From Streptococcus oralis Uo5 (lineage in GTDB: Bacteria; Bacillota; Bacilli; Lactobacillales; Streptococcaceae), in assembly GCF_000253155.1 (NCBI RefSeq), contig NC_015291.1:777001-841000 (forward strand): DNA of 64,000 bases. Reading direction: 5' to 3'. The position numbers were made by a program, and so were the translations under genes. How positions within the stretch are numbered: position 1 is the stretch's first letter; every line of letters starts with the position of its first letter. Under the pieces are notes generated by a model. That model was not told the DNA's origin. It made no database searches and saw nothing but the letters and a program-made list of their open reading frames with translations. Below are positions 1-64,000 of the stretch, piece after piece.

Positions 1-1
1 C

Positions 2-1882
2 ATGGGCTACGATGTCTTTTATCTGACAGGTCTTGATGAGCATGGTCAAAAAATCCAGCAAAAAGCGGAAGAAGCTGGCATCACACCTCAAGCTTATGTT
101 GATGGGATGGCGGTTGGAGTCAAAGAACTCTGGAAATTACTCGATATCTCATACGATAAGTTCATCCGTACAACTGATGATTACCATGAAAAAGTTGTAG
201 CACAGGTCTTTGAACGCTTGCTTGCTCAAGATGATATCTACTTGGGCGAATACTCTGGCTGGTATTCAGTTTCAGATGAGGAATTCTTTACAGAAAGCCA
301 GCTTGCGGAAGTTTTCCGTGATGAAGCTGGAAATGTAACGGGCGGTATTGCTCCATCAGGTCACGAGGTTGAATGGGTTTCAGAAGAGTCTTACTTCCTT
401 CGCCTCAGCAAATACCAAAATCGCTTGGTTGAATTTTTCAAATCACATCCTGATTTTATCACTCCTGATGGTCGCCTCAATGAAATGTTGCGTAACTTTA
501 TTGAGCCAGGTTTGGAAGACTTAGCGGTTTCTCGTACAACCTTTACCTGGGGTGTGCCAGTCCCATCAAATCCCAAACACGTTGTCTACGTTTGGATTGA
601 TGCCCTTCTTAACTATGCGACTGCTCTTGGTTACGGTCAAGAGGATCATGCTAACTTTGACAAGTTCTGGAACGGAACAGTCTTCCACATGGTCGGAAAA
701 GACATTCTTCGTTTCCACTCTATCTACTGGCCAATCCTTCTCATGATGTTGGATATGAAATTGCCTGACCGCTTGATTGCCCACGGTTGGTTCGTCATGA
801 AAGACGGCAAGATGTCTAAGTCTAAAGGGAATGTCGTTTACCCTGAAATGCTAGTAGAACGTTATGGACTGGATCCACTTCGTTACTACCTCATGCGTAG
901 CCTTCCAGTCGGTTCAGACGGAACCTTCACTCCTGAAGACTATGTAGGCCGTATCAACTATGAATTGGCAAATGACCTCGGAAACCTCCTCAACCGTACA
1001 GTTTCCATGATTAACAAGTACTTTGATGGGCAAATCCCTGCCTACGTAGAAGGTGTGACAGACTTTGACAATGCTCTTGCACAAGTAGCAGAGCAATCTA
1101 TCTCTGACTACCATACACACATGGAAGCAGTTGACTACCCGCGTGCCCTAGAAGCAGTATGGACTCTTATCTCTCGCACTAACAAATACATCGATGAGAC
1201 AGCTCCATGGGTCTTGGCTAAGGATGAAGCCCTTCGTGACCAATTGGCAAGTGTCATGAGCCACTTGGCAGCCAGCCTTCGTGTCGTAGCTCACATGATT
1301 GAGCCATTTATGATGGGAACTAGTCGCGCTGTATTGGCACAACTTGGTCTAGCAGAAGTTTCTAGCCTAGAAAACTTGAGCTTGGCAGATTTCCCTGCAG
1401 ATGTGACTGTTGTTGCCAAAGGAACACCAATCTTCCCACGCCTCGACATGGAAGAAGAGATTGCCTATATCAAGGAACAAATGGAAAGCAACAAACCAGC
1501 CGTCGAAAAAGAATGGAATCCAGATGAAGTTGAGCTCAAACTCAACAAGGATGAAATCAAGTTTGAAGACTTTGATAAGGTCGAGATCCGTGTCGCAGAG
1601 GTCAAAGAAGTTTCTAAAGTGGAAGGTTCTGATAAGTTGCTCCAATTCCGCCTAGATGCTGGTGATGGTGAAGATCGTCAAATCCTCTCAGGAATTGCCA
1701 AATACTATCCAAACGAACAAGAATTGGTCGGTAAGAAAGTCCAAATCGTTGCCAACCTCAAACCACGCAAGATGATGAAAAAATATGTCAGCCAAGGGAT
1801 GATTCTCTCAGCTGAACATGATGGACAATTAACCCTTCTCACAGTTGATCCAGCTGTACCAAACGGAAGTGTGATTGGGTAA
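2..1882 (+). CDS. metG: Methionyl-tRNA synthetase, 5' end cut by the window
   Basis: Charges tRNA-Met with methionine in the cytoplasm. The visible 626 residues begin in the catalytic Rossmann fold ([10 protein letters not shown]), carry the KMSKS loop (GKMSKSKGN, about residue 270 of the visible part) and end in a C-terminal Trbp111/EMAP-like tRNA-binding domain (about residues 520-626, beginning near [11 protein letters not shown]). The family is usually about 665 residues, so some 40 N-terminal residues including the HIGH motif lie before the window, and the first ATG seen here is internal. The position of the Cys zinc knuckle of some MetRS reads [10 protein letters not shown] without cysteines. 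A terminator follows directly. Confidence 0.97.
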
Positions 1883-1886
1883 AAGC

Positions 1887-1917
1887 AAAAAACCAACGTT
1901 ATGCACGTTGGTTTTTC
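1887..1917 (+). terminator. Bidirectional terminator between metG and the FlaR-like gene
   Basis: An 11-bp perfect stem (AAAACCAACGT / ACGTTGGTTTT) with a 5-base loop has a T run after it and an A run before it, so it can serve both convergent genes. It overlaps the last codons of the minus-strand gene. Confidence 0.85.
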
Positions 1918-2432
1918 TTGTTATTTGCAAGATTTTCTAAGAACTGGTCCATCTCCTTTTGCGACCTGAGGACAATTACTTTCTCTGGATAGGTTTGTTG
2001 AACCCGTTGATAACGTTCTTTAGCATGCTTTGTCCGCCCATCCCAGAGAATCCATCGGATAAATTCCCAGTCAAAGCGTTCAGGACAACCTGCAGCCATA
2101 CTTTCTCTGACCTTGCCTCGGTATGTGAGATACCGTTTAAAGGCTCGAAAGAGACAGGTCAATGGTGAAAAATTGAGAAAGATGATTTGGTCAGCTTCCT
2201 GCATTCTTTCTTCGTAATAGCACCAAGAATAATTCCCATCAATGACCCAAGATTCATTCTTTGTGAGAAAGTTTTTCATCTCGCCCAGCATCCATTCGCG
2301 GTCACTGTCTTGCCAACCAGGTTGAAATTGGAGTGTGTCCATATGCAGTTTGGGGATAGAGTAGTAGTTTGATAACGTTTCAGCTAGAGTTGACTTGCCG
2401 GCTCCAGAATATCCTATGATTGCTATTTCCAT
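1899..2432 (-). CDS. P-loop NTPase, FlaR-like / adenylate kinase-related
   Basis: A 177-residue P-loop protein with Walker A GYSGAGKST at residues 7-15, followed by an adenylate-kinase-like core (LHMDTLQFQPGW, DGNYSW). Firmicute relatives are usually annotated as 'DNA topology modulation protein FlaR', a label carried over from one old study. The sequence itself supports only a small nucleotide or shikimate-kinase-like phosphotransferase. It stands alone between metG (convergent) and rpsT. The substrate cannot be read from the sequence. Confidence 0.8.
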   Translation of the reverse strand: MEIAIIGYSGAGKSTLAETLSNYYSIPKLHMDTLQFQPGWQDSDREWMLGEMKNFLTKNESWVIDGNYSWCYYEERMQEADQIIFLNFSPLTCLFRAFKRYLTYRGKVRESMAAGCPERFDWEFIRWILWDGRTKHAKERYQRVQQTYPEKVIVLRSQKEMDQFLENLANNKKNQRA

Positions 2433-2456
2433 TTTCTACCTTTTCTGATTAGAGGA

Positions 2457-2483
2457 CAAAAAAACAGCCTCTATGGACTGTTT
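2457..2483 (-). terminator. rpsT terminator
   Basis: On the minus strand AAACAG pairs with CTGTTT across a short loop and is followed by a run of T, starting two bases after the rpsT stop codon. Confidence 0.75.
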
Positions 2484-2484
2484 C

Positions 2485-2721
2485 TTATTTAGCAAGTTTA
2501 GCTGAAAGACGAGCTTTATCGCGGCTTGCTTTGTTTTTATGAATCAAACCTTTAGTTTCTGCTTTGTCGATAGCTGAGCTAGCAGCACGGAAAAGTTCTT
2601 CAGAAGGGTTTGCTTCGAAAGCTTTGATAGCAGTACGCATAGCTGATTTTTGAGCTGAGTTTTTTTCGTTTTGTTTAACGTTCAATTCAGCGCGTTTGAT
2701 AGCTGATTTAATGTTTGCCAA
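2485..2721 (-). CDS. rpsT: 30S ribosomal protein S20
   Basis: Small-subunit protein that binds 16S rRNA early in assembly. The 78 residues are Lys/Ala-rich and match S20 throughout ([13 protein letters not shown] at the start, [13 protein letters not shown] at the end). The start chosen is TTG at 2721: its Shine-Dalgarno site GGAGGTAAGA lies directly upstream, and S20 proteins begin M-ANIKSA. An in-frame ATG at 2736 would make the Shine-Dalgarno itself coding and add MEVRT, which the family lacks. It has its own promoter between itself and coaA. Confidence 0.96.
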
Positions 2722-2752
2722 TGTTCTTACCTCCATATTTACTAACTATACC

Positions 2753-2781
2753 ATTATATATGAAAACTTAGGTTTTGACAA
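2753..2781 (-). promoter_or_regulatory. rpsT promoter
   Basis: On the minus strand TTGTCA (2781-2776), a 17-bp spacer and TATAAT (2758-2753) lie about 30 bases before the TTG start. Confidence 0.8.
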
Positions 2782-2788
2782 GGGGAAA

Positions 2789-3709
2789 TTATTTTTTTAG
2801 GTAAATTTCATCGATTTCGTGGTTTTTAGTCTTGTGGAGAATGACCTCGGCGCGATTCCTTGTCGGTTCGATATAGTTTTGTAGATTTGTGAGATTAATA
2901 CTGGTCCAAACCTGATGTGCAAAGGCTTCAACTTCTCCAATCGGCATTTGCGTAAAGCGGTGGTAGTAGCTGTTGGGATCATTTTGGGCAAAGCTGAGCA
3001 GCTTTAAGAAACGATCCAGATACCAGCTTTCAATGTCCTCAACAGCAGCATCCACATAGATGGAGAAATCAAAGAAATCAGTGATGTAAAGGCGCTCATT
3101 TTGAGGGTTTTGAAAGACATTGATGCCCTCGACAATGACAAAATCAGCAGCTTTGACACGTTGCTTCTCTCCAGGAACAATGTCATACACTTCATGAGAA
3201 TAGACAGGAATATCGACATCTTGCCCATTCTTTAGGCGGTCAAGAAAATTCAGCAAGGTTTCCATATCATAACTTTCAGGAAAACCTTTGCGATTTAAGA
3301 TATCTTGGTCTATCAAGGTTTGATTGGGATAGAGAAAACCGTCAGTTGTCACCAATTCTACAGTAGCATCTGGGAGAGTGCGTGATAGTAGAATCTGAAT
3401 CAAGCGACTAGTAGTCGATTTCCCCACAGCAACGCTTCCAGAAACCCCAATGATAAAAGGCTGAGATTTACTTTCGCGTTGAAGAAAAATTCCTTTTGAA
3501 AATGCCAAATCATCCTTAGTGCGCTTGTAAATATGGATAAGATGGACAAGGGGAAGATAGACGTCTGTTACGTCCTGCAGACTAATCTGGTCATTGAAAC
3601 TCTTGATGGATTCTAACTCTTCCTCTGTCAAGGGAGGGGTTGTTTTGCGATGCAATGATTGCCAAGTCTGGCGACTGATTTTTTCAAAATGTAAAAATTC
3701 GTTGGTCAT
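2789..3709 (-). CDS. coaA: Pantothenate kinase (type I)
   Basis: Phosphorylates pantothenate with ATP, the first and controlling step of coenzyme A synthesis. The 306 residues match the CoaA family in length. Walker A is [12 protein letters not shown] at about residues 88-99, followed by TTDGFLYPN and a [11 protein letters not shown] segment typical of type I kinases. The start is ATG at 3709 behind AGGGGAAAAC. An upstream in-frame ATG at 3739 overlaps the probable -10 box and would add residues not seen in the family. rpsT follows after 67 bases with its own promoter, so the two need not be co-transcribed. Confidence 0.95.
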
Positions 3710-3734
3710 TTGTTTTCCCCTAGATATTTTGTTT

Positions 3735-3740
3735 ATCATA
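3735..3740 (-). promoter_or_regulatory. Probable coaA extended -10 box
   Basis: TGG-TATGAT on the minus strand, 25 bases before the chosen coaA start. No convincing -35 is seen. Confidence 0.5.
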
Positions 3741-3794
3741 CCATAAAAAGCTAAAAAGATAAAGCGGTTTCTTGATGGTAGTAAGTCAATATCG

Positions 3795-3800
3795 TATAAT
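3795..3800 (+). promoter_or_regulatory. Probable -10 box for the 3911 membrane gene
   Basis: TATAAT about 110 bases upstream of the 3911 gene. The intervening leader holds only a very short ATG frame (MEVE), and no strong structure was found in it. Confidence 0.4.
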
Positions 3801-3910
3801 AGAGGTAGATGGAGGTTGAATAATTTAATGATGAGATAGGGAATGGTTTCTGAAGAGTTATCAGTTATTGAAAGTGGGCTTTTTGGTTCACAACTTATAG
3901 GAGGTATGTA

Positions 3911-4315
3911 ATGAAAATCTTGAGATGTTACTTATTGGAACTCTGTTTTATTTTAAGTTTTGCCTTACCTTTTATAAGGGGTGCGAATGCGGATAATGGT
4001 AGACGCTTTGTAGAAACCTATTACGGTTTTACCTTCTTAATGGATCATCTCCTTGTAACAGTTATCTTTATCTGTTCACTCTTGATTGCTTGGCTAGTAA
4101 AAAAGCAGTGGACGAAATGGCTTGCTGCTGGTAGTTATCTATTTTTGATTTTGTGGATTGCTACAGAAGGATATCTATTCCGTATGTCACTAGAAGATTT
4201 GATACGACTTTGGACAAGCTTGGAAATCTTGACACAAACTTATCAGTTGGGTTTATATCTAAACATCATATTGGGAATCTTGTTGATAATAAAGTATTTT
4301 AAGGTTAAGAAATAG
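3911..4315 (+). CDS. Small membrane protein, function unknown
   Basis: A 134-residue hydrophobic protein not recognised as any named family. It has about four membrane segments: residues about 5-22, 43-62, 69-88 and 112-131. A soluble stretch after the first ([18 protein letters not shown]) would lie on the outer face if the first segment spans. The start is supported by AGGAGG seven bases upstream. It is transcribed alone: a promoter-like TATAAT lies before it and a hairpin follows. No catalytic motif is visible, so no function is assigned. Confidence 0.75.
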
Positions 4316-4407
4316 TAATAAAAATGTGCCTGATTACAGACGAACTGTTTTTTCCTGACTATGATAATTTGTAGTTCCTGATAGATTGTAATGTATTTCT
4401 AATAATT

Positions 4408-4460
4408 GAAAGAGATTGAAGAAAAGGTTTTTTGACTAGGATTCTTCAGTCTTTTTCATT
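4408..4460 (+). terminator. Possible terminator before the nucleoside operon
   Basis: GAAAGAGATTGAAGAA can pair with TTCTTCAGTCTTTTTC (one G-U and one mismatch) across an 18-base loop. The long loop and AT-rich stem make this only moderately convincing. Confidence 0.45.
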
Positions 4461-4481
4461 TTATCATCACTTTGTAAACGA

Positions 4482-4511
4482 TTTACAATTCAAGCCAAAT
4501 TATGGTAAAAT
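4482..4511 (+). promoter_or_regulatory. Promoter of the nucleoside salvage operon
   Basis: TTTACA, 18-bp spacer, then TGG-TAAAAT (extended -10). The -10 ends six bases before the ATG at 4518, so transcription should start at or next to the start codon. Confidence 0.7.
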
Positions 4512-4517
4512 AGTTTT

Positions 4518-5108
4518 ATGAGTAAAATGTATTATGCAGAAAATCCTGACGCTGCTCACGACATTCATGAGTTGAGAGTGGAGTTGTTGGGAGAAAACAT
4601 GACCTTTTTGACGGATGCGGGTGTTTTTAGCAAGAAAATGGTTGACTTTGGGAGTCAGCTCTTGCTCAAGTGTCTAGAGGTCAATGAAGGAGAGACGGTC
4701 CTTGATGTGGGTTGCGGTTATGGGCCATTGGGTTTGTCGTTAGCCAAGGCTTATGGAGCTCAGGCAACTATGGTCGATATCAATAATCGTGCCTTGGATC
4801 TAGCGCGACAAAATGCTGAACGTAATAAAGTAGAAGCAACGATTTTCCAATCCAATATCTATGAACAAGTTGAAGGGAAGTTTGACCATGTTATTTCCAA
4901 TCCGCCCATTCGAGCGGGCAAACAGGTTGTTCATGAGATTATTGAAAAGAGCAGAGATTTCTTGAAAGACAGAGGAGATTTAACCATCGTCATTCAGAAA
5001 AAACAAGGAGCTCCAAGTGCTAAAAGTAAGATGGAAGACGTTTTTGGAAATTGTGAAATCGTAAAGAAAGATAAGGGATACTATATCCTTAGAAGTGTGA
5101 AAGAATGA
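4518..5108 (+). CDS. Class I SAM-dependent methyltransferase, RsmC/YbxB-like
   Basis: A 196-residue methyltransferase. The SAM-binding motif I VLDVGCGYGPLGL is at residues 61-73, the acidic ribose-binding motif (TMVDINN) follows, and SNPPIRAG at 127-134 is the NPP(Y)-type motif of enzymes methylating a base amino group. This resembles the RsmC/YbxB (MTS domain) family that modifies 16S rRNA guanine; the exact target is inference. There is no Shine-Dalgarno site and the promoter puts +1 at the ATG, so the mRNA may be leaderless. The stop overlaps the pdp start by 4 bases (ATGA), making it the first gene of the nucleoside operon. Confidence 0.88.
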   Translation: MSKMYYAENPDAAHDIHELRVELLGENMTFLTDAGVFSKKMVDFGSQLLLKCLEVNEGETVLDVGCGYGPLGLSLAKAYGAQATMVDINNRALDLARQNAERNKVEATIFQSNIYEQVEGKFDHVISNPPIRAGKQVVHEIIEKSRDFLKDRGDLTIVIQKKQGAPSAKSKMEDVFGNCEIVKKDKGYYILRSVKE

Positions 5109-6382
5109 GAGCAGTTGATTTAATCCAAAAGAAACGAGATGGTCAAGAACTGACTGCAGCTGAAATAAAATGGTTGGTAGAAGGCTATGTGGCTGGAACT
5201 GTTCCAGACTATCAGATGTCTGCTTTTGCTATGGCTGTTTATTTTAAAGGAATGACCACACGTGAGATTTCTGATCTAACGATGAATATGGTCAAGACAG
5301 GTCAGGAGTTTGACTTGTCAGCCATTGATGGGGTTAAAGTTGATAAGCATTCGACTGGTGGTGTAGGTGATAAAGTGACCTTAATCTTGGCTCCCCTTGT
5401 TGCGAGTTTCGGTGTGCCTGTTGCTAAAATGAGTGGTCGTGGTCTCGGCCATACTGGTGGGACAATTGATAAATTGGAGTCCATTAAGGGCTATCAAGTC
5501 GAGAGAAGTCAAGAGGATTTCATTCGTCAGGTACAGGATATTGGTGTATCTGTCATTGGGCAGTCCGATCAGCTGGTTAAAGCAGATAAACTTCTCTATG
5601 CCCTCCGTGATGTGACAGCAACTGTCGACACGATCCCTTTGATTGCGAGTTCGGTGATGAGCAAGAAAATTGCTGCAGGAGCGGATGCCATTTTGCTAGA
5701 TGTAACGGTCGGTGAGGGTGCCTTCATGAAGACTGTTGATGAGGCGCGCGAATTGGCTCAAACCATGGTGGATCTTGGTAAGGCAGTTGGTCGAAAGACG
5801 GTAGCAGTCATTACCGATATGAGTCAGCCCTTGGGAAGAGCCATTGGCAATCGTCTTGAAATCCTTGAGGCATTGGAGATTTTACAAGGGAAAGGCCGTC
5901 AGGATATTACCCACTTTATCTGTGAATTGGCGCAGATTATGCTTGGGTTGGCTGATGTTGAGAAAACGATCGAGGAAATCCGTCAACACCTGGAAAATGA
6001 CCAAGCACTGGCTAAGTTTGAAGAAATGGTAGCAGCACAAGGCGGTGATTTAGAAGATCTTTATCGTCCAGTCAAAGTTGCCCATGTGGTGGAAATTCCA
6101 GCTCAAGATACAGGTGTTATTTCAGCTCTTCCTGCAATGGAATTTGGACTCTATGCCATGAGACTAGGAGCTGGTCGTGCAATCAAGTCTGATGACTTGG
6201 ACTATGAAACAGGGATTGTTTTTGAAAAGAAAGTTGGAGACTCCGTTCAAAAGGGTGAAATTGTTGCAAAAGTTTATACAAATGGAAAAATTTCTTCTGA
6301 ACTAGTTACAGAATTTCAAAAATATGTTAAAATAAATGATGGAGTGCAAAGTTTACGAGAAATTATAGAAATTATCTCATAA
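5105..6382 (+). CDS. pdp: Pyrimidine-nucleoside phosphorylase
   Basis: Splits uridine, deoxyuridine and thymidine with phosphate into base and (deoxy)ribose-1-phosphate. The 425 residues match the family, with the phosphate-binding signature [10 protein letters not shown] at 81-90 and [17 protein letters not shown] at 110-126. The C-terminal domain is the usual alpha/beta hammerhead. It is translationally coupled to the methyltransferase and followed 19 bases later by deoC, which consumes the product after isomerisation. With cdd and the nucleoside importer downstream it forms a scavenging pathway. Confidence 0.96.
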
Positions 6383-6401
6383 AACCAGGGAGAATCCGAA
6401 T

Positions 6402-7064
6402 ATGAAGTTAAATAAATATATTGATCATACGCTTTTAAAGCAAGATGCAAGCCAAGAACAAATTGATCGTTTGCTATCTGAAGCGCGTGAGTATGACTTT
6501 GCCAGCGTTTGTGTCAATCCCACATGGGTGAATCATGCGAAAACAGGGCTTGAAGGCTCAGATGTAAAAGTTTGTACAGTAGTAGGTTTTCCTTTGGGAG
6601 CAACAACTTCAGCTGTGAAAGCTTTTGAAACAAAAGAAGCTGTCCAAAACGGTGCAGATGAGATTGATATGGTTATCAATGTTGGTGCCCTCAAATCAGG
6701 CAATCTGGATTTAGTTGAATCGGACATCCGTGCTGTCGTAGAAGCAAGTGGTGACAAGTTGGTGAAAGTCATTATCGAAGCTTGCTTGTTGACAGACGAT
6801 GAAAAGGTTGTGGCCTGCCAATTATCCCAGAAAGCAGGCGCTGACTTTGTCAAAACATCAACTGGATTTTCAACTGGTGGTGCCACTATTGAGGATGTTA
6901 AGTTAATGCGTAAAACAGTCGGGCCGGATATGGGAGTTAAGGCAGCTGGTGGAGCGCGTTCTTACGCAGACGCTCTTGCCTTTGTGGAGGCAGGTGCTAC
7001 TCGTATTGGAACATCCGCTGGTGTAGCAATCTTAAAAGGAGAATTGGCTGATGGCGACTACTGA
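6402..7064 (+). CDS. deoC: Deoxyribose-phosphate aldolase
   Basis: Cleaves 2-deoxyribose-5-phosphate to glyceraldehyde-3-phosphate and acetaldehyde, the last step of deoxynucleoside catabolism. The 220-residue TIM barrel has the Schiff-base lysine in FVKTSTGFS (Lys151) and the second catalytic lysine in GVKAAGG (Lys180). The Shine-Dalgarno region is CAGGGAGAA upstream of the ATG. Its end overlaps the start of cdd by 14 bases, indicating coupled translation. Confidence 0.96.
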
Positions 7065-7440
7065 GTTAATTGAACTAGCAATTGAAACCAGCAAGAATGC
7101 CTACGTGCCCTATTCTCACTTTCCTATCGGAGCTGTTTTAGTAGCCAAGGATGGTAGTATTTATACAGGTGTGAACATCGAGAATGCTAGTTATCCCTTG
7201 ACTAACTGTGGGGAACGTACAGCTATCTTCAAGGCAGTCTCTGAGGGGAAACGGGAATTTTCAGAATTGATTGTCTACGGACAAACTGAAAAACCCATCT
7301 CGCCATGTGGTGCTTGCCGCCAGGTCATGGTTGAATTTTTTGAACAAGATCTAAAAGTGACCTTAGTCGCTAAAGATAAATCGACGGTCGAGATGACGGT
7401 CGGGGAGTTACTTCCATACTCATTTACAGACTTAAATTAG
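7051..7440 (+). CDS. cdd: Cytidine deaminase (small tetrameric type)
   Basis: Deaminates cytidine and deoxycytidine to uridine and deoxyuridine, which pdp then cleaves. The 129 residues match the homotetrameric class. Zinc ligands are Cys53 in NCGERTA with catalytic Glu55, and Cys86 and Cys89 in PCGACRQ. Translation starts inside the end of deoC behind AAAAGGAG. The next gene, pnrA, follows after a 90-base structured spacer. Confidence 0.95.
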
Positions 7441-7445
7441 TCTGG

Positions 7446-7507
7446 GCCACTCTTGAAGTGGCTGTGGTCTGTGTGACCAAATAATCCATACTTGCAACAT
7501 CGTTGCA
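7446..7507 (+). other. Three consecutive small hairpins before pnrA
   Basis: GCCACT/AGTGGC (7446-7462), TGGTC/GACCA (7465-7479) and TGCAAC/GTTGCA (7493-7507) form three short perfect stems between the cdd stop and the pnrA Shine-Dalgarno site. No T run follows, so they are not terminators. They could be an mRNA processing or stability element that lets the binding protein be made in excess. Confidence 0.45.
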
Positions 7508-7530
7508 CATCTTATTTAGGAGGTTCAGTA

Positions 7531-8586
7531 ATGAACAAGAAACAATGGCTAGGCCTTGGTCTAGTTGCAGTAGCAGCAGTTGGACTTGCTGCATGTGGTA
7601 ACCGCTCTTCTCGTAACGCAGCTTCATCTTCATCAGAAGTGAAGACCAAAGCAGCGATCGTAACAGATACTGGTGGTGTTGATGATAAATCATTTAACCA
7701 ATCAGCTTGGGAAGGTTTGCAAGACTGGGGTAAAGAACACAATCTTTCTAAAGATAAAGGTTATACTTACTTCCAATCAACAAGCGAAGCAGACTATGCT
7801 AACAACTTGCAACAAGCGGCTGGAAGTTACAACCTGATCTTCGGTGTTGGTTTTGCCCTTCACAATGCAGTTGAGGAAGCAGCAAAAGACCACTCTGACT
7901 TGAACTATGTCTTGATTGATGATGTGATTGAAGGTCAAAAGAATGTTGCGAGCGTAAGATTTGCGGATAACGAAGCAGCTTACCTTGCTGGTGTTGCAGC
8001 AGCGAAAACTACGAAAACAAAACAAGTTGGTTTTGTAGGTGGTATCGAATCTGAAGTTATTTCACGTTTTGCAGCTGGATTCAAAGCTGGTGTTGAGTCA
8101 GTAGACCCATCTATCAAAGTCCAAGTTGACTACGCTGGTTCATTTGGTGATGCTGCCAAAGGTAAAACAATTGCAGCAGCTCAATACGCTGCCGGTGCAG
8201 ACGTCGTCTACCAAGCAGCTGGTGGTACAGGTGCTGGTGTCTTTGCTGAAGCAAAATCATTGAATGAAAACAAAAACGAAGACGAAAAAGTTTGGGTTAT
8301 CGGTGTAGACCGTGACCAAGCAGCAGAAGGTAAATACACTTCTAAAGATGGTAAAGAATCTAACTTCGTTCTTGTATCTACATTGAAACAAGTTGGTACA
8401 ACTGTAAAAGATATTGCCAACAAAACAGAAAAAGGTGAATTCCCTGGTGGACAAGTGATTGTTTACTCATTGAAAGATAAAGGGGTTGAGCTAGCAGTAA
8501 CAAACCTTTCAGAAGAAGGTAAAAAAGCTGTTGAAGATGCAAAAGCTAAAATCCTTGACGGAAGCATTAAAGTTCCTGAAAAATAA
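7531..8586 (+). CDS. pnrA: Nucleoside-binding lipoprotein (BMP/PnrA family)
   Basis: Extracellular substrate-binding lipoprotein of the BmpA/PnrA/Med family that delivers nucleosides to the NupABC importer. The 351 residues start with a lipoprotein signal peptide with lipobox GLAAC (Cys22), then a Ser-rich linker and a type I periplasmic-binding fold beginning VTDTGGVDDKSFNQSAWEG. The start is the ATG at 7531 behind AGGAGG; an in-frame ATG at 7492 lacks a Shine-Dalgarno site and would put a non-signal stretch first. It sits between cdd and nupA, with hairpins before it and a terminator-like hairpin after it, which would raise its level over the membrane subunits. Confidence 0.94.
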   Translation: MNKKQWLGLGLVAVAAVGLAACGNRSSRNAASSSSEVKTKAAIVTDTGGVDDKSFNQSAWEGLQDWGKEHNLSKDKGYTYFQSTSEADYANNLQQAAGSYNLIFGVGFALHNAVEEAAKDHSDLNYVLIDDVIEGQKNVASVRFADNEAAYLAGVAAAKTTKTKQVGFVGGIESEVISRFAAGFKAGVESVDPSIKVQVDYAGSFGDAAKGKTIAAAQYAAGADVVYQAAGGTGAGVFAEAKSLNENKNEDEKVWVIGVDRDQAAEGKYTSKDGKESNFVLVSTLKQVGTTVKDIANKTEKGEFPGGQVIVYSLKDKGVELAVTNLSEEGKKAVEDAKAKILDGSIKVPEK

Positions 8587-8607
8587 TGGATAAAAGTCAT
8601 TTCTTAG

Positions 8608-8631
8608 GAAGCGGCCATTGGTCGCTTCTTT
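8608..8631 (+). terminator. Internal hairpin between pnrA and nupA
   Basis: A 9-bp stem GAAGCGGCC / GGTCGCTTC with a 3-base loop and a short CTTT tail. The weak tail suggests partial termination inside the operon, giving more lipoprotein than transporter. Confidence 0.65.
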
Positions 8632-8722
8632 AAGAATTGAGGCAATTTTTGTCTCAATAGAGCTTGTTAATGTGATTAGCAGGTTTTATTGAAATAAAAT
8701 AAACCTCTGAAAGGAAGAGCAT

Positions 8723-10258
8723 ATGGCACACGAAAATGTCATTGAGATGCGGGATATTACCAAGGTGTTTGGTGAATTTGTAGCAAACGACAAAGTCAAC
8801 TTGCAACTGCGAAAAGGTGAAATCCATGCACTTTTAGGAGAAAATGGAGCGGGTAAATCCACTCTGATGAATATGCTGGCAGGACTTCTTGAGCCAACGA
8901 GTGGTGAAATTGTGGTGAATGGTCAAGTTGTAAAACTAGATTCACCATCTAAAGCCGCTGGTCTTGGAATTGGGATGGTTCACCAACATTTTATGTTGGT
9001 TGAGGCTTTTACAGTAGCTGAGAATATCATTTTAGGGAGTGAAATCACTAAAAATGGTGTTCTGGATATAGCTGGTGCTACTAAAGAAATCAAGGCTCTT
9101 TCTGAACGTTATGGTTTGGCAGTGGATCCAGCTGCTAAGGTAGCGGATATTTCTGTTGGTGCCCAACAACGTGTAGAGATCTTGAAAACGCTCTATCGTG
9201 GTGCTGATATCCTTATCTTTGATGAACCTACAGCCGTATTGACTCCTTCAGAGATTGATGAGTTGATGGCAATCATGAAAAACCTTGTCAAAGAAGGGAA
9301 GTCCATCATTTTGATTACCCATAAACTGGATGAGATTCGTGCGGTATCGAATCGAGTGACGGTTATCCGTCGAGGGAAATCAATCCAGACGGTTGAAATC
9401 GCAGGAGCAACAAATGCGGACTTGGCAGAAATGATGGTTGGACGCTCAGTCTCCTTTAAAACGGAAAAACAGGCACCACAACCCAAAGAAGTGGTCTTGT
9501 CTATCAAAGACTTGGTTGTCAATGAAAACCGCGGTGTACCAGCAGTAAAAAATCTTTCTTTGGATGTTCGTGCTGGTGAAATCGTCGGTATTGCAGGGAT
9601 TGATGGCAATGGTCAATCTGAACTCATTCAAGCCATTACTGGTCTTCGTAAGGTTGAGTCAGGTAGCGTTGAATTAAAAGGCAAATCAATCGTGGGGATG
9701 CATCCTCGACAAATTACAGAACTAAGCGTGGGACACGTTCCTGAGGATCGTCACCGTGATGGCTTGATTTTGGAGATGATGATTTCAGAAAATATCGCTC
9801 TTCAAACCTACTACAAAGAACCACTCAGCAAGAATGGTATCTTGAACTATGCCAATATCACTTCACATGCTAAGAAATTGATGGAAGAATTTGACGTTCG
9901 TGCTGCCAGTGAATTTGTCCCTGCAGCTGCACTCTCAGGAGGGAATCAACAAAAAGCGATTATCGCTCGTGAGATTGATCGTGATCCTGATCTCCTTATC
10001 GTCAGCCAGCCAACTCGTGGTTTGGATGTCGGTGCCATTGAATATATCCACAAACGTTTGATTGAAGAACGTGATAACGGGAAGGCTGTCCTTGTTGTCA
10101 GCTTTGAATTGGATGAGATTTTAAATGTCTCAGACCGAATTGCTGTTATTCACGATGGTAAGATTCAAGGTATTGTATCGCCAGAAACAACTAACAAACA
10201 AGAACTTGGTGTCTTGATGGCAGGTGGAAACTTGGGAAAGGAGAAGAGTGATGTCTAA
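8723..10258 (+). CDS. nupA: Nucleoside ABC transporter, ATP-binding subunit
   Basis: A duplicated ATPase of 511 residues that powers nucleoside uptake. The first half has Walker A GENGAGKST and Walker B ILIFDEPTAVLTP, with a degenerate signature (DISVGAQQR). The second half has a degenerate Walker A (GIDGNGQSE) but a good signature SGGNQQK and LLIVSQPTRGLDVGA. This fused arrangement is typical of the sugar/nucleoside (CUT2/YufO) class. It overlaps nupB by 8 bases. With pnrA and the two permeases it completes a nucleoside importer in the salvage operon. Confidence 0.93.
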   Translation: MAHENVIEMRDITKVFGEFVANDKVNLQLRKGEIHALLGENGAGKSTLMNMLAGLLEPTSGEIVVNGQVVKLDSPSKAAGLGIGMVHQHFMLVEAFTVAENIILGSEITKNGVLDIAGATKEIKALSERYGLAVDPAAKVADISVGAQQRVEILKTLYRGADILIFDEPTAVLTPSEIDELMAIMKNLVKEGKSIILITHKLDEIRAVSNRVTVIRRGKSIQTVEIAGATNADLAEMMVGRSVSFKTEKQAPQPKEVVLSIKDLVVNENRGVPAVKNLSLDVRAGEIVGIAGIDGNGQSELIQAITGLRKVESGSVELKGKSIVGMHPRQITELSVGHVPEDRHRDGLILEMMISENIALQTYYKEPLSKNGILNYANITSHAKKLMEEFDVRAASEFVPAAALSGGNQQKAIIAREIDRDPDLLIVSQPTRGLDVGAIEYIHKRLIEERDNGKAVLVVSFELDEILNVSDRIAVIHDGKIQGIVSPETTNKQELGVLMAGGNLGKEKSDV

Positions 10259-11309
10259 AAAATTACAACAAATTTCGGTTCCCTTGATTTCCGTATTCTT
10301 AGGAATCTTGCTCGGAGCCATTGTCATGTGGATCTTCGGATATGATGCTATCTGGGGCTATGAGGAGTTGTTCTATACAGCTTTTGGTAGCCTCCGTGGG
10401 ATTGGAGAAATTTTCCGTGCCATGGGTCCTCTTGTCTTGATAGGTCTAGGTTTCGCAGTTGCCAGTCGTGCAGGTTTCTTTAACGTCGGGCTTCCTGGTC
10501 AGGCTTTGGCAGGCTGGATTCTCAGTGGTTGGTTTGCCTTGTCAAATCCAGATATGCCTCGTCTCGTTTTGATTCCATTAACAGTAATCATTGCTTTGAT
10601 CGCAGGTGGAATTGTTGGTGCGATTCCAGGTATCCTCAGAGCCTATCTCGGTACGTCAGAGGTTATCGTGACCATCATGATGAACTACATTGTATTGTAT
10701 GTGGGAAATGCCTTTATTCATGCCTTTCCTAAAGATATTATGCAAAGTACAGACTCAACGATTCGTGTTAGTGCCAATGCTACATACCAGACACCATGGT
10801 TATCAGAGTTGACTGGAAATTCTCGTATGAATATCGGAATCTTCTTTGCAATCATTGCTGTTTGTGTGATTTGGTTCTTGCTCAAGAAAACGACTCTCGG
10901 TTTTGAAATTCGCGCAGTTGGTCTCAATCCCCATGCTTCAGAGTACGCTGGTATTTCAGCAAAACGTACAATCATCCTATCAATGATTATCTCTGGTGCT
11001 TTGGCTGGTCTTGGTGGTGCTGTCGAAGGTCTTGGAACTTTCCAAAACGTTTACGTTCAGGGATCATCATTAGCTATCGGATTTAACGGGATGGCAGTTA
11101 GTTTGCTTGCTGGAAATTCACCAATTGGAATTCTCTTTGCAGCCTTCTTATTTGGAGTTTTGCAAGTAGGAGCACCAGGTATGAACGCAGCGCAAGTTCC
11201 GTCTGAGCTTGTTAGCATTGTAACAGCGTCTATTATCTTCTTTGTCAGCGTTCACTACATTATCGAACGCTTTGTCAAACCTAAAAAACAAGTTAAAGGA
11301 GGTAAGTAA
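10251..11309 (+). CDS. nupB: Nucleoside ABC transporter permease 1
   Basis: A 352-residue membrane subunit of the BPD_transp_2 family with around eight to ten hydrophobic segments, including the conserved stretch SRAGFFNVGLPGQ near residue 72. The ATG at 10251 overlaps the nupA stop and has GGAGAAG upstream. An in-frame ATG at 10224 inside nupA has no Shine-Dalgarno site. nupC follows after 2 bases and encodes the partner permease. Confidence 0.92.
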   Translation: MSKKLQQISVPLISVFLGILLGAIVMWIFGYDAIWGYEELFYTAFGSLRGIGEIFRAMGPLVLIGLGFAVASRAGFFNVGLPGQALAGWILSGWFALSNPDMPRLVLIPLTVIIALIAGGIVGAIPGILRAYLGTSEVIVTIMMNYIVLYVGNAFIHAFPKDIMQSTDSTIRVSANATYQTPWLSELTGNSRMNIGIFFAIIAVCVIWFLLKKTTLGFEIRAVGLNPHASEYAGISAKRTIILSMIISGALAGLGGAVEGLGTFQNVYVQGSSLAIGFNGMAVSLLAGNSPIGILFAAFLFGVLQVGAPGMNAAQVPSELVSIVTASIIFFVSVHYIIERFVKPKKQVKGGK

Positions 11310-11311
11310 AG

Positions 11312-12268
11312 ATGTCTATTACAACATTACTCACCCTCTTGGTCTCTTCTATGCTGATATACTCAGCACCACTTATTTTTACGAGTATCGGAGGAGTTTT
11401 CTCTGAACGAGGTGGTGTCGTTAACGTCGGTCTTGAAGGAATTATGGTTATGGGAGCCTTTTCTGGGGTTGTCTTTAACCTTGAGTTTGCAGAACAACTT
11501 GGAGCAGCGACTCCTTGGATTTCCTTGTTAGTTGCTGGTATCGTGGGAGCTATTTTCTCCCTCATCCATGCAGTCGCAACGGTTCATTTCCGTGCAGACC
11601 ATGTTGTCAGTGGTACAGTATTGAACTTGATGGCTCCTGCCCTAGCGGTTTTCTTGGTTAAAGTTCTTTATAACAAAGGGCAAACGGATAACTTAAGCCA
11701 GACTTTTGGACGTTTTGATTTCCCGGTTTTGGCTGATATCCCAGTGATTGGAGATATCTTCTTCAAGTCTACTAGTCTACTAGGTTATATCGCTATTGCC
11801 TTCTCTTTCCTTGCTTGGTTTATTCTCTTTAAGACACGCTTTGGTCTTCGCCTTCGCTCTGTCGGTGAACACCCTCAAGCAGCGGATACCTTGGGGATCA
11901 ATGTCTACATGATGAGATATTTAGGGGTTATTATTTCAGGTTTCCTTGGGGGAATTGGGGGAGCGATTTATGCTCAATCAATTTCTGTCAACTTCTCAGT
12001 GACAACTATTGTCGGTCCTGGATTTATTGCCCTTGCTGCAATGATCTTTGGTAAATGGAACCCAATCGGTGCTATGCTTTCTAGTCTTTTCTTTGGACTT
12101 TCACAAAGTTTGGCAGTTATCGGTTCTCAATTACCTTTCCTACAAGGAGTGCCAGCGGTTTACCTTCAAATCGCGCCTTATGTCTTGACCATCCTGGTCT
12201 TGGCAGCCTTCTTTGGAAAAGCAGTTGCGCCTAAGGCAGACGGTATCAACTACATCAAGTCAAAATAA
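11312..12268 (+). CDS. nupC: Nucleoside ABC transporter permease 2
   Basis: A 318-residue membrane subunit of the same family as nupB, with the matching segment SERGGVVNVGLEG near residue 30. The two permeases should form a heterodimer above NupA. Its Shine-Dalgarno site AAAGGAGG is inside the end of nupB. It is the last gene of the operon; a terminator shared with convergent plsY follows. Confidence 0.92.
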   Translation: MSITTLLTLLVSSMLIYSAPLIFTSIGGVFSERGGVVNVGLEGIMVMGAFSGVVFNLEFAEQLGAATPWISLLVAGIVGAIFSLIHAVATVHFRADHVVSGTVLNLMAPALAVFLVKVLYNKGQTDNLSQTFGRFDFPVLADIPVIGDIFFKSTSLLGYIAIAFSFLAWFILFKTRFGLRLRSVGEHPQAADTLGINVYMMRYLGVIISGFLGGIGGAIYAQSISVNFSVTTIVGPGFIALAAMIFGKWNPIGAMLSSLFFGLSQSLAVIGSQLPFLQGVPAVYLQIAPYVLTILVLAAFFGKAVAPKADGINYIKSK

Positions 12269-12274
12269 GCATAC

Positions 12275-12310
12275 AAAAAAACGTCAGTTCAAACTGGCGT
12301 TTTATTTTTT
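12275..12310 (+). terminator. Bidirectional terminator between nupC and plsY
   Basis: ACGTCAGTT / AACTGGCGT (one G-U) with a 2-base gap, preceded by an A run and followed by TTTTATTTTTT. Confidence 0.85.
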
Positions 12311-12943
12311 AGGATTTTGATGGGTTAGGTTCAATCCCCAAGGAACGAGATTTTCAGTTTTGTTTTTGATGCGTGTGATATTATCCTTGTGACGAATGAT
12401 AATCAAGCTAGCAAGTGCTAGGATAATCAAAATGAAGAGAGGGTCATAGCTGTTTAGGATAAAACCAAATAGTGGAAATAGGAGAACTCCGATAACGGCC
12501 GCGATAGAAGCAGTAACGCTAGACAGTGAAATCATACTGCCTAGATAGAGGGTTCCAAAAAATACAATCGCTAGATAGAGACAGAAGACAGGCGCAAATC
12601 CGAAAACAACCCCAGCACTGGTTGCGACAGCCTTGCCCCCTTTAAATCCTGCAAAGATAGGAAAGGTATGTCCAATTACGGCTAAAAGTCCAAAGACAAG
12701 AGGTGATACACCTTGTTGGTGGAAAAGAATAGGAAGTAGAGTGGCCAAAGTCCCTTTAAAGAAGTCAATCACAAAGGTTGCCATACCCGCTTTCTTACCC
12801 AAAATACGGAAAGTATTGGTTGTTCCGGTGTTTCCAGAACCATGTTCACGCAGATTTGTTTGAAAAAAGATTTGTCCAATCCAAAGACCAGACGGAATCG
12901 AACCTAGCAGATAAGCTAAAATTAATAATACAAATGTCATCAT
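12302..12943 (-). CDS. plsY: Glycerol-3-phosphate acyltransferase PlsY
   Basis: Integral membrane enzyme that transfers the acyl group from acyl-phosphate (made by PlsX) to glycerol-3-phosphate, the first step of phospholipid synthesis in Gram-positives. The 213 residues have about five membrane segments. The conserved loops are present: [10 protein letters not shown] near residue 35 and the glycine-rich [13 protein letters not shown] around residue 98. It is divergent from parE, and the two start regions share 135 bases. Confidence 0.94.
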
Positions 12944-13020
12944 AGAACTATTATACCATGAAATGGTATAGAAAGTCAGAGAATATCCTGTGAAATTGTG
13001 ACAGCTGAATGGGAAAAACT

Positions 13021-13049
13021 TTGCAAAATCCCTAGAAAACCTGTAAAAT
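13021..13049 (+). promoter_or_regulatory. parE promoter
   Basis: TTGCAA, 17-bp spacer, TAAAAT, 29 bases before the parE GTG start. Confidence 0.75.
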
Positions 13050-13078
13050 AGTAAAGATGAACAAATAGGAGGTTCCTT

Positions 13079-15022
13079 GTGTCAAAAAAGGAAATCAATA
13101 TTAATAACTACAATGATGACGCCATTCAGGTGCTAGAAGGGTTGGATGCAGTCCGTAAACGTCCGGGGATGTATATCGGATCAACTGACGGTGCCGGTCT
13201 CCATCACCTAGTCTGGGAAATTGTGGACAATGCAGTCGATGAGGCCTTGTCTGGATTTGGTGACCGTATTGATGTGACCATTAATAAAGACGGCAGTTTA
13301 ACGGTTCAAGACCATGGTCGTGGGATGCCAACTGGGATGCACGCCATGGGAATTCCAACTGTTGAGGTTATCTTTACCATTCTCCACGCTGGAGGAAAAT
13401 TCGGTCAAGGCGGCTATAAGACATCTGGTGGTCTCCACGGGGTGGGATCTTCAGTCGTTAATGCCCTATCAAGTTGGCTGGAAGTTGAAATCACCCGTGA
13501 TGGAACAGTCTATAAGCAACGTTTTGAAAATGGTGGGAAACCAGTAACAACTCTTCAAAAGGTTGGGACAGCAGCTAAGTCGAAGACAGGTACCAAGGTG
13601 ACCTTCATGCCAGATGCCAGTATCTTTTCTACGACAGACTTCAAGTACAATACCATTTCAGAACGCCTTAATGAGTCAGCCTTTCTCTTGAAAAATGTGA
13701 CCTTGTCTTTGACAGATAAGCGAACAGAAGAAGCGATCGAGTTTCACTATGAAAATGGAGTGCAGGACTTTGTTTCTTATCTCAATGAAGACAAGGAAAC
13801 CTTGACGCCAGTCCTATACTTTGAAGGGGAAGACAATGGTTTCCAAGTGGAAGTAGCCCTCCAGTACAATGATGGATTTTCAGATAATATTCTATCCTTT
13901 GTCAATAACGTACGTACCAAGGATGGGGGGACGCATGAGACAGGACTCAAGTCAGCCATTACTAAGGTCATGAACGACTACGCGCGTAAGACTGGGCTCC
14001 TCAAGGAAAAAGATAAAAATCTTGAAGGTTCAGACTATCGTGAGGGACTAGCGGCCGTTCTTTCTATCTTAGTACCTGAAGAACACCTCCAGTTTGAAGG
14101 ACAGACCAAGGACAAACTTGGAAGTCCACTAGCTCGTCCGATTGTGGATAGCATTGTCGCAGAAAAATTAACTTTCTTCCTCATGGAAAATGGAGAACTA
14201 GCTTCCAATCTCATCCGCAAGGCTATCAAGGCTCGTGACGCTCGTGAAGCAGCACGTAAGGCACGTGATGAGAGCCGTAATGGTAAGAAAAATAAAAAAG
14301 ACAAGGGCTTGCTTTCTGGAAAATTAACCCCAGCCCAGTCTAAAAACCCTGCCAAGAATGAACTCTATCTGGTCGAAGGTGATTCTGCCGGTGGCTCTGC
14401 CAAGCAAGGTCGTGACCGCAAGTTCCAGGCTATCTTGCCCCTTCGTGGTAAGGTGATTAATACAGCCAAGGCCAAGATGGCAGATATCCTCAAAAATGAA
14501 GAAATCAATACCATGATTTATACCATCGGAGCGGGTGTCGGAGCAGACTTCTCTATTGAAGATGCCAACTATGACAAGATCATTATCATGACCGATGCGG
14601 ACACCGATGGTGCCCATATTCAAACCCTCCTCTTAACCTTCTTTTATCGCTACATGCGTCCACTAGTCGAGGCAGGACATGTCTATATCGCCCTTCCGCC
14701 TCTTTACAAGATGTCCAAAGGGAAAGGCAAGAAGGAAGAAGTGGCTTATGCTTGGACAGACGGAGAACTAGAAGAACTCCGCAAGCAATTTGGCAAAGGA
14801 GCCACTCTCCAACGCTACAAAGGTCTTGGTGAGATGAATGCGGACCAACTCTGGGAGACGACTATGAATCCTGAAACCCGTACCCTCATCCGTGTCACCA
14901 TCGAAGACCTAGCAAGCGCTGAACGCCGTGTCAATGTCCTCATGGGAGACAAGGTTGAACCACGCCGCAAGTGGATTGAAGACAATGTCAAGTTTACGCT
15001 GGAAGAAGCGACAGTGTTTTAA
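13079..15022 (+). CDS. parE: DNA topoisomerase IV subunit B
   Basis: The ATPase subunit of topoisomerase IV, which unlinks daughter chromosomes together with ParC. The 647 residues carry the GHKL ATPase domain ([15 protein letters not shown] near residue 20; [15 protein letters not shown] near residue 117), the transducer domain, then the TOPRIM domain with [15 protein letters not shown] and DADTDGAHI. The quinolone-region motif LPLRGK is intact. The start is GTG with AGGAGG seven bases upstream. parC lies 3.4 kb downstream, separated by an accessory island. Confidence 0.97.
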
Positions 15023-15034
15023 GGAGTATGATTA

Positions 15035-15511
15035 ATGGATAGTTCAGGACATTCGATTTTTGGAAGTTATTTGGGTTTGATTTTCTTAGTTTCTTTACCC
15101 TCGGCTATTCTTGCATTCTACATCAATAGTCGAAAAAAAAGTTTCCAAGGATTATATGCACCGATTGTATTTACTTTATTTATGATCTTGATGCTTTTAT
15201 TCAATATGAATCCCTCAGAATCCAGTGCTTTAGTAGCGACTGCTATTATGCTGTTTATTGGTTTTCCTTTGATAGCAGGAGCCTTAGTCTACACACTTAT
15301 TCGATTGTGTTATGTCTATCCGGAAAAACGGTGGAAGGCTTTTTTGATTTTCCTATCCTATATTTTAGGTCCCCTATCTGTGGGTATTCTGGGATGGTAT
15401 GTGGTAAATTTAGTTCAGATCCATCTGTTGACATTCTTGGTAATGATTTTGATGATTCTTGTTTCCTATCTTCCTCCTCTCTACCTCCATTACACTATAC
15501 GAAATCAGTAA
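15035..15511 (+). CDS. Small membrane protein, paralogue of the 17700 gene
   Basis: A 158-residue protein with about five membrane segments and no recognised family. It shares spaced positions with the 17700 gene product: a YTLIRLCYVYPEKRWKAF region (there YHSIRLYYLYKSIKWRVF) and a C-terminal VSYLPPLYLHYT (there VSYLPCQYLYTL). It follows parE by 12 bases with Shine-Dalgarno AAGGAG overlapping the parE stop, so it is probably co-transcribed with parE. The function is unknown. Confidence 0.7.
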   Translation: MDSSGHSIFGSYLGLIFLVSLPSAILAFYINSRKKSFQGLYAPIVFTLFMILMLLFNMNPSESSALVATAIMLFIGFPLIAGALVYTLIRLCYVYPEKRWKAFLIFLSYILGPLSVGILGWYVVNLVQIHLLTFLVMILMILVSYLPPLYLHYTIRNQ

Positions 15512-15529
15512 GCAAAGGGGGAGTGAATA

Positions 15530-16072
15530 GTGAACAGTTATTTAATAATGATATTTTTCTTTCTCGAAATTATTGTTATTGCTGGGATAATTCTTGATGC
15601 AATCTCCAATAAAGAGAAAATAGAATATTCAAGCTCCTTAAGTTCCCTAGTATTTATGGCTTGTAATATAGGAATGTTTGTAGTGTTCAATCCATTTTTA
15701 GATGAACCCTACTTAGGAGTATTTGTACGGGTATTTTCTTTATATACTCATGCACCTCTGTGCATAACGTATGCGATTACTAGTCTTTATAAGAGTATCA
15801 AGCACGTCAAGTATTTCCCTAGTAAGTTTGCACGAATCTTAATATCTAACGTTGCACTTATATTTCTACTCTCAATTGTAAATGTTTTAGTATTATTTAG
15901 AGGGATTAAAGAAATCTATATACTTATTTTCTTGCAAGGCCTTTTTTCAGGAATTCAATTCCTACTTTGGATGCTTGAAAGAAAAAGAGTTCGAAAACTA
16001 CAACAACAAAAGAAAGAAGATGCTCCTTTTACTAACCATGTTTCAGATGAGGATGAACTACATGAGAACTGA
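15530..16072 (+). CDS. Small membrane protein, paralogue of the 16318 gene
   Basis: A 180-residue protein with about four to five membrane segments and a charged C-terminus (RKRVRKLQQQKKED). It starts with GTG behind GGGGGAG. It aligns along its length with the 16318 product, also 180 residues: SIYKSIKHVKYFPSKFARI matches TLYKSVIHCRHFKSKFAIV, and ERKRVRKLQQQKKED matches EKKRIRGIQKQEELD. Its last 11 bases overlap an ATG that opens a remnant adenylyltransferase frame, the same overlap seen in the intact second copy. The function is unknown. Confidence 0.7.
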   Translation: MNSYLIMIFFFLEIIVIAGIILDAISNKEKIEYSSSLSSLVFMACNIGMFVVFNPFLDEPYLGVFVRVFSLYTHAPLCITYAITSLYKSIKHVKYFPSKFARILISNVALIFLLSIVNVLVLFRGIKEIYILIFLQGLFSGIQFLLWMLERKRVRKLQQQKKEDAPFTNHVSDEDELHEN

Positions 16073-16145
16073 CCAGGAAATACTTGACCTGATTTTAGGA
16101 ACAGTTAAAACTTTAAAAGTTGACACTGGTTTGAACTACGAGTAA
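16062..16145 (+). pseudogene. Remnant 5' end of an aminoglycoside 6-adenylyltransferase gene
   Basis: A 27-codon frame starting with ATG inside the end of the 15530 gene. Its residues QEILDLILGTVKTLKV match EQMLRLILQTAKTLQV of the intact gene at 16850, and its MRTDQEILDLIL start is typical of the ANT(6) family. After the matching part it continues as DTGLNYE and stops. The 245 bases up to the next gene show no further recognisable part of the enzyme. This is the decayed first copy of a tandem membrane-protein/adenylyltransferase pair. Confidence 0.75.
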
Positions 16146-16317
16146 CTCTTCGTGAATAATCTAACGGAAAATATCACTCAGGCCTGTTTCTTTAGGGGAC
16201 GTTTTATACTACTTGAGGGATAATGTTTTTACCATACAGGAAAGTTGCATCGTTCAAGTAAAAATGATTGTCACATTTGTTGTGTAAATAATATGTAGAA
16301 CTAATGGAGGTTCAGTA

Positions 16318-16860
16318 ATGAGTAGTGAATCTATAATTTCTATTTTCGTTGTTGTCATAGTAATTTTTGGAATTATAAGTAATTTAATCTCCAACTTGGG
16401 GAGAAAAGAGTATGCTCGTTCAATATCCCTGTTTTTACTGTCCATTTTAACTATTGGTGTCTGTCTATCAAATATACCAGTGGAAGGTAACTATTACTAT
16501 GGGTTAAGATTTATTGGGTTAAAATTTATTTTGTTTTATCATGACTATTTCGCCCCCTTGATGATTGTTTATTCATTTTATACTCTATATAAGAGCGTAA
16601 TCCATTGTAGGCATTTTAAGAGCAAATTTGCTATAGTACTTCGATTGAATGCCACCTTCATTTTTCTCCTTTCATTGGTAAATATATTTGTTCTATGGGA
16701 AATGATAGTAAAACACCAAAGAAGTAACATAATATCTATTTGTTATATTTTTATTTTTTTAGGGATTTGCTCAACTATCCAATTCATTGTAGGAGAACTT
16801 GAGAAGAAAAGAATACGAGGCATCCAAAAACAAGAGGAGCTAGATAGTTATGAAAAATAA
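16318..16860 (+). CDS. Small membrane protein, paralogue of the 15530 gene
   Basis: A 180-residue AT-rich membrane protein with about four to five spans and a charged C-terminal tail (KKRIRGIQKQEEL). The start is ATG behind GGAGG. It pairs with the adenylyltransferase gene through an 11-base overlap, identical in length to the overlap between the 15530 gene and the adenylyltransferase remnant. This argues that the two-gene unit was duplicated as a whole. No enzymatic motif is seen. A role linked to the adenylyltransferase is only suggested by the coupling. Confidence 0.7.
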   Translation: MSSESIISIFVVVIVIFGIISNLISNLGRKEYARSISLFLLSILTIGVCLSNIPVEGNYYYGLRFIGLKFILFYHDYFAPLMIVYSFYTLYKSVIHCRHFKSKFAIVLRLNATFIFLLSLVNIFVLWEMIVKHQRSNIISICYIFIFLGICSTIQFIVGELEKKRIRGIQKQEELDSYEK

Positions 16861-17698
16861 CTCTATAAAAGATATGCGCAGAAAATATAGAAGTCAAGAG
16901 CAAATGCTGAGATTGATTTTACAAACAGCTAAAACTTTACAAGTTGAGGCTGTCGCCATGTCCGGTTCACAAACTGATAAAAAAGCACCCAAAGACGAGT
17001 TTCAGGATTACGACGTGGTCTATGTCGTGGACGACTTAGATAATCTGACGAGTGAACTTTCTTGGTTGGACCAGTTTGGCAAACGTATTATCGAGCAGCA
17101 TGTCTTGCTTGGTCACCGTCGCCTCTATCTCATGCTCTTTGAAGATGGCAATAGGATTGATTTGACCCTCTGCCCCAAAGATCATATCCAAGAATGGGTG
17201 GATAGTGAGGCTGGGTTCACCGTTTTAGAAGATGAGAAGGGATTATTTGAACCTTATTCCCCGAGTCCTCAACGTTTTTGGACAAGCCCAGCTAGTGCGA
17301 TTGATTTTGAAAAAGCTTGTAATGAATTTTGGTGGGTGTCAGCCTATGTGGTCAAGGGAATCTGTCGCAAGCAAGTTATCTATGCGACCGACCATCTCTA
17401 TGGTATCTGTCAGCAAGAGTTACTAAAAGTCTTAGCTTGGCAGGTAGTAAGTGATAGGGGAACAGTTGATATCGGTAAGAACTACAAGTATCTCTTTAAC
17501 TATTTACCTGCTGAGAAAGAGAAACAATTCTCAAATCTGCTTGATTTCTCAAGTTTAGATAAAATCACCCAGTCTTTGTTTGCTACCATGGAACTTTTCC
17601 ACCAAGAGGCTCAATTCCTTGCTCACAAGATGGGATTTGACTATGATATGGAAGTAGCTGAGAAGATGATTGAGTATGCTAAGGAAAGGTTGAACTAG
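16850..17698 (+). CDS. Aminoglycoside 6-adenylyltransferase-like protein (ANT(6)/AadK family)
   Basis: A 282-residue nucleotidyltransferase of the ANT(6)/AadE/AadK family, members of which transfer AMP from ATP to streptomycin. The nucleotidyltransferase signature is present: MSGSQTDKKAPKDEFQDYDV at about residues 36-55 (GS...D-x-D), and the second acidic strand GNRIDLTLCPKDH lies at about 100-112. The length is normal for the family. The start is coupled to the upstream membrane protein by an 11-base overlap, with GAGGAG about 10 bases before it. A later in-frame ATG at 16874 is possible. Whether it gives streptomycin resistance cannot be told from the sequence; chromosomal relatives often have little effect. 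Confidence 0.85.
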   Translation: MKNNSIKDMRRKYRSQEQMLRLILQTAKTLQVEAVAMSGSQTDKKAPKDEFQDYDVVYVVDDLDNLTSELSWLDQFGKRIIEQHVLLGHRRLYLMLFEDGNRIDLTLCPKDHIQEWVDSEAGFTVLEDEKGLFEPYSPSPQRFWTSPASAIDFEKACNEFWWVSAYVVKGICRKQVIYATDHLYGICQQELLKVLAWQVVSDRGTVDIGKNYKYLFNYLPAEKEKQFSNLLDFSSLDKITQSLFATMELFHQEAQFLAHKMGFDYDMEVAEKMIEYAKERLN

Positions 17699-17699
17699 T

Positions 17700-18191
17700 A
17701 TGTTAGATTATGTATTTGCTACATTTTTTATGGGATTCCCAGGAGTACAAATTTTAGTATTGGTGTCCTCTATATTTCTAGCTATCAAAAGAAATAAGTT
17801 ACATAAAAGGGTGTATGGCTTATTTTTCCCGATTATTATAACGATGTGTAATATTTGGTTGTTTTCCATAGATCGCACAGAGCTTTTTGATGATGCTTTA
17901 AGATTTTCTTTCTTTCTAATTTCTTTTTGTTTACCTATGCTTATTTCTTCCACGCTCTATCACTCAATACGCTTATATTATTTATACAAATCAATCAAGT
18001 GGAGAGTCTTCCCTATCAGTATCTGTTATTTATTTGGTTTAATTTTTCATTATCTTAATACAATGCATTGGGAGGAGCTATTTCGAGGGCAAAAGTTTAT
18101 GTTTAATATCTTGCTGATATCAACTGCTATAGTTTCTTATTTACCTTGTCAATATTTATACACACTTCAAAGAAGAAAGAATAATCCATAG
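17700..18191 (+). CDS. Small membrane protein, paralogue of the 15035 gene
   Basis: A 163-residue AT-rich protein with about five membrane segments. It is related to the 15035 product in the LYYLYKSIKWRVF region and the VSYLPCQYLYTLQ C-terminus. It begins one base after the adenylyltransferase stop codon, so it is probably translated from the same mRNA. It is the last gene of the parE-parC island. The function is unknown. Confidence 0.7.
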   Translation: MLDYVFATFFMGFPGVQILVLVSSIFLAIKRNKLHKRVYGLFFPIIITMCNIWLFSIDRTELFDDALRFSFFLISFCLPMLISSTLYHSIRLYYLYKSIKWRVFPISICYLFGLIFHYLNTMHWEELFRGQKFMFNILLISTAIVSYLPCQYLYTLQRRKNNP

Positions 18192-18418
18192 GAAATAGTT
18201 GTTTTTGCTTAATCTAAATAAGTGTTGTGAATGACTTAAATAGTATCTAAGAATATTTTTCTCAAGTACCAATTTTAATGTAAAACCTACTCTATATTCT
18301 TTGAAAGGAGTTGAACACGCCTTAAATGCTGTGCGAAAAAGATAAATTCTCTTGTGAGCATCGCTCACTGTAATAATTTCTTATTTTCACTTTGCATTTT
18401 ACGGGCTTTGTATCTTAT
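18192..18418 (+). other. Leader region before parC
   Basis: 227 bases without a credible gene. It contains a perfect hairpin GTGAGC-ATC-GCTCAC at about 18353-18367 and a Shine-Dalgarno-like GAAAGGAG near 18301 followed by no sustained frame. No BOX or RUP repeat was recognised. No consensus promoter for parC was found, and the parC ATG has no good Shine-Dalgarno site. Confidence 0.45.
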
Positions 18419-20899
18419 ATGAGTAACATTCAAAACATGTCCCTTGAGGACATCATGGGAGAGCGCTTTGGTCGCTACTCCAAGTATATTATTCAAGACC
18501 GGGCTTTGCCAGACATTCGGGATGGTTTGAAGCCGGTTCAGCGTCGCATTCTTTATTCGATGAATAAGGATGGCAATACTTTTGACAAGAGCTACCGTAA
18601 GTCTGCCAAGTCTGTCGGGAATATCATGGGGAATTTCCACCCACACGGTGACAGTTCCATCTATGATGCCATGGTCCGTATGTCTCAGGACTGGAAAAAT
18701 CGTGAGATTCTAGTTGAAATGCACGGTAACAACGGTTCTATGGACGGAGATCCGCCGGCGGCTATGCGTTATACAGAGGCACGTTTGTCTGAGATTGCAG
18801 GTTATCTCCTTCAGGACATCGAGAAAAAGACCGTTCCTTTTGCGTGGAACTTTGACGATACCGAGAAAGAACCAACTGTCTTACCAGCAGCCTTTCCCAA
18901 CCTTTTGGTCAATGGTTCGACTGGGATTTCAGCTGGATATGCTACGGACATTCCACCACATAATTTGGCCGAAGTTATCGATGCGACAGTCTACATGATT
19001 GACCACCCAACTGCCAAGGTGGATAAGCTGATGGAATTCTTGCCTGGACCAGATTTCCCGACTGGAGGGATTATCCAAGGCCGTGACGAAATCAAAAAGG
19101 CCTATGAAACTGGGAAAGGGCGCGTGGCCGTTCGCTCTAAGACGGAGATTGAAAAGCTAAAAGGTGGTAAGGAACAAATCGTTATCACTGAAATTCCTTA
19201 TGAAATCAATAAGGCCAATCTGGTCAAGAAAATCGACGATGTTCGTGTCAATAACAAGGTGGCAGGGATCGCTGAGGTTCGTGATGAGTCTGACCGTGAC
19301 GGTCTTCGTATCGCTATTGAACTTAAGAAAGATGCTAATACCGAGCTCGTTCTTAACTATCTCTTCAAATACACCGACCTGCAAATCAACTACAACTTTA
19401 ACATGGTGGCGATTGACAATTTCACACCTCGTCAGGTTGGGATTGTCCCAATCCTGTCTAGCTATATCGCCCACCGTCGTGAAGTGATTTTGGCGCGTTC
19501 ACGCTTTGACAAGGAAAAGGCTGAGAAACGTCTTCACATCGTTGAAGGTTTAATTCGCGTGATTTCGATTTTGGATGAAGTCATTGCCCTTATCCGTGCT
19601 TCTGAGAACAAAGCTGACGCCAAGGAAAACCTCAAGGTCAGCTATGAGTTTACAGAAGAGCAGGCTGAAGCTATCGTGACCTTGCAACTTTACCGTTTGA
19701 CCAATACAGACGTGGTTGTCTTGCAGGAAGAAGAAGCAGAACTTCGTGAAAAGATTGCCATGCTTGCGGCTATCATTAGTGATGAACGGACTATGTACAA
19801 TCTCATGAAGAAAGAACTTCGTGAGGTCAAGAAGAAATTTGCGACACCACGTTTGAGTACTTTGGAAGATACTGCGAAAGCAATCGAGATTGACACAGCT
19901 AGTTTGATTGCCGAGGAAGATACCTATGTCAGCGTGACTAAGGCAGGTTATATCAAGCGTACCAGTCCACGTTCCTTTGCAGCATCCACTCTGGAAGAAA
20001 TTGGCAAGCGTGATGATGATCGTTTGATCTTTGTTCAATCTGCCAAGACAACCCAGCATCTCTTGATGTTCACGACTCTTGGGAATGTCATCTATCGACC
20101 AATCCACGAATTGGCAGATATTCGTTGGAAGGATATCGGTGAGCACTTGAGCCAAACCATTACCAACTTTGAAACTAACGAAGAAATCCTTTATGCAGAA
20201 GTCGTGGATCAGTTTGATGATGCGACAACCTACTTTGCAGCAACTCGCCTTGGTCAAATCAAACGCGTAGAACGCAAAGAATTCTCTCCATGGCGGACCT
20301 ACAAGTCGAAGTCTGTTAAGTATGCTAAGCTCAAAGACGAGACAGACCAGATTGTAGCAGTAGCACCAATCAAACTGGATGATGTTCTCTTGATTAGTCA
20401 AAATGGTTATGCCCTTCGTTTTAATATCGAAGAGGTTCCGGTTGTTAGTGCCAAGGCTGCGGGTGTCAAGGCTATGAACCTGAAAGCAGATGATGCACTT
20501 CAGGCTGCCTTTATCTGTAACACCTCATCCTTCTACCTCTTGACCCAACGCGGTAGTTTAAAACGTGTTTCTATCGACGAAATTCCAGCAACCAGCCGTG
20601 CCAAACGAGGCCTACAAGTCTTGCGTGAGTTGAAAAACAAACCGCACCGAGTCTTCTTGGCTGGAGCAGTTGCAGAGCAAGGTTTCGTTGGTGATCTTTT
20701 TAGTACAGAAATGGAAGAAAACGATCAAACGCTCCTTGTCCAATCGAACAAGGGAACAATCTATGAGAGTCGATTGCAAGACCTCAACTTGTCAGAACGT
20801 ACTAGCAATGGAAGCTTTATTTCAGACACCATTTCAGATGAAGAAGTTTTCGATGCTTACCTCAAAGAAGTCTTTAAAGAGGATAAAGCGAATTCATAA
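18419..20899 (+). CDS. parC: DNA topoisomerase IV subunit A
   Basis: The DNA-cleaving subunit of topoisomerase IV. The 826 residues run from MSNIQNMSLEDIMGERFGRY through the winged-helix/tower core with active tyrosine in AAMRYTEARL (Tyr118) to a C-terminal beta-pinwheel. The quinolone-resistance positions are the sensitive type: Ser79 and Asp83 in [12 protein letters not shown], and Lys137. Position 52 is Gly (KDGNTF), where the remembered pneumococcal sequence has Ser. The ATG at 18419 fits the family start. An in-frame TTG at 18392 is less likely, and neither has a clear Shine-Dalgarno site. Confidence 0.96.
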   Translation: MSNIQNMSLEDIMGERFGRYSKYIIQDRALPDIRDGLKPVQRRILYSMNKDGNTFDKSYRKSAKSVGNIMGNFHPHGDSSIYDAMVRMSQDWKNREILVEMHGNNGSMDGDPPAAMRYTEARLSEIAGYLLQDIEKKTVPFAWNFDDTEKEPTVLPAAFPNLLVNGSTGISAGYATDIPPHNLAEVIDATVYMIDHPTAKVDKLMEFLPGPDFPTGGIIQGRDEIKKAYETGKGRVAVRSKTEIEKLKGGKEQIVITEIPYEINKANLVKKIDDVRVNNKVAGIAEVRDESDRDGLRIAIELKKDANTELVLNYLFKYTDLQINYNFNMVAIDNFTPRQVGIVPILSSYIAHRREVILARSRFDKEKAEKRLHIVEGLIRVISILDEVIALIRASENKADAKENLKVSYEFTEEQAEAIVTLQLYRLTNTDVVVLQEEEAELREKIAMLAAIISDERTMYNLMKKELREVKKKFATPRLSTLEDTAKAIEIDTASLIAEEDTYVSVTKAGYIKRTSPRSFAASTLEEIGKRDDDRLIFVQSAKTTQHLLMFTTLGNVIYRPIHELADIRWKDIGEHLSQTITNFETNEEILYAEVVDQFDDATTYFAATRLGQIKRVERKEFSPWRTYKSKSVKYAKLKDETDQIVAVAPIKLDDVLLISQNGYALRFNIEEVPVVSAKAAGVKAMNLKADDALQAAFICNTSSFYLLTQRGSLKRVSIDEIPATSRAKRGLQVLRELKNKPHRVFLAGAVAEQGFVGDLFSTEMEENDQTLLVQSNKGTIYESRLQDLNLSERTSNGSFISDTISDEEVFDAYLKEVFKEDKANS

Positions 20900-20901
20900 A
20901 A

Positions 20902-20930
20902 AAATCAGTCCAGAGGGCTGATTTCTTTTG
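20902..20930 (+). terminator. parC terminator
   Basis: AAATCAGTCC / GGGCTGATTT, a 10-bp stem with a 3-base loop and CTTTT tail. Confidence 0.85.
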
Positions 20931-20939
20931 TGTTGAAAA

Positions 20940-20954
20940 AATTTTCAGAAAATT
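20940..20954 (+). promoter_or_regulatory. CodY box upstream of ilvE
   Basis: AATTTTCAGAAAATT matches the CodY consensus AATTTTCWGAAAATT at all 15 positions. It lies 11 bases before the ilvE -35 box, as expected for control of branched-chain amino acid metabolism by CodY. Confidence 0.9.
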
Positions 20955-20965
20955 ACAAATAATAC

Positions 20966-20993
20966 TTGAAATTTTACTAGAAAAGTGTAGAAT
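20966..20993 (+). promoter_or_regulatory. ilvE promoter
   Basis: TTGAAA, 16-bp spacer, TAGAAT, about 36 bases before the ilvE start. Confidence 0.65.
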
Positions 20994-21029
20994 AGAACAC
21001 ATAGCTTGAATAGTATAAAGGAGAAACAC

Positions 21030-22052
21030 ATGACAGTTGCAATTGATTGGGAAAATCTTGGCTTTGCTTATATGAAATTACCTTACCGTTATATCGCTCA
21101 CTACAAAAATGGTCAATGGGATCAAGGAGAATTGACAGAGGATGCAACCTTGCATATTTCAGAGTCTTCTCCAAGTCTCCACTATGGACAGCAAGCATTT
21201 GAGGGATTGAAAGCCTATTGTACCAAGGATGGTAGCGTTCAACTGTTCCGTCCTGACGAAAATGCCAAGCGTCTGCAACGTACTTGCGACCGTCTCTTGA
21301 TGCCACAAGTTCCGACAGAAATGTTTGTAGAAGCTTGTAAAGCAGTTGTGCGTGCAAATGAAGAATACGTCCCACCATATGGAACAGGTGGAACCCTTTA
21401 TCTTCGTCCACTTTTGATTGGTGTTGGGGATATTATCGGGGTTAAACCAGCAGAAGAGTATATTTTCACCATCTTTGCTATGCCAGTTGGGAATTACTTT
21501 AAAGGTGGTTTAGTCCCAACAAACTTCTTGATTCAGGATGAATACGACCGTGCCGCTCCAAATGGTACAGGTGCGGCCAAAGTAGGTGGAAACTATGCTG
21601 CTAGTCTTCTACCAGGTAAAATGGCAAAATCACGTAATTTTTCAGATGTTATCTACCTAGATCCAGCTACCCACACCAAGATTGAGGAAGTCGGATCAGC
21701 CAACTTCTTTGGAATCACAGAGAACAACGAATTTGTTACGCCATTGAGTCCATCCATCTTGCCATCTATTACCAAGTATTCTTTGCTTTACTTGGCAGAA
21801 CACCGCTTGGGCTTGACACCGATTGAAGGTGATGTTCCAATTGATAATTTGGATCGTTTTGTAGAGGCAGGTGCTTGTGGAACAGCAGCGGTTATTTCGC
21901 CAATTGGAGGCATCCAACATGGCGATGATTTCCATGTTTTCTATAGTGAAACAGAAGTAGGTCCTGTGACACGTAAACTCTATGATGAATTGACTGGTAT
22001 CCAATTTGGTGATGTAGATGCACCTGAAGGATGGATTGTCAAAGTGGACTAA
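21030..22052 (+). CDS. ilvE: Branched-chain amino acid aminotransferase
   Basis: PLP enzyme interconverting Leu, Ile and Val with their keto acids using glutamate/2-oxoglutarate. The 340 residues have the class IV aminotransferase fold. The PLP lysine lies in the AAKVGGNYAAS region, and the C-terminal phosphate-binding loop is EAGACGTAAVISPIGG. The start is MTVAIDWENLGF at 21030 behind AAGGAGAAA; the upstream in-frame ATG at 21006 has no Shine-Dalgarno site and precedes the typical family start. A perfect CodY box precedes its promoter. It is monocistronic, with a terminator directly after. Confidence 0.96.
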   Translation: MTVAIDWENLGFAYMKLPYRYIAHYKNGQWDQGELTEDATLHISESSPSLHYGQQAFEGLKAYCTKDGSVQLFRPDENAKRLQRTCDRLLMPQVPTEMFVEACKAVVRANEEYVPPYGTGGTLYLRPLLIGVGDIIGVKPAEEYIFTIFAMPVGNYFKGGLVPTNFLIQDEYDRAAPNGTGAAKVGGNYAASLLPGKMAKSRNFSDVIYLDPATHTKIEEVGSANFFGITENNEFVTPLSPSILPSITKYSLLYLAEHRLGLTPIEGDVPIDNLDRFVEAGACGTAAVISPIGGIQHGDDFHVFYSETEVGPVTRKLYDELTGIQFGDVDAPEGWIVKVD

Positions 22053-22069
22053 AAGACATGAAGTAAAGA

Positions 22070-22112
22070 AGAACTCCATAGCAGTTGTAAGGACTGAAAT
22101 GGAGTTTTTTCT
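22070..22112 (+). terminator. ilvE terminator
   Basis: AACTCCAT / ATGGAGTT outer stem with an inner CAGT/ACTG pairing, followed by TTTTTT. Confidence 0.85.
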
Positions 22113-22164
22113 TGCTAGTTTGAGCATTTTCTTGTACAATAGAAAAAGTGAAAAGAGGTACAGA

Positions 22165-22395
22165 ATGAGTAAAAAAGATAAGAAAATTGAAATTCAATTA
22201 ACGGATGCAAAAGTGACTGTTGGAAAAGACAGCTATGAAGGATACGTTTTGACGATCGGGAAAAAGGTTATTGGGGAAATTGCCGAATTAGATAGCCAAT
22301 TTGCCATCATAAAGAATGGAAATGTCGATAGTTTTTATAAAAAACTTGAAAAAGCTGTGGAAATTTTGATTGAAAACTATAATTTGACAAAATAA
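22165..22395 (+). CDS. DUF2969 family protein
   Basis: A 76-residue soluble protein (MSKKDKKIEIQLTD...) that fits the DUF2969 family of Lactobacillales, small beta-rich proteins of unknown function. The start is ATG at 22165 behind AAGAGG, with TACAAT as a probable -10 (22135-22140). The open frame continues upstream through the ilvE terminator but has no start site there. The family name is recalled from similarity and is moderately certain. It ends just before the tRNA promoter. Confidence 0.72.
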   Translation: MSKKDKKIEIQLTDAKVTVGKDSYEGYVLTIGKKVIGEIAELDSQFAIIKNGNVDSFYKKLEKAVEILIENYNLTK

Positions 22396-22398
22396 TAC

Positions 22399-22427
22399 TT
22401 GTTTTATTGAAAATTTCATGATATAAT
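22399..22427 (+). promoter_or_regulatory. tRNA operon promoter
   Basis: TTGTTT, 17-bp spacer ending in TGA, then TATAAT (extended -10), 17 bases before tRNA-Tyr. Confidence 0.7.
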
Positions 22428-22444
22428 AGTTCTCGTTAAACATT

Positions 22445-22525
22445 GGAGAGATAGCGAAGAGGCTAAACGCGGCGGACTGTAAATCCGCTCCTTCGGGTTC
22501 GGGGGTTCGAATCCCTCTCTCTCCA
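22445..22525 (+). tRNA. tRNA-Tyr (GTA)
   Basis: The acceptor stem GGAGAGA pairs with TCTCTCC. The anticodon loop is CTGTAAA with anticodon GTA. The long variable arm is that of bacterial tRNA-Tyr, and the T arm contains GGTTCGAATCC. CCA is not encoded after the discriminator A. Confidence 0.96.
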
Positions 22526-22533
22526 TTCATCAA

Positions 22534-22605
22534 TGGGGTATAGCCAAGCGGTAAGGCAAGGGACTTTGACTCCCTCATGCGTTGGTTCGAATCCAGCTAC
22601 CCCAG
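22534..22605 (+). tRNA. tRNA-Gln (TTG)
   Basis: The acceptor stem TGGGGTA pairs with TACCCCA and discriminator G follows. The anticodon loop is CTTTGAC with anticodon TTG. It lies 8 bases after tRNA-Tyr and is surely co-transcribed with it. CCA is not encoded. Confidence 0.96.
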
Positions 22606-22635
22606 TTCTTAGGTAATAAATTCAAGATAAAAAGA

Positions 22636-22662
22636 AAAATATCTTAGGGTATTTTATTTTTA
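22636..22662 (+). terminator. Probable tRNA operon terminator
   Basis: AAAATATC / GGTATTTT with loop TTAG, followed by ATTTTT. The stem is AT-rich and includes a G-U pair. Confidence 0.5.
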
Positions 22663-22747
22663 TAATTGAAAGACGTGAACGATATGAACATGTCTTTGCG
22701 GGTGCTTAGGAAAAAAATTATAAGTATGTCAAGTTTGGAAAAACTTG
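22661..22747 (+). promoter_or_regulatory. rpsA promoter region and leader hairpin
   Basis: TATAAT at 22661-22666 is the best -10 before rpsA; no clear -35 was seen. The leader carries a perfect hairpin CAAGTTT-GGAA-AAACTTG (22730-22747) ending a few bases before the Shine-Dalgarno site TTGGAGGA. The position suggests a role in translation control of S1; this is inference. Confidence 0.45.
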
Positions 22748-22767
22748 ATTGTTGGAGGATTTTTTAG

Positions 22768-23970
22768 ATGAACGAATTTGAAGATTTGCTAAATAGCGTT
22801 AGCCAAGTTGAGCCTGGTGATGTTGTTAGTGCTGAAGTATTGACAGTTGATGCGACTCAAGCTAACGTTGCAATCTCTGGGACTGGTGTTGAAGGTGTCT
22901 TGACTCTTCGCGAATTGACAAACGATCGCGATGCAGATATCAATGACTTTGTGAAAGTAGGAGAAGTATTGGATGTTCTTGTACTTCGTCAAGTAGTTGG
23001 TAAAGATACTGATACAGTAACATACCTTGTATCTAAAAAACGCCTTGAAGCTCGCAAAGCATGGGACAAACTTGTAGGACGCGAAGAAGAAGTTGTTACT
23101 GTTAAAGGAACTCGTGCCGTTAAAGGTGGACTTTCAGTAGAATTTGAAGGTGTTCGTGGATTTATCCCAGCTTCAATGTTGGATACTCGTTTCGTACGTA
23201 ACACTGAGCGTTTCGTAGGTCAAGAATTTGATGCTAAAATCAAGGAAGTTGATCCTAAAGAAAACCGCTTCATCCTTTCACGTCGTGAAGTTGTTGAAGC
23301 AGCTACTGCAGCAGCTCGTGCTGAAGTATTTGGTAAATTGGCTGTTGGTGATGTCGTAACTGGTAAAGTTGCTCGTATCACTAGCTTTGGTGCTTTCATC
23401 GACCTTGGTGGTGTTGATGGATTGGTTCACTTGACTGAATTGTCACACGAACGTAACGTATCACCTAAATCAGTTGTAACTGTTGGTGAAGAAATCGAAG
23501 TGAAGATCCTTGATCTTAACGAAGAAGAAGGACGCGTATCACTTTCACTTAAAGCAACAACACCTGGACCATGGGATGGCGTTGAGCAAAAATTGGCTAA
23601 AGGTGATGTAGTAGAAGGAACAGTTAAACGTTTGACTGACTTCGGTGCATTTGTTGAAGTATTGCCAGGTATCGATGGACTTGTTCACGTATCACAAATT
23701 TCACACAAACGTATCGAAAATCCAAAAGAAGCTCTTACTGTTGGTCAAGAAGTTACTGTTAAAGTCCTTGATGTTAACGCTGACGCAGAACGTGTATCAC
23801 TTTCTATCAAAGCTCTTGAAGAGCGTCCAGCTCAAGAAGAAGGACAAAAAGAAGAAAAACGTGCTGCTCGTCCACGTCGTCCAAAACGTCAAGAAAAACG
23901 TGATTTCGAACTTCCAGAAACACAAACAGGATTCTCAATGGCTGACTTGTTCGGTGATATCGAACTTTAA
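22768..23970 (+). CDS. rpsA: 30S ribosomal protein S1 (four S1 domains)
   Basis: RNA-binding protein with four S1 OB-fold repeats, at about residues 16-85, 102-170, 187-257 and 272-344 (GDVVSAEVLTVD, VKGTRAVKGGLSVEFEG, GDVVTGKVARITSFGAFIDLG, GDVVEGTVKRLTDFGAFVEV). A charged Lys/Arg/Glu-rich tail (EEGQKEEKRAARPRRPKRQ) follows. Firmicute S1 is about 400 residues, shorter than the six-domain enterobacterial form, and its ribosome association is weaker. The start is ATG behind TTGGAGGA. Codon use is that of a highly expressed gene. Confidence 0.95.
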   Translation: MNEFEDLLNSVSQVEPGDVVSAEVLTVDATQANVAISGTGVEGVLTLRELTNDRDADINDFVKVGEVLDVLVLRQVVGKDTDTVTYLVSKKRLEARKAWDKLVGREEEVVTVKGTRAVKGGLSVEFEGVRGFIPASMLDTRFVRNTERFVGQEFDAKIKEVDPKENRFILSRREVVEAATAAARAEVFGKLAVGDVVTGKVARITSFGAFIDLGGVDGLVHLTELSHERNVSPKSVVTVGEEIEVKILDLNEEEGRVSLSLKATTPGPWDGVEQKLAKGDVVEGTVKRLTDFGAFVEVLPGIDGLVHVSQISHKRIENPKEALTVGQEVTVKVLDVNADAERVSLSIKALEERPAQEEGQKEEKRAARPRRPKRQEKRDFELPETQTGFSMADLFGDIEL

Positions 23971-23986
23971 TCAAATTGATAATCAC

Positions 23987-24017
23987 AAAATCCTTTGTTT
24001 AAAACAAGGGATTTTTC
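23987..24017 (+). terminator. rpsA terminator
   Basis: AAAATCCTTTGTTT pairs with AAACAAGGGATTTTT (one G-U), followed by CTTTT. Confidence 0.85.
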
Positions 24018-24037
24018 TTTTGTCTCTTTCCCATTTT

Positions 24038-24046
24038 TGATATAAT
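24038..24046 (+). promoter_or_regulatory. Extended -10 promoter of msrC
   Basis: TGA-TATAAT ends exactly six bases before the msrC ATG, placing +1 at or next to the start codon. No Shine-Dalgarno site is present. Confidence 0.7.
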
Positions 24047-24052
24047 AGTTCT

Positions 24053-24550
24053 ATGTTAGATTCAGAAAAACAATCACAATATCAATTGTTAAATGAGGAA
24101 CTCTCTTATTTACTTGAAGGTGAGAGCAATGTTCTTGCCAATCTTTCGAATGCTAGTGCCCTTCTAAAATCTCGCTTTCCGAATACTGTATTTGCAGGTT
24201 TTTATCTGTTTGATGGTAGCGAATTGGTTTTAGGGCCTTTTCAGGGCGGCGTTTCTTGCATTCGTATTCCGCTCGGGAAGGGCGTGTGTGGAGAAGCTGC
24301 TGAGTTTCAAGAGACTGTTTTAGTTGGCGATGTAAGTACCTATCCAAACTACATTTCTTGCGATAGTATGGCAAAGAGTGAAATCGTAGTTCCCATGCTC
24401 AAGAATGGTCGATTGCTAGGTGTTTTAGACCTGGATTCTTCACTTATCGATGATTACAATGCTGTTGACCGTGATTACTTGGAACAATTTGTCGCTATTT
24501 TGCTTGAGAAGACAGAATGGGACTTTACGATGTTTGAGGAGAAAGCCTAA
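24053..24550 (+). CDS. msrC: GAF-domain free methionine-R-sulfoxide reductase
   Basis: Reduces free methionine-(R)-sulfoxide using thioredoxin. The 165 residues are a single GAF domain with the three cysteines expected of fRMsr: Cys69 (GGVSCIRI), Cys79 (GKGVCGEA) and Cys103 ([14 protein letters not shown]). The C-terminal [10 protein letters not shown] is the usual GAF signature. The mRNA is probably leaderless (see promoter). The stop overlaps the dnaX ATG by one base (TAATG), so it leads a two-gene operon with dnaX. Confidence 0.9.
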
Positions 24551-26208
24551 TGTATCAAGCACTTTATCGAAAATATAGAAGCCAGACTTTTTCACAACTG
24601 GTAGGTCAAGAGGTTGTGGCTAAAACCCTAAAACAAGCAGTTGAGCAGGAAAAGATTAGTCATGCCTATCTTTTCTCGGGCCCTCGTGGAACTGGGAAGA
24701 CCAGTGTAGCCAAGATTTTTGCCAAGGCTATGAACTGTCCGAATCAAGTGGACGGAGAACCATGTAATAACTGTTATATCTGCCAGGCAGTGACAGAAGG
24801 TAGTTTAGAAGATGTTATCGAAATGGATGCGGCTTCGAATAACGGAGTCGATGAGATCCGTGAAATTCGTGATAAATCTACTTACGCTCCTAGTTTAGCA
24901 CGTTATAAGGTCTATATCATAGACGAGGTTCATATGTTGTCTACAGGAGCTTTTAATGCGCTTTTGAAGACCCTAGAGGAACCAACTCAAAATGTTGTCT
25001 TTATCTTGGCGACCACCGAATTGCACAAAATTCCAGCAACTATTTTATCGCGTGTCCAACGTTTTGAGTTTAAATCAATTCGAACGCAAGATATTAAGGA
25101 CCATATCCAAGCTATTTTGTCAAAAGAAAATATCAGTTCTGAACCAGATGCTGTGGAAATCATTGCTAGACGAGCTGAAGGTGGGATGCGGGATGCCTTG
25201 TCTATTCTGGACCAAGCCTTGAGTTTGACTCAAGGGAATGCTTTAACTACAGCTATCTCTGAGGAGATTACAGGCACCATTAGTCTATCAGCTCTAGATG
25301 ACTATGTGGCTGCTTTGGCCCAACAGGATGTCCCCAAAGCACTCGATTCTTTGAATCTTTTGTTTGAAAATGGCAAGAGCATGACTCGTTTTGTGACGGA
25401 TCTCTTGCAGTATTTGCGGGATCTACTGGTTGTTCAGACAGGTGGCGAAAATACTCATCATAGTCCAGTTTTTATGGACAATCTAGCTCTTTCTCAGGAA
25501 AGTCTCTTTGAAATGATTCGAATAGCGACTGTGAGCTTGGCAGATATGAAAGCAAGCCTACAACCTAAGATTTATGCTGAGATGATGACCATTCGTTTAG
25601 CTGAGATTAAGCCCGAACCAGTGCTTTCAGAAGCTGTCGAAAGTGAGATTTCTGCACTGAGACAGGAAGTAGCTCGTCTTAAACAAGAACTTGCAAATGT
25701 TGAAACGGTGCCTAAACAAGTGGCGCCAATCCCTAGTCGTCCAGCCACTTCCAAGACAGTCTATCGAGTAGACCGTAATAAAGTTCAGGCTATCCTACAA
25801 GAAGCTGTTGAAAATCCTGAATTGGCACGGCAAAACTTGATTCGCCTCCAGAATGCATGGGGAGAAGTGATCGAAAGCTTAGCTGGTCCTGATAAGGCTC
25901 TGCTTGTTGGTTCTCAACCAGTTGCGGCAAACGAACACCATGCTATTTTAGCCTTTGAGTCTAATTTCAATGCAGGGCAAACCATGAAACGGGATAACCT
26001 CAATACCATGTTTGGCAATATTCTCAGCCAGGCGGCTGGATTTTCACCTGAAATCCTGGCAATTTCCCTAGAGGAATGGAAAGAAGTTCGAGCAGCATTT
26101 TCAGCTAGAAACAAGTCTTCTCAATCAGATCAAGAGGTAGAAGAAGAAAGCCTGATTCCAGAGGGATTTGAATTTCTGGCTGATAAAGTCATGGTCGAAG
26201 AAGACTAA
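24550..26208 (+). CDS. dnaX: DNA polymerase III subunit gamma/tau
   Basis: AAA+ clamp-loader subunit of the replisome. The 552 residues have Walker A GPRGTGKTSVAK (about residues 44-55), the four-cysteine zinc module around C64...CNNCYICQ (to about 82), Walker B YIIDEVHML and the sensor/lid region KTLEEPTQNVVFILATTE. Domain III and a shorter tau-like C-terminus follow. No obvious slippery frameshift signal was recognised. It begins at the last base of msrC. Confidence 0.95.
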   Translation: MYQALYRKYRSQTFSQLVGQEVVAKTLKQAVEQEKISHAYLFSGPRGTGKTSVAKIFAKAMNCPNQVDGEPCNNCYICQAVTEGSLEDVIEMDAASNNGVDEIREIRDKSTYAPSLARYKVYIIDEVHMLSTGAFNALLKTLEEPTQNVVFILATTELHKIPATILSRVQRFEFKSIRTQDIKDHIQAILSKENISSEPDAVEIIARRAEGGMRDALSILDQALSLTQGNALTTAISEEITGTISLSALDDYVAALAQQDVPKALDSLNLLFENGKSMTRFVTDLLQYLRDLLVVQTGGENTHHSPVFMDNLALSQESLFEMIRIATVSLADMKASLQPKIYAEMMTIRLAEIKPEPVLSEAVESEISALRQEVARLKQELANVETVPKQVAPIPSRPATSKTVYRVDRNKVQAILQEAVENPELARQNLIRLQNAWGEVIESLAGPDKALLVGSQPVAANEHHAILAFESNFNAGQTMKRDNLNTMFGNILSQAAGFSPEILAISLEEWKEVRAAFSARNKSSQSDQEVEEESLIPEGFEFLADKVMVEED

Positions 26209-26220
26209 AAGTGGATTTCA

Positions 26221-26229
26221 TGGTACAAT
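26221..26229 (+). promoter_or_regulatory. Extended -10 promoter of the DUF3272 gene
   Basis: TGG-TACAAT ends exactly six bases before the ATG at 26236; there is no Shine-Dalgarno site. Confidence 0.6.
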
Positions 26230-26235
26230 AATCCT

Positions 26236-26430
26236 ATGACTAGACAACAATTTATCGTGATAGCACTATTTACCGCTGCTGAGACTTATTTTTTTAATGA
26301 AGCTTGGATGACTGGTCGCTATTTCATGGCAGCCTTTTGGGCCATTCTACTTTTTCGAAATTTTAGATTAAGTTATGTAATGGGGAAAATAGTAGATGCC
26401 ATTGATCAGCACCTAAACCGCAAGGATTAG
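26236..26430 (+). CDS. DUF3272 family small membrane protein
   Basis: A 64-residue protein with two hydrophobic stretches (about residues 5-18 and 26-42) and a polar C-terminus (DAIDQHLNRKD). It fits the streptococcal DUF3272 family, of unknown function; the family name is from recall. It lies 27 bases after dnaX, with an own promoter placed for a leaderless mRNA, and a terminator follows 22 bases after its stop. Confidence 0.7.
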   Translation: MTRQQFIVIALFTAAETYFFNEAWMTGRYFMAAFWAILLFRNFRLSYVMGKIVDAIDQHLNRKD

Positions 26431-26452
26431 TCACTAGCTTCTAAACAAAATC

Positions 26453-26474
26453 AAAGCCTTTTAGGCTTTTTTTT
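26453..26474 (+). terminator. Terminator after the DUF3272 gene
   Basis: AAAGCCT / AGGCTTT with a 3-base loop and TTTTT tail. Confidence 0.85.
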
Positions 26475-26582
26475 GTTATACTAGTAGAGTATATTTATGG
26501 ACCTTTTCTTGTATTTTTTAGAGAAATGTAAGTGATTTCTTTAAGGATAAAGGAAGTAGGCCAGAAAAAGAAAGGAACTATC

Positions 26583-27353
26583 ATGTCAGTATTAGAGATC
26601 AAAGATCTTCACGTTGAGATTGAAGGAAAAGAAATTTTGAAAGGAGTCAATCTGACTCTGAAAACAGGAGAAATCGCAGCTATCATGGGGCCAAATGGTA
26701 CAGGTAAATCAACTCTTTCTGCAGCTATTATGGGGAACCCTAACTATGAAGTTACCAAAGGGGAGGTCTTGTTTGATGGCGTAAACATCCTTGAATTGGA
26801 AGTGGACGAGCGTGCGCGTATGGGACTTTTCCTGGCTATGCAATACCCATCTGAAATTCCTGGAATCACCAACGCTGAATTTCTTCGTGCAGCCATGAAT
26901 GCTGGTAAAGAAGATGATGAAAAGATTTCAGTTCGTGAGTTCATCACTAAACTAGACGAGAAAATGGAATTGCTCAACATGAAAGAAGAAATGGCAGAGC
27001 GTTACCTCAACGAAGGTTTCTCAGGTGGTGAGAAAAAACGTAATGAAATTCTTCAACTCTTGATGTTGGAACCAACATTTGCCCTTTTGGATGAAATTGA
27101 CTCAGGTCTTGATATTGATGCTCTTAAAGTTGTATCGAAAGGTGTCAATGCCATGCGTGGTGAAGGCTTTGGTGCTATGATTATCACTCACTACCAACGT
27201 CTTTTGAATTACATCACACCAGACGTGGTCCACGTGATGATGGAAGGTCGTGTTGTCCTTTCTGGTGGTCCAGAATTGGCTGCCCGTTTGGAACGTGAAG
27301 GATACGCAAAACTAGCTGAAGAACTTGGCTACGACTACAAGGAAGAATTGTAA
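26583..27353 (+). CDS. sufC: Fe-S cluster assembly ATPase SufC
   Basis: Cytosolic ABC-type ATPase that drives conformational change of the SufBCD scaffold. The 256 residues have Walker A GPNGTGKST (about residues 36-44), signature FSGGEKKRNEI and Walker B FALLDEIDSGLD, the Glu-Ile-Asp variant typical of SufC. The start is ATG at 26583 behind AAAGGAAC. The open frame begins 51 bases earlier but without a start signal. It leads the sufCDSUB operon, the only Fe-S assembly system seen here. Confidence 0.96.
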   Translation: MSVLEIKDLHVEIEGKEILKGVNLTLKTGEIAAIMGPNGTGKSTLSAAIMGNPNYEVTKGEVLFDGVNILELEVDERARMGLFLAMQYPSEIPGITNAEFLRAAMNAGKEDDEKISVREFITKLDEKMELLNMKEEMAERYLNEGFSGGEKKRNEILQLLMLEPTFALLDEIDSGLDIDALKVVSKGVNAMRGEGFGAMIITHYQRLLNYITPDVVHVMMEGRVVLSGGPELAARLEREGYAKLAEELGYDYKEEL

Positions 27354-27380
27354 TTCCCTCGTATCTTTTAGGAGAAGTAA

Positions 27381-30307
<2,927 letters not shown>

Positions 30308-30364
30308 GACAAGTTTCTTTTGTCTTATGAATCATTAGTAATATAGAATGAAAGAAAGGATATT

Positions 30365-31777
30365 ATGGCTGAAGAAAGAGTAGAACCAAAACCAATTGAC
30401 CTTGGTGAATATAAATTTGGTTTCCATGATGATGTAGAGCCTGTCCTATCGACAGGAAAAGGACTCAACGAAGGTGTTATTCGTGAATTATCTGCTGCCA
30501 AGGGTGAGCCTGAGTGGATGCTGGAGTTCCGTTTGAAGTCTTATGAAACCTTCAAGAAAATGCCCATGCAAACTTGGGGAGCAGACTTGTCAGAGATTGA
30601 CTTTGATGACTTGATCTATTACCAAAAACCATCTGATAAACCAGCCCGTTCTTGGGACGAAGTTCCTGAAAAAATCAAAGAAACCTTTGAACGTATCGGG
30701 ATTCCAGAAGCTGAACGTGCTTATCTAGCTGGAGCTTCTGCCCAGTACGAGTCAGAAGTGGTTTACCATAACATGAAAGAAGAATTTGAGAAGTTAGGCA
30801 TTATCTTTACAGATACGGATTCTGCCCTCAAGGAATACCCAGACTTGTTTAAACAATACTTTGCGAAGTTGGTACCGCCGACAGATAACAAGTTGGCAGC
30901 TCTCAACTCAGCAGTATGGTCTGGTGGAACCTTTATCTACGTGCCAAAAGGTGTCAAGGTAGATATTCCACTTCAAACCTACTTCCGTATCAATAACGAA
31001 AATACAGGTCAGTTTGAACGTACCCTGATTATCGTTGATGAGGGAGCAAGCGTCCACTACGTAGAAGGATGTACAGCACCAACATATTCAAGTAACAGTT
31101 TGCACGCAGCCATTGTAGAAATCTTCGCTTTGGACGGAGCCTACATGCGTTATACAACCATCCAAAACTGGTCTGATAATGTCTATAACTTGGTAACCAA
31201 ACGTGCTAAAGCCTTGAAAGATGCGACTGTTGAGTGGATCGATGGAAACTTGGGTGCCAAAACAACCATGAAATACCCATCTGTTTACCTAGATGGAGAA
31301 GGGGCGCGTGGTACCATGCTTTCGATCGCCTTTGCTAATGCTGGGCAACACCAAGATACGGGTGCCAAGATGATCCACAACGCTCCACACACAAGCTCGT
31401 CTATCGTGTCTAAGTCTATCGCTAAAGGCGGCGGAAAAGTGGACTACCGTGGACAAGTAACCTTTAACAAAAACTCTAAGAAATCTGTCTCTCACATTGA
31501 GTGTGATACCATTATCATGGATGACTTATCAGCGTCAGATACCATTCCATTCAATGAAATTCACAACTCGCAAGTTGCTTTGGAGCACGAAGCCAAGGTA
31601 TCCAAGATTTCAGAGGAACAACTCTACTATCTCATGAGTCGTGGATTGTCAGAATCTGAGGCAACCGAGATGATTGTCATGGGATTTGTCGAACCCTTCA
31701 CTAAAGAGCTTCCAATGGAATATGCAGTTGAGCTGAACCGCTTGATTAGCTATGAAATGGAAGGTTCAGTCGGATAG
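30365..31777 (+). CDS. sufB: Fe-S cluster assembly protein SufB
   Basis: Main scaffold subunit on which the cluster is built. The 470 residues match the family, including [17 protein letters not shown] with the conserved cysteine and the C-terminal [22 protein letters not shown]. The start is behind GAAAGGA. The 3' end ([22 protein letters not shown]) is important because a decayed second copy of it lies 0.6 kb downstream, beyond an extra gene. Confidence 0.96.
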
Positions 31778-31795
31778 ATCCAAAAGGAGAAGCAA

Positions 31796-32365
31796 ATGGG
31801 ATTTTTAAAAAAATTATTCGGTAATGTCGAAAAAGCGAATAAAGGCGAAATTCCTGTCGAGGAAATTGTCCCACCTTTTACAAATGATTTAGCAGAAGAA
31901 GCAGATGATTATTGGCGACAAATGGAACAAAACCTCTTGATAAACGCTGTAAAAGCTGCTGGTGGTCCTGAGGCAGTAGAACGTGCTTTTGTTCTTACTA
32001 ATTTCAAAGAAAATCAAGAAACCTTTGAGCTCTTTTATCAGGTAAATGGTCAACTTCTTTCATGGAGAGAGATGGATGCGACTGTTGTTGATAAAATCAG
32101 CAATCAACTCCTTCCGCAAGCGGCAGAAGTAGCGCGTGCAGTAAATGAAAATTATGAAGAGGCAAATGTACCAGTAATCCAGTACGCTATGCTTCAGTTT
32201 GAAACTGCAACCATGGCTTGGTTTGGTCGGAAGCTGACAACAGCTTCTCCAGAAGCTCAATTGACTTTTGAAGAATTGGTATCAGGTTGGCGCGCTATTT
32301 TGGAACAAGAAGTTCCAAATCGTCCTTTAGATAGTGACCGTCCCTTCCCTTATTTTGAAGTTTAA
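31796..32365 (+). CDS. Unknown soluble protein after sufB
   Basis: A 189-residue protein of no recognised family. It starts with a short basic stretch (MGFLKKLFGNVEKANKG) and is otherwise acidic and probably alpha/beta (FKENQETFELFYQVNGQLLSWREMD; ILEQEVPNRPLDSDRPFPYFEV). There is no signal peptide or membrane segment. The middle recalls small immunity-type proteins, but that is too weak to name. The Shine-Dalgarno site is AAAGGAGAAG and it follows sufB by 18 bases. It is followed by a degenerate copy of the sufB 3' end and then the operon terminator, so it appears to be an acquired gene inserted at the end of sufB. Confidence 0.75.
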   Translation: MGFLKKLFGNVEKANKGEIPVEEIVPPFTNDLAEEADDYWRQMEQNLLINAVKAAGGPEAVERAFVLTNFKENQETFELFYQVNGQLLSWREMDATVVDKISNQLLPQAAEVARAVNENYEEANVPVIQYAMLQFETATMAWFGRKLTTASPEAQLTFEELVSGWRAILEQEVPNRPLDSDRPFPYFEV

Positions 32366-32374
32366 AAAATCCCA

Positions 32375-32455
32375 AATCCCCAAAAACTTTCAATGGAGTA
32401 TACTGTTGAGCTTACTCGCTTGATAAGTAACAAATTGAAAGAATCAGTGGGTAAA
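32375..32455 (+). pseudogene. Degenerate duplicate of the sufB 3' end
   Basis: In one frame the sequence reads LSMEYTVELTRLISNKLKESVG, aligning without gaps to the SufB C-terminus [22 protein letters not shown] (15 of 22 identical). At nucleotide level CAATGGARTAT and GTTGAGCT...CGCTTGAT are conserved. The codon that is the sufB stop is here AAA. It has no start codon or Shine-Dalgarno site of its own. Confidence 0.8.
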
Positions 32456-32460
32456 AATGC

Positions 32461-32500
32461 AAATTCTGAACAGGAATCCCTTCTGTTCAGAATTTTTTTC
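32461..32500 (+). terminator. suf operon terminator
   Basis: A 13-bp perfect stem AAATTCTGAACAG / CTGTTCAGAATTT with a 7-base loop and a T run. Confidence 0.9.
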
Positions 32501-32520
32501 AAAAAAGGACCTAATAAATA

Positions 32521-32549
32521 TTCACAAAACTGCTTTTATATGGTAAAAT
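32521..32549 (+). promoter_or_regulatory. Promoter of the amino acid permease gene
   Basis: TTCACA, 17-bp spacer ending TGG, then TAAAAT. Confidence 0.65.
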
Positions 32550-32578
32550 AAAACAATTACATTTAGTGGAGATGAAGT

Positions 32579-33976
32579 ATGAATATTTTTAGAACCAAGG
32601 ATGTTAGTCTGAGACAGACAGAGATGCACTGCCATTTGAAGTTGTGGGATTTGATTCTTTTAGGAATAGGTGCCATGGTGGGGACGGGGATTTTCACCAT
32701 TACAGGAACAGCAGCAGCCACCCTAGCTGGTCCATCACTAGTGATTTCCATTGTGGTTTCTGCCCTGTGTGTTTCTCTATCTGCCCTCTTTTTCGCAGAA
32801 TTTGCCTCTCGTGTGCCTGCAACTGGTGGTGCTTATAGTTACCTCTATGCGATTCTAGGAGAATTGCCAGCCTGGATTGCCGGTTGGTTGACCATCATGG
32901 AATTCATGACGGCTATATCGGGTGTGGCGTCTGGCTGGGCAGCTTACTTTAAGGGCTTACTCAGTAATTATGGGATCTCCATGCCCCAAGTCTTAAATGG
33001 CACTTTTAACCCTGAACAAGGTACCTATATTGACCTTTTACCTATTTTGGTGCTTGCTTTGGTAACAGGAGTAGTCTTATTGAATTCAAAGGCAGCCTTG
33101 CGCTTTAATTCGCTTTTAGTAGTCTTGAAATTCTCTGCTCTCGCCCTGTTTATCCTAGTTGGTATTTGGTACATCAAACCTGAAAATTGGTCGAATTTTG
33201 CTCCTTTTGGCTTTGGCCAGATTTATGGAGGAAGCACTGGGATTATGGCAGGTGCATCTTTGATGTTCTTTGGATTTCTCGGATTTGAGTCTATTTCCAT
33301 GGCAGTTGATGAAATCCAAAGCCCGCAAAAAAATATTCCTCGCGGAATTGTCCTTTCTCTGACAATCGTCACCATTCTCTATGCTTTGGTAACCTTAGTA
33401 TTGACAGGGATTGTTCACTACAGTAAGCTCAATGTGGACGATGCAGTAGCATTTTCATTACGGAGTATTGGTATCGGCTGGGCGGCAAATTATGTTTCAC
33501 TTGTAGCCATTCTAACCCTGATAACCGTATGTATCTCCATGACTTATGCTTTGTCTCGGATGATTTATAGCTTAGCACGTGATGGACTTTTACCTCAAAG
33601 TTTCAAACAATTAAGCAAGACTAGTCGCGTTCCTAAAAATGCGACCCTCTTAACAGGAGTTGCTTCAGCCATTGCTGCAGGAGTCTTTCCTCTAGCCAGT
33701 ATTGCAGCCTTCTTAAATATCTGTACGCTAGCTTATCTCATTTTGCTAGCCTATGGAATAATAAAACTCAGAAAGGATAAGGGTATGCCAAAAGAGGGAG
33801 AGTTTAAAACACCCTTGGTGCCACTTTTGCCAATTCTTTCCATTCTTATCTGTGTTTCCTTTATGCTTCAATATAGTCTAGATACCTGGATCGCCTTTGG
33901 CATTGCTCTTCTAGTTGGTCTAGTCATTTACTTTACTTATGGGTTCCGCCATTCAACCCTCGCAGAAGAAGAATAA
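32579..33976 (+). CDS. APC-family amino acid permease (cationic amino acid transporter type)
   Basis: A 465-residue cytoplasmic-membrane transporter with about twelve hydrophobic spans. The start of the first span, LGIGAMVGTGIFTITG (about residues 28-43), is the substrate-binding glycine motif of the APC superfamily, and FAEFASRVPATGGAYSYLY is the CAT/YfnA-type second signature. It probably exchanges or imports amino acids with a proton; the substrate is not readable. The Shine-Dalgarno site is GTGGAGATG. It is monocistronic with a shared terminator. Confidence 0.88.
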   Translation: MNIFRTKDVSLRQTEMHCHLKLWDLILLGIGAMVGTGIFTITGTAAATLAGPSLVISIVVSALCVSLSALFFAEFASRVPATGGAYSYLYAILGELPAWIAGWLTIMEFMTAISGVASGWAAYFKGLLSNYGISMPQVLNGTFNPEQGTYIDLLPILVLALVTGVVLLNSKAALRFNSLLVVLKFSALALFILVGIWYIKPENWSNFAPFGFGQIYGGSTGIMAGASLMFFGFLGFESISMAVDEIQSPQKNIPRGIVLSLTIVTILYALVTLVLTGIVHYSKLNVDDAVAFSLRSIGIGWAANYVSLVAILTLITVCISMTYALSRMIYSLARDGLLPQSFKQLSKTSRVPKNATLLTGVASAIAAGVFPLASIAAFLNICTLAYLILLAYGIIKLRKDKGMPKEGEFKTPLVPLLPILSILICVSFMLQYSLDTWIAFGIALLVGLVIYFTYGFRHSTLAEEE

Positions 33977-34000
33977 AAGCTGGGAATTCCCAGCTTTTTT
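33975..34000 (+). terminator. Bidirectional terminator between the permease and YitT genes
   Basis: AAAAGCTGGG-AATT-CCCAGCTTTT, a perfect 10-bp stem with T runs on both strands; it overlaps the permease stop. Confidence 0.9.
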
Positions 34001-34847
34001 AATCTTTCACATAAGTAAATCCTTCACCCAGAATTTCATGAGCCTCAGTGATGGTGATAAAGGCTTGAGGGTCGATTTTGTGAATCATATCTTTCATTTT
34101 AACGATTTCATTCCGACCGACGATACAGTAGATAATTTTTAAATCCTTTTTGCTGTAGTAGCCTTGACCAGATATAAAGGTAACACCACGTCCGAGTTCA
34201 TCGTTAATCTCTTTGGCCAATTGATCAGGATATTGGGTAATAATCATAAATCCTTTACCAGCATAACCTCCTTCGCCTATCAAGTCGATAACACGAGCGA
34301 TGATAAAGTCAAATAAGAGGGTATAGGTAACTAGACGAAGGTCCTGGAAGATAATCAAAATCAACATTAGGATAAAAAAGTCAATCCCAAAAAGCAATTT
34401 CCCAATCGAAATATTGGTGTATTTGTTGAGGATACGAGCGACGATATCAGAGCCACCAGTGGTTCCACCAGCATTAAAGATAATTCCTAAACCAACCCCC
34501 AATAAGACTCCTGAGACTAAAGCGACAATGATGAGATCACCTTGCAAGTCGATGTGCAAAGGAATGCGCTCAAAAATTGCTAGCCAAACGGAAAGAGAAA
34601 TAGATCCTAGAAGGCTGGAGTAGAGGGTCTTAGGTCCAAATATTTTCCAAGCCAGGATAAATAAAGGGATATTAATTAAGAGGTTCATCAATGAGACAGG
34701 AATCTTAAAGAGATAGTAGGTAATCAAGGTAATACCTGTCGCCCCTCCCTCAAATAAATGATAAGGAACAACAAAGTAGGTAAGACCGAAGGCATAGATA
34801 GCAGCTCCAAGAATAATGGTGATAATCGGTTGAAGTTTTCGAATCAT
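33999..34847 (-). CDS. YitT family membrane protein
   Basis: A 282-residue protein with five membrane segments in the first 180 residues (the YitT/DUF161 part) and a soluble C-terminal DUF2179 domain (IITQYPDQLAKEINDELGRGVTFISGQGYYSKKDLKIIYCIV). The function of the family is not established; a transport role has been suggested for relatives. An extended -10 TGG-TATAAT lies at 34880-34875 on the minus strand and GAGGAAC precedes the ATG. Transcribed alone. Confidence 0.88.
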   Translation of the reverse strand: MIRKLQPIITIILGAAIYAFGLTYFVVPYHLFEGGATGITLITYYLFKIPVSLMNLLINIPLFILAWKIFGPKTLYSSLLGSISLSVWLAIFERIPLHIDLQGDLIIVALVSGVLLGVGLGIIFNAGGTTGGSDIVARILNKYTNISIGKLLFGIDFFILMLILIIFQDLRLVTYTLLFDFIIARVIDLIGEGGYAGKGFMIITQYPDQLAKEINDELGRGVTFISGQGYYSKKDLKIIYCIVGRNEIVKMKDMIHKIDPQAFITITEAHEILGEGFTYVKD

Positions 34848-34874
34848 AGCTGTTCCTCACTTTTCTATAGATAG

Positions 34875-34880
34875 ATTATA
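34875..34880 (-). promoter_or_regulatory. -10 box of the YitT gene
   Basis: TGG-TATAAT on the minus strand, 28 bases before the ATG. No clear -35. Confidence 0.6.
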
Positions 34881-34935
34881 CCAAAAATTCAGTTCTTTTC
34901 ATCGGATCACTTATGATTTTTTATCATTTTTTTGA

Positions 34936-34941
34936 TATAAT
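34936..34941 (+). promoter_or_regulatory. -10 box of the DegV gene
   Basis: TGA-TATAAT (extended -10), about 48 bases before the ATG. Confidence 0.55.
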
Positions 34942-34988
34942 AAAGGAGAAAATCCCAATCCTATTGAGAAGAATAGAAAGATTGAATT

Positions 34989-35825
34989 ATGACACAAGTA
35001 AAAATTGTAACGGACTCTTCTGTTACTATCGAACCAGAAGTAGTTAAAGAATTAAATATCACTGTTGTCCCTCTATCAGTTATGATTGATAGTGTGCTTT
35101 ATTCGGATGCAGATTTGAAAGAGGGAGAATTCCTTCATCTTATGCAACAAAGTAAGAATCTGCCTAAAACAAGCCAGCCCCCTGTAGGAGTGTTTGCTGA
35201 GGTCTTTGAAGAACTAGGTAAAGACGGCAGTCAAATTATCGCCATTCACATGTCCCATGCCTTGTCTGGAACTGTGGAAGCTGCTCGTCAAGGGGCAAGT
35301 CTCTCAACTGCTGATGTAACGGTTATTGATAGTTCCTTTACAGATCAAGCATTGAAGTTCCAAGTTGTTGAAGCCGCAAAACTTGCTAAAGAGGGTAAAG
35401 ACTTAGAAACGATCTTAGCTCATGTAGAGGACGTCAAAAATCATACAGAACTCTATATCGGTGTTTCGACGCTAGAAAACTTAGTTAAGGGTGGTCGTAT
35501 TGGACGTGTGACAGGATTACTAAGCTCACTCTTGAATATTCGTGTAGTAATGCAGATGAAGAACCACGAACTCCAACCAATCGTCAAAGGACGTGGAGCG
35601 AAAACTTTCAAAAAGTGGCTTGAGGAATTAACCGAGACTCTTTCCCAAAAATCAGTTGCAGAAATTGGAATTTCCTACGCTGGAACGAACGAATGGGCGA
35701 ATGAGATGAAGGCATTATTGCAACCTTATGTTGAGAAGCCAATCTCTGTATTGGAAACTGGCTCTATTATTCAAACTCATACTGGAGAGAATGCTTGGGC
35801 GATTCTAATTCGCTACAATTCCTAA
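34989..35825 (+). CDS. DegV family fatty-acid-binding protein
   Basis: A 278-residue DegV/FakB-type protein. Family members bind a fatty acid and present it to the FakA kinase for phosphorylation, allowing use of exogenous fatty acids. The N-terminus [13 protein letters not shown] and the segment [12 protein letters not shown] (about residues 58-69), with the conserved TSQP loop, are typical. C-terminal [17 protein letters not shown] holds the ligand-facing TGE motif. Monocistronic before hup. The specific fatty acid is unknown. Confidence 0.9.
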
Positions 35826-35863
35826 AAAAATAGAGAAAAAATGGTCAAAATAGTGTTTTTGAC

Positions 35864-35892
35864 TTGACCTATAGCCGATTTTAGGATATGAT
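35864..35892 (+). promoter_or_regulatory. hup promoter
   Basis: TTGACC, 17-bp spacer, TATGAT, about 40 bases before the hup start. Confidence 0.8.
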
Positions 35893-35932
35893 TATATTTG
35901 TTAATTAGAAATTATTTGGAGGATTTGTTAAC

Positions 35933-36208
35933 ATGGCAAACAAACAAGATTTGATCGCTAAAGTAGCAGAAGCTACAGAATTGACTAAGAAAGATTCAGC
36001 AGCAGCAGTTGACGCTGTATTTGCAGCAGTAACTGAATACCTTGCAGCTGGTGAAAAAGTTCAATTGATCGGTTTCGGTAACTTTGAAGTTCGTGAGCGT
36101 GCTGCACGTAAAGGTCGCAACCCACAAACTGGTAAAGAAATCAAAATCGCAGCTTCTAAAGTTCCAGCATTCAAAGCTGGTAAAGCTCTTAAAGACGCTG
36201 TTAAATAA
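35933..36208 (+). CDS. hup: DNA-binding protein HU
   Basis: A 91-residue nucleoid protein that bends and compacts DNA, the single HU of streptococci (also called hlpA). The HU signature [21 protein letters not shown] (residues about 46-66) includes the DNA-intercalating proline loop RNPQTG. The Shine-Dalgarno site TTGGAGGA is strong and codons are those of highly expressed genes. It has its own promoter and terminator. Confidence 0.97.
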
Positions 36209-36216
36209 TGAATTTT

Positions 36217-36267
36217 CAAAAAGCCTATTGTATCAATCTTCATTGCTTGGTTGATAGGCTTTTTTTG
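36217..36267 (+). terminator. hup terminator
   Basis: AAAAGCCTATT pairs with GATAGGCTTTT (one G-U), with a long internal region and TTTTTT tail. Confidence 0.8.
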
Positions 36268-36304
36268 TTTATTTGAAAAGTTGAGTTATGATTCTGTACA
36301 AAAA

Positions 36305-36332
36305 GAAAAAGGCTCCCATGTTTGAGAACCTT
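36305..36332 (-). terminator. ldh terminator
   Basis: On the minus strand AAGGTTCTC / GGGAGCCTT (two G-U pairs) with a 6-base loop and TTTCTTTTT tail. Confidence 0.8.
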
Positions 36333-36339
36333 CTTTTCA

Positions 36340-37485
<1,146 letters not shown>

Positions 37486-37522
37486 ATATCTAGTTACTAA
37501 TAGTGAAATGAGGCATTTATGA

Positions 37523-39991
37523 ATGCAGGATAGAAATTTAGTGAATGTCAATCTGACAAAGGAGATGAAGACCAGCTTTATCGACTACGCCATGAGCGTT
37601 ATCGTCGCGCGGGCCCTTCCTGATGTTCGAGATGGCTTAAAACCTGTTCACCGTCGTATTCTTTACGGAATGAATGAACTAGGTGTTACACCAGACAAAC
37701 CTCATAAAAAATCAGCCCGTATTACAGGGGATGTTATGGGTAAATACCACCCACACGGAGATTCCTCTATTTACGAAGCCATGGTTCGTATGGCCCAGTG
37801 GTGGAGCTACCGTTACATGCTTGTTGATGGGCATGGAAACTTTGGTTCTATGGACGGGGATGGTGCAGCCGCGCAACGGTACACTGAGGCACGTATGAGC
37901 AAGATTGCTCTTGAAATGCTTCGTGATATCAATAAAAACACCGTTGATTTCGTAGATAACTACGATGCTAACGAACGTGAACCCTTGGTTTTGCCAGCTC
38001 GTTTTCCAAACCTTTTGGTCAATGGGGCAACTGGTATCGCTGTTGGGATGGCAACCAATATTCCACCTCACAACTTGGGTGAAACCATTGATGCAGTGAA
38101 GTTGGTTATGGATAATCCTGAAGTGACGACTAAGGACTTGATGGAAGTCTTGCCTGGTCCAGATTTTCCGACTGGTGCTCTTGTCATGGGAAAATCAGGT
38201 ATCCATAAGGCTTATGAGACTGGTAAAGGTTCCATTGTCCTTCGTTCTCGTACAGAGATTGAAACCACTAAGACGGGTCGTGAGCGTATCGTTGTAACGG
38301 AATTCCCTTATATGGTTAATAAAACCAAGGTGCATGAGCATATTGTTCGCTTGGTTCAGGAAAAACGAATTGAGGGCATTACAGCTGTACGTGATGAGTC
38401 CAACCGTGAAGGCGTTCGCTTTGTAATCGAGGTTAAACGTGACGCTTCTGCCAACGTTATCCTTAACAACCTCTTCAAGATGACCCAGATGCAAACCAAC
38501 TTTGGTTTCAACATGCTGGCTATTCAAAATGGCGTGCCAAAAATCTTGTCCCTTCGTCAGATTTTGGATGCTTATATCGAGCACCAAAAGGAAGTGGTTG
38601 TTCGCCGTACACGTTTTGATAAAGAAAAAGCAGAAGCGCGTGCTCACATCTTAGAAGGTCTTCTAATTGCGCTAGATCATATCGACGAAGTGATTCGTAT
38701 TATCCGTGCAAGTGAAACAGATGCCGAAGCACAAGCTGAGTTGATGAGCAAGTTTAAGCTTTCTGAACGTCAAAGTCAAGCTATCCTTGATATGCGTCTT
38801 CGTCGTTTGACAGGATTGGAACGTGATAAAATTCAGTCAGAGTATGACGAATTAATTGCCCTGATTGCAGATTTGGCTGATATTCTTGCCAAACCTGAGC
38901 GTGTGGCGCAAATTATCAAAGAAGAATTGGACGAAGTCAAACGCAAGTTTGGTGACAAGCGTCGTACGGAGTTGATGATCGGAGAAGTCTTAACTCTTGA
39001 AGATGAAGATTTGATTGAAGAAACGGATGTTTTGATTACCCTATCTAACAAGGGCTATATCAAACGTCTGGATCAAGGTGAGTTTACTGCTCAAAAACGT
39101 GGTGGTCGTGGAGTTCAAGGTACGGGTGTAAAGGATGATGACTTTGTGCGTGAGTTGGTTTCGACCAGCACCCATGATCATTTGCTTTTCTTTACTAATA
39201 AAGGACGCGTATACCGACTAAAAGGTTATGAAATCCCTGAATACGGTCGTACCGCTAAGGGCTTGCCAGTTGTCAATCTTTTGAAGTTGGACGAAGGTGA
39301 GAGCATTCAGACCATCATCAATGTTGAGTCTGAACGTAGTGATGACGCCTATCTCTTCTTTACAACTCGTTACGGTATTGTGAAGAGAACCAGTGTTAAA
39401 GAATTTGCAAATATTCGTCAAAATGGACTTAAAGCCTTGAATCTCAAGGATGAGGATGAATTAATCAATGTCTTGCTGACAGAAGAAGATACCGATATCA
39501 TCATTGGTACCAAGTTTGGTTATTCTGTTCGCTTTAATCAGTCAGCTGTTCGTGGCATGAGTCGAATTGCCACAGGTGTCCGAGGAGTTAACCTTCGTGA
39601 AGGAGATACTGTAGTTGGTGCTAGTGTCATCACTGATCAGGATGAGGTCCTTATCATCACTGAAAAAGGTTATGGTAAACGTACACTTGCTACTGAATAC
39701 CCTACTAAAGGCCGTGGCGGTAAAGGAATGAAGACGGCCAATGTTGCTGAGAAGAATGGTCCTCTGGCAGGTCTCCTCACTGTTAAGGGGGATGAAGACC
39801 TGATGATTATCACAGATACAGGTGTCATGATCCGTACAAATGTTGCCAATATTTCACAAACGGGACGCTCAACTATGGGAGTTAAGGTGATGCGTCTAGA
39901 TCAGGATGCTAAGATTGTGACCTTTACAACGGTTGCTGCGGCAGAAAAGGAAGAAGTTGGGACTGAAATTGAAACAGAAGGTGAAGCATAA
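37523..39991 (+). CDS. gyrA: DNA gyrase subunit A
   Basis: The DNA-cleaving subunit of gyrase, which introduces negative supercoils. The 822 residues carry the active tyrosine in [11 protein letters not shown] and the C-terminal beta-pinwheel with the GyrA box [10 protein letters not shown]. The quinolone-resistance positions are the sensitive type (Ser81 and Glu85 in [12 protein letters not shown]). The start is ATG at 37523; GAGG lies nine bases upstream. A 4-codon ATG frame opens 4 bases earlier and stops at once. The stop overlaps the srtA ATG by one base. Confidence 0.96.
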
Positions 39992-40746
39992 TGTCTCATA
40001 AAAAAACGAAAAATAAAAAGAGTAAGAAAAACAAGCGAAGAAATCTATTTATCAATATTTTAGCAGGTTTCTTAATTCTTTTATCGCTAGCTTTAATTTT
40101 TAATTCAAAGATTCGTGATCTCTTTTTGGTCTGGAATACCAATAAATACCAAGTCAATCAAGTCACTAAGGAAAATATAGATGAAAATCTAAAATCCGAG
40201 GGAAATTTTGATTTTGACTCTGTTAAGTCTATTTCATCCGAAGCTGTATTGGCTTCACAATGGGATGCTCAGAAACTTCCTGTTATTGGAGGTATTGCTA
40301 TTCCTGAAGTAGAGATTAACCTTCCTATTTTCAAAGGGTTGGATAATGTAAACCTGTTCTACGGAGCAGGGACCATGAAACCAGACCAAAAAATGGGAGA
40401 AGGCAACTATTCTCTAGCCAGTCACCATATCTTTACTGCTGAAAATGCCAGTCAAATGCTCTTCTCACCTTTGGTCAATGCCAAAGCAGGTATGAAAATT
40501 TACCTGACCGATAAGGATAAAGTTTATACTTATGAGATTACAGAAGTAAAACGTGTTACACCAGACCGTGTAGATGAAATCGAAGATCGTGATGGCGTAA
40601 AAGAGATTACTTTGGTTACCTGTGTTGATTATAATGCGACCGAGCGTATAATCGTCAAAGGAATCTTTAAAGAATCAAAAGCTTATTCTGAGACTTCTGA
40701 GGATATTTTGAAGGCCTTTAATCAACCGTATAGACAACGTTATTAA
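39991..40746 (+). CDS. srtA: Sortase A
   Basis: Membrane-anchored transpeptidase that attaches LPXTG surface proteins to the cell wall. The 251 residues have a basic N-terminus, one membrane anchor (about residues 19-37) and an extracytoplasmic class A sortase domain. The catalytic residues are visible: His in SLASHHIF (145/146), Cys211 in TLVTCVDY and Arg219 in TERIIVKG. It is translationally coupled to gyrA by a one-base overlap (TAATG). Confidence 0.96.
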   Translation: MSHKKTKNKKSKKNKRRNLFINILAGFLILLSLALIFNSKIRDLFLVWNTNKYQVNQVTKENIDENLKSEGNFDFDSVKSISSEAVLASQWDAQKLPVIGGIAIPEVEINLPIFKGLDNVNLFYGAGTMKPDQKMGEGNYSLASHHIFTAENASQMLFSPLVNAKAGMKIYLTDKDKVYTYEITEVKRVTPDRVDEIEDRDGVKEITLVTCVDYNATERIIVKGIFKESKAYSETSEDILKAFNQPYRQRY

Positions 40747-40755
40747 GAATGAATG

Positions 40756-40787
40756 AACCAGTGAAGTGCTATTTCACTGGTTTTTTA
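40756..40787 (+). terminator. gyrA-srtA terminator
   Basis: AACCAGTGAA / TTCACTGGTT, a perfect 10-bp stem with a T run. Confidence 0.9.
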
Positions 40788-40878
40788 TGTCAACAAAATA
40801 GGATCAAAATAGTTCTTATGAAAAAGGATAAGAAGGCTTAGGATAAAGATTTTTAAGATAAATATTTTAGAAATTTAC

Positions 40879-40892
40879 AGAAAACGCTTTCT
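40879..40892. promoter_or_regulatory. cre (CcpA) site at the FNT promoter
   Basis: AGAAAACGCTTTCT is palindromic and fits the cre consensus except at the outermost bases. It overlaps the -35 region of the FNT gene promoter, so CcpA binding should repress it in glucose. Confidence 0.7.
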
Positions 40893-40916
40893 AGAAAACA
40901 AGAATTATGTTATAAT
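40888..40916 (+). promoter_or_regulatory. Promoter of the FNT gene
   Basis: TTTCTA, 17-bp spacer ending TGT, then TATAAT (extended -10). Confidence 0.7.
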
Positions 40917-40947
40917 TATCACAAATAAAAGTTTAGGAGTTTTTTTA

Positions 40948-41745
40948 TTGGTTTCTTCAGAATTTATCTCAAAGATTGAATTTGCTTGTAAGAAGAAAGA
41001 AAGTCTTTATAGTCAAAGCAAGTTTAAGTATGCAATTCGTTCCATGTTTGCAGGTGCCTTTTTAACATTTAGTACGGCTGCGGGTGCAGTTGGGGCTGAC
41101 TTGATTAATAAGATCGCACCAGGCAGTGGTCGCTTCCTCTTCCCATTTGTTTTTGCTTGGGGATTGGCCTACATTGTTTTCTTGAATGCTGAGTTGGTAA
41201 CTTCAAATATGATGTTTTTGACAGCTGGTAGTTTCTTGAAAAAAATCTCTTGGAGAAAAACAGCTGAGATTTTACTTTACTGTACCTTGTTCAACCTTAT
41301 CGGAGCTTTGATAGCAGGTTGGGGCTTTGCCCATTCTGCAGCCTTCGCAAATCTAACACATGATAGCTTCATTTCAGGGGTTGTAGAGATGAAGTTAGGT
41401 CGTTCCAATGAGCTAGTCTTACTTGAAGGTATTTTAGCCAATATCTTTGTAAACATTGCCATTCTTTCATTTGTTTTGGTGAAAGATGGTGGAGCTAAAC
41501 TTTGGCTTGTTTTGTCAGCAATTTACATGTTTGTATTCTTAACAAACGAACACATTGCTGCGAACTTTGCTTCTTTTGCGATTGTTAAGTTCAGTGTTGC
41601 AGCAGATTCAATTGCTAACTTTGACATACCTAATATTCTTCGTCACTGGGGTGTAACCTTTGTCGGAAACTTTATCGGAGGAGGTCTCTTGATGGGCTTG
41701 CCTTACGCCTTCCTCAATAAAAACGAAGATACTTATGTCGATTAA
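40948..41745 (+). CDS. Formate/nitrite transporter (FNT) family channel
   Basis: A 265-residue membrane protein with about six spans of the FocA/NirC family, which pass formate, nitrite or related small anions. Conserved stretches include the N-terminal FAGAFLTFSTAAGAVGAD (half-helix region) and TNEHIAANFASF near the second broken helix. The start is TTG at 40948, supported by TAGGAG eight bases upstream; no ATG lies near. In a fermenting streptococcus formate from pyruvate formate-lyase is the likely substrate, which fits the cre site at its promoter. Confidence 0.88.
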   Translation: MVSSEFISKIEFACKKKESLYSQSKFKYAIRSMFAGAFLTFSTAAGAVGADLINKIAPGSGRFLFPFVFAWGLAYIVFLNAELVTSNMMFLTAGSFLKKISWRKTAEILLYCTLFNLIGALIAGWGFAHSAAFANLTHDSFISGVVEMKLGRSNELVLLEGILANIFVNIAILSFVLVKDGGAKLWLVLSAIYMFVFLTNEHIAANFASFAIVKFSVAADSIANFDIPNILRHWGVTFVGNFIGGGLLMGLPYAFLNKNEDTYVD

Positions 41746-41752
41746 AGAAATG

Positions 41753-41776
41753 AGCACGAGTGAATCGTGCTTTTTT
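41753..41776 (+). terminator. FNT gene terminator
   Basis: AGCACGA / TCGTGCT with a 5-base loop and T run. Confidence 0.9.
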
Positions 41777-41834
41777 GTTTGATGTGTAAGACTAGTCATA
41801 GTTGTTCCTTATATCAAAATATAGAAAAACGGTA

Positions 41835-41864
41835 TTGGAAAAGACTAGCCCAAGATGATACAAT
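41835..41864 (+). promoter_or_regulatory. Promoter of the metY-like gene
   Basis: TTGGAA, 18-bp spacer, TACAAT, 31 bases before the ATG. Confidence 0.6.
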
Positions 41865-41895
41865 ATCCCTAATGAAGCTATTTGGAGGTCGTCAT

Positions 41896-43176
41896 ATGAC
41901 TCGTGATTTTAAATTTGAAACTCTACAATTACATGCTGGACAAGTAGTTGATCCAGCGACTAAATCCCGTGCAGTACCGATTTATCAAACAACATCCTTC
42001 GTTTTTGATGACACGCAAGAAGGTGCCGATTTGTTTGCCTTGAGAAAACCAGGGAACATTTATACTCGTATCACCAATCCTACAACAGCAGCCTTTGAGG
42101 AAAGAATCGCTGCTCTTGAAGGTGGTGTTGGAGCACTAGCGACAGCATCAGGGATGGCTGCTGTAACCTACACTATTTTGGCGCTTGCTCACGCAGGTGA
42201 CCATGTGGTGGCTGCATCAACTATTTACGGTGGGACCTTCAACCTCTTGAAGGAAACCCTTCCTCGTTATGGAATCACAACAACCTTTGTAGATGTGGAT
42301 AATTTAGAGGAAGTGGAAGCAGCTATCAATGACAATACAAAGCTTGTCTTGATTGAAACCTTGGGGAATCCCTTGATTAACATTCCTGACTTGGAAAAAT
42401 TGGCTGAGATTGCGCATAAACACCAGATTCCTCTCGTTTCTGACAACACTTTTGCCACACCATATTTGATTAACGTCTTCTCTCACGGTGTAGATATTGC
42501 CATTCACTCTGCAACTAAGTTTATCGGTGGACATGGTACGACTATTGGAGGAGTTATTGTCGATAGCGGTCGTTTTGACTGGGCAGCTTCAGGGAAATTC
42601 CCTCAATTTGTTGAGGAAGATCCAAGTTACCACAACTTGAGCTATACTCGGGATGTTGGTGCAGCAGCCTTTATTATCGCTGTTCGTGTTCAATTGCTCC
42701 GTGATACAGGTGCTGCCTTGTCACCATTTAATGCCTTTCTCTTGCTCCAAGGGCTCGAAACGCTCTCTCTTCGTGTCGAACGCCATGTGCAAAATGCAGA
42801 GAAAATTGTTGATTTCCTTGTCAACCATCCTAAGGTTGAAAAAGTCAACTATCCAAAACTTGCTGACAGTCCTTATCATGCCTTGGCTGAGAAATATTTG
42901 CCAAAAGGTGTTGGTTCAATCTTTACCTTCCATGTCAAAGGTGGAGAGACAGAGGCTCGCAAGGTCATTGATAATTTAGAAATCTTCTCTGACCTTGCAA
43001 ACGTAGCAGATGCCAAATCACTTGTTGTCCATCCTGCGACAACCACTCACGGTCAATTGTCAGAAAAAGACCTAGAAGCAGCAGGTGTCACACCAAACCA
43101 AATTCGCTTGTCTATCGGTCTTGAAAATGTAGAGGATTTGATTGAAGATTTGCGTTTAGCCTTGGAAAAAATTTAA
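41896..43176 (+). CDS. metY: O-acetylhomoserine sulfhydrylase / Cys-Met metabolism PLP enzyme
   Basis: PLP enzyme of the Cys/Met gamma family. The 426-residue length and the segment LSYTRDVGAAAFIIAVRVQ point to O-acetylhomoserine aminocarboxypropyltransferase (MetY/CysD), which makes homocysteine from O-acetylhomoserine and sulfide. Cystathionine gamma-synthases are about 370-380 residues. The PLP lysine is in HSATKFIGGHGT and the phosphate-contacting YTRITNPT is present near residue 55. The start is ATG at 41896 behind GGAGG; the longer upstream frame includes the FNT terminator. Sub-family choice is moderately certain. Confidence 0.88.
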   Translation: MTRDFKFETLQLHAGQVVDPATKSRAVPIYQTTSFVFDDTQEGADLFALRKPGNIYTRITNPTTAAFEERIAALEGGVGALATASGMAAVTYTILALAHAGDHVVAASTIYGGTFNLLKETLPRYGITTTFVDVDNLEEVEAAINDNTKLVLIETLGNPLINIPDLEKLAEIAHKHQIPLVSDNTFATPYLINVFSHGVDIAIHSATKFIGGHGTTIGGVIVDSGRFDWAASGKFPQFVEEDPSYHNLSYTRDVGAAAFIIAVRVQLLRDTGAALSPFNAFLLLQGLETLSLRVERHVQNAEKIVDFLVNHPKVEKVNYPKLADSPYHALAEKYLPKGVGSIFTFHVKGGETEARKVIDNLEIFSDLANVADAKSLVVHPATTTHGQLSEKDLEAAGVTPNQIRLSIGLENVEDLIEDLRLALEKI

Positions 43177-43189
43177 AGTAAAAGATATC

Positions 43190-43217
43190 AACAGTGGGTT
43201 TCGACTCGCTGTTTTTG
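43190..43217 (+). terminator. metY terminator
   Basis: AACAGTGGGT-TTCG-ACTCGCTGTT, a 10-bp stem (two G-U) closed by a stable TTCG tetraloop, followed by TTT. Confidence 0.85.
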
Positions 43218-43232
43218 ATTTTCCCTCAGGCA

Positions 43233-43241
43233 TGATATAAT
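43233..43241 (+). promoter_or_regulatory. Extended -10 promoter of the DUF2130 gene
   Basis: TGA-TATAAT, 30 bases before the ATG. It probably drives the DUF2130 gene, the inserted cassette and truB. Confidence 0.65.
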
Positions 43242-43270
43242 GGTTACAGAAGTCTAGAAAGAGGAAAGTT

Positions 43271-44545
43271 ATGAACGAAATCAAATGTCCCAACTGTGGG
43301 GAAGTCTTTACAGTAAATGAAAGTCAGTATGCCGAACTTTTATCCCAAGTGAGAACGGCTGAGTTTGATAAGGAATTGCACGATCGAATGAAGCAGGAGC
43401 TGGCCTTGGCTGAACAAAAGGCTATGAATGAGCAACAGTCTAAACTGGCTCAGAAGGATCAAGAAATTGCGCAATTGCAGAGCCAAATCCAAAACTTTGA
43501 TACAGAGAAAGAGTTGGCCAAGAAAGAAGTTGAACAGATAAGCCATGAGGCTTTATTGGCTAAGGACAAGGAAGTGCAGGCCTTGGAAAACCAACTGGCT
43601 ACCTTGCGTTTGGAGCATGAAAATCAACTGCAAAAGACCCTTTCTGACCTAGAAAAAGAACGGGATCAAGTTAAAAATCAGCTCCTCTTGCAAGAAAAGG
43701 AAAATGAGTTGTCTTTGGCTTCTGTTAAGCAGAATTACGAAGCCCAGCTCAAGGCTGCTAGTGAACAAGTAGAATTTTACAAGAATTTCAAAGCTCAACA
43801 ATCAACCAAAGCTATCGGGGAAAGTTTAGAACAGTATGCGGAAAGTGAGTTTAACAAGGTCCGTAGTTTTGCTTTTCCAAATGCCTACTTTGAGAAGGAT
43901 AATAAGGTTTCTGCGCGTGGTTCTAAAGGCGATTTTATCTTCCGTGAATGTGATGAAAATGGGTTAGAATTCATTTCTATCATGTTTGAAATGAAAAATG
44001 AAGCGGACGGCACAGAAAAGAAGCATAAGAATGCAGATTTTTACAAGGAATTGGACAAGGATCGTCGGGAGAAGAACTGTGAATATGCCGTGTTGGTGAC
44101 CATGTTAGAAGCAGATAACGACTACTTTAACACAGGAATTGTCGATGTCAGTCATGAGTATGAAAAGATGTATGTGGTTCGTCCCCAGTTCTTTATCCAG
44201 TTAATTGGTCTCTTACGAAATGCTGCACTTAATTCCCTAAAATACAAGCAGGAGTTAGCGCTTGTTCGGGAGCAGAATATCGATATTACGCATTTTGAGG
44301 AAGATTTGGATGCCTTCAAAGTAGCTTTTGCCAAAAACTACAACTCTGCTTCAACCAACTTTGGAAAAGCTATTGATGAAATTGATAAAGCCATCAAACG
44401 CATGGAAGAGGTCAAAAAGTTCCTAACCACATCTGAAAACCAACTCCGCCTCGCTAACAATAAATTGGAAGATGTTTCGGTTAAAAAATTGACCCGGAAA
44501 AATCCAACCATGAAAGCGAAGTTTGAAGCGTTGAAGGGGGAATAG
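43271..44545 (+). CDS. DUF2130 domain protein with long coiled coil
   Basis: A 424-residue protein: an N-terminal zinc-ribbon half (CPNCGEVF, residues 6-13), a long Gln/Glu/Lys coiled coil (about 20-175), then the DUF2130 domain (about 180-400). DUF2130 contains acidic and lysine residues arranged as in PD-(D/E)XK nuclease-like folds (KGDFIFRE, FEMKNEADGT, RREKNCEYAVLVT); whether it cuts DNA is not known. Base composition and codons look like core genes. The Shine-Dalgarno site is AAGAGGAAAG. The 3' end contains AAGGGGG, which seems originally to have served the next gene, truB. Confidence 0.85.
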   Translation: MNEIKCPNCGEVFTVNESQYAELLSQVRTAEFDKELHDRMKQELALAEQKAMNEQQSKLAQKDQEIAQLQSQIQNFDTEKELAKKEVEQISHEALLAKDKEVQALENQLATLRLEHENQLQKTLSDLEKERDQVKNQLLLQEKENELSLASVKQNYEAQLKAASEQVEFYKNFKAQQSTKAIGESLEQYAESEFNKVRSFAFPNAYFEKDNKVSARGSKGDFIFRECDENGLEFISIMFEMKNEADGTEKKHKNADFYKELDKDRREKNCEYAVLVTMLEADNDYFNTGIVDVSHEYEKMYVVRPQFFIQLIGLLRNAALNSLKYKQELALVREQNIDITHFEEDLDAFKVAFAKNYNSASTNFGKAIDEIDKAIKRMEEVKKFLTTSENQLRLANNKLEDVSVKKLTRKNPTMKAKFEALKGE

Positions 44546-44551
44546 AAAGCA
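44543..44551 (+). repeat. Left copy of a 9-bp direct repeat flanking the inserted cassette
   Basis: TAGAAAGCA, containing the DUF2130 stop codon. The same nine bases recur at 48059-48067 just before truB. Confidence 0.65.
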
Positions 44552-46225
44552 GTGGAAAATGAATTATTAGTATTGAATACTGAAGAAGTAAATGAGTCCG
44601 AAAATTTAAACTATGATGAGTTAGAAGAACTGTTGGAACAGCAATTTACAATGGAGTTTTCTAATCTTGAGAAATTAGAACTAGATTGTAAAGAAATTAG
44701 TTCACCGGATAAATTAGGAGATGTTATTTTAGATGAAATTTGGAATCAATTCGGGAACCAAATTGGTTTAGATATGACAAGTGATACACTATTAAAGCAA
44801 TATAACGAAAAGAACCCAAATGGCTATACAAAAGAAATTGCTGATCGGATTGTTAAAGACAAAAGATATACTGATGCAAATAAGGCAATGAAACATAAGC
44901 AAAAATTAGGAAACTTGAAGGATGAATACACCGGAAAAAAATTAAAAATAAACGAAAAAGCTAATCTGGATCACGTCGTACCGCGAAAACAGATTTTTGA
45001 AAATCCATGGAGAAAAATAGCAGATATTGATCCTTCTGATTTAGCTAACAAATCTGAAAATTTATCTGCGACTAATGAATCTCTTAATAAAAGTAAAGGA
45101 GCAAAATCCAATAGCGATTACATAAAAAATAGGGAACTAAGAGAAAAAAATCTTAGAGAACAAGTTAAAAAAGCAAATGAAAAAATAGATAAGATGAATA
45201 TCTCAGATGCAGAAAAGCGAAATCTTAAAGCTGAAAATAATAAAAGATTAAATGATAAATTAGCAGCTGATTCGAAGAAAATGCTCAAATCTGAAAAAAC
45301 AGCGAAGAAAGCTATTAATAAGGATATTGCAAAGAAAGCTTCTGTCAGAATGGCCAATAAAGCTGGTAAAGATGCTATAAAAGCTATATTTGTTGCAGCT
45401 CTATTTGGAATGCTAAAAGAAATAATGAATGCTTTAGTGAGGTATTTTAAAGCAAAAAAACAATCTTTTGATACATTTATGGAGGAAATGAAAAAAGCTC
45501 TTCATTCATTTTTTGGTAAAATCAAAGATTTTATTAAAGTGGGTGTAGATAGTTTTGTTGGAAGCATTGTTGGAGAAATTATTGGCGCATTTAACCAGAA
45601 ATTACAAAAACTTCCAAACTTGATTAAACAATTATTTGGTTCTATCAGAGAAAGCATTTCTTATTTATCTAACCCAGAAAATCAAACACATTCTACAGCA
45701 ATTAAGATAGCTCACATTTCAAAAATTATTACATCGGGTTTAGTTGCTGTAGGAGCAATGTTTTTAGGAGAATATTTTGAACAGTTCTTAAATAAGATAC
45801 CAGGTATGACTTTTGAAATAAAACTTCTAGGAACAATTGCTAATATTTTAGGGATGTTCTTAGCAAGTTTACTAACTGGAATCTTAGGAGCGATAATCAT
45901 TAACGGACTTGATCAATTTATTTCAAAAAAAAAATTAATTGGGGAAAATCAAAAACAACAAGCTGATAAGAAGAACGAATTGCTAAGAATTCAGGATGTT
46001 CAAATTTTTGTTGCCGAGCAGAATGTTGCTGTTAAGAGAAATGATATCTTCAGTAAGATGGCTAAGAACCATCAAAAACTAAGAGAACTTCTTGGTAATG
46101 TTCAAGAGGAGTTTTCTAATTCAAAGATTGATTTCAAACAGCGATTATTAGCTAACGAAATGTACTTTGATGAAAAGCAAAGTGAACTTGAAGAAATGCA
46201 AAATGTATTAAACGATTTATTATAG
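44552..46225 (+). CDS. Predicted HNH-like nuclease with membrane segments (cassette gene 1)
   Basis: A 557-residue protein of no recognised named family. In order: an acidic N-terminus (1-60); an HNH-like stretch with LDHVVPRKQI (Asp140, His141, Pro144), ENLSATN (Asn170) and LNKSKGAKS (Asn179), the spacing of a His-Me/HNH active site; a Lys-rich helical region (about 190-275); hydrophobic segments at about 276-297, 330-347, 384-407 and 424-453; and a C-terminal coiled coil (about 460-557). It starts with GTG six bases after the DUF2130 stop, using AAGGGGG from that gene. It is AT-rich and rich in AAA/ATT codons, unlike its neighbours. The nuclease reading is inference from motif spacing. Confidence 0.75.
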   Translation: MENELLVLNTEEVNESENLNYDELEELLEQQFTMEFSNLEKLELDCKEISSPDKLGDVILDEIWNQFGNQIGLDMTSDTLLKQYNEKNPNGYTKEIADRIVKDKRYTDANKAMKHKQKLGNLKDEYTGKKLKINEKANLDHVVPRKQIFENPWRKIADIDPSDLANKSENLSATNESLNKSKGAKSNSDYIKNRELREKNLREQVKKANEKIDKMNISDAEKRNLKAENNKRLNDKLAADSKKMLKSEKTAKKAINKDIAKKASVRMANKAGKDAIKAIFVAALFGMLKEIMNALVRYFKAKKQSFDTFMEEMKKALHSFFGKIKDFIKVGVDSFVGSIVGEIIGAFNQKLQKLPNLIKQLFGSIRESISYLSNPENQTHSTAIKIAHISKIITSGLVAVGAMFLGEYFEQFLNKIPGMTFEIKLLGTIANILGMFLASLLTGILGAIIINGLDQFISKKKLIGENQKQQADKKNELLRIQDVQIFVAEQNVAVKRNDIFSKMAKNHQKLRELLGNVQEEFSNSKIDFKQRLLANEMYFDEKQSELEEMQNVLNDLL

Positions 46226-46234
46226 GAGAATGTT

Positions 46235-46963
46235 ATGTCAGAAGAACTAGAGATTCAGGTTTTGGTAAAGTCTGAAAAATTTAATGAGAAAAAAGAAGCG
46301 TTAAAAGCTTTTAGTGAAGAGATTCCAGAACAATCAGATTTACCAACTGTCCCCCAAGATAATCTTATGTTTGGATTTATTAACACGGAATATGATGTTA
46401 CTGGCAAGGATTTAAATGCTCTCACCGATGCTGTTCAAAATAGAATGATTGAACAAAACAAGCATATTAAAAAGATTATTCAAGAATTTAATACAATTTA
46501 CGAAACTTTTCAACTTTTAGATGATGAGTATATTCAAAAAATTTCAAAGTCTTTGATTGCAGCCAAAGAGGCAAATAATAAAGCTACACAGGGATTGCAC
46601 GAGATAGAAGAATATCAAACTGGTAATAAAAAACTATTAGATGATGTTTTTAAACAGAATAAAGATTTAATTGATGTTTTAAAGAAACACCATGATAGAC
46701 TTCATGATTTAGGAAAACTAGAAAATAGTTTTAACGATTTGCATTTACAAGTTGAAGAAACACAAAATGAACTAAAAAACGACATAGATAAGATGAATGT
46801 TCTATTAATAGACGAAAGTAAAAATATTACTTTAATAGTTGAGAAATTTCAAACTGAATTAGAGGAAAAACAAAAAGAGATTAGTTTCCTTAGAAAAGGA
46901 TTCTATACCTTAGGAATCTTATCCGCTCTAATAGTAGTATTTCTGTTATTTAAAGGAATGTAG
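46235..46963 (+). CDS. Tail-anchored coiled-coil protein (cassette gene 2)
   Basis: A 242-residue protein of unknown family. The N-terminal 60 residues are soluble and acidic, residues about 65-215 are predicted helical coiled coil (QNKHIKKIIQEFNTIYE ... EEKQKEISFLRKG), and a single C-terminal membrane segment (about 221-240, TLGILSALIVVFLLF) ends the chain, so most of it faces the cytoplasm. The Shine-Dalgarno site is ATAGGAGA, 9 bases after cassette gene 1. The next gene starts immediately after its stop. It may act as the membrane adaptor linking the nuclease-like protein to the ATPase; this is inference. Confidence 0.75.
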   Translation: MSEELEIQVLVKSEKFNEKKEALKAFSEEIPEQSDLPTVPQDNLMFGFINTEYDVTGKDLNALTDAVQNRMIEQNKHIKKIIQEFNTIYETFQLLDDEYIQKISKSLIAAKEANNKATQGLHEIEEYQTGNKKLLDDVFKQNKDLIDVLKKHHDRLHDLGKLENSFNDLHLQVEETQNELKNDIDKMNVLLIDESKNITLIVEKFQTELEEKQKEISFLRKGFYTLGILSALIVVFLLFKGM

Positions 46964-48052
46964 ATGATTAGTGAAACATATTTAAAACTGTTAAAATCAG
47001 AAGTGAAGAAAATTGATAATTTAACAAATAGTACTTATGAATTAGAAGCAATTCTTCAAGATATTGTTGATAATGTTAAAAATGCTGACTTAGAGTTTAT
47101 AAAACGATTAGGAAACTTAACTACTAAAGAGACATTCTCTAAAATGAAAGATAAGCAAACTAGCATATTGGAATTATTGTATAAATATCTTGGCTCTAGA
47201 GTTATTGATACAGATTATTTGATTTTGAAAGAAACAAAAAAAAATAAATCATTTGAAGCACTAGCAAATGATTTAAAGTCATTAATAGGTTTAGAAAATG
47301 TGAAGAAAGAGATTGAAGATCTAGTCGCATTTAATAAAGTTCAACAAAGTAGAGAAAAAATCGGTCTTAAAAAAACAAATAGAACGATGCATATGGCGTT
47401 TTTAGGTAATCCAGGTACTGGTAAAACTACTGTGGCTAGAATCGTTGGGAATATGTATCGGTCATTAGGAATATTAAGTAAAGGCCACTTTATTGAGGCA
47501 AGTAGAACAGACTTAATAGCAGAATATCAAGGACAAACGGCTTTGAAAGTTAAGAGATTGATACAAAAAGCCAAAGGGGGTGTATTGTTTATTGATGAAG
47601 CATATAGTATTACTGAAAACGATAAAAGTGATAGTTATGGTCGAGAGTGTTTAACTGAGTTAACTAAAGCATTAGAAGACTATCGTGAAGATTTGGTGGT
47701 TATTGTTGCTGGATATGATGAATTGATGAAAAAATTTTTTGAATCTAATCCTGGGTTAAAATCAAGATTTAATTATTTTATTACGTTTGAAGATTATACT
47801 GTGGACCAAATGTTTGACATTTTTCTTTCATATTGTAAAAATGAAGAGTACAATTTGCATGATTCTGCAAAAGAAACATTAAAAAAATATTTAGAATTAC
47901 ATAGTAGCAATTCTGAAAATAAAAATGCAAATGGTCGATTTGTAAGAAATGTATTTGATAAAATTATTATGAATCAGGCAAAACGTTTAAGTAACCTTTC
48001 TTTTGCTACAAAAGAGAATTATGTAACAATTCTTGAAGACGACATATTTTAA
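46964..48052 (+). CDS. AAA+ ATPase, CbbX/SpoVK-like (cassette gene 3)
   Basis: A 362-residue AAA+ protein. A helical N-terminal domain (1-100) precedes the ATPase: Walker A GNPGTGKTTVAR (about 145-156), pore loop AEYQGQT, Walker B GVLFIDEAYSI, sensor-1 region VIVAGYDE and arginine-finger segment NPGLKSRFNY, then a C-terminal lid. The DEAYSI and pore-loop sequences are those of the CbbX/SpoVK/EccA group, hexameric remodelling ATPases that thread part of a partner protein. It starts directly after the stop of cassette gene 2 (TAGATG). A partner within the cassette is the likely substrate; that is inference. Confidence 0.88.
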   Translation: MISETYLKLLKSEVKKIDNLTNSTYELEAILQDIVDNVKNADLEFIKRLGNLTTKETFSKMKDKQTSILELLYKYLGSRVIDTDYLILKETKKNKSFEALANDLKSLIGLENVKKEIEDLVAFNKVQQSREKIGLKKTNRTMHMAFLGNPGTGKTTVARIVGNMYRSLGILSKGHFIEASRTDLIAEYQGQTALKVKRLIQKAKGGVLFIDEAYSITENDKSDSYGRECLTELTKALEDYREDLVVIVAGYDELMKKFFESNPGLKSRFNYFITFEDYTVDQMFDIFLSYCKNEEYNLHDSAKETLKKYLELHSSNSENKNANGRFVRNVFDKIIMNQAKRLSNLSFATKENYVTILEDDIF

Positions 48053-48058
48053 TTGAAT

Positions 48059-48067
48059 TAGAAAGCA
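48059..48067 (+). repeat. Right copy of the 9-bp direct repeat
   Basis: TAGAAAGCA, five bases before the truB ATG; see the left copy at 44543-44551. Confidence 0.65.
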
Positions 48068-48071
48068 ACAA

Positions 48072-48950
48072 ATGAACGGTATTATCAACTTAAAAAAAGA
48101 AGCGGGGATGACCTCGCATGATGCGGTTTTTAAACTGCGTAAGATTTTGGGAACCAAGAAGATTGGTCATGGTGGGACCTTGGATCCAGATGTGGTGGGT
48201 GTTTTGCCTATTGCAGTTGGCAAGGCAACCCGCATGGTCGAGTTTATGCAGGACGAGGGCAAGGTCTATGAGGGGGAGATCACTCTTGGTTATTCAACGA
48301 CGACTGAGGATGCCAGTGGAGAAGTGGTCGCAGAGACACCTGTTTTGTCGTCCTTGGATGAAACCACTGTCGATGAAGCGATTGCGAGTCTGACTGGGCC
48401 TATTACTCAGATTCCACCTATGTATTCGGCTGTTAAGGTTAATGGTCGCAAGCTCTATGAGTATGCGCGTGCTGGTCAGGAAGTGGAGCGTCCAGAACGT
48501 CAGGTGACCATTTATCAATTTGAGCGGACTAGTCCGATTTCTTATGAGAATCACCTCGCACGATTTACTTTTCGTGTAAAATGCAGTAAGGGGACTTATA
48601 TCCGTACCTTGTCAGTTGACTTGGGAGAGAAGCTTGGTTATGCGGCCCATATGTCCCATCTGACACGGACGAGTGCTGCAGGGTTACAACTGGAGGATGC
48701 TCTTACCTTGGACGAAATTGCTGAAAAAGTGGAGGCTGGTCAGCTGGACTTTCTCCATCCTCTAGAGATTGGAATAGGTGACCTTGTCAAAGTTTTCCTA
48801 ACTCCAGAAGAGGCTACAGAAGTGCGCTTTGGTCGTTTTATCGAGCTAGACCAAACGGACCAAGAATTGGCTGCCTTTGAGGGAGACAAATTGCTAGCCA
48901 TTCTAGAAAAACGAGACAATTTCTACAAACCAAGGAAGGTTTTTAGCTAG
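48072..48950 (+). CDS. truB: tRNA pseudouridine-55 synthase
   Basis: Makes pseudouridine 55 in the T loop of nearly all tRNAs. The 292 residues have the catalytic aspartate in [18 protein letters not shown] (Asp38) and the C-terminal domain found in Gram-positive TruB. The ATG at 48072 fits the family start, but the upstream sequence AATTAGAAAGCAACA has no good Shine-Dalgarno site. This is odd for this genome and fits displacement from AAGGGGG by the upstream insertion. Core-like codon use resumes here. Confidence 0.95.
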
Positions 48951-49023
48951 TCTAACTGGAGTGTGGGGATGGATTTGTTTCCCCTAGACTATCCAAATCA
49001 GACTATAAATTTTGCAAAAAATG

Positions 49024-49032
49024 TGATAGAAT
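49024..49032 (+). promoter_or_regulatory. Extended -10 promoter of udk
   Basis: TGA-TAGAAT, 29 bases before the udk ATG. No clear -35. Confidence 0.55.
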
Positions 49033-49061
49033 AGACCACGGATAAAAAAACGGAGGATAGC

Positions 49062-49700
49062 ATGCAAAATAGACCAATCATTATCGGAGTGACAGGTGGT
49101 TCTGGTGGTGGTAAGACCAGTGTTTCGAGAGCCATTTTATCGCATTTCCCTGATGAAAAGATTTCCATGATTGAGCATGATTCATACTACAAGGATCAGT
49201 CTCACTTGACTTTTGAAGAGCGTGTCAAAACTAACTATGACCATCCATTTGCCTTTGATACAGATTTGATGATCGAGCAGATTAAGGAATTGTTGGCAGG
49301 GCGCCCAGTGGACATACCAACTTATGACTATACAGCACATACACGGAGTAGCAAGACCTATCGTCAGGAGCCTCAGGATGTCTTTATCGTTGAGGGGATT
49401 TTGGTCTTGGAGGACAAGCGCCTGCGCGATTTGATGGATATCAAGATTTTTGTGGATACAGATGATGATGTGCGCATTATTCGTCGAATCAAGCGTGATA
49501 TGGAAGAACGTGGCCGTAGTCTAGATAGCGTTATTGATCAGTATTTGGGTGTGGTCAAACCCATGTACCACCAGTTTATCGAGCCGACCAAGCGTTATGC
49601 TGATATCGTCATTCCTGAGGGAGTCAGCAATACAGTTGCTATCGACCTTTTGACCACCAAGATTGCAAAGATTTTGGAAGAAGCGCGAAACAGTAAATAA
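49062..49700 (+). CDS. udk: Uridine/cytidine kinase
   Basis: Phosphorylates uridine and cytidine to UMP and CMP, the alternative fate of nucleosides taken up by the Nup transporter. The 212 residues have Walker [16 protein letters not shown] (about residues 9-23) and the conserved [17 protein letters not shown] and YDHPFAFD segments. The Shine-Dalgarno site is CGGAGGA. Monocistronic with a clear terminator. Confidence 0.96.
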
Positions 49701-49705
49701 TCAGA

Positions 49706-49730
49706 TGAGGAGGCTATGCCTCCTTTTTCT
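49706..49730 (+). terminator. udk terminator
   Basis: AGGAGGC-TAT-GCCTCCT followed by TTTT. Confidence 0.85.
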
Positions 49731-49782
49731 ATTTTTCCTTTAGTTTCGGTAGGAAAAAGGTGATTTTTAAGCATGTTTTTGG

Positions 49783-49819
49783 TATAATAATACCCATGGA
49801 AAAGCAAGAAAATGAATAG
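49783..49819 (+). promoter_or_regulatory. xseA promoter and 7-codon upstream frame
   Basis: TGG-TATAAT (-10 at 49783-49788) is followed seven bases later by an ATG opening a 7-codon frame, MEKQENE, that stops at 49819, nine bases before the xseA ATG. The frame would be at the very 5' end of the mRNA. It may be chance or a small regulatory frame. Confidence 0.4.
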
Positions 49820-49828
49820 TAGGTGGAG

Positions 49829-51169
49829 ATGGAAAAGTATTTATCGGTAACAACTTTGACCAAGTATCTGAAAATGAAATTCGATAAAGACCCTTACTTG
49901 GAACGGGTCTATTTAACTGGTCAAGTTTCCAACTTTCGTAAACGACCTACTCACCAATATTTTTCCCTAAAAGATGACCACGCAGTCATTCAAGCGACCA
50001 TCTGGTCAGGGATCTATCAGAAATTAGGTTTCGACCTGGAAGAGGGGATGAAAATCAATGTGATTGGACGAGTTCAGGTTTATGAACCGAGCGGGAGCTA
50101 CTCTATCATCATTGAGAAGGCTGAACCTGATGGGGTTGGGGCGCTTGCGATTCAGTTTGAACAACTAAAGAAAAAACTAACGGAAGAAGGTCTCTTTCAA
50201 GAACGCTTCAAGCAACCTCTTCCCCAATTTTCTAAGAAAATCGGTGTGGTGACCAGTCGTAGTGGAGCCGTTATTCGAGATATCATCACGACCGTCAGCA
50301 GACGTTTTCCTGGTGTTGATATCCTTCTCTATCCGACCAAGGTACAAGGTGATGGAGCAGCGGAGGAAATTGCTCGAAATATTGCGCGTGCCAATCAACG
50401 TGAGGACCTAGATGTTCTCATCATTGGTCGTGGTGGTGGTTCCATCGAGGATCTCTGGGCCTTTAACGAAGAAATCGTGGTACGAGCGATTTTTGAATCT
50501 CGTTTACCAGTTATCTCTAGTGTGGGGCATGAGACGGATGTGACCTTGGCAGATTTTGTAGCGGATCGTCGGGCGGCGACACCAACAGCTGCAGCTGAAC
50601 TGGCAACACCTGTCACTAAGTTGGATCTCTTGACCCATTTGCAAAATCAGGAAAAACGAATGGCGACAGCTGTACAAAATGTCCTATCTAAGAAACAAGA
50701 AGCTCTGAAAAAATGCAGTCAGTCAGTCATCTTTAGACAGCCAGAGCGCTTGTACGATGGATATTTGCAACGGTTAGATCAACTACAACTGCGATTAAAA
50801 CAAAGTTTGCGAACACGGATTTCTGATAATAAACAGCTAGTCCAAGCAAGGACGCATCAACTAGTCCAATTATCACCTATAACCAAAATCCAGCGTTATC
50901 AAGACCGTTTAGGTCAGTTGGACAAGCTCCTCCGTGGTCAAATGGCGCTGGTTTATGATGCCAAGGTTGCTGAGGTCAAGCGACTTTCGGAAGCATTGCT
51001 GATGTTGGATACGAGCCGAATTGTGGCGCGTGGCTATGCTATTGTCAAAAAAGAAGAGACAGTTGTGGATTCGGTTGAGAGTTTGAAGAAAAAAGACCAA
51101 GTGACGCTTTTGATGCGAGATGGTCAGGTAGAATTAGAGGTTAAAGATGTCAAAACAAAAGAAATTTGA
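49829..51169 (+). CDS. xseA: Exodeoxyribonuclease VII large subunit
   Basis: Catalytic subunit of the single-strand DNA exonuclease. The 446 residues have an N-terminal OB fold (about 1-100, [23 protein letters not shown]), the catalytic core with [14 protein letters not shown] and [18 protein letters not shown], and a long coiled C-terminus that binds XseB. The start is ATG at 49829, giving the family start [10 protein letters not shown], behind TAGGTGG; an in-frame GTG two codons earlier has no Shine-Dalgarno site. It overlaps xseB by 23 bases and heads the chain of coupled genes that runs to the phosphatase at 55138. Confidence 0.95.
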
Positions 51170-51359
51170 GGAAAATCTAGCAGAACTGGAAAGCATTGTC
51201 CAAAGTTTGGAAAACGGTGAAATTGCTCTGGAAGATGCGATTGCTGCCTTTCAAAAGGGTATGGTCTTGTCAAAAGAGCTCCAAGCGACCTTGGACAAGG
51301 CTGAAAAGACCTTGGTCAAGGTCATGCAAGAAGACGGAACAGAAAGTGATTTTGAATGA
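51147..51359 (+). CDS. xseB: Exodeoxyribonuclease VII small subunit
   Basis: A 70-residue helical protein that binds the XseA C-terminus in several copies. The signature [26 protein letters not shown] (about residues 7-32) is typical. It starts inside xseA and ends overlapping the ispA ATG by 4 bases (ATGA), so translation is coupled on both sides. Confidence 0.95.
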
Positions 51360-52231
51360 AGAAGCAAGAAAAATTAGCTCTTGTTGAGTCGGCTTTGGAA
51401 AATTTTTATGGAGACCAGCAGTTTGCTTCTAGTTTACGAGAAGCTGTTCTCTATTCCATTCATGCTGGTGGCAAGAGAATTCGGCCTTTTCTCTTGCTAG
51501 AGGTTCTGGAATCCTTGCACGTTACTATTAGACCAGCACATGCTCAAGTGGCTGCGGCTTTGGAAATGATTCATACAGGGAGCTTGATTCACGATGATCT
51601 TCCTGCCATGGATGATGATGATTACCGTCGTGGTCGGTTGACTAATCATAAGAAATTTGGCGAAGCGATGGCAATATTGGCAGGAGATGCCTTGTTCCTA
51701 GATCCCTATGCCTTGATAGCTCAGGCAGATTTGCCAAGTCAGATCAAGGTGGACTTGATTGCCAACCTATCCCTTGCTTCAGGAAGTCTAGGCATGGTGG
51801 CAGGGCAGGTTTTAGATATGGAAGGCGAACACCAACATTTGTCTTTGGAAGAACTTCAGACCATTCACGCTAATAAAACTGGTAAGTTACTTGCCTATCC
51901 TTTCCAAGCAGCTGCTATCATAGCTGAATTAGCACCAGAAATCCAAGCAAAACTGAAAACTGTGGGTGAATTGATTGGCCTTGCCTTTCAAGTTCGAGAT
52001 GATGTACTGGATGTGACCGCTAGTTTTGAGGAAATAGGCAAGACACCACAAAAGGATTTACAGGCAGAAAAGTCAACCTATCCAGCCTTGTTGGGCTTGG
52101 AAGAGGCTATTGACTTTTGTAACGAAACTCTGAATCAAGCCATGGCTAAATTAGAAGAAATTGCTGAGCAGGCTAGCTTTGAAACAGAACCGATTGTAAA
52201 TGTAGTAGAAAGTTTGAGAATCAATGGCTAA
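51356..52231 (+). CDS. ispA: Farnesyl diphosphate synthase (geranyltranstransferase)
   Basis: Condenses isopentenyl diphosphate with dimethylallyl and geranyl diphosphate to make farnesyl diphosphate, precursor of undecaprenyl carrier lipid. The 291 residues have the first aspartate-rich motif [11 protein letters not shown] (about 79-89) and the second, QVRDDVLD (about 215). [12 protein letters not shown] near residue 37 binds diphosphate. It overlaps xseB and tlyA (by 8 bases) in the operon. Confidence 0.95.
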
Positions 52232-53039
52232 GGAAAGAGTGGATGTACTAGCTTATAAACAGGGCTTGTTTGAAACGCGTGAACAAGCCAAGCGTGGTGT
52301 CATGGCTGGTCTAGTCGTAGCAGTCCTTAATGGGGAGCGTTTTGACAAACCAGGAGAGAAAATCCCAGATGATACTGAACTAAAACTCAAAGGTGAAAAA
52401 CTCAAGTATGTCAGCCGTGGTGGTCTAAAACTGGAAAAGGCCTTGCAAGTCTTTGATTTGTCAGTGGATGGGGCGACCACGATTGATATCGGAGCCTCTA
52501 CTGGAGGATTTACTGATGTTATGTTGCAAAATGGTGCTGAGTTAGTCTTTGCAGTTGATGTCGGTACCAATCAGTTGGCTTGGAAATTACGCCAAGACCC
52601 ACGGGTTGTCAGCATGGAGCAGTTTAATTTTCGTTATGCTGAAAAGACTGACTTTGAGCAGGAACCAAGCTTTGCCAGTATTGATGTGAGTTTTATTTCC
52701 CTCAGTCTGATCTTACCAGCCTTGCACCGTGTCTTGGCAGATCAAGGGCAGGTGGTAGCACTTGTTAAGCCTCAGTTTGAAGCAGGTCGTGAGCAAATAG
52801 GGAAAAATGGAATCATTCGAGATGCCAAGGTTCATCAAACTGTCCTTGAATCTGTCACTGCTATGGCGGTTGAACAAGGTTTTTCAGTGGTTGGATTAGA
52901 CTATTCACCAATCCAAGGAGGACATGGAAACATCGAATTTCTGGCATATTTGAAAAAGGAAGAGGGAGCAAGCAATCAAGTTGCCCCCAAAATAGAAAAA
53001 GTTGTAGAGAGAGCACATAGAGAATTTAAAGATGAATAA
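52224..53039 (+). CDS. tlyA: TlyA family rRNA methyltransferase/hemolysin
   Basis: A 271-residue protein with an N-terminal S4 RNA-binding domain (about residues 3-65, [23 protein letters not shown]) and an FtsJ-like methyltransferase domain with SAM motif DIGASTGGFTDVML (about 89-102) and the KPQFE motif. Characterised TlyA proteins 2'-O-methylate rRNA; the hemolysin label is historical. In this position in Firmicutes it is usually named YqxC. It overlaps both ispA and argR. Confidence 0.92.
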   Translation: MAKERVDVLAYKQGLFETREQAKRGVMAGLVVAVLNGERFDKPGEKIPDDTELKLKGEKLKYVSRGGLKLEKALQVFDLSVDGATTIDIGASTGGFTDVMLQNGAELVFAVDVGTNQLAWKLRQDPRVVSMEQFNFRYAEKTDFEQEPSFASIDVSFISLSLILPALHRVLADQGQVVALVKPQFEAGREQIGKNGIIRDAKVHQTVLESVTAMAVEQGFSVVGLDYSPIQGGHGNIEFLAYLKKEEGASNQVAPKIEKVVERAHREFKDE

Positions 53040-53463
53040 AAAAGAGAGACTTGAAAAAATTAGAAGATTTGTTACGGATTACCAGATCGGGACTCAGGAA
53101 GAAATTGTTGAGTACTTGAGGGAAGCAGGTATTTCTGCTACTCAAGCTACTGTCTCAAGGGACATCAAAGAACTTGGAATTGTTAAAATTCCTTTGAAGA
53201 ACAACACCTATATCTATGAGTTGCCAAAATCAATCGTCAAAAGTTTGCAGTTGGCTGAGGATAATATTGTGAGTTCTGAGTTAATGGGAAATATGATCAA
53301 CCTTTCTGTCATTCCTGGAAATACTATTTTTGTGAAGAGTCAGTTGGTTGAGACATTCTCTGAACATATTTTTAGCTGTCTAGCAGATGATGATTCTATC
53401 TTAATTGTAGCTAGAACAGCAGAGGCAGCTGAAGAAATTGTTGAACAAGTCAAAAAATGGTAG
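53032..53463 (+). CDS. argR: ArgR-type arginine repressor
   Basis: A 143-residue transcription regulator with an N-terminal winged helix (about 1-70, TQEEIVEYLREAGISATQATVSRDIKELG) and a C-terminal oligomerisation/arginine-binding domain. The usual GDDT-type ligand motif reads ADDDSI here, keeping two aspartates. It is the argR of the conserved Firmicute ispA-tlyA-argR-recN cluster. Streptococci often have several ArgR/AhrC paralogues that work together, so its own targets cannot be assigned from this sequence. Confidence 0.92.
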   Translation: MNKKERLEKIRRFVTDYQIGTQEEIVEYLREAGISATQATVSRDIKELGIVKIPLKNNTYIYELPKSIVKSLQLAEDNIVSSELMGNMINLSVIPGNTIFVKSQLVETFSEHIFSCLADDDSILIVARTAEAAEEIVEQVKKW

Positions 53464-53469
53464 GTCAGT

Positions 53470-55137
53470 ATGTTACTTGAAATTTCAATAAAAAACTTTG
53501 CCATTATTGAGGCGATTTCGCTCAATTTTGAAAAGGGTATGACTGTTTTGACTGGGGAAACGGGTGCTGGAAAGTCTATCATTATCGACGCTATGAATCT
53601 CATGTTGGGGGCTCGTGCAACGACAGACGTTATTCGTCATGGTGCGCCAAAGGCGGAGATAGAGGGGCTTTTCTCGGTTGAAAATAGTCGCCTTTTACAG
53701 GAACTTTTTGAAGAGCAAGGTTTGGAAATGGGTGATGAAATTATCATCCGCCGGGAAATTTTGCAAAATGGTCGTAGTGTTAGTCGCGTGAATGGTCAGA
53801 TGGTCAATCTGTCTGTCTTGCGTGCCATTGGGCAACACCTTGTGGATATCCATGGTCAGCATGACCAAGAGGAGTTAATGCGTCCACAACTGCACATCCA
53901 GATGTTGGATGAGTTTGGTGATGCAGCTTTCTTGGACTTGAAGGAGACTTATCAGACGAGCTTTGATGCCTATCGCAAAATGCGTAAGCAGGTTCTAGAA
54001 GTCAAGAAAAACCAACAGGAACACAAGGCTCGTATTGAGATGTTGGAATTTCAAATGGCAGAGATTGAGGCAGCGAACTTACAGGCAGGTGAAGACTTGG
54101 CTCTCAACCAAGAACGAGATAAACTCCTCAATCATAAGAATATTGCAGATACGCTAACCAATGCCTACACTATGTTGGACAATGAGGAATTCTCCAGTCT
54201 TGCTAATGTCCGTTCAGCCATGAATGACATGGAAAGTGTTGAAGAATACGACCCTGAATACCGTGAAATTTCAAGTTCTCTGTCAGAGACCTACTATGTT
54301 TTAGAAGATATTACAAAGCGTTTGGAAGATATTATTGAAGATCTAGATTTTGATGGCAATCGACTCATGCAGGTTGAGAATCGCCTAGATCTTCTGAATA
54401 CTATTTCCCGTAAGTACGGTGGAACTGTGGATGATGTCCTGCTTTATTTTGCTAAGATTACGGATGAGTACAATCTCTTGACAGGAAATAACCTTTCCTC
54501 CGAAGACATGGAAGCAGAGCTTAAGAAATTGGAAGTCAATCTTGTTGACTTGGCAGGACAGCTTGCAATAGCTCGCCATGATTTGGCCCAGCAGCTTGAG
54601 GCAGAGATTAAACAAGAACTGCAAGACCTCTATATGGAGAAAGCTCAATTTCAGGTTCGCTTTAGTAAGAGCAAATTCAGCCGTGAAGGAAATGAAGCAG
54701 TTGAGTTTTACATTTCTACTAACCCAGGTGAGGACTTTAAACCTTTGGTCAAGGTGGCGTCTGGAGGAGAATTGTCTCGTCTGATGTTGGCTATCAAGTC
54801 TGCCTTTTCTCGTAAGGAAGGTAAGACCAGTATAGTCTTTGATGAGGTGGATACGGGAGTTTCAGGTCGTGTTGCTCAAGCCATCGCTCAGAAGATTCAT
54901 AAGATTGGCCAGCATGGTCAGGTTCTTGCTATTTCTCACCTTCCACAAGTGATTGCGATCGCGGATTATCAATTCTTTATTGAAAAGATTAGTGACGAAC
55001 ATTCAACTGTTTCGACAGTTCGTCTCTTGACTTTAGAAGAACGAGTAGAGGAAGTTGCTAAGATGTTAGCAGGAGAGAATGTAACCGAAGCGGCCCTTAC
55101 CCAAGCGAGAGAATTATTGCAAACGAGGGAGAAATAA
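53470..55137 (+). CDS. recN: DNA repair protein RecN
   Basis: SMC-like ATPase that acts at double-strand breaks. The 555 residues have Walker A GETGAGKS near residue 30, two coiled-coil arms (about 150-220 and 290-370), signature SGGELSRLMLAIK and Walker B IVFDEVDTGVSG. The final base of its TAA is followed directly by the ATG of the phosphatase gene. It lies six bases after argR. Confidence 0.95.
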   Translation: MLLEISIKNFAIIEAISLNFEKGMTVLTGETGAGKSIIIDAMNLMLGARATTDVIRHGAPKAEIEGLFSVENSRLLQELFEEQGLEMGDEIIIRREILQNGRSVSRVNGQMVNLSVLRAIGQHLVDIHGQHDQEELMRPQLHIQMLDEFGDAAFLDLKETYQTSFDAYRKMRKQVLEVKKNQQEHKARIEMLEFQMAEIEAANLQAGEDLALNQERDKLLNHKNIADTLTNAYTMLDNEEFSSLANVRSAMNDMESVEEYDPEYREISSSLSETYYVLEDITKRLEDIIEDLDFDGNRLMQVENRLDLLNTISRKYGGTVDDVLLYFAKITDEYNLLTGNNLSSEDMEAELKKLEVNLVDLAGQLAIARHDLAQQLEAEIKQELQDLYMEKAQFQVRFSKSKFSREGNEAVEFYISTNPGEDFKPLVKVASGGELSRLMLAIKSAFSRKEGKTSIVFDEVDTGVSGRVAQAIAQKIHKIGQHGQVLAISHLPQVIAIADYQFFIEKISDEHSTVSTVRLLTLEERVEEVAKMLAGENVTEAALTQARELLQTREK

Positions 55138-55866
55138 ATGACAGACTATTATGTTATTGGAGATGTTCACGGGAAAGCAGGTATGCTAGAAGATCTGCTC
55201 AAAACCTGGGATGGTCACACCCAGTTGCTCTTTCTAGGGGATTTGATTGACCGAGGTGAAGATAGTCGCCGTGTTCTAGAAATGGTCAAAGACTTGGTCG
55301 ACAATCAAGGGGCTATCTGTCTATCAGGAAACCACGAGTATATGTTTCTGACTTGGCTCGATGACCCAGAAGAAAGCTATGACCATTATCGTCGCAATGG
55401 TGGAGATACAACTATTAACTCTATCCTATGTCGTCCCTTGGATGCACCAGTTGATGGCGTAGAAGATGCCAAGCGTGTTGCGACTGAAGCGGCAGACTTG
55501 GTCGAATTTATTCGTCAAATGCCATTTGTAGTAGAGACAGACAAGTATATCTTTGTTCATGCTGGTATTGATTTGACCTTGGATGATTGGCATGAAACGA
55601 CTGATTACAAGAAAGTCTGGCTCAGAAAACCATTCCACGAAGCCGAAAATCATACTGGAAAAACCATTGTCTTTGGGCATACACCGGTTTATGGTTTGCT
55701 AAAGCAAGACCGAGGTACTGCTGAGCTTTGGATAACAGATGATGGCAAGATTGGCATGGATGGAGGAGCTGTCTATGGTGGTGTCCTTCATGGGATCGTC
55801 TTTACAGACCAAGGAATGGCAGAACACCACTTTATCGAAAATGATGGCTTTATTGCCGAAGATTAG
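55138..55866 (+). CDS. Metallophosphoesterase of the PPP Ser/Thr phosphatase type
   Basis: A 242-residue calcineurin-like phosphoesterase with the PPP signatures GDVHGK (about 8-13), GDLIDRGEDS (about 35-44) and GNHEYM, and the histidines in FVHAG and FGHTPVYG that complete the two-metal centre. It resembles bacterial PrpA-like and Ap4A-hydrolase-related enzymes; the substrate is unknown. It starts immediately after recN, the last gene of the coupled chain. Confidence 0.88.
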   Translation: MTDYYVIGDVHGKAGMLEDLLKTWDGHTQLLFLGDLIDRGEDSRRVLEMVKDLVDNQGAICLSGNHEYMFLTWLDDPEESYDHYRRNGGDTTINSILCRPLDAPVDGVEDAKRVATEAADLVEFIRQMPFVVETDKYIFVHAGIDLTLDDWHETTDYKKVWLRKPFHEAENHTGKTIVFGHTPVYGLLKQDRGTAELWITDDGKIGMDGGAVYGGVLHGIVFTDQGMAEHHFIENDGFIAED

Positions 55867-55887
55867 TACTCCTAGCAGGGTATGGTC

Positions 55888-55916
55888 TTGTCAAAATGTT
55901 AAAAACAATTTATAAT
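55888..55916 (+). promoter_or_regulatory. lepA promoter
   Basis: TTGTCA, 17-bp spacer, TATAAT, 28 bases before the lepA ATG. Confidence 0.75.
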
Positions 55917-55944
55917 TAATAGATACCCTGAAAGGAAGAGCAGC

Positions 55945-57768
55945 ATGAACTTAGAAGAATTAAAGAAACGACAGGAGAAGATTCGAAACTTCTCTATTAT
56001 CGCCCATATTGACCACGGGAAGTCAACGCTGGCAGACCGCATTTTGGAAAAGACGGAGACGGTTTCTAGTCGTGAAATGCAAGCCCAACTTCTGGATAGT
56101 ATGGATCTTGAGCGTGAACGTGGGATTACCATTAAACTCAATGCCATTGAGCTGAATTACACTGCAAAAGATGGCGAAACCTATATTTTCCACTTGATTG
56201 ACACGCCAGGACACGTGGACTTTACCTATGAAGTGTCGCGTTCGCTAGCTGCCTGTGAAGGGGCAATTTTGGTAGTCGATGCGGCCCAAGGGATTGAGGC
56301 GCAAACTCTTGCCAACGTTTATCTAGCCTTGGATAATGATTTGGAAATTCTGCCCGTCATTAACAAGATTGACCTACCAGCAGCTGATCCAGAGCGTGTT
56401 CGTACAGAGATTGAGGATGTCATTGGACTGGATGCCAGCGAAGCGGTCTTAGCTTCTGCTAAGGCTGGTATTGGTATAGAAGAAATTCTTGAGCAAATCG
56501 TTGAAAAAGTGCCAGCCCCAACGGGAGATGTGACGGCAGCACTCAAGGCCTTAATTTTTGACTCAGTTTATGATGCTTATCGTGGGGTTATCCTCCAAGT
56601 TCGTGTCATGGACGGAGTTGTTAAACCTGGCGATAAGATTCAACTCATGAGCAATGGCAAGACTTTTGATGTGACGGAAGTTGGTATTTTCACACCGAAA
56701 GCAGTAGGGCGTGATTTCCTAGCGACTGGGGACGTTGGTTATATTGCGGCTTCTATCAAGACAGTTCAAGACACGCGTGTCGGAGATACAGTGACCCTAG
56801 CAAGCAATCCTGCAGCTGAACCGCTAGATGGCTATAAGCAGATGAATCCTATGGTCTTTGCAGGGCTTTACCCAATCGAGTCAAATAAATACAATGACCT
56901 TCGTGAAGCCCTTGAAAAATTGCAGCTCAACGATGCCAGTCTGCAGTTTGAACCAGAAACATCGCAGGCGCTGGGATTTGGTTTCCGTTGTGGATTCCTT
57001 GGGCTTCTCCATATGGATGTTATCCAAGAGCGTTTAGAACGTGAGTTTAACATCGACCTCATCATGACAGCTCCGTCTGTTATCTATAAGGTTAACCAAA
57101 CTGATGGTGAGTCTATGGATGTGTCTAACCCATCAGAGTTTCCAGACCCAACCAAGATTGCGACTATTGAAGAGCCGTATGTTAAGGCGCAAATCATGGT
57201 ACCACAGGAGTTTGTTGGGGCAGTTATGGAATTAGCTCAACGCAAACGTGGGGACTTTGTGACCATGGACTATATTGATGACAATCGTGTCAATGTTATC
57301 TATCAAATTCCACTTGCTGAAATCGTCTTTGACTTCTTTGATAAGCTCAAGTCCTCGACTCGTGGTTATGCAAGCTTTGACTATGAATTGTCAGAGTACC
57401 GTCCATCTAAGCTGGTCAAAATGGACATCCTTCTCAATGGTGATAAGGTCGATGCCCTTAGCTTTATCGTTCACAAGGACTTTGCATACGAACGTGGGAA
57501 ACTCATTGTTGATAAGCTCAAGAAAATCATCCCTCGCCAACAATTTGAAGTGCCGATTCAAGCAGCTATTGGACACAAAATTGTGGCTCGTACGGATATC
57601 AAGGCCCTTCGTAAAAACGTACTTGCCAAGTGTTATGGTGGTGACGTTTCTCGTAAGCGTAAACTCCTTGAAAAACAGAAAGCTGGTAAGAAACGCATGA
57701 AAGCTATCGGATCAGTAGAAGTCCCACAAGAAGCCTTCCTTAGCGTCTTAAGCATGGATGAAGAATAG
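55945..57768 (+). CDS. lepA: Elongation factor 4 (LepA)
   Basis: Ribosome-associated GTPase that back-translocates or aids ribosome assembly under stress. The 607 residues match the family: G1 AHIDHGKST (about 18-26), [14 protein letters not shown], then EF-G-like domains and the LepA-specific C-terminal domain ([20 protein letters not shown]). The Shine-Dalgarno site is AAAGGAAGAG. Monocistronic. Confidence 0.96.
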
Positions 57769-57780
57769 AAATAGAAAACA

Positions 57781-57813
57781 AAACTCTTGAAAATTTTTCA
57801 AGAGTTTTTTCTT
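57781..57813 (+). terminator. lepA terminator
   Basis: AAACTCTTGAAAA / TTTTTCAAGAGTTT followed by a T run. Confidence 0.9.
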
Positions 57814-57863
57814 TAAATGAGAGTGATAAAATCGGAAACTAACAGAATTGATTAGGTTAAAAT

Positions 57864-57892
57864 TTGACAGAAGTCCTTATTTTTCTTATAAT
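57864..57892 (+). promoter_or_regulatory. Consensus promoter of the lipoprotein gene
   Basis: TTGACA, 17-bp spacer, TATAAT: a full consensus sigma-A promoter, 21 bases before the start codon. Confidence 0.9.
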
Positions 57893-57912
57893 GCAGATGG
57901 AAAGGTGGTAGG

Positions 57913-58536
57913 ATGAAAAAATTATTAATTTTAGGTACTGTAGTTACTGCTAGTATTTTTCTAGCTTCATGCTCCAATAAATCACAAACAGCAACCGAAG
58001 AAAGTTCGTCTGCAGTTGTTAGTTCTTCTAGCAGTCAGGAAACGAGTAGCTCTAGCTCTGCCGTTTCAGAAGCGAAAAAGGAAGAGACGCAAATTATCGG
58101 TTCGAATGAATATGGTTTTGTCAAGGTACCCAAATCATGGGTTCGATTTCATGAAGTAGAAGGTGGAAATGATATACAGTATAGTGATGGAACAGATATC
58201 AACATTGTTACGCTGAATACCTTCAAGGCTGAGCAGTTTAATATCAGTGAAGAAGAATATGCTAAACTGGATGTTGTGACTGTCTCTTCTAGTATTTTAA
58301 CTTCCAAAGAACAAAGCTCTGATTTCAGTAAGGTTTGGGGCTCCAAATCGACCATTGGAGGCTATGAAGCCTATGTTGTCAATGCAATTGCTAAGTCAGG
58401 GAAATACCTCGTTACTTGGGTTTTCCGATCAAATGATGGTAAAATCCGCTATGTTTCACTTGAAGGAGATGGGGAAACTTTAAAAACAATCTTACCGATG
58501 GTTGAAAGTAGCTGGTCAACTACTAAAGCTGAATAA
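57913..58536 (+). CDS. Serine-rich lipoprotein, function unknown
   Basis: A 207-residue lipoprotein. The signal peptide ends in lipobox FLASC (Cys20), followed by a low-complexity Ser/Thr/Glu linker (about residues 22-60) and a compact C-terminal domain of about 140 residues (GSNEYGFVKVPKSWVRFHEVEGG...). This domain resembles small secreted beta-rich domains, but no family is recognised. Shine-Dalgarno AAAGGTGG. A perfect consensus promoter suggests strong constitutive expression. Monocistronic. Confidence 0.82.
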   Translation: MKKLLILGTVVTASIFLASCSNKSQTATEESSSAVVSSSSSQETSSSSSAVSEAKKEETQIIGSNEYGFVKVPKSWVRFHEVEGGNDIQYSDGTDINIVTLNTFKAEQFNISEEEYAKLDVVTVSSSILTSKEQSSDFSKVWGSKSTIGGYEAYVVNAIAKSGKYLVTWVFRSNDGKIRYVSLEGDGETLKTILPMVESSWSTTKAE

Positions 58537-58540
58537 ATGA

Positions 58541-58568
58541 AAAAAAGAAGATCCTTGGTCTTCTTTTT
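58541..58568 (+). terminator. Lipoprotein gene terminator
   Basis: AAAAGAAGATCC / GGTCTTCTTTT (one G-U) with a short loop and T run. Confidence 0.85.
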
Positions 58569-58576
58569 ATGTTTTT

Positions 58577-58584
58577 TACGAATA
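58577..58584 (+). promoter_or_regulatory. dprA: Com-box (ComX/SigX site) of dprA
   Basis: TTTTTTACGAATAG contains the late-competence core TACGAATA. It lies 33 bases before the dprA ATG, right after the upstream terminator, and is the -10-like element read by the competence sigma factor. Confidence 0.92.
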
Positions 58585-58617
58585 GATAGATGAGTAGAAA
58601 AAGAAATGGAGTTGTAT

Positions 58618-59466
58618 ATGAAAATCACAAACTATGAGATTTACAAATTGAGAAAAGCTGGGCTGACCAATCAACAGATTTTAACTGTTCTTGAATATGA
58701 CGAGACTGTAGATCAGGAGCTCTTGCTAGGTGACATTGCGGAAATATCGGGGTGTCGTAATCCTGCGGTCTTTATGGAACGCTATTTCCAGATAGATGAT
58801 GTTCAGTTGGAGAAGGAGTTCCAAAAATTTCCATCCTTCTCGATTCTAGACGACTGTTATCCTTGGGATTTGAGTGAGATTTATGATGCTCCAGCTCTCT
58901 TGTTTTATAAAGGGAATCTAGACTTATTGAAATTTCCAAAGGTTGCTGTTGTAGGGAGTCGTTCATGTTCTAGTCAGGGAGCAAAGTCGGTTCAGAAAGT
59001 CATTCAAGGTTTGGAAAACGAGTTAATCGTGGTCAGTGGTTTGGCCAAAGGGATTGATACGGCTGCCCATATGGCTGCACTCCAGAATGGAGGAAGAACG
59101 ATTGCTGTCATTGGAACAGGATTGGATGTTTTTTACCCCCGTGCCAATAAACGTTTGCAGGAACACATTGGTAATCACCATTTGGTACTTAGCGAATACG
59201 GACCTGGTGAGGAACCCTTGAAATTTCACTTTCCAGCTCGTAATCGAATCATAGCAGGACTGTGTCGAGGGGTCATTGTAGCAGAGGCAAGAATGCGTTC
59301 TGGTAGTCTCATTACCTGTGAGCGAGCTATGGAGGAAGGACGCGATGTTTTTGCTATTCCAGGAAACATTTTAGATGGCCATTCAGATGGCTGTCACCAT
59401 CTGATTCAAGAGGGAGCAAAGCTGATTAGTAGCGGTCAAGATGTGTTAGCAGAGTTTGAATTTTAA
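58618..59466 (+). CDS. dprA: DNA-processing protein DprA
   Basis: Loads RecA onto single-stranded DNA taken up during natural transformation and helps shut off competence through ComE. The 282 residues have an N-terminal SAM-like domain and the Rossmann-like DprA core: VVGSRSCSSQGAKSVQ (about 111-126), SGLAKGIDTAAH and GTGLDVFYP. The start is ATG at 58618 with GGAG seven bases upstream; an in-frame ATG at 58606 has no Shine-Dalgarno site. The com-box upstream marks it as a late competence gene, so the strain has at least this part of the transformation machinery. Confidence 0.96.
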   Translation: MKITNYEIYKLRKAGLTNQQILTVLEYDETVDQELLLGDIAEISGCRNPAVFMERYFQIDDVQLEKEFQKFPSFSILDDCYPWDLSEIYDAPALLFYKGNLDLLKFPKVAVVGSRSCSSQGAKSVQKVIQGLENELIVVSGLAKGIDTAAHMAALQNGGRTIAVIGTGLDVFYPRANKRLQEHIGNHHLVLSEYGPGEEPLKFHFPARNRIIAGLCRGVIVAEARMRSGSLITCERAMEEGRDVFAIPGNILDGHSDGCHHLIQEGAKLISSGQDVLAEFEF

Positions 59467-59518
59467 GGAGAAATTGTTCATTCAGATAAACTTTTCTACT
59501 ATATATAGGAGTTAAGTC

Positions 59519-59547
59519 TTGACAGCTATAGAAAAATGGTTTACACT
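59519..59547 (+). promoter_or_regulatory. topA promoter
   Basis: TTGACA, 17-bp spacer, TACACT, about 36 bases before the topA GTG. Confidence 0.6.
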
Positions 59548-59582
59548 TTATAAAGTTTATTACTTTGAAAAGGTGTGATAGT

Positions 59583-61669
59583 GTGGCTACGGCAACAAAG
59601 AAGAAAAAATCAACAGTTAAAAAAAATCTAGTCATCGTGGAGTCGCCTGCCAAGGCAAAAACGATTGAGAAGTATCTAGGACGAAATTATAAGGTTCTAG
59701 CCAGTGTCGGACATATCCGAGATTTGAAAAAATCCAGTATGTCTGTTGACATTGAAAATAACTACGAACCGCAGTATATCAATATCCGAGGCAAGGGTCC
59801 TCTGATCAATGATCTGAAAAAAGAAGCCAAAAAAGCTAATAAAGTCTTTCTGGCGAGTGACCCGGACCGTGAAGGAGAAGCGATTTCCTGGCATTTGGCT
59901 CATATTCTCGATTTGGATGAGAATGATGCCAACCGTGTGGTCTTTAATGAAATCACCAAGGATGCAGTGAAAAATGCTTTTAAAGAACCTCGCAAGATTG
60001 ATATGGACTTGGTCGACGCCCAACAAGCTCGTCGTGTCTTGGACCGCTTGGTAGGGTATTCGATTTCGCCTATTTTGTGGAAAAAGGTCAAGAAGGGCTT
60101 ATCAGCAGGACGCGTGCAGTCTGTTGCCCTTAAGCTCATCATTGACCGTGAAAATGAAATCAATGCCTTCCAACCGGAAGAATACTGGACAATTGATGGT
60201 GTCTTTAAGAAGGGGACCAAGCAATTTCAGGCTTCTTTCTATGGTATGAATGGCAAAAAGATGAAATTGACCACCAACGAAGAAGTCAAAGAAATCTTGT
60301 CTCATTTGACTAGCAAAGATTTCACAGTAGACCAGGTAGATAAGAAAGAACGCAAACGAAATGCGCCCCTACCTTATACGACTTCAACCATGCAGATGGA
60401 TGCGGCTAACAAAATCAATTTTCGTACTCGAAAGACTATGATGGTGGCTCAACAACTCTACGAAGGGATCAATATCGGATCAGGTGTGCAAGGTTTGATT
60501 ACCTATATGCGTACAGACTCGACTCGTATCAGTCCTGTGGCTCAGAATGAAGCGGCAAGCTACATTAACGACCGTTTTGGTAGCAAGTATTCCAAGCATG
60601 GTAGCAAGATCAAGAATGCCTCAGGAGCTCAAGATGCTCACGAAGCCATTCGTCCATCTAGTGTCTTTAACACACCTGAAAGCATCGCTAAGTACTTGGA
60701 CAAAGACCAGCTTAAGCTTTATACCCTTATCTGGAATCGTTTTGTGGCAAGCCAGATGACAGGAGCTATCTTTGATACCATGGCTGTTAAGCTTTCTCAA
60801 AATGGGGTTCAGTTTGCGGCAAATGGAAGTCAAGTTAAGTTTGATGGTTATCTTGCTATCTACAATGACTCTGACAAGAACAAGATGTTGCCAGATATGG
60901 CTGTTGGAGATGTGGTCAAGCAGGTCAATAGCAAGCCAGAACAACATTTCACTCAACCGCCAGCTCGCTATTCGGAAGCGACTCTTATCAAGACCTTGGA
61001 AGAAAATGGAGTTGGACGTCCGTCAACCTACGCTCCGACCATTGAAACCATCCAGAAACGTTATTATGTTCGCCTTGCAGCTAAACGTTTTGAACCAACA
61101 GAGTTGGGTGAAATTGTTAACAAGCTCATCGTTGAATACTTCCCAGACATCGTCAATGTGACCTTCACAGCTGAAATGGAAGGAAAACTGGATGATGTCG
61201 AGGTTGGAAAAGAGCAGTGGCAACGTGTTATTGACGCCTTTTACAAACCATTCTCTAAAGAAGTAGCTAAGGCTGAATCTGAAATGGAAAAAATCCAGAT
61301 AAAGGATGAGCCAGCTGGATTTGACTGTGAGGTTTGTGGCAGTCCAATGGTGATTAAGCTCGGTCGTTTTGGTAATTCTATGCTTGTAGCAATTTCCCAG
61401 ACTGCCGTCACACACAAGCTATTGTCAAAGAGATTGGAGTCGAGTGTCCAAGCTGTCATCAAGGACAAATCATCGAACGAAAAACCAAGCGTAATCGTAT
61501 CTTCTATGGTTGCAATCGCTATCCAGAATGTGAATTTACTTCCTGGGACAAACCAATTGGACGTGATTGTCCAAAATGCGGACACTTCCTTGTGGAGAAA
61601 AAGGTCCGTGGCGGTGGTAAACAGGTTGTATGTAGTAATGGCGACTACGAAGAAGAGAAAATTAAATAA
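59583..61669 (+). CDS. topA: DNA topoisomerase I with a frameshift in its zinc-ribbon tail
   Basis: Relaxes negative supercoils by single-strand cleavage. The start is GTG behind AAAAGGTG ([11 protein letters not shown]). The TOPRIM domain ([32 protein letters not shown]) and the active tyrosine in [14 protein letters not shown] are intact. At 61374-61375 the sequence reads GGTAATTC where GGTAAATTC is expected: one A is missing after codon 597, inside the first CxxC zinc ribbon (CEVCGSPM). Restoring it reopens three normal ribbons with Cys pairs and a stop at 61667-61669. As written, the frame continues out of phase through the terminator to a stop at 61710-61712, with no cysteine pairs. Confidence 0.93.
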
Positions 61670-61673
61670 CACG

Positions 61674-61706
61674 AAGAGTCCTGAAAATAAATTTCAGGCT
61701 CTTTTT
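61674..61706 (+). terminator. topA terminator
   Basis: AAGAGTCCTGAAA / TTTCAGGCTCTT with one T-C mismatch, then TTTAC. It starts five bases after the expected topA stop at 61669, which supports that stop as the original one. Confidence 0.8.
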
Positions 61707-61775
61707 ACTTGAAGCTTGACAAATTTCCTCACTTTGTGGGAAACTAGTAGAAGATTATTTCAATTAGGAGAAGAC

Positions 61776-62135
61776 ATGCGTATTATTTACCTCAGTATTG
61801 GTTTTATTTCTTTAGCCTTGGCTCTTGTTGGGGTTGTCTTGCCCCTCTTGCCAACAACGCCCTTTCTTTTGTTAGCTATCGCTTGCTTTTCAAAATCTTC
61901 TAAGCGTTTTGAAGACTGGCTTTATCACACCAAGCTCTATCAGACTTATGTAGCTGACTTTCGCGAGACCAAGTCTATTGCGCGAGAACGCAAGAAAAAA
62001 ATCATCGTATCCATCTATATCTTGATGGGGATTTCTATTTATTTTGCCCCTCTTTTGCCAGTCAAAATCGGTCTGGGAGCCTTGACTATCTTTATCACCT
62101 ACTATCTCTTTAAAGTCATTCCTGACAAAGAATAG
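61776..62135 (+). CDS. YbaN/DUF454 family inner membrane protein
   Basis: A 119-residue membrane protein of the DUF454 (YbaN) family with about three to four spans; the conserved LPLLPTTPFLLLAIACFSKSS lies at about residues 22-42, followed by a cytoplasmic basic loop (RERKKKI). The function is unknown. The start is ATG at 61776 behind TTAGGAGAAG. A TTGACA at 61717-61722 is present but no well-spaced -10 was found. Confidence 0.85.
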   Translation: MRIIYLSIGFISLALALVGVVLPLLPTTPFLLLAIACFSKSSKRFEDWLYHTKLYQTYVADFRETKSIARERKKKIIVSIYILMGISIYFAPLLPVKIGLGALTIFITYYLFKVIPDKE

Positions 62136-62191
62136 ATAAAAATAGTAGTTATTTGCCTTGATAAAAATGAAAGCATATTTAAAATAATATG

Positions 62192-62197
62192 ATATAA
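62192..62197 (+). promoter_or_regulatory. Probable -10 box of cutC
   Basis: TGA-TATAAT about 30 bases before the cutC ATG (extended -10). Confidence 0.55.
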
Positions 62198-62228
62198 TAA
62201 ATTTAAAGAAAACATCAAGGAGAATCAA

Positions 62229-62861
62229 ATGATTTACGAATTTTGTGCTGAAAATGTGACCTTGCTTGAAAAAGCAATGCAGGCTGGAGCTCGTCGAATC
62301 GAACTTTGTGACAATCTAGCAGTAGGAGGAACAACACCTAGCTATGGAGTGACCAAGGCAGCGGTTGAACTGGCAGCTAATTACGATACCACCATCATGA
62401 CTATGATTCGTCCCCGTGGTGGCGATTTTGTCTATACTGATCTTGAAATAGCGATCATGCTAGAAGATATTCGTTTGACTGCGCAAGCTGGAAGTCAAGG
62501 TGTTGTATTTGGTGCTTTAACTGCTGATAAGAAGTTGGATAAAGCTAATCTGGAGAAGCTAATTGTTGCATCTAAAGGAATGGAAATTGTCTTCCATATG
62601 GCCTTTGATGAATTGAGTGATGAAGACCAGTTGGAAGCCATTGACTGGCTCAGCCAAGCTGGTGTCACTCGTATCTTAACTCGTGCTGGTGTATCTGGTG
62701 ACTCGCTAGAGAAACGTTTTGAACACTATCACAGAATTTTGGAACATGCAAAAGGTAAAATTGAAATTTTACCAGGTGGGGGGATTGACTTGGATAACCG
62801 TCAAACCTTTATCGACCAGCTGGGCGTGACACAATTGCATGGAACTAAGGTTGTCTTTTAA
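62229..62861 (+). CDS. cutC: CutC family copper homeostasis protein
   Basis: A 210-residue TIM-barrel protein of the CutC family, linked to copper tolerance though its biochemistry is unsettled. Conserved segments are GARRIELCDNLAVGGTTPS (about 19-37), MIRPRGGDFVY and the C-terminal ILPGGGI. The family is commonly 210-250 residues. Shine-Dalgarno AAGGAG. It is followed by a terminator. Confidence 0.92.
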   Translation: MIYEFCAENVTLLEKAMQAGARRIELCDNLAVGGTTPSYGVTKAAVELAANYDTTIMTMIRPRGGDFVYTDLEIAIMLEDIRLTAQAGSQGVVFGALTADKKLDKANLEKLIVASKGMEIVFHMAFDELSDEDQLEAIDWLSQAGVTRILTRAGVSGDSLEKRFEHYHRILEHAKGKIEILPGGGIDLDNRQTFIDQLGVTQLHGTKVVF

Positions 62862-62873
62862 AAAATAGAAAGG

Positions 62874-62900
62874 AACTGCTAGCTTTTGGTAGCAGTTTTC
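62874..62900 (+). terminator. cutC terminator
   Basis: AACTGCTA / TAGCAGTT with an 8-base loop and TTTC. It ends five bases before the ATG of the next gene, so the following mRNA start is unclear. Confidence 0.75.
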
Positions 62901-62904
62901 ACTT

Positions 62905-63561
62905 ATGTTTGAAATTTTTAAATCCTATCAGTTTAATAAAGAAAAAGCTCATGCCTATGGTTTTGTAGAAAATGTAGAAGTCTGGACCTATAGTTGCCAG
63001 ATTTTGCAGGGTGAATTTTTCATGACAATCTCCATCACTCTTGATAATGTGAGTTTTCAAGTTTTTGATCGGGAGACTGGTGACCTTTATCCTCAAGTTC
63101 ATATGGAAAGCATGCGTGGGAGTTTTGTTGCAAGTGTCCGTGAGGCTTGTTTGGAGATTCTTTACCAGATTCGGAAGGCTTGCTTTGATGTACAGGATTT
63201 TATCTGTCCTCAGACTAAGCGTATCATGTCTCAAGTTCAGGAAAAGTATGGTAATCAGTTGGAGTATCTTTGGGAGAAATCGCCTGATACAGCTGTATTA
63301 CGCCATGAAGGTAATCAAAAATGGTATGCTGTTTTAATGAGAATTCCTTGGGATAAGCTGGAAAAGGGGAGAGAAGGGCTAGTCGAAGCAGTCAACCTCA
63401 AACACGACCAAGTAGCTGACTTGCTTTCAAAAAAAGGCATTTATCCAGCCTTTCATATGAACAAACGCTACTGGCTTAGTCTGGCGCTTGATGATAGTTT
63501 GCAAGATGAAGAAGTGTTAGAACTTATCGAAAGAAGTTGGAACTTGACCGTGAAAAAATAA
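62905..63561 (+). CDS. MmcQ/YjbR family protein
   Basis: A 218-residue protein. Its C-terminal half (about 100-218) is a YjbR/MmcQ domain: DTAVLRHEGNQKWYAVLMRI, EAVNLKH and IYPAFHMNKRYWLSLAL match the family's CyaY-like DNA-binding fold. The N-terminal half (MFEIFKSYQFNKEKAHAYGF) is a common streptococcal extension. The start has no Shine-Dalgarno site and lies right after the cutC terminator hairpin, which might hide or replace a ribosome site. Its role is unknown. Confidence 0.82.
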   Translation: MFEIFKSYQFNKEKAHAYGFVENVEVWTYSCQILQGEFFMTISITLDNVSFQVFDRETGDLYPQVHMESMRGSFVASVREACLEILYQIRKACFDVQDFICPQTKRIMSQVQEKYGNQLEYLWEKSPDTAVLRHEGNQKWYAVLMRIPWDKLEKGREGLVEAVNLKHDQVADLLSKKGIYPAFHMNKRYWLSLALDDSLQDEEVLELIERSWNLTVKK

Positions 63562-63619
63562 AGAAATTCGCTTGAGTTTTCAAACACTTTCAATTAGCAA
63601 AATATTCTTTACTGAAGAA

Positions 63620-63634
63620 ATTTTCAGAAAATAT
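63620..63634 (+). promoter_or_regulatory. CodY box upstream of leuA
   Basis: AATTTTCAGAAAATA matches the CodY consensus at 14 of 15 positions and lies 12 bases before the -35 box. Confidence 0.85.
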
Positions 63635-63646
63635 TGGATTTTTTCT

Positions 63647-63674
63647 TGACAAGTGTTTTTAGCTATGCTAAAAT
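63647..63674 (+). promoter_or_regulatory. leu promoter
   Basis: TTGACA, 16-bp spacer ending TGC, then TAAAAT. Confidence 0.85.
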
Positions 63675-63710
63675 ACTAAACAAGACATCAAACGAAGGAG
63701 AAAGTCAAAC

Positions 63711-63764
63711 ATGAAAACAGCTAAGTTTAATCAATTTGCTTTGTTGTTGAGGTACTCGGGCTAG
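63711..63764 (+). CDS. Leucine leader peptide
   Basis: A 17-codon frame behind GAAGGAGAAAG encoding MKTAKFNQFALLLRYSG. Three consecutive Leu codons (TTG, 63741-63749) sit before an attenuator. In the usual scheme ribosomes that stall at these codons when charged tRNA-Leu is scarce prevent terminator formation, letting transcription enter leuA. Confidence 0.9.
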   Translation: MKTAKFNQFALLLRYSG

Positions 63765-63847
63765 TGCAAAAGCATTAGTCCTGTTTGGCTTACCAAGCGG
63801 GAGTAAATCAACATCTCGCTTGGGCTTCTGAGCGAGATGTTTTTTTA
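63758..63847 (+). promoter_or_regulatory. Leu attenuator: hairpins, antiterminator and terminator
   Basis: Stem 1 GGGCTAGTGC/GCATTAGTCC (63758-63781) begins in the leader peptide's last codons. CCAAGCG (63793-63799) can pair with CGCTTGG (63817-63823) as antiterminator. This competes with the terminator ACATCTCGCT/AGCGAGATGT (63811-63840), a 10-bp stem followed by TTTTTT. Confidence 0.85.
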
Positions 63848-63875
63848 AAACCACATTTGGAAAAGGGGAAATCTT

Positions 63876-64000
63876 ATGCGTAAAGTTGAATTTTTTGATA
63901 CAAGCCTTCGTGATGGGGAACAAACACCTGGTGTTAACTTCTCAATAAAGGAAAAAGTTTCCATTGCAAGACAGCTGGAGAAATGGGGAATTTCTGTAAT
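63876..64000 (+). CDS. leuA: 2-isopropylmalate synthase, 3' part beyond the window
   Basis: First enzyme of leucine synthesis, joining acetyl-CoA and 2-ketoisovalerate. The visible 41 residues [20 protein letters not shown]... include the [13 protein letters not shown] motif with metal- and substrate-binding residues of the LeuA/homocitrate synthase family. Shine-Dalgarno AAAAGGGGA. It lies downstream of CodY control and leucine attenuation; the remaining gene is outside the window. Confidence 0.95.

Follow-up and report, generated by a model that had tools for sequence, protein, structure and literature searches.

What do three tandem genes lodged between two core genes of Streptococcus oralis Uo5 do for their host? 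In the window, the whole 64,000-nucleotide stretch of DNA analysed here, the trio is intact and occupies positions 44552..48052; all features located below lie on the forward (+) strand. Gene 1 (44552..46225, 557 aa, GTG start, GC 0.30) encodes an HNH-motif membrane protein, gene 2 (46235..46963, 242 aa) a helical coil with a C-terminal anchor, and gene 3 (46964..48052, 362 aa) an AAA+ ATPase of the CbbX/SpoVK/EccA clade. The cassette is inserted exactly between the gene of a DUF2130 protein (43271..44545; PF09903, E 1.6e-81) and truB (48072..48950), core flanks that lie outside it. DUF2130 is present in 39 of 40 truB regions (L077-L116), and truB in 118/118 Streptococcus genomes. Two 9-bp copies of TAGAAAGCA accompany the cassette: the left copy (44543..44551) consists of the DUF2130 stop codon plus 6 bases and marks the cassette border, and the right copy (48059..48067) lies immediately upstream of truB. 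A single copy of TAGAAAGCA is found at several empty sites.

The DUF2130-truB interval is empty in 19 of the 40 genomes inspected and filled with other cargo in another 19. Cargo without HNH occupies this same site; in one genome (G049) an LXG-like protein, recognised by eye, lies beside truB. Across genomes, with gene names read by eye, the trio occupies at least three different sites: between DUF2130 and truB, beside an ABC-transporter pair (L038-L040 and L152), and 3' of an RNA-methyltransferase-like gene (L147 and L150). The cassette is accessory, located at chromosomal sites of variable content.

Gene 1 is a probable DNA-cutting enzyme with membrane segments. The HNH nuclease domain spans approximately residues 100-260 (44849..45331), inside the confidently modelled part of the protein, and carries the D/H-H...N...N/H catalytic motif of the HNH nuclease superfamily. 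Within it, H141, N170, N179 and K182 are invariant in an alignment of 38 relatives, with D140 nearly so (D140/H141, 44969-44974; N170, 45059-45061; N179-K182, 45086-45097), and the same four residues are invariant in a second alignment of 20 rows. In the predicted structure, residues 81-260 form a block with pLDDT 79-94, the sole confident region, and structure comparison shows residues 78-261 to resemble HNH-type nucleases with middling Z. The strongest hydrophobic segment in a hydropathy scan, at residues 423-458 (45818..45925), is a putative membrane insertion; weaker segments are seen at residues 278-296 and 386-405, and the structure model of this membrane part is weak. The HNH-type motif and the membrane segments proposed in the sequence-only reading, an earlier interpretation of this DNA, are thus both borne out. 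Database records label gene 1 and its relatives as hypothetical, ‘cation diffusion facilitator’ or ‘cobalamin adenosyltransferase’. Unlike DUF262/GmrSD-type and Cas9-type HNH nucleases, to which gene 1 has no significant sequence match, it combines membrane segments with different partners.

Gene 2 is conserved over its N-terminal ~110 aa, with F16, N61, F85, L95, D96, Y99 and I103 standing out. Its C-terminal hydrophobic anchor (residues 218-242, 46886..46960; hydropathy scan) agrees with the tail-anchored coil foreseen by the sequence-only reading. A hydrophobic C-terminus can be read from 11 of 12 alignment rows, the exception being L037. The model is all-helix, at low confidence (pLDDT 59.5). 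The PADLOC scan within the window covered four proteins, the DUF2130 protein and the products of genes 1, 2 and 3. Zorya was considered for gene 2 and rejected: the protein reaches only positions 543-669 of the 677-position ZorA model (E 4e-4), and no ZorB match occurs among the four proteins scanned.

Gene 3 consists of an AAA core with AAA_lid_6, and the CbbX-like ATPase named in the earlier reading is recovered at the level of the CbbX/SpoVK/EccA clade. Its ATPase core aligns to CbbX 3zuh over profile positions 94-364 (E 6.1e-75). The nearest named families are SpoVK, CbbX and EccA; none of them proper applies, as gene 3 scores under all three NCBIfam equivalog cut-offs (285.6/422.95, 234/459.25 and 217.9/466.65 bits). 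In an alignment of 11 sequences, residues 148-156 (GNPGTGKTT, 47405..47431) and 207-212 form conserved stretches, which we take to be Walker A and Walker B; the L037 row carries A at residue 153 of the former. The N-terminal domain (residues 1-95, 46964..47248) is variable, with a mean pairwise identity of 0.26 versus 0.63 for residues 96-362 (63/66 pairs, 12 trio loci). Gene 3 therefore shares the ATPase core and core motif residues with its clade but has its own N-domain, outside the CbbX match, and is linked to an HNH/coil pair. Characterised members of this AAA clade are described, in the accessible text of PMC10659427, as dedicated chaperones with variable N-domains, a picture with which the divergence of the gene 3 N-domain against its conserved core agrees. 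The N-terminal domain is possibly an adaptor for a partner or substrate. IetAS was also tried and rejected: gene 3 reaches just 24.3 of 510 bits against IetA (NCBIfam), the PADLOC IetA match is confined to residues 107-219 (E 3.5e-8), and IetS is without a match among the four proteins scanned.

The trio moves as a unit and differs in presence between strains, two points that the sequence-only reading had put forward for checking. Across 398 Bacilli genomes, the six best matches to gene 3 all adjoin genes 1 and 2, and gene 2 occurs in 8 of 118 Streptococcus genomes, every copy with genes 1 and 3; the linkage was also checked with single-sequence or genus-wide controls. The cassette is present in 9 of the 118 Streptococcus genomes, counting one remnant (G077) and one frameshifted copy (G063) in which HNH and AAA are matched in shifted pieces. 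In a further genome (G560), the HNH gene is interrupted by stops. Separate occurrence, named in advance as evidence against a module, applies in part, namely to the nuclease: 7 of the 13 full-length HNH family members in the 398 Bacilli genomes lack genes 2 and 3, mostly with another coil-like partner in their place. The family extends to Gram-negatives and Aeromonas phages; among the neighbours listed for Gram-negative members and for one Aeromonas phage member, a gene 3-type AAA is absent. A sister pair (at least 80% of the pair) is found in 365 of 5,426 E. coli genomes, and HNH relatives lie on 53 plasmid records, 15 of them conjugative plasmids. The trio is accordingly an arrangement in three parts, found in Bacilli, of a candidate defence effector that is widespread.

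Divergence was compared between the trio and its flanks. Between the window and the distant genome G046, dS of the trio genes is 0.26-0.84, whereas that of truB is 1.88 and that of DUF2130 is saturated; the lower divergence of the trio is counted as evidence of transfer. Against G065, dS is not under that of truB for two of the three trio genes. The trio dN/dS of 0.10-0.24 in three comparisons is counted as constraint.

The statement that the set matches no named system has to be revised. PADLOC, which gives no curated cut-off here, matches gene 1 to PDC-M40B (E 7.6e-12) in two stretches, the better at residues 198-518, C-terminal to the HNH motif. HNH relatives match PDC-M40B up to 1.6e-39, and a distant one (L045) matches PDC-M09B (E 2.6e-12); PDC families are catalogued PADLOC candidates, not established systems. 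A PDC-M40C coil (E 2.3e-26) adjoins an HNH relative; at the E. coli plasmid locus L031, where an HNH member and an M40C coil are paired, the coil has a C-terminal hydrophobic segment, a likeness to the trio. No M40C match up to E 1 is seen for gene 2, however, and no PDC-M40 model is matched by gene 3. Similarly, PDC-M09A coils adjoin several HNH family members, but in the trio neither M09A nor M09B is matched up to E 1, an AAA+ ATPase being present instead.

A further link leads to Juk, whose sensor JukA belongs to a defence against jumbo phages. On a Raoultella plasmid, a JukA match (2.6e-58) ends 9 bases upstream of an HNH family member, in the order WYL gene, JukA, HNH member; Pfam labels the same JukA protein Ubiq_cyt_C_chap (E 1.4e-5). 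The pair occurs on three plasmids from three enterobacterial genera with 97.5-100% identity, forming one lineage. According to the accessible text of the review PMC13282480, JukA responds, in the EPI vesicle, to early proteins of the phage and is teamed with varied effectors. The HNH member directly follows JukA, as effectors such as JukB accompany the sensor, and the adjacency makes the nuclease a plausible Juk-type effector. The effectors given in that text are JukB, phospholipases and transcriptional regulators, an HNH membrane nuclease not being among them, and neither the DUF2130 protein nor the trio proteins match JukA in PADLOC. As the same text places JukA in >20% of Gram-negatives and the three loci are a single near-identical lineage, the neighbourhood could also have arisen by chance.

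Proximity to defence genes, likewise put forward for checking, holds for the nuclease relatives beside JukA and PDC coils but not for the window, where none is recognised beside the trio and the neighbours, read by eye, look housekeeping. Among trio copies whose neighbours looked promising and were scanned with PADLOC, three lie near recognised defence genes, namely type I restriction (L003), TmtA with PDC-S02 (L149) and AbiE (L150), and one (L155) has weakly matching neighbours only. Many trio copies are surrounded by core-like genes, and of the three E. coli loci inspected, two have fimbrial genes rather than defence genes as neighbours. The PADLOC family link, the partner genes of relatives, patchiness and transfer together strengthen the reading that the cassette may have a defence role, directed at phages or at other invading DNA.

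The trio is rather likely to be a horizontally exchanged cassette whose products assemble into an immune complex docked at the membrane and directed at phages or other DNA entering the cell; in it, we infer, the coil and the AAA+ ATPase control a membrane-docked DNase. Gene 1 would be the effector, a putative HNH DNase held at the inner membrane face. Gene 2, tail-fixed in the same membrane, would act as sensor, scaffold or inhibitor, substituting for JukA or the PDC-M09A/M40C coils. With its conserved ATPase core and an N-terminal domain that diverges along with its partners, gene 3 would be a remodeller devoted to this set, in the way that CbbX, EccA and SpoVK serve targets of their own. By threading or pulling gene 2 or gene 1, it may switch the nuclease on upon sensed infection or DNA entry, or reset it. 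The DNase would then cleave DNA as it comes in at the membrane or, in an abortive response, the DNA of the host.

A rival account is an abortive-infection or toxin-antitoxin-like module, in which the nuclease is a host-DNA suicide toxin kept by the coil and ATPase, and plasmid or cassette maintenance matters perhaps as much as phages. A costly toxin fits the broken and decayed copies (G063, G077, G560) and the plasmid carriage of HNH relatives, but decay is equally expected of any dispensable cassette, and a set of three conserved parts, two of them with membrane anchors, is unlike a toxin with a small antitoxin; this account is rather unlikely. Natural competence is a trait of streptococci of this group, and a predicted membrane-docked DNase might restrict transforming or conjugative DNA rather than phages, with relatives on conjugative plasmids serving entry exclusion. 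The spread of the HNH family across many other bacteria and Aeromonas phages, and its coupling in one lineage to the anti-phage sensor JukA, make such gatekeeping quite improbable.

The affinity of gene 3 to SpoVK, CbbX and EccA, together with the LXG-like cargo beside truB in G049, would suit a chaperone that builds a T7SS-like or cell-envelope membrane complex, the HNH part being incidental or secreted. Invariant HNH residues, the absence of a gene 3-type AAA among the neighbours listed for Gram-negative members and one Aeromonas phage member, and the insertion-site and transfer evidence leave it little probability. HNH enzymes can be homing nucleases, and precise insertion, accompanied in the window by a direct repeat of 9 bp, and varying occupancy of the site would suit an enzyme that drives its own genes into chromosomal sites; the multiplicity of sites, the use of the DUF2130-truB site by cargo without HNH, and membrane segments and two partners that are not homing features render this scarcely credible.

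In conclusion, an unannotated gene trio becomes a testable defence candidate, and one common protein, a putative HNH nuclease built into the membrane, links a JukA operon with PADLOC candidates that are catalogued apart. More tentatively, and with the odds somewhat against it, the immune complex could represent a kind of immunity at the membrane surface that is new for Gram-positives, in which a dedicated CbbX/SpoVK-clade AAA+ chaperone mechanically remodels a tail-anchored coil and thereby releases or aims a membrane-embedded HNH DNase at DNA crossing the membrane. Such a system would form one branch of a far larger superfamily, in which a single type of HNH-membrane effector is combined with interchangeable sensors (JukA, PDC-M09A, PDC-M40C, coil plus AAA), some of it on large Aeromonas phages. 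If true, immunity would employ a CbbX/SpoVK-type chaperone, and Gram-positives would perform early membrane detection with a different sensor.

The window is 64 kb of a Streptococcus chromosome assembled as one 1.96-Mb contig. Its segment 44552-48052 carries three AT-rich genes in head-to-tail order (GC 0.28-0.30, against 0.41 for DUF2130 and 0.47 for truB), with the DUF2130 gene on one side and truB on the other. Gene 1 encodes a 557-aa protein in which an HNH motif is accompanied by hydrophobic stretches, gene 2 a 242-aa coil ending in a C-terminal hydrophobic tail of 25 residues, and gene 3 a 362-aa AAA+ ATPase, membrane topology being assigned from hydropathy alone. The closest named models to gene 3 are SpoVK, CbbX and EccA; it scores under the cut-offs of all three, and was therefore rejected as SpoVK, CbbX or EccA proper. 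The three-gene module described in the sequence-only reading is confirmed. Related proteins are labelled S. oralis, among other names, and an 86%-identical copy lies on one S. mitis contig.

Variability between strains, one of the suggested checks, is borne out. Of 118 Streptococcus genomes, 10 are matched by the nuclease search. By eye, the G104 match is an RHS-like protein ending in HNH; the nine that remain include a remnant (G077) and a broken copy (G063). truB is present in 118/118. Forty truB regions (L077-L116), mostly the best truB matches of these genomes, were read: 19 are empty, with 12-16 bases from the end of the DUF2130 match to truB, one (G065) carries the trio, one has a 203-base gap, and 19 hold other cargo, comprising a 415-aa membrane protein, a GNAT and hydrolase pair, small membrane proteins and, in G049 (a region that did not extend to DUF2130), an LXG-like set. 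This last cargo, upstream of truB (L077), is judged by eye to be an LXG-like toxin set that includes a repeated segment as well as small partner ORFs. In G116 (L078, 2211-5245), a Hachiman pair (HamA 2.4e-122, HamB 6.3e-221) lies just upstream of DUF2130, on its far side, so that one gene stands between the pair and the site of the trio. Two copies of TAGAAAGCA bound the window cassette (44543-44551 and 48059-48067), and one copy is found at several empty sites. Since the left repeat is altered in the G046, G063 and G065 cassettes and mostly missing where other cargo fills the site, the repeat is taken as a border clue, not a mechanism. Trios of two different bacterial families (L147, L150) both lie downstream of a gene that by eye resembles an RNA methyltransferase, making this side of it another shared insertion site. 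Elsewhere in the window, an AT-rich insert (15035-18191) of small membrane-protein ORFs (GC 0.30-0.36), including a by-eye aminoglycoside-adenylyltransferase relative at 16850-17698 (GC 0.41), is flanked by topoisomerase-like genes (13079-15022 and 18392-20899), and is perhaps a further accessory slot among core genes.

Conservation as a unit, another of the checks, holds for genes 2 and 3, and the nuclease also occurs without them. The nuclease profile yields 13 full-length matches in 398 Bacilli genomes, the window being one, and the neighbourhoods of the other 12 were read. Genes 2 and 3 adjoin the nuclease in G000, G575, G588, G560 (nuclease interrupted by stops), G549 and G532. The same six lead the gene 3 profile search, at 571-613 bits with the next at 363; because five of them were rows of that profile, the search was rerun with the window sequence alone, and the identical six lead at 342-773 bits, the next reaching 272. 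The wider ATPase clade occurs in 200 of the 398 genomes at 1e-60. Gene 2 occurs in 8 of the 118 Streptococcus genomes, all eight also carrying genes 1 and 3, and these searches support the trio's unit status. The trio was also seen in G065, G046, G063, G037, G092, G093, G060, G132 and two Lactococcus plasmids. The remaining seven of the 13 Bacilli loci are without genes 2 and 3: five (G472, G533, G745, G568, G789) carry a PDC-M09A gene detected by PADLOC, G566 an M09A-like gene found by BLAST and unmatched in the PADLOC scan, and G732 just a small protein, likewise unmatched by PADLOC. Within these samples, gene 2 and the gene-3-type ATPase are found only in the trio, and the nuclease family is common to the trio and other arrangements.

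Between the window and G046, dS is 0.84, 0.26 and 0.84 for genes 1-3, against 1.88 for truB and saturation for DUF2130. G065 against G046 gives a like picture (0.73, 0.33 and 0.87 versus 1.58), and the window against G065 is uninformative (0.61, 0.46 and 0.26 versus 0.44 for truB and 1.03 for DUF2130). A cassette dN/dS of 0.10-0.24 indicates purifying selection. In G063, genes 1 and 3 match in shifted pieces, and G077 retains the beginning of gene 1 together with a fragment of gene 3, so the trio is dispensable.

Gene 1 matches the PADLOC candidate PDC-M40B (7.6e-12, best over residues 198-518); its relatives match PDC-M40B up to 1.6e-39, and also PDC-M09B. On a Raoultella plasmid, the nuclease is preceded at a distance of 9 bases by a gene for JukA, the sensor of the Juk anti-phage system (2.6e-58 across residues 10-238 of 404; Ubiq_cyt_C_chap according to Pfam), and that gene in turn by a WYL gene. 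The pair is carried by three plasmids, one in each of three genera, with 97.5-100% identity, and so counts as one lineage; in one case, abpA and a helicase gene lie about 6 kb past it. The WYL-JukA-HNH order is seen on enterobacterial plasmids at L005 6594-9404 and L185 8001-10811. G412 has a further JukA gene (1.2e-45), some 3.3 kb away from a distantly related family member. The HNH membrane protein is a candidate Juk effector, outside those named in the available part of a review (PMC13282480). An E. coli plasmid relative is paired with a PDC-M40C coil (2.3e-26). An M09A-nuclease pair is chromosomal in 365 of 5,426 E. coli genomes when at least 80% of it is required, and 376 have some match; three of these loci were inspected, of which one neighbours type I restriction and SIR2 genes and the other two are on an island, beside fimbrial genes. 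In the 260-kb Aeromonas phage LAh10, an HNH family member adjoins a PDC-M09A coil (L010 2796-5392), perhaps for excluding rival phages, and gene 1 also matches in phages D3, D6 and D9. Proximity of the trio itself to defence genes holds in part: three copies have recognised ones no more than about 3 kb away (L003, type I restriction; L149, TmtA and PDC-S02; L150, AbiE), and L155 has weak matches only. Because the neighbours to be scanned had been chosen by eye, they illustrate and do not measure enrichment.

PDC-M40 and PDC-M09 were rejected as whole systems for the trio, their partner genes not matching, and Juk for want of JukA; the presumed effector is common to all three arrangements. No description of the trio was found in the available parts of the papers surveyed, all from open-licence literature. 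Its proteins suggest an architecture of an effector domain with membrane segments, a membrane-fixed coil and a cytosolic ring ATPase. Over 12 trio loci (63 of 66 pairs, gene 3 identity <0.8), mean pairwise identity is 63% for the ATPase core, 26% for the gene 3 N-terminal domain, 35% for gene 1 and 31% for gene 2; the last three correlate at 0.67-0.78, for which shared descent alone also suffices. This is the pattern expected of a conserved motor whose adaptor is specific to its partner. According to the available text of PMC10659427, members of this clade are dedicated chaperones whose variable N-domains may recruit the target. The L037 version of the coil (5530-6585) is tailless and is extended at its N-terminus by a segment that is winged-helix-like by eye, and a WYL regulator adjoins its operon. 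We therefore favour a mechanism in which the coil would act as sensor or scaffold, the ATPase as switch and the HNH protein as membrane-docked DNase, each step beyond joint encoding being inferred. The trio may instead have an envelope, competence or toxin role; family association, patchiness and transfer are read as pointing to a probable role in defence.
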